From Solirubrobacterales bacterium (GTDB taxonomy: Bacteria > Actinomycetota > Thermoleophilia > Solirubrobacterales > Solirubrobacteraceae): a DNA stretch of 11,409 nucleotides. The stretch spans positions 1 through 11,409 of the forward strand of contig WQXW01000028.1 in the NCBI GenBank assembly GCA_009781575.1, in the 5' to 3' direction. The notes beneath the pieces are model-generated. The model was not told the origin of the DNA. It made no database searches and was given only the letters and a program-made list of their open reading frames with translations. Positions 1 to 11,409 of this stretch are shown here, one piece after another; position 1 is the stretch's first letter; each line of letters starts with the position of its first letter. Made by a program: the position numbers and the translations under genes.

Positions 1-16
1 AACGAATCCTCTTTTT
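1..16. repeat. Partial copy of the palindromic repeat, cut by the window edge
   Basis: The window opens with AACGAATCCTC followed by TTTTT. This is the right arm of the palindrome seen complete at 136-165 and 11365-11406, so a third copy is cut by the left edge. Its first base pairs match the ideal arm (AACGAATCCTC) better than the complete copies do. Confidence 0.7.
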
Positions 17-67
17 GAATCCCCCCACGGCGCCTCAGACAGGTGTGTTCGAGGCCGCCCCGGATTC
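4..67. repeat. Repeat module, copy A (copy B at 158-223)
   Basis: Bases 4-67 resemble bases 158-223 along their whole length. Both run from GAATCCTCTTTTTGAATCCC, through a cctc/cctcc-gaca-g-gtgttcga segment, to CCGGATTC. Copy B is two bases longer and differs at about a dozen sites. The duplicated unit is therefore more than the palindrome alone and includes about 45 bases downstream of it. A short hairpin (CACGCA AAA TGCGTG, 67-81) follows copy A. No gene is seen here. Confidence 0.6.
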
Positions 68-130
68 ACGCAAAATGCGTGGGCGCCCGCTCCAGCGGTG
101 CAGGGTCGAGCGCCATCCGTTCCGTTTTTC

Positions 131-170
131 GTTTTGAGGATTCGTTCCGCGCGGAAGGAATCCTCTTTTT
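131..170 (+). terminator. Palindromic repeat, complete copy, terminator-like
   Basis: The arms GAGGATTCGTTCCGC (136-150) and GCGGAAGGAATCCTC (151-165) pair over 15 bp with one mismatch and no loop bases, followed directly by TTTTT (166-170). A stable stem followed by a T-run is the layout of a rho-independent terminator for transcription entering from the left. Bases 131-156 are identical to 11366-11391 at the other end of the window, so this is also a member of a dispersed repeat family. Termination is inferred; the repeat is seen directly. Confidence 0.55.
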
Positions 171-223
171 GAATCCCCCAACGCCGCCTCCGACAAGCGT
201 GTTCGACGCCGCGCGCCGGATTC
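158..223. repeat. Repeat module, copy B
   Basis: Second copy of the module at 4-67, offset by 154 bases at its start. It begins inside the right arm of the palindrome and ends at CCGGATTC. It contains no gene. Confidence 0.6.
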
Positions 224-224
224 G

Positions 225-266
225 TCCTCGGCGGGACGGCGAGGCCTCCTCGGCGGGACGGCGAGG
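225..266. repeat. 22-bp tandem repeat, two copies
   Basis: The 20-base string TCCTCGGCGGGACGGCGAGG occurs identically at 225-244 and 247-266, separated by CC. Each copy has short self-complementary ends (CCTCG/CGAGG), so each could fold as a small hairpin. It lies upstream of the operon with no gene in it. Its role is unknown. Confidence 0.75.
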
Positions 267-312
267 CGTCCGGCGGAGCGATCTCCGTGCTTCTTCGCCG
301 CTGAGGGAGTCG

Positions 313-318
313 TACTCT
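313..318 (+). promoter_or_regulatory. Possible -10 hexamer of the operon promoter
   Basis: TACTCT fits the TAnnnT pattern of actinobacterial -10 elements and is followed by six bases and then ATG (325). The same six-base gap is seen at padR (TAGAAT, then ATG at 10763). No convincing -35 is visible; TTCTTC at 291-296 is the best candidate. If real, the transcript would begin at or next to the ATG of the first micro-ORF. Confidence 0.3.
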
Positions 319-324
319 TTAGCC

Positions 325-354
325 ATGCCCGCCCAGACCCACGCCGGGAAGTAG
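325..354 (+). other. Micro-ORF 1 upstream of the dehydrogenase (9 residues)
   Basis: It reads MPAQTHAGK then TAG (352-354). The next start codon (GTG 357) follows the stop by two bases, and the purine-rich GGGAAG (346-351) just before the stop could serve as its ribosome-binding site. The peptide resembles the first nine residues of the main protein (MPAQAYAGK) because both come from the 32-bp repeat. Translation is inferred from architecture only. The frame is open upstream to about position 43, so a longer product cannot be excluded. Confidence 0.35.
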
Positions 355-356
355 CC

Positions 357-386
357 GTGCCCGCCCTGACCGCCGCCGAGGAGTAG
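357..386 (+). other. Micro-ORF 2 upstream of the dehydrogenase (9 residues)
   Basis: GTG 357 opens MPALTAAEE, closed by TAG 384-386. The main start (GTG 389) is two bases beyond the stop. GAGGAG (378-383) is the last two sense codons of this micro-ORF and also a good Shine-Dalgarno sequence for GTG 389. Translation is inferred. Confidence 0.35.
378..383 (+). promoter_or_regulatory. Ribosome-binding site supporting the GTG 389 start
   Basis: GAGGAG lies five bases before GTG 389. The in-frame alternatives GTG 461 and ATG 470 have no comparable sequence at normal spacing. This supports the longer dehydrogenase form. Confidence 0.5.
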
Positions 387-388
387 CC

Positions 389-1141
389 GTGCCCGCCCAG
401 GCCTACGCCGGCAAGGAGTGCGTGTGCCAGCTGCGCAGGGGGATCTGCGATCAGAGCTGCGTGCGGGACATGCTCGAGACGCCCTTCTACATCGCGTGCC
501 TGCGCCTCTCGGGCCGCCGCTGCGTGGTGGTGGGCGGCGGCGAGGTGGGGCTCGAGAAGGTCGAGGGCCTGTTGGCGTGCGACGGCGCGGTCACGGTGAT
601 CGCCCCCGATGTGGTGGGGGAGCTCGAGGAGCTGGCGCGCGAGGGCTCGATCGCGTGGGAGCGGCGCGAGTACCGCGGCGCGAGCGACCTGGAGGGCGCG
701 TTCATGGCGATCGCGGCCACCGACAGCAGCGAGGTCAACATCGGGGTGTTCGACGACGCGGAGCGGCGCGCGATGCTGGTCAACGTGGTGGACGTGCCGC
801 CGCTGTGCAACTTCATCCTGCCGGCGATCGTGCGCAACGGGGCGCTGGCGATCGCGATCTCCACCGCGGGCGCCTCGCCGGCGCTGGCCAAGCGCATGAA
901 GCGCGAGATTGCGGCGCTCTTCGGCGAGCCCTACGCGCGGCTGGCGGTGATCCTCAACGACGCGCGCGGCTGGGCCAAGGCCACGCTGCCCACCTATCGG
1001 GAGCGCAAGGAGTTCTTCGAGGGGATCGTCAACGGCGAGCCGGACCCGGTGGCGCTCCTGAGGGCGGGCGACGAGGCGACGGTGCACGAACTGATCGCCG
1101 AGGCGCGGCGCCGCAGCGAGCGGGCGCTCCAGAGCGCCTGA
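389..1141 (+). CDS. Precorrin-2 dehydrogenase / sirohydrochlorin ferrochelatase-like (Met8p/CysG N-terminal type)
   Basis: Likely oxidises precorrin-2 to sirohydrochlorin with NAD+, and may insert iron to give siroheme, in the cytoplasm. The 250 residues show a Rossmann nucleotide loop [11 protein letters not shown] (about 47-57). The family block [17 protein letters not shown] (from about 132) contains Asp135, which aligns with the catalytic Asp of CysG/Met8p. The [18 protein letters not shown] segment that follows is also typical. The substrate comes from the CobA domain encoded at 6068. The start is uncertain: family homology begins near Met28 (ATG 470), but GTG 389 has a good ribosome-binding site, and the intervening codons have G or C at nearly every third position. 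The extra 27 residues carry four cysteines (C11, C13, C20, C24). The ferrochelatase role is inferred from family; some members only dehydrogenate. Confidence 0.88.
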
Positions 1142-1144
1142 GCG

Positions 1145-1834
1145 GTGCGCGCGCTCGAGATCGACCGCCTCGTGCGCCGCTTCGGCGAGCGCGAGGTGCT
1201 GCGCGAGCTGTCGGTGGCGCTGCCCACGGGCGGCACGCTGCTGGTGCTGGGCGCCAACGGCGCGGGCAAGACCACGCTGCTGCGCGTGCTGGCCAGCCTG
1301 TTGCGCCCCCACCGCGGCGAGGTGCGCGTGCTCGGCAGGGCACTGCCCGCCGAAGCGTGGGCGGTGCGCGGTCGCGTGGGCATGCTGGGCCACGAGCCGC
1401 TGCTCTACCGGGAGCTGAGCGCGCGCGAGAACCTGCGCTTCCACGCGCGGTTGCACGGCGTGGCGCGCGAGCGGGTGGAGCGCATGCTGGAGGCGGTGGG
1501 GCTGGTCGCGCGCGCCGATGAGCCGCTGCGCGCGCTGTCGCGGGGCATGGTGCAGCGCGCGGCGATCGCGCGCGCGGTGCTGCACGAGCCGGAGCTGTTG
1601 CTGCTGGACGAGCCGCTCGCCAACCTCGACCCCGCGGCGATCGAGCGGGTGCAGCCGCTGCTGCACGCCTCGAGCGACCCCGCGCGCCCGCGCACGCGCG
1701 TGCTCACCAGCCACGACCCCGCGCGCAGCCTGGCGGAGGCCGACCTGGTGCTGGGCCTGCGCGAGGGCCGCGGCGAGCTGCTCGCGCCCGGCGCCGAGCT
1801 CGACGCCTCCACGGTGGGGGCGCTATACAGATGA
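1145..1834 (+). CDS. ccmA: Haem ABC exporter ATP-binding protein CcmA
   Basis: ATPase of the CcmABCD complex of cytochrome c maturation system I, which powers release of haem-loaded CcmE at the membrane. In 229 residues it shows Walker A GANGAGKTT (36-44), ABC signature LSRGM (131-135), Walker B LLLLDE (151-156), and the switch His in TSHD (His190). The signature has SRG where many ABC proteins have SGG, and the LSxGM-QR pattern is common in CcmA. The length matches the family (about 200-230). It starts with GTG three bases after the dehydrogenase stop and overlaps ccmB by ATGA, so translation is probably coupled. Sequence alone would allow another small ABC exporter, but ccmB, ccmC and ccmD next to it settle the name. 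Confidence 0.93.
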   Translation: MRALEIDRLVRRFGEREVLRELSVALPTGGTLLVLGANGAGKTTLLRVLASLLRPHRGEVRVLGRALPAEAWAVRGRVGMLGHEPLLYRELSARENLRFHARLHGVARERVERMLEAVGLVARADEPLRALSRGMVQRAAIARAVLHEPELLLLDEPLANLDPAAIERVQPLLHASSDPARPRTRVLTSHDPARSLAEADLVLGLREGRGELLAPGAELDASTVGALYR

Positions 1835-2682
1835 GCGCCCCCACGCGCACGCGCGAGGCGCCGGCGGGCGACCCCGCGGGCACCCCCCGGGAGGGGGCAC
1901 GGGCCGAGGGCCCGGCGGCGGCGGCTGCTGCTGCGACGGGCGCGGCGCGCGTGGGGACCGAGCGCCGGGAGCAGGACGCGGGCGCGGGCGCGCGGGCGCG
2001 CACGGGCATGGCGGCCGCGGTGGGAGCGCTGCTGCGCAAGGAGCTCTTGGTGGAGGTGCGCACGCTGGAGTCGGTGCCGGGCATGTCGCTCTTCGCGGTG
2101 AGCACCTTCGTGGTGTTCCACTTCGCGCTGAACCGCGGCAGCGTGACGGGCCAGCTGGCGGCGGGCATCCTGTGGGTGACGCTGCTGCTGGCGGCGATGC
2201 TGGGGATCAACCGCCTGTTCGTGGCCGACGCGGAGCAGGGCGGGTTCGACGGCTTCCTTCTGGCGCCCGTGGACGGCACCGCGCTGCTGGTGGCCAAGGC
2301 GGGGGCGCTGGCGATCTACCTGGTGGCGCTGGAGCTGGTGGCGGTGCCGGCGTTCGCGCTGCTGTTGCTGGGCAGCTCGTTGTGGCAGGCGATGCCCGCG
2401 CTGCTGGGCGTGCTGGCGCTGGCGGACCTCGGCGTGGCGCTGATCGGCACGCTGGTGGCGGCGCTGGCGGTGCGCACGCGCGCGCGCGACCTGCTGGGGC
2501 CGCTGATGGCGCTGCCGCTGCTGGTGCCGGTGGTGATCGGCGCGGCCCGCGCGAGCGCGCCGCTGTTGCAGCTGGGCCACGCGGGCGCGGTGGGAGCGCG
2601 CTGGTGGGCCACGCTGGCGCTCTATGATTTTGTGTTCGCGTTGATCGCCTACGCACTGTTCGATTTCCTACTGGAGGATTAG
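1831..2682 (+). CDS. ccmB: Haem exporter membrane subunit CcmB
   Basis: Membrane partner of CcmA. Residues from about 86 to 280 form about six hydrophobic segments (roughly 86-100, 108-126, 150-182, 188-215, 220-240, 260-281). The cytoplasmic stretch RKELLVEVRT (69-78) and the loop DAEQGGFDGFLLAP (133-146) are typical of CcmB. With the ATG at 1831, which overlaps the ccmA stop (ATGA), the protein has 283 residues, about 60 more than usual. The extra N-terminus is rich in Ala, Gly, Arg and Thr and looks disordered. Met60 (ATG 2008) would give 224 residues, the normal family length. Neither start has a strong ribosome-binding site, so the true start is open; the overlap favours 1831 and length favours 2008. 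The protein itself is secure. Confidence 0.9.
   Translation: MSAPTRTREAPAGDPAGTPREGARAEGPAAAAAAATGAARVGTERREQDAGAGARARTGMAAAVGALLRKELLVEVRTLESVPGMSLFAVSTFVVFHFALNRGSVTGQLAAGILWVTLLLAAMLGINRLFVADAEQGGFDGFLLAPVDGTALLVAKAGALAIYLVALELVAVPAFALLLLGSSLWQAMPALLGVLALADLGVALIGTLVAALAVRTRARDLLGPLMALPLLVPVVIGAARASAPLLQLGHAGAVGARWWATLALYDFVFALIAYALFDFLLED
2673..2677 (+). promoter_or_regulatory. Strong ribosome-binding site of ccmC
   Basis: GGAGG ends eight bases before GTG 2686 and lies inside the last codons of ccmB. It fixes the ccmC start at GTG and suggests independent initiation rather than pure coupling. Confidence 0.7.
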
Positions 2683-2685
2683 GCC

Positions 2686-3372
2686 GTGTACGGTCGGGGC
2701 CTGCGAGCCCTCTCAATCAGCACGGTGCTCGCGCTCGGAGCGGCACTGAGCCTCGTGTTCTTCTACGCCCCGCTGGAAGCCGATCAGGGCTTCTTGCAGA
2801 AGATCTTCTACGTGCACGTGCCGCTGGCGATCGTGGCGCTGTGCGGGTTCGTGGCGGGCGGTGTGCTGGCGATCCAGCACCTGCGCACGCACGATCCCCG
2901 CTGGGACGCGCGCTCGTACGTGGCGATCCACATGAGCCTCATCTTCGCGGTGGGCACGCTGATCACCGGCTCGATCTGGGCGAAGGGCTCGTGGGGGCAC
3001 TGGTGGGTGTGGAGCGAGCCCACGCTGGTGTCGTTTTTGATCGTGTTCCTGCTGTACGCCACCTATCAGCCGCTGCGCTTCGCGATCGAGGACCCTGAGC
3101 GCCAGGCGCGCTACGCGTCGGTGTTCGCGATCGCGGCGGGCGCGTTCGTGCCGATGAACTTCATCGCGGTGCGCCTCTCGACCGCGTACCTGCATCCGCG
3201 CGTGCTGGGCGACACCTCCAACCTGCCGGGCCCGATGGCGCTCACCTTCCTGGTCTCGCTGGGCGCGTTCGCGCTGTTGTACCTGACGCTGTGCAGGTAC
3301 GAGCTGACCGCCAAGCACGCGCGCTCGCAGCTGCGCCGGTTGCGCGCGCGCGTGTTGGAGGGCCAGGCCTGA
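2686..3372 (+). CDS. ccmC: Haem-handling protein CcmC
   Basis: Integral membrane protein that presents haem to CcmE. In 228 residues it has about six hydrophobic segments, the conserved IFYVHVPLA (His44) and a second periplasmic-side His in YLHPR (His170); these align with the two haem-ligating histidines of the family. The tryptophan-rich signature is present as WGHWWVW (103-109). It continues SEPTLVSF, where the classical motif has WDxR, so the usual Asp and Arg are replaced. The start is GTG with GGAGG eight bases upstream. The stop overlaps the ccmD start (TGATG). Family members are about 220-250 residues, so it is full length. CcsA/CcmF relatives share the WWD motif, but size and neighbours identify CcmC. 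Confidence 0.92.
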   Translation: MYGRGLRALSISTVLALGAALSLVFFYAPLEADQGFLQKIFYVHVPLAIVALCGFVAGGVLAIQHLRTHDPRWDARSYVAIHMSLIFAVGTLITGSIWAKGSWGHWWVWSEPTLVSFLIVFLLYATYQPLRFAIEDPERQARYASVFAIAAGAFVPMNFIAVRLSTAYLHPRVLGDTSNLPGPMALTFLVSLGAFALLYLTLCRYELTAKHARSQLRRLRARVLEGQA

Positions 3373-3701
3373 TGCCGGCGCTGCCGCTGCACCAGGCAGG
3401 CCCCTACGTGGCGGCCGCGTACATCGTGGTGTTCGCGCTGGTGCTGATCTACGTGGCGATCATGGCGGTGCGGCTCACCCGCATGGAACGCACCCTGGGC
3501 GAGCTGCTGCGGCGCGGCGAGCGGGAGCGCCCCCCGGAGGGGCCGGCGCGCGAGGACAGCTCGCGCGGCGAGGAGGGCGCGCTTGCACCCGGCGGCGCCG
3601 CACCATCGAGCGGCGAGGAGGGCGCGCTCGCGCCCGGCGGCGCCGCTGGCGATGAGAGCGGGGCGCTCGATGTGGGGCGCCCGGAGCGCACGCCGGCATG
3701 A
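3372..3701 (+). CDS. ccmD: CcmD-like small membrane protein with an extended repeat tail
   Basis: CcmD stabilises the CcmABC-CcmE complex. The N-terminal part fits well: HQAGPYVAAAYIVVFAL starts a single transmembrane segment (about 11-32), followed by the basic stretch VRLTRMERTLGELLRRGER. ATG 3372 overlaps the ccmC stop and has GGAGGG at 3357-3362. At 109 residues it is clearly longer than typical CcmD (about 45-75). Residues from about 55 onward are rich in Gly, Ala, Glu and Pro and contain a 15-residue repeat (GEEGALAPGGAA twice). That tail is probably disordered and cytoplasmic. An upstream in-frame ATG (3291) inside ccmC is less likely as the start because the HxxGPY motif would then sit far from the N-terminus. 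The stop overlaps hemA by ATGA. Confidence 0.8.
   Translation: MPALPLHQAGPYVAAAYIVVFALVLIYVAIMAVRLTRMERTLGELLRRGERERPPEGPAREDSSRGEEGALAPGGAAPSSGEEGALAPGGAAGDESGALDVGRPERTPA
3565..3654 (+). repeat. 45-bp in-frame tandem repeat inside ccmD
   Basis: Two units, 3565-3609 and 3610-3654, both begin GCGGCGAGGAGGGCGCGCT and stay nearly identical for about 37 bases before diverging. The period is 15 codons, so the frame is kept. It encodes the repeated GEEGALAPGGAA. Confidence 0.85.
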
Positions 3702-5146
3702 GCGAGCTGCTGGCGCTGGGGGTTTCGCACAAGACCGCGCCGGTGGCGCTGCGCGAGCGGCTGGCGTTCACCGAGAGGCAGGCGGGCGAGTTCGCGCGCG
3801 AGCTGGTGGGCAGCCCCCAGGTTCGCGAGGCGGTGGTGATCAGCACGTGCAACCGCACCGAGGTGTACCTGGTGGCGGACCGCCCGGTGCGGGCGGAGGC
3901 GGAGGTGCTGGGCCGGCTGGCCACGCGCGCAACGATTCGCCCGACCGAGCTGGCCGAGTCGATCTACTCGCCGCGCAACTGCGAGGCGGCGCGCCAGCTG
4001 TTCCGCGTGACCGCGGGCCTCGAGTCGATGGTGCTGGGCGAGGCGGAGATCCAGGGGCAGGTGCGGCGCGCGCACGAGCACGCGCTGCAGGCGGGCGCGA
4101 GCGGGCCGCTGACCAACCGGCTCTTCAGCGCGGCGCTCACCACCGGCAAACGCGTGCGCTCGGAAACCGCGATCGGCGCCAGCCGCGTGAGCGTGCCGTC
4201 GGTGGCGGTCGATCTGGCGCGCGGCGTGCTGGGCGCGCTGGAGGGTCGCCACGTGGTGGTGATCGGCGCGGGCGAGACCAGCGAGCTGACCGCCAGCGCG
4301 CTGGCCGACCGGGGCGTGGCCACGATGTTCATCGCCAACCGTCACGCCGACCGCGCGCTCAGCCTGGCACAGCGCTTCGGCGGCTCGGTGGTGGGGCTCG
4401 AGCGCCTGCCGGAGCAGCTGGTGCAGGCGGACATCGTGGTCTCCTCGACCTCCTCGCCCCACGCGATCGTGGGCCACGAGGAGCTCGAGCTGGTGATGCG
4501 CGAGCGGGAGGGCCGCGCGCTGTTGCTGATCGACATCGCGGTGCCCCGCGACATCGACGAGCGGTGCGCGCAGATCGAGGGAGTGACGCTGTACGACATC
4601 GACGACCTGCAGTCGGTGGTGGCGCGCAACCTCGGCGCGCGCGCGGAGGAGCTGCCGCAGGCGCAGGCGATCGTGGAGGAGGAGATCCGCCGCTTCGCGC
4701 GCTGGTTGGGCCAGCTCGAGGTGCTGCCCACGGTGGGCGCCCTGCGCGAGCACGGCGTGGCGATCGTCGAGCAGGTGCTCGCCGAGAACGCGGGCCGCTG
4801 GCAATCGGCCTCGCCGCGCGACCTGGAGCGCGTGGACGCGATCGCGCGCGCGGTGATGAGCCGCCTGCTCCACGAGCCCACGATCCGCCTGCGCGGCGTG
4901 GCGGGCGATCGCAGCCACGCAACCCTCCAGCTGGTGCGCGAGCTCTTCGGCCTGGGCGAGGAGGGGGCCGAACGCAACGGCGCCCAGCGCCAGGCCAGCG
5001 TCGAGCGGCAGGGCGACGCCGAGCGGCGGAGCGGCGCCGAGCGGCAGGGCGGCACCGGACGGCAGGGCGGCGAGCGGGGCGCCGAGGCGCGGCCCACCGG
5101 CGAGCTCGCCCAGGTGCGCTCCCTCGGCGAGCGCCGCCGCCGCTGA
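3698..5146 (+). CDS. hemA: Glutamyl-tRNA reductase HemA
   Basis: First committed step of C5 tetrapyrrole synthesis: it reduces glutamyl-tRNA(Glu) to glutamate-1-semialdehyde with NADPH. The N-terminus MSELLALGVSHKTAPVALRE and the nucleophile loop ISTCNRTEVY (Cys51) are diagnostic. GLESMVLGEAEIQGQV (from about 108) completes the catalytic domain. The NADPH domain has VVIGAGETSEL (about 187-197). A helical dimerisation domain ends near residue 420 with LQLVRELFGL. Residues 424-482 are an added hydrophilic tail of six-residue repeats rich in Glu, Arg, Gln and Gly, making the protein 482 residues against about 410-450 normally. The start overlaps the ccmD stop by ATGA; the stop overlaps the hemC start by one base. 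HemL and HemB, the next enzymes, are not in this window. Confidence 0.97.
   Translation: MSELLALGVSHKTAPVALRERLAFTERQAGEFARELVGSPQVREAVVISTCNRTEVYLVADRPVRAEAEVLGRLATRATIRPTELAESIYSPRNCEAARQLFRVTAGLESMVLGEAEIQGQVRRAHEHALQAGASGPLTNRLFSAALTTGKRVRSETAIGASRVSVPSVAVDLARGVLGALEGRHVVVIGAGETSELTASALADRGVATMFIANRHADRALSLAQRFGGSVVGLERLPEQLVQADIVVSSTSSPHAIVGHEELELVMREREGRALLLIDIAVPRDIDERCAQIEGVTLYDIDDLQSVVARNLGARAEELPQAQAIVEEEIRRFARWLGQLEVLPTVGALREHGVAIVEQVLAENAGRWQSASPRDLERVDAIARAVMSRLLHEPTIRLRGVAGDRSHATLQLVRELFGLGEEGAERNGAQRQASVERQGDAERRSGAERQGGTGRQGGERGAEARPTGELAQVRSLGERRRR
4967..5089 (+). repeat. 18-bp in-frame minisatellite in the hemA tail
   Basis: From codon 424 the sequence runs in 18-base units related to GCCGAGCGGCAGGGCGGC. 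The first unit is 15 bases (4967-4981), followed by units from 4982, 5000, 5018, 5036 and 5054, then a decayed copy. The encoded units are AERNG, AQRQAS, VERQGD, AERRSG, AERQGG and TGRQGG. The period is a multiple of three, so reading continues. Confidence 0.85.
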
Positions 5147-6075
5147 TGCGCATCGGCGCCCGCGGCAGCGCGCTGGCGCTCGCCCAGGCACGTCTGGTGG
5201 CCGCACGGCTGGAAGGGGCGGAGGTCGTCGCGATCTCCACCGGCGGCGATCGCGGCGGGGGCGGCGAGAAGGCGCGCTGGGTCGACGGCCTGGAGGCGGC
5301 GCTGCTGGCGGGCGAGATCGACCTCGCGGTGCATTCGGCCAAGGACGTGCCGGGGGAGCTCGCCGAGGGGCTCGAGCTGCTGGCTTCGCCGGAGCGCGCG
5401 GGCGCGGAGGACGTGCTCTGTGGCGCGGCCGCGCTCGAGGCGCTCCCGGAGGGCGCGCGGGTGGGCACCTCGAGCGTGCGCCGTATGGCGCAGCTGCGCG
5501 CGGCGCGCGCCGACATCGAGGTGGTGGCGATGCGGGGCAACGTCGACACGCGCCTGCGCAAGCTGAACGGGGTGGCCGACGGCGGGGGAGCGGATGGGCG
5601 GGGGGCACCCCTGCACGCGATCGTGCTCGCACGCGCCGGCCTGCAGCGGCTGGGGCGCGAGCAGGAGATCGGAGCGGTGCTCGATCCGGCGCGGTTCGTG
5701 CCGGCGCCGGGGCAGGGGGCGCTCGCGCTCGAGGGGCGGCGCGACGACACGCCCACCGTGGCCGCGGCGCGCGCGATCGGGGACCCCGCGACGCTCACCT
5801 GCCTGCGCGCCGAGCGGGCACTGGCGCGCGAGCTGGACGCGACGTGCGACACGCCGCTGGGCGCACACGCGCGCGCGGCGGGCGCGGGCGCGGGCGCGCT
5901 GTGGCTGCGCGCGTGGGTGGGCGCGGCCGACGGGAGCGCATGGGTCGCGGATGAGTGGCGGGGCGCGGCGGAGGATCCCGAGGCGCTCGGCCGGCGGGTC
6001 GCGGAGCGCCTGCTGGCGGTGGGCGCGGGCGAGCTGCTGGCGCGCGCGCGGGAGGCCTCCCCCGAGCATGCCTGA
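5146..6075 (+). CDS. hemC: Porphobilinogen deaminase (hydroxymethylbilane synthase) HemC
   Basis: Polymerises four porphobilinogens to hydroxymethylbilane in the cytoplasm. In 309 residues it shows MRIGARGSALALAQA at the N-terminus, HSAKDVP (catalytic Asp67), GTSSVRRMAQL, and MRGNVDTRLRKL. The cofactor-attachment Cys234 lies in DATCDTPLGAHA. The loop between STGGD and HSAKD is about six residues shorter than in E. coli HemC and unusually glycine-rich (DRGGGGEKARWV), which may alter the active-site lid. The start is ATG 5146, sharing one base with the hemA stop; internal candidates would remove the RxS motif. Its product is the substrate of the HemD domain encoded next. Confidence 0.96.
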   Translation: MRIGARGSALALAQARLVAARLEGAEVVAISTGGDRGGGGEKARWVDGLEAALLAGEIDLAVHSAKDVPGELAEGLELLASPERAGAEDVLCGAAALEALPEGARVGTSSVRRMAQLRAARADIEVVAMRGNVDTRLRKLNGVADGGGADGRGAPLHAIVLARAGLQRLGREQEIGAVLDPARFVPAPGQGALALEGRRDDTPTVAAARAIGDPATLTCLRAERALARELDATCDTPLGAHARAAGAGAGALWLRAWVGAADGSAWVADEWRGAAEDPEALGRRVAERLLAVGAGELLARAREASPEHA

Positions 6076-7600
6076 GCGCGAGCCCGTGAGCGTGCGGCGG
6101 CGCGGCCGCGTGTACCTGGTGGGCGCGGGGCCGGGGGATCCCGGGCTGCTGACGGTGCGCGCGCGGGAGCTGATCGCGCGGGCGGATGTGATCCTGCACG
6201 ACCGCCTGATCCCGCCGGGCGTGCTGGACGGCGCGCGGCCCGCGGCGGAGCTGATCTTCGTGGGCAAGGAGGGCGGGGGCGAGTCGACGCCGCAGGCCGA
6301 GACCGAGCGGCTGCTCGTGGAGCACGCGGGGGCGGGGCGCTCGGTGGTGCGCCTGAAGGGCGGCGATCCGTTCGTGTTCGGGCGGGGCGGCGAGGAGGCG
6401 GGGGCGCTACGCGAGGCGGGCATCCCCTTCGAGGTCGTGCCGGGCGTGACCGCGGGCGTGGCGGCGCCGGCGTACGCGGGCATCCCCGTGACCCACCGGG
6501 GGCTGACGAGCGCGGTGGCGCTGATCACCGGTCACGAGGATCCGGAGAAGGAGGACACCGCGATCGACTGGGAGGCGCTCGCAGCCTTTCCGGGCACGCT
6601 GGTGTTCTACATGGGCGTGCGCCGGCTGGCGAGGATTGCACAGGAGCTGATCGCGGCGGGGCGGCCGGGGTCGGAGGCGGCGGCGGTGGTGGAGCGCGGC
6701 ACCCTCCCGGGCCAGCGCGCGGTGATCGCCACGCTGGAGACGATCGCGCAGGAGGCGGAGCGCGAGGGGATCGGAGCGCCGGCGATCACGCTGGTGGGCG
6801 CGGTGGCGCGGCTGGGCAACGAGCTGGCGTGGCTGCGGGCGGGCCCGCTGGCGGGACGCACGGTGGCGGTCACGCGCGCGCGGGCGCAGACGAGCGCGCT
6901 GGCGGAGCGCCTGGGAGAGCTCGGCGCGAGCGTGGTGCAGGCGCCGGCAATCAGGATCCGCGCGCTGGAGGGCCCGCCGCTGGACCCCTCCGGGTACGAC
7001 CTGATCTGCGTGACCAGCGCCAACGGCGTGGAGGCGCTCTTTGAGCGGCTGGCGGCGGGCGGACGCGATGCGCGCGCGCTGGCGGGCGCGCGCGTGGCGG
7101 CGATCGGCCCGGGGACCGCGCGCGCGCTGGCGGCGCACGGCATCGTGGCGGACGTGGTCCCGGAGCGCTACGTCGCCGAGGGGCTCGTGGAGGCGCTGGC
7201 GGACGTTCCGGTGAGGCATGCGCTGCTGGCGCGCGCGCGCGGCGCGCGCGAGGTGCTGGCGCGGGCGCTGCGCGAGCGGGGCGCGCAGGTGGATGAGCTC
7301 GAGCTGTACGAGTCGGTGCCCGAGAGGCTCCCCGGGGAGGTGTGGCGCGCGGCGTGGGGCGCCGACTACATCACCTTCACCTCCTCCTCGACCGTGCGCA
7401 ACTTCCTGGAGGCGGCCGGCGACGGCGCGCTGGAGGAGGGCGCGCGCGTGGTGTCGATCGGCCCGGTCACCAGCGGCACGCTGCGCGAGCACGGGCTGGA
7501 GCCCCACCTGGAGGCGGCGCGCCACGACATCGACGGCCTGCTGGAGACGCTGCTCGCGGACGCGACGGCTCGATCATCGGGCGCCGCCCCCCGATCGTGA
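6068..7600 (+). CDS. cobA-hemD: Fused uroporphyrinogen-III C-methyltransferase / uroporphyrinogen-III synthase (CobA-HemD)
   Basis: This is a 510-residue two-domain enzyme. Residues 14-255 are the SAM-dependent methyltransferase (SUMT): VYLVGAGPGDPGLLTV (15-30), VVRLKGGDPFVFGRGGEE (93-110) and EVVPGVTAG (122-130). It makes precorrin-2 from uroporphyrinogen III. Residues from about 262 (LAGRTVAVTRARAQ) to about 500 form the synthase, with ICVTSANGVEALFERL and FTSSSTVRNFLEA marking its two lobes; it closes hydroxymethylbilane to uroporphyrinogen III. Such fusions are common in actinobacteria and Firmicutes. ATG 6068 overlaps hemC by eight bases. GGGAGG (6050-6055) lies 12 bases upstream within a perfect 12-bp palindrome. 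The last residues, SSGAAPRS, are encoded by a degenerate copy of the 23-bp repeat. It feeds the haem route and, through precorrin-2, the first gene of the operon. Confidence 0.95.
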   Translation: MPEREPVSVRRRGRVYLVGAGPGDPGLLTVRARELIARADVILHDRLIPPGVLDGARPAAELIFVGKEGGGESTPQAETERLLVEHAGAGRSVVRLKGGDPFVFGRGGEEAGALREAGIPFEVVPGVTAGVAAPAYAGIPVTHRGLTSAVALITGHEDPEKEDTAIDWEALAAFPGTLVFYMGVRRLARIAQELIAAGRPGSEAAAVVERGTLPGQRAVIATLETIAQEAEREGIGAPAITLVGAVARLGNELAWLRAGPLAGRTVAVTRARAQTSALAERLGELGASVVQAPAIRIRALEGPPLDPSGYDLICVTSANGVEALFERLAAGGRDARALAGARVAAIGPGTARALAAHGIVADVVPERYVAEGLVEALADVPVRHALLARARGAREVLARALRERGAQVDELELYESVPERLPGEVWRAAWGADYITFTSSSTVRNFLEAAGDGALEEGARVVSIGPVTSGTLREHGLEPHLEAARHDIDGLLETLLADATARSSGAAPRS

Positions 7601-7623
7601 GCTCGGCCGCCCCCCGATCGTGA
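7597..7623 (+). other. Relay micro-ORF A (8 residues)
   Basis: GTG 7597 overlaps the hemD stop (TGA 7598-7600). It reads MSSAAPRS and stops at TGA 7621-7623, which overlaps the next GTG (7620). No Shine-Dalgarno sequence precedes it, so translation would depend on termination-reinitiation from hemD. Inferred from layout. Confidence 0.4.
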
Positions 7624-7646
7624 GCTCGGCCGCCCCCCGATCGTGA
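7620..7646 (+). other. Relay micro-ORF B (8 residues)
   Basis: An identical MSSAAPRS peptide from the second repeat unit. Its TGA (7644-7646) overlaps GTG 7643, the start of the SAM-hydrolase gene. Together with micro-ORF A it forms an unbroken chain of GTGA overlaps from hemD to that gene. Inferred from layout. Confidence 0.4.
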
Positions 7647-8470
7647 GCGCCCCGCCCTGGGTCACGTTCCTCTCCGACTACGGCCTGGAGGACGAGTTCG
7701 TGGGGGTGTGCCACGGCGTGATCGCGCGCCGCTGCGGGCAGGCGCGCGTGATCGACATCACCCACGCGATCCCACGCCACAACGTGCGCGCGGGCGCGTG
7801 GGCGCTGTGCGGCGCGCTGGCATACATGCCGCGCGGGGTGCACCTCGCGATCGTGGACCCCGAGGTCGGCACCCAGGAGGTGGGCGGGCGGAGGGCGGTG
7901 GCGCTGGCCACCGCCGATGAGGAGCAGCGGCTGGTGGGCCCCGACAACGGCCTGCTGATGGCCGCAGCTGAGCTGCTGGGCGGCGTGGTGGAGGCGGTGG
8001 ACATCGGCCGCTCGGAGGAGCGCCTGGAGCCGGTGTCGGCGACCTTCCACGGGCGCGACATCTTCGCGCCGGTGGCCGCGGCGCTCGCCGCGGGACGACC
8101 GCTGGCCGCGCTGGGGGAGCCGCTGGCGGTGGACGAGTTGCACACGCTCAGTCTGACGAGCGCCACCGTGCGGGACGGCGCGTTGCGCGCGCACGTGCGA
8201 CACGTGGATCGCTTCGGCAACCTGACCCTGGACGCGACGCACGCGCAGCTCGGCCAGCTGGGCCTGCGCCTCGGTCAGCGCGTGGCCGTGCACGGCGCGG
8301 GCGCCACGCACAGCGCGCGCTACGCGCGGACGTTCGCGGAGGTGCCGGCGGGGGCGCTGCTGCTCTACGAGGACAGCCGCCGCCTGGCGGCGCTGGCGGT
8401 CAACCGCGGCTCCGCGGCGCAAACGCTTGGGCTGGAGCGCGACGGCGAGCTGCGGCTGCGAGCCGAGTGA
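7643..8470 (+). CDS. S-adenosyl-L-methionine hydroxide adenosyltransferase (SAM hydrolase, DUF62 family)
   Basis: The family splits SAM into adenosine and methionine using a water-derived hydroxide. The 275 residues carry the family marks in order: TFLSDYGLEDEFVG (8-21), IDITHAIP (37-44), the VDPEVGT block (71-77, Asp72), GPDNG (99-103), SATFHGRDIFAP (132-143, His136) and DRFGNLTLD (189-197). The usual VVDPGVG glycine is Glu here, and four residues (QEVG) precede the Arg pair 83-84 that may supply the catalytic Arg. GTG 7643 is the only usable start: the frame has a stop at 7598-7600 and no other start codon in between. It has no ribosome-binding site, since the sequence before it is C-rich. 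Its place directly after a SAM-using methyltransferase is suggestive, but a link in function is inference. Confidence 0.88.
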   Translation: MSAPPWVTFLSDYGLEDEFVGVCHGVIARRCGQARVIDITHAIPRHNVRAGAWALCGALAYMPRGVHLAIVDPEVGTQEVGGRRAVALATADEEQRLVGPDNGLLMAAAELLGGVVEAVDIGRSEERLEPVSATFHGRDIFAPVAAALAAGRPLAALGEPLAVDELHTLSLTSATVRDGALRAHVRHVDRFGNLTLDATHAQLGQLGLRLGQRVAVHGAGATHSARYARTFAEVPAGALLLYEDSRRLAALAVNRGSAAQTLGLERDGELRLRAE

Positions 8471-9309
8471 CCGCGTTGGCCGCCTCCCTGGGCCACCCTC
8501 GCGTGCACCTGCGGCTCACCCGCTCGACGAACGACCACGCGCGGGCGCTGGCGATCGCGGGCGCGCCCCACGGCACGTTGGTGAGCGCCGAGGAGCAGTC
8601 GGCCGGGCGCGGGCGCCAGGGCAGGCGCTGGCTGGCTCCGCCGGGGCGGGCGCTGCTGATGTCGGTGGTGCTCAGAGACCCACCGCGACTGCTTCCGTTG
8701 GTCGCGGCGGTCGGGGTGTGCGACGCGCTCGGCGAGCGCGCGTGGATCAAGTGGCCCAACGACATCGTGATCGCACGCGGTGGCGCCAGCGCCAGCGCCG
8801 GGGCTCGGCGGGGCGAATCTCCGGGCAATCTCGGCGCGCCCCCGGACGGCGCGCCCCCGGACGGCGCGCCCCCGGACGGCGCGCCCCCGGGCGAGCGGCT
8901 GGGCAAGGTGGGGGGCATCCTGATCGAGGGGCGCCCCCAACAGGGTTGGGCGGTGGTGGGCGTCGGCCTCAACGTGGCGGTGCGCCCCAAAGACCTGCCG
9001 GCGGAGCTGCGCCGGAGCGCGGCCACCCTGGGCGAGCACCCGGAGGCAGTCGAGATGCTGCTGGCCTGCGTGCTGGAGGCGCTGGAACGCCGCCTGGGCG
9101 AGCCGCGGGCCGCCACGCTGGAGGCGTGGCGCGCGCGCGATGCGCTGCGCGGCCGCCAGGTGAGCTGGCAGGAGGGCGCCGGCAGGGCCGAGGGGATCGA
9201 CGATCGGGGCCGCCTGGTGGTGCGCGGGGCGCAGGGCGAGCGGTGCGCGCTGGACGCGGGCGAGGTGCACCTGGAACAGCGCGTCACATCCCCGCGACAG
9301 ACCGGCTGA
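8467..9309 (+). CDS. birA: Biotin--[acetyl-CoA-carboxylase] ligase BirA, monofunctional
   Basis: Makes biotinyl-AMP and transfers biotin to carboxyl-carrier lysines. In 280 residues it shows RSTNDHAR (19-26), SAGRGRQGRRW (45-55, the GRGRxG adenylate loop), IKWPNDIVI (94-102), KVGGILIEG (147-155, catalytic-type Lys147) and VVGVGLNV (163-170). There is no N-terminal helix-turn-helix, so it is a group I ligase without repressor function. About 43 residues (104-146), rich in Ala, Gly and Pro and including four GAPPD/GAPPG units, are inserted between WPND and Lys147, where E. coli BirA has a short hairpin. GTG 8467 overlaps the preceding stop (GTGA). It is the last gene of the operon. Confidence 0.93.
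   Translation: MTALAASLGHPRVHLRLTRSTNDHARALAIAGAPHGTLVSAEEQSAGRGRQGRRWLAPPGRALLMSVVLRDPPRLLPLVAAVGVCDALGERAWIKWPNDIVIARGGASASAGARRGESPGNLGAPPDGAPPDGAPPDGAPPGERLGKVGGILIEGRPQQGWAVVGVGLNVAVRPKDLPAELRRSAATLGEHPEAVEMLLACVLEALERRLGEPRAATLEAWRARDALRGRQVSWQEGAGRAEGIDDRGRLVVRGAQGERCALDAGEVHLEQRVTSPRQTG
8833..8892 (+). repeat. 15-bp in-frame tandem repeat in birA, four units
   Basis: GGCGCGCCCCCGGAC is repeated at 8833, 8848 and 8863, identical in all three, with a final unit at 8878 ending GGC instead of GAC. It encodes GAPPD three times and GAPPG once. The identity suggests recent slippage. Confidence 0.9.
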
Positions 9310-9318
9310 ACCCACGCT

Positions 9319-9360
9319 CTAGCCCACAGTGTGCTAGCGTTGCTGTCAATGACAGCAACG
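9319..9360. promoter_or_regulatory. Two adjacent palindromes upstream of the toxin-antitoxin genes (likely operator)
   Basis: The first palindrome has arms CTAGCCCAC (9319-9327) and GTGTGCTAG (9331-9339 region), one mismatch, centre AGT. It is followed at once by a perfect palindrome with 11-bp arms CGTTGCTGTCA (9338-9348) and TGACAGCAACG (9350-9360) around one base. Paired inverted repeats ahead of an antitoxin gene usually bind the antitoxin-toxin complex for autoregulation. TAGCGT (9335-9340) is a possible -10 lying across the two palindromes. The perfect stem could also help end the birA transcript, but no T-run follows. Confidence 0.6.
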
Positions 9361-9374
9361 AGCATCCCCGCGAC

Positions 9375-9620
9375 GTGGCGACGCTGACGGTCCGCGGGCT
9401 CGACGAGGGGACAAAGGCGCGGCTGCGCATGAGGGCTGCGGCGCATGGCCGTTCGATGGAGGGCGAGGTGCGCGCCATACTCGAGGAAACGCTGCCACCA
9501 CAGACTGCGCGGGGCGCGTTGGGCAGTCGCATTCACGCACGGTTCGCGGCTGTGGGCGGCGTGGAGCTCGATCTCCCGACTCGGCGTGAGATGCCCCGCG
9601 CGGCGAGCATTCAAGCGTGA
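9375..9620 (+). CDS. FitA-like antitoxin (ribbon-helix-helix/Phd-type small DNA-binding protein)
   Basis: An 81-residue protein beginning VATLTVRGLDEGTKARLRMR, then AAAHGRSMEGEVRAILEETL. This is the ribbon-helix-helix pattern of FitA-family antitoxins, in which the TLTVR strand contacts DNA and AAxHGRSME-EVR forms the helices. The C-terminal part (about 45-81) should bind and inhibit the PIN toxin. GTG 9375 places the strand at the usual N-terminus and is the only nearby start in frame; no ribosome-binding site is evident. It overlaps the toxin gene by GTGA. The palindromes just upstream are the expected binding site. The module has somewhat lower GC and less biased codons than the operon before it, in keeping with separate acquisition. 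Confidence 0.82.
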   Translation: MATLTVRGLDEGTKARLRMRAAAHGRSMEGEVRAILEETLPPQTARGALGSRIHARFAAVGGVELDLPTRREMPRAASIQA

Positions 9621-10036
9621 TCCTGCTGGACACGAACGTCGTCTCCGAGGTCATCCGCGCGGAGCCCGAGGAGCGCGTGCTCACCTGGATGGACTCGCTC
9701 GAGGTGGCAAGCGTGGCGATCACGGCCATCACTCACGCGGAGCTTCTCTACAGCGTCGCTCGCCTCCCCGACGGCAGGCGCTCCGAGCAGCTGAGCGAGA
9801 CCATCCGTGCGCTGATCGATGAGGATCTGGGCGGCCGGGTCGAGCCGTTTGACGCCGCCGCGGCCACCCACTACGCGACTCTCGTCAGCGCGCGAGAGCG
9901 GGCCGGTCGCCCGATCGGCGTCGCCGACGGCCAGATCGCCGCGATCGCTCGCAAGCTGGGCGCCACACTCGCCACTCGCGATACATCCGACTTCGAGAGC
10001 ACGGGGATCGAGCTGCTGGATCCCTGGCTCGAGTGA
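9617..10036 (+). CDS. PIN-domain ribonuclease toxin (VapC/FitB type)
   Basis: A predicted Mg2+-dependent RNase of 139 residues. The acidic active-site set is complete: Asp5 (LLDTNVVSE), Glu42 (THAELLYSVARL), Asp104 (GVADGQIAAIA) and Asp122 (ATRDTSDF). The GRPIGVADGQIAAIAR and TRDTSDFESTGIELLDPW blocks are very like FitB-family toxins. GTG 9617 overlaps the antitoxin stop, as is usual for such pairs, so toxin translation is probably coupled to the antitoxin. The stop TGA (10034-10036) directly adjoins the stop of the convergent gene (TCA 10037-10039). The RNA target cannot be read from sequence. Confidence 0.88.
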   Translation: MILLDTNVVSEVIRAEPEERVLTWMDSLEVASVAITAITHAELLYSVARLPDGRRSEQLSETIRALIDEDLGGRVEPFDAAAATHYATLVSARERAGRPIGVADGQIAAIARKLGATLATRDTSDFESTGIELLDPWLE

Positions 10037-10735
10037 TCAGCCGCTCTTCTCCCCGTCGCCGTGCAGCGCGTCGATCACGCTCGCGTACATGCCACGCTTG
10101 ATCGCGCCCACTCCCGCGCGCGGCTTGCCGACCAGCGCCGCGGCCAGGTTGACAGCGCGGTCGAGCACCTCCTCCTCGGGGGCCAGCTCGGCGACGATGC
10201 CGCTGGCGAGCGCGTCGGCCCCCGTGTAGCGATGGCCGGTGACCATCGCGCGGTGTGCGACCGGGGGGCTGAGGCGCGCGGTGAGCAGCGCGTTCATCCC
10301 CGGCGTGAACGGCAGGCCGAGGTCGGCCTCGGGGAGGCAGAAGTAGCCGCGGTCGGCGCGCATCACGGCGAGGTCGAAGCAGAGCGCGAGCATCGCCCCG
10401 GCGGCGAACACGTGGCCGTTGATCGCCGCAACGGTGGGCACATCGAGCGCGAGCACCCGACCGAACAGCGCGTGCACGCGCGCGAGCGTCGGGGCGACCT
10501 CGGGGGGATTGGCGCCCATGTACTCGAGGTCGAGCCCGTTGGAAAAGTACTTGCCCGTGCCGGTCAGCACCAGCGCGGCGCGCTGATCGTGGCTCGTGAT
10601 CCCATCGAGCACCGCTTCGAGGGCGCCCAGAAGCTCGGGGTGCAGCCGATTCTCCTCACGGTCCATGCGCACGACCGTGACAGCCTCGCGACGTTCCACG
10701 GTGACGCCCGCGACCGCTGTGGCTTCGGCTTCCAC
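10037..10735 (-). CDS. Crotonase-fold protein, probably delta3-delta2-enoyl-CoA isomerase type
   Basis: A 232-residue enoyl-CoA hydratase/isomerase family protein acting on acyl-CoA in fatty-acid oxidation. The oxyanion-hole strand is GKYFSNGLDLEYM (61-73), and the second helix start is AAINGHVFAAGAMLALCFD (104-121). Glu136 in YFCLPEADLGLP matches the second catalytic Glu of hydratases. The first catalytic Glu (GGGCEL in hydratases) is replaced by Met115. One remaining Glu and the wording SNGLDL and GHxxAAGxMLAL are features of eukaryote-like enoyl-CoA isomerases (PECI/ECI). It starts at GTG 10735, seven bases after a TATAGT hexamer, so the transcript may be leaderless. Divergent from padR, whose palindrome covers its promoter region. 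Hydratase activity is less likely; the substrate is unknown. Confidence 0.85.
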   Translation of the reverse strand: MEAEATAVAGVTVERREAVTVVRMDREENRLHPELLGALEAVLDGITSHDQRAALVLTGTGKYFSNGLDLEYMGANPPEVAPTLARVHALFGRVLALDVPTVAAINGHVFAAGAMLALCFDLAVMRADRGYFCLPEADLGLPFTPGMNALLTARLSPPVAHRAMVTGHRYTGADALASGIVAELAPEEEVLDRAVNLAAALVGKPRAGVGAIKRGMYASVIDALHGDGEKSG

Positions 10736-10742
10736 GTCCCGA

Positions 10743-10748
10743 ACTATA
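10743..10748 (-). promoter_or_regulatory. Likely -10 hexamer of the crotonase gene
   Basis: On the - strand this reads TATAGT, a good -10 match, with seven bases before GTG 10735. The mRNA would begin at or close to the start codon. It overlaps the first bases of the padR palindrome. No clear -35 is seen. Confidence 0.45.
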
Positions 10749-10764
10749 CCTAGAATCTAGGTAT
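10746..10764. promoter_or_regulatory. Perfect 19-bp palindrome, likely PadR operator
   Basis: ATACCTAGA (10746-10754), centre A, TCTAGGTAT (10756-10764). The right arm runs into the padR ATG (10763-10765) and the left arm overlaps the -10 of the divergent gene. A regulator bound here would block both promoters. Autoregulation by PadR proteins at palindromes in divergent promoters is common; the identity of the binder is inferred. Confidence 0.75.
10751..10756 (+). promoter_or_regulatory. Likely -10 hexamer of padR
   Basis: TAGAAT differs from TATAAT at one base and is followed by six bases and then ATG 10763, suggesting a leaderless padR mRNA. It lies in the middle of the palindrome, so operator occupancy should exclude RNA polymerase. 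Confidence 0.45.
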
Positions 10765-11299
10765 GGCGCTCCGGCACGTGTTGCTCGGTCTGCTGGTCGA
10801 CCGGCCGGACCACGCATACGCGCTGAAGCGCCGGCTGTCGCCGGGCCTGGCGCGCAAGCAGCTCATCAACGACGGCGTGCTGTATCCGCTGCTCGCCAAG
10901 CTCGAGGCGGACGGCCTGGCAAAGAGCGTCGAGCGATCCGGGCGGGGACGGGCCGGGCGAGCGCGGCGCGTCTACTCGGTCACGCCGGCGGGGCGGGCCG
11001 AGTTTCGGCGCTGGCTGCTCTCGGAGGAGGACGAGCAGGGACCGCCGATCCACGAGCTGTTCGTCGCCCACCCGCTGGTCAAGCTCCTCTTCGCGGGCCA
11101 CCTCTCGGAGCGCGAGCTGCAGGCCAAGCTCGAGCGGCACGGAGCGCGGGTGGCCGAGCGGATCGCGGCGCTGGAGTCGTTCCGCTCGGTGGCCGCCGAG
11201 GAGGCGTCGGACCTCGGGCCGTCGTTGCTCGAGCTCGAGTTGCGCCAGCTTCGCGATCGCCTGGACTGGCTGCGCGAAGCGCTGGCCGTGGCGCGCTGA
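10763..11299 (+). CDS. PadR-family transcriptional regulator
   Basis: A 178-residue repressor-type protein. The N-terminal winged helix-turn-helix (about 1-80) has the PadR pattern: MALRHVLLGLLVDRPDHAYAL, then INDGVLYPLLAKLEADGL (recognition helix region about 35-52) and a wing RRVYSVTPAGRAEFRRWL (about 69-86). The C-terminal half is helical and charged (AKLERHGARVAERIAALE), fitting the dimerisation helices of PadR-s1/Vir-type members. The ATG is fixed by the palindrome and -10 immediately upstream. It probably controls itself and the divergent crotonase gene; the effector, perhaps a phenolic or acyl compound, cannot be read from sequence. The protein is full length. Nothing but a palindromic repeat follows it. 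Confidence 0.92.
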   Translation: MALRHVLLGLLVDRPDHAYALKRRLSPGLARKQLINDGVLYPLLAKLEADGLAKSVERSGRGRAGRARRVYSVTPAGRAEFRRWLLSEEDEQGPPIHELFVAHPLVKLLFAGHLSERELQAKLERHGARVAERIAALESFRSVAAEEASDLGPSLLELELRQLRDRLDWLREALAVAR

Positions 11300-11364
11300 T
11301 TCCGGCCGACCCCCCGGCCCGCCGCCTCACCGCCTCCCCCGACGCCGAGCAGGAGCGCGGGTTG

Positions 11365-11406
11365 TGTTTTGAGGATTCGTTCCGCGCGGAACCAATCCTC
11401 AAAACA
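11365..11406. repeat. Palindromic repeat, third copy, with 21-bp arms
   Basis: The arms 11365-11385 and 11386-11406 pair over 21 bp with one mismatch. The core is GAGGATTCGTTCCGC/GCGGAACCAATCCTC, flanked here by TTTT and AAAA, which extend the stem. Unlike the copy at 131-170 there is no free T-run, so termination is less evident. It follows padR by 65 bases of GC-rich sequence without a gene. Bases 11366-11391 are identical to 131-156 in the same orientation. Confidence 0.85.
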
Positions 11407-11409
11407 AAG

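Follow-up and report, generated by a model that had tools for sequence, protein, structure and literature searches.

The closest described systems are gene pairs with a 4-nt overlap and repeats that carry a small reading frame; statements on them follow excerpts of the cited papers. Coupling has been described in E. coli and Haloferax volcanii for the -4 nt geometry, in which the stop of one gene overlaps the next start as ATGA or GTGA (PMC10666635; PMC6728339). In MIRU elements, a small ORF in the repeat is joined to the neighboring gene by a -4 nt overlap, and the elements appear to be mobile, forming a dispersed family that inserts at start codons (PMC12548453). Three MIRU units of 77 or 53 bp occupy the senX3-regX3 interval (PMC4213456). 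In short-ORF ribosome delivery, the target receives ribosomes from a meaningless short ORF immediately upstream of it (PMC12548453; nfORF, PMC13255528). No multi-hop tandem relay besides MIRU was described in the titles and abstract openings covered, which is no proof of absence.

The junction between a cobA-hemD fusion gene and a SAM-hydrolase gene of a Solirubrobacterales bacterium (GCA_009781575.1, contig WQXW01000028.1; the window is the whole analyzed stretch of 11,409 nt) was compared with these systems, as far as the excerpts describe them. Each hop has the -4 geometry of ATGA/GTGA coupling, but the E. coli and Haloferax volcanii pairs are single hops between real genes, whereas here nonsense micro-ORFs stand in series. 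As in short-ORF delivery, a meaningless ORF lies directly upstream of the target; the synthetic nfORF has a strong RBS, whereas the present array has none and is tandem-repeated. Its identical, slippage-prone head-to-tail units are also those of a VNTR or minisatellite. The likeness to MIRU is a small ORF in the unit that overlaps the next gene by 4 nt; the senX3-regX3 lengths are likewise 2 mod 3, and tandem MIRUs would be multi-hop too. Unlike MIRU, the unit measures 23 bp rather than 53-77 bp, the named relatives are Solirubrobacterales and not Mycobacterium, and each locus has its own unit. An interspersed family was rejected for the 23-bp unit, as a search of the 2.25-Mb assembly tolerating up to 3 mismatches gave no second site. 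The array is thus MIRU-like in its proposed working but not a MIRU, and its unit looks to have been copied in place.

Anatomy of the hemD/SAM-hydrolase junction

The array at 7583-7648 consists of a 23-bp unit (GCCGCCCCCCGATCGTGAGCTCG) in 2.87 copies with 100% identity (TRF: period 23, 2.9 copies, 100% match, score 132), exactly the tandem unit claimed in the initial annotation; the copy number is the assembler's, as the assembly is fragmented (401 contigs, 73% complete). For a perfect three-copy array, a chance match is excluded. The hemD stop (TGA 7598-7600), the two micro-ORFs and the SAM-hydrolase GTG form an unbroken chain through GTGA at 7597, 7620 and 7643, and the stop/start relay drawn in that annotation was thereby confirmed (Table 1). 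Every hop is a 4-nt same-strand overlap, and no promoter- or terminator-like site was found between the frames or elsewhere at 7200-8600, searched against sigma-70 type and intrinsic-terminator consensus only. The micro-ORFs are identical through the duplication, so their identity does not imply a function of the peptide. Both enzymes encoded on either side of the array belong to well-established families.

Table 1. Features of the junction and of a second array in the window (positions in the window; GTG starts of micro-ORFs 1 and 2 read as M, 8 codons each)
Feature	Position	Strand	Description
cobA-hemD fusion gene	6068..7600	+	TP_methylase PF00590 + HEM4 PF02602 (Pfam 6074-7597); gene call
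Repeat unit 1	7583..7605	+	23 bp; contains hemD stop and GTG 7597 as GTGA
Repeat unit 2	7606..7628	+	23 bp; GTGA at 7620
Repeat unit 3	7629..7648	+	20/23 bp; GTGA at 7643 = SAM-hydrolase start
Micro-ORF 1	7597..7623	+	MSSAAPRS, stop; start overlaps hemD stop by 4 nt
Micro-ORF 2	7620..7646	+	MSSAAPRS, stop; stop overlaps GTG 7643 by 4 nt
SAM hydrolase (SAM hydroxide adenosyltransferase)	7643..8470	+	PF01887 + PF20257; 275 aa; GTG start
Second relay-like array	320..415	+	32-bp unit x3 (79%), TAG-CC-RTG

From the stop at 7598 up to GTG 7643, no ATG, GTG, TTG or CTG occurs in the frame of the SAM hydrolase, and alignments with the SAM hydrolases of genus relatives begin at residues 2-5 (13/13 rows, own genome counted). 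GTG 7643 must therefore be the start, as had been proposed. A Shine-Dalgarno motif is indeed absent there, but the argument for reinitiation that had been built on this absence failed. SD-like motifs were found at 70/475 starts after long gaps or divergent neighbors (antisense-motif control: 15) and at 19/84 four-base-overlap starts (control: 3); since they are rare at all start classes, their lack at GTG 7643 does not argue for a relay.

In the genus, TRF reported no array across the hemD/SAM-hydrolase junction at 12 other loci; the searches gave no strain closer than ~68% protein identity. The two genes overlap by 4 nt in L003, L010 and L013. Two weak short TRF arrays (score 40) lie further upstream of the junction in L006 and L011. 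Within the window, micro-ORFs of the second array at 325-354 (MPAQTHAGK) and 357-386 (MPALTAAEE) lead to GTG 389, the start of a siroheme-synthase-like gene; no gene was called upstream of this array. In-frame arrays of 45, 18 and 15 bp were also present inside genes of the window.

Recurrence and phase of tandem stop/start overlaps

A GTGA is present in every unit and the length is 23 = 3 x 7 + 2, that is 2 mod 3, so changes by whole units cannot break the phase; the relay stayed intact with 0 to 6 units added. Phase-breaking copy numbers, which the initial annotation had offered as a refutation, are thus impossible by this route. Taken alone, a relay from a 23-bp repeat with one GTGA has odds of 1 in 3, set by the period length. 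A period of 2 mod 3 would preserve a relay whatever the copy number, one of 0 mod 3 would lengthen the protein, and with one of 1 mod 3 odd-numbered extra copies would run out of frame into the gene.

The genome was surveyed over 895,777 bp (40% of the genome, 81 contigs including the window, 819 called genes), with one row per array and strand, that nearest to the called start. A simple codon-usage caller was used, which placed the window genes as expected and gives approximate starts elsewhere. Arrays duplicating a called start codon had a period of 2 mod 3 in 8/10 cases (23, 32, 17, 20, 20, 17, 17 and 14; P = 0.003 vs. one third), of 0 mod 3 in two (L133, L230) and of 1 mod 3 in none; the 1-mod-3 arrays L137 and L209, which lie 222 and 270 nt upstream of the start called, were not counted. 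Where the unit held the RTGA stop of the upstream gene and the next gene was co-directional, five arrays were 2 mod 3 and one was 0 mod 3. Complete ATGA/GTGA chains from the upstream stop were found at 7583 in the window and at L136, L142, L144, L156, L206, L225, L131 and L127; the L127 chain runs to a start that lies before the one called. Relay arrays at different loci hold 2 to 7 RTGA units, the units differ between loci, and at L131, L206, L255 and L266 the relay is retained although the spacing is uneven. Junction arrays that do not relay were L257 and L227, in which the frame of the preceding gene stays open as far as the final unit, L272 (21 bp, 0 mod 3) and L146.

Among co-directional gene pairs bounded by two RTGAs with a spacing of 8-160 nt, 16/27 were relay-connected (with an array 9/10, without 7/17). 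Shuffled and phase-jittered interiors gave 7.3 (sd 2.2) connected pairs, and 0/1000 trials reached 16. When interiors were kept and only the phase was jittered, 28/1000 trials reached 16/27, and 109/3000 reached 9/10 for the array pairs alone; such trials can match because many RTGAs restore the frame unaided. Across 15 arrays, RTGA positions were changed in 5/260 cases vs. 54/851 at other unit positions (P = 0.002); for the arrays of this genome alone, the counts were 4/148 and 40/478 (P = 0.01).

Arrays among the listed pattern matches in the relatives and the class were judged by eye. Among these, relays were found in relatives at L255, L256, L258, L259, L260, L264, L266, L289, L292 and L293, of which L259 and L260 belong to other genera and L292 and L293 to another family. 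The gene following L258 was recognized as rpsS from its sequence. Relay connection without an array was seen in 6/11 pairs of the relatives. Among the 16 arrays L261-L276, those within genes (L261, L263, L265, L271, L276), L272 and L274 (in-frame), L268 (3' end) and six unclear cases (L262, L267, L269, L270, L273, L275) were excluded from the relay count. Class-wide, 17-bp arrays enter the gene in 9/15 cases and 16-bp arrays in 1/8 (P = 0.04), or 9/15 vs. 1/7 (P = 0.06) without L282, whose contig ends within the array so that it cannot be judged. The 17-bp array L287, read by eye and showing a TAGTG overlap only, is left out of the 9/15; with it the count is 10/15 (P = 0.02; without L282, P = 0.03). 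The 16-bp array L280 relays by skipping one unit. Raw counts of RTGAG arrays were 15 (period 17) and 8 (period 16; P = 0.1).

Explanations for the junction

The junction is probably best explained by local tandem duplication of a 4-nt overlap, retained where stop-restart coupling persists as a multi-hop relay. The ancestral junction may have been an ordinary GTGA overlap, at which a ribosome finishing hemD would restart immediately at the GTG of the SAM hydrolase. In a high-GC genome with many repeats, replication slippage would then produce tandem copies of the overlap, with each copied GTG opening an 8-codon frame. As the unit is 2 mod 3, each such frame ends on the next GTGA and coupling would not be lost; it would become three successive stop-restart events, from hemD to micro-ORF 1, micro-ORF 2 and the enzyme. 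Purifying selection on coupling would leave 2-mod-3 arrays at co-directional junctions, and output may fall with each hop. The overlap geometry, its recurrence with other units, the period bias, the relay excess over shuffles and the slower change of RTGA count for this multi-step reading of the initial annotation, and the phase bias together with the recurring architecture suggests that phase matters. Counted against it are the SD-poor genome, in which the enzyme could start without any relay, the small class-wide difference in raw array counts and its weaker contrast without L282, the relay of the 16-bp array L280, the trials with only the phase jittered, the junction arrays that do not relay, the high array density of this genome and the relay-connected pairs without arrays in the relatives. 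Without hops, the distance from the hemD stop to the SAM-hydrolase start is +42 nt. In the excerpts of PMC10666635, reinitiation requires that overlaps be short, and a distance of +38 nt lowered it by 80-90% or eliminated it in three pairs of E. coli; a bicistronic reporter reinitiating across 73 nt is also cited there.

Pure neutral slippage, in which the duplication has no translational meaning, GTG 7643 starts de novo and the relay geometry is a by-product of a 2-mod-3 unit, is possible though not probable. With 851 arrays (period >=9) counted over 896 kb, many of them inside genes, and 95 arrays per 100 kb vs. 26, 40 and 27 in three relatives, neutral slippage explains the existence of the arrays. 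The in-frame arrays within window genes, the scarcity of SD-like motifs at every start class and the automatic relay from the period also fit. It does not predict the predominance of 2 mod 3 among start-duplicating arrays, the relay excess over shuffles, the slower change of RTGA or the relays kept by unevenly spaced arrays, which suggest that selection rather than chance keeps the phase.

As an addition to duplication with retained coupling, the copy number could act as a rheostat: output would be scaled at every hop by a reinitiation efficiency of less than 1, and shifts of repeat number in populations would set the SAM-hydrolase level against the heme enzymes. Such tuning is unlikely. The persistence of the relay over 0 to 6 extra units, the range of RTGA units among loci and the identity of the units here, which points to recent copying, agree with it; on the other side, many arrays lie inside genes of the same genome, no reason was found for tuning SAM hydrolase, and among strains of up to ~68% protein identity no copy-number variation was observed at the locus.

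A role of the repeat as an element acting at the DNA or RNA level, such as an operator, a promoter or a structured leader, with incidental micro-ORFs is very unlikely. A full unit and its neighbor contain the 6-bp palindromes CGATCG, GAGCTC and CGGCCG, and the MIRU-holding senX3-regX3 interval is reported, in the excerpt, to drive senX3-independent regX3 expression (PMC4213456). However, 195/200 shuffles folded at least as well as the array (z = +1.62), so RNA structure was rejected; a leader peptide or attenuator finds no match in this fold or in MSSAAPRS, which has no codon run. The absence of sigma-70-type promoter and intrinsic-terminator consensus sites at 7200-8600 also argues against such an element, as do relay arrays elsewhere, whose sequences, compared by eye, are dissimilar outside the start context. 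Read-through of TGA into a fused hemD/SAM-hydrolase protein was rejected as extremely improbable: the two frames coincide at 2 extra units, that is at three units, but only every third copy number gives this coincidence, and both genes share a frame in only 2/9 array-bearing relay pairs (this junction and L225).

Possible serial restarts at operon junctions

Termination-reinitiation was measured for single hops in PMC10666635 and PMC6728339, as excerpted, whereas the present junctions would offer natural series of two to six restarts. Relay junctions, mostly without SD-like motifs, could test repeated restart of a post-termination ribosome and the cost per hop. Automatic gene calling may misplace starts in relay regions, which happened once here (L127). 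It is doubtful, though conceivable, that high-GC Solirubrobacterales and their class repeatedly evolve in-place serial relays from differing sequences, with the ribosome restarting two to six times and slippage in unit number serving as a heritable stepwise attenuator. A simple rule is suggested, by which a period of 2 mod 3 lets slippage alter operon junctions with coupling unbroken, and any 4-nt overlap could become a source of MIRU-like elements. The hemD/SAM-hydrolase junction is not unique, as tandem-copied stop/start overlaps occur at several junctions of this genome and in its relatives too.

The hemD/SAM-hydrolase junction

The window is one complete contig (C28) of a fragmented assembly (401 contigs, 2.25 Mb, 73% complete), whose closest named relatives were Solirubrobacteraceae/Solirubrobacterales bins. 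It carries siroheme, cytochrome-c maturation and heme genes, the ccm genes being presumed such from reading of their protein sequences. Repeat and frame tracing confirmed what the initial annotation had described, a 23-bp tandem repeat (7583-7648) through which the hemD stop leads to two successive micro-ORFs (MSSAAPRS*) and then to the SAM hydrolase, each stop overlapping the next start. GTG 7643 was the sole possible start in the SAM-hydrolase frame.

Repeat arrays and associated features of the window
Position	Unit and copies	Location	Observation
7583-7648	23 bp, 2.87 perfect copies	3' end of cobA-hemD fusion gene and SAM hydrolase start	GTGA at 7597, 7620, 7643
320-415	32 bp, 3 copies, 79%	precedes first called gene (siroheme-synthase-like)	TAG-CC-RTG junction; two micro-ORFs ending in TAG-CC-RTG, then GTG 389; relay-like leader
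3561-3646	45 bp x1.9	small gene preceding hemA	in-frame coding array
4978-5072	18 bp x5.3	near hemA end	in-frame coding array
8832-8890	15 bp x3.9	biotin ligase gene	in-frame coding array, PDGAP repeats
~9340-10036		after biotin ligase gene	small frame resembling ribbon-helix antitoxin (by eye), then PIN-domain protein (PF01850); likely VapBC-type pair

hemD lay directly upstream of SAM hydrolase in 10/12 other genus loci. The two genes overlapped by 4 nt in three (L003, L010, L013) and as TGATG in L002 (read on a contig shared with L034); the remaining spacings ran from -14 to +41 nt, except for L011 at 157 nt. Tandem repeat finder detected no array across the junction in the 12 loci.

A unit containing the 4-nt overlap brings its own stop and start in every copy, and if the period is 2 mod 3, a frame that begins in one copy closes on the next copy's overlap, whatever the copy number. 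Copy numbers that break the GTGA phase, proposed in the initial annotation as evidence against the relay, are therefore unattainable through whole-unit changes; 0-6 extra units all kept the chain. By computation, odd extra copies of a 22-bp unit would enter the gene out of frame, and extra copies of a 21-bp unit would lengthen the protein. By the same arithmetic, a single junction amounts to hardly more than a 1-in-3 coincidence.

Recurrence and phase in the same genome

The genome sample comprised 895,777 bp (81 contigs including the window) and 819 called genes; same-strand neighbours numbered 532, of which 84 overlapped by 4 nt. Tandem arrays of period at least 9 occurred at 95 per 100 kb. 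The corresponding densities in three genus relatives, sampled over 309, 357 and 201 kb, were 26, 40 and 27, and no array there repeated a called start. In the sample of the present genome ten arrays did so, eight with periods of 2 mod 3 (23, 32, 17, 20, 20, 17, 17, 14; P = 0.003 against a one-third expectation), two in-frame (L133, L230) and none of 1 mod 3. Seven of the eight terminated in RTGA (ATGA or GTGA, the 4-nt stop/start overlap), the 32-bp array being the exception. Among these eight, L227 (14 bp) was rejected as a relay, as the upstream gene itself continues through to the final copy. Arrays with the upstream gene's RTGA stop in the unit and a co-directional next gene were 2 mod 3 in five cases and 0 mod 3 in one.

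Hop-by-hop chains from upstream stop to downstream start were traced in nine arrays (window 7583, L136, L142, L144, L156, L206, L225, L131 and L127, the last ending on a start upstream of the gene caller's choice). Unit spacing was uneven in L131 and L206, and the final micro-ORF still closed on the gene-start RTGA; the last micro-ORF of L127 nonetheless did so with a 21-bp unit (0 mod 3). Outside the start context, units and micro-peptides differed by eye from locus to locus, making a mobile family, a binding site or a functional peptide less likely.

Co-directional pairs bounded by RTGA on both sides, at a distance of 8-160 nt, numbered 27, and a relay connected 16 of them. Shuffling gave 7.5 (sd 1.1) and shuffling with phase jitter 7.3 (sd 2.2), 16 never being reached in 1000 trials each; phase jitter only gave 11.1 (sd 2.3), with at least 16 in 28/1000. 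Connection was more frequent with an array (9/10) than without (7/17; P = 0.016). For array pairs under phase jitter only, 9/10 was reached in 109/3000 trials, because repeated RTGAs restore the frame unaided. The three relatives pooled gave 6/11, all without arrays, which was borderline (nulls reached 6 in 27, 48 and 178 of 1000 trials). Across 15 arrays, RTGA positions had changed less often than others (5/260 vs. 54/851, P = 0.002, first-base A/G counted as unchanged; TGA alone, P = 0.02), the relatives' arrays having been found through the RTGA pattern and hence biased toward intact RTGA; own-genome arrays alone gave 4/148 vs. 40/478 (P = 0.01).

Relays in other genomes

Three spaced RTGAG motifs, used as a search pattern, had matches in 129/146 family genomes, mainly outside tandem arrays, so the pattern was unspecific. 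It gave 18 matches vs. 0 for the reversed control in this genome, and 27 vs. 2, 18 vs. 1 and 17 vs. 0 in G010, G011 and G019. Arrays were picked by eye from the matches listed. Relays were found in five of the first six 2-mod-3 arrays (L255, L256, L258, L259, L260), L257 being rejected; L259 and L260 belong to other genera. L260 encodes four micro-ORFs (MSDELG, MSNELG, MSNELG, MSDELG), then MSDASLAALV. L258 (G010:C237:5500-6200) is a 17-bp relay whose first ATG lies 14 nt beyond the upstream stop; we take the upstream gene to be L2-like and the following product, MSRSSKKGPWVEDRLLARI, to be ribosomal protein S19, both from their sequences. The second set, 16 arrays of all periods, included two unambiguous relays (L264, 26 bp; L266, 18+17 bp). 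Five arrays of this set lay within genes, and in two the unit repeated a start in-frame (L272, 21 bp, from this genome; L274, 27 bp). L268 is a 28-bp array at the 3' end of a gene, and codon composition there points to a neighbour on the reverse strand. The other six were ambiguous and not counted as relays.

Class-wide (399 genomes each, judged by eye), 17-bp array loci numbered about 15 and 16-bp loci about 8 (P = 0.1, not significant). The relay entered a coding frame in 9/15 of the former (L136, L206, L255, L256, L258, L260, L289, L292, L293) vs. 1/8 of the latter (L280, by skipping a unit; P = 0.04, or 0.06 without L282, a 16-bp array that stops at a contig edge and is not judgeable). Downstream of two long RTGA arrays, L286 (G269:C73; eight 17-bp units) and L281 (G092:C154; eight 16-bp units), no coding frame was clearly evident within the sequence examined.

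Reinitiation and comparison with mycobacterial repeats

The missing Shine-Dalgarno sequence at GTG 7643, initially read as an argument for the relay, is ordinary here. Such motifs preceded just 19/84 starts at four-base overlaps, 16/155 at gaps of 0-60 nt and 70/475 others, in excess of antisense-motif controls (3, 5 and 15). In experiments reported in PMC10666635, native pairs required an overlap or very short gap for reinitiation, which at +38 nt fell by 80-90% in two E. coli pairs and was lost altogether in a third; a reporter reinitiating over 73 nt is also cited there. As GTG 7643 lies 42 nt from the hemD stop, a direct jump would be expected to be poor; every relay hop would preserve the favoured -4 geometry. 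The sufficiency of 15 nt of upstream sequence stated in that paper applies to termination of a long reading frame rather than to a free-standing ORF of eight codons, so that reinitiation from the micro-ORFs here is something we only infer.

The nearest known system is the mycobacterial interspersed repetitive unit (MIRU), in which a small ORF becomes coupled at -4 nt to the following gene (PMC12548453); the window array has the same overlap geometry. MIRU units of 77 and 53 bp (PMC4213456) are 2 mod 3, like the 23-bp unit, and tandem MIRUs would likewise be multi-hop. Unlike MIRU, the 23-bp unit did not behave as a dispersed repeat family, having this single locus in the assembly at up to 3 mismatches. 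Promoter activity is reported for a MIRU interval (PMC4213456), so such an array may hold a promoter even where a consensus scan finds none. On its sequence, we call the window array a locus-specific start-stop relay array, probably from local duplication and functionally MIRU-like.

The initial reading, shorn of its Shine-Dalgarno argument and phase-breaking test, is partly supported and widened beyond one junction: the relay geometry exists, recurs at other junctions and shows a phase bias. Translation of SAM hydrolase by multiple hops, and its tuning by copy number, may follow from this geometry, and the L258 junction, in a presumably strongly expressed operon, would be a good test case.
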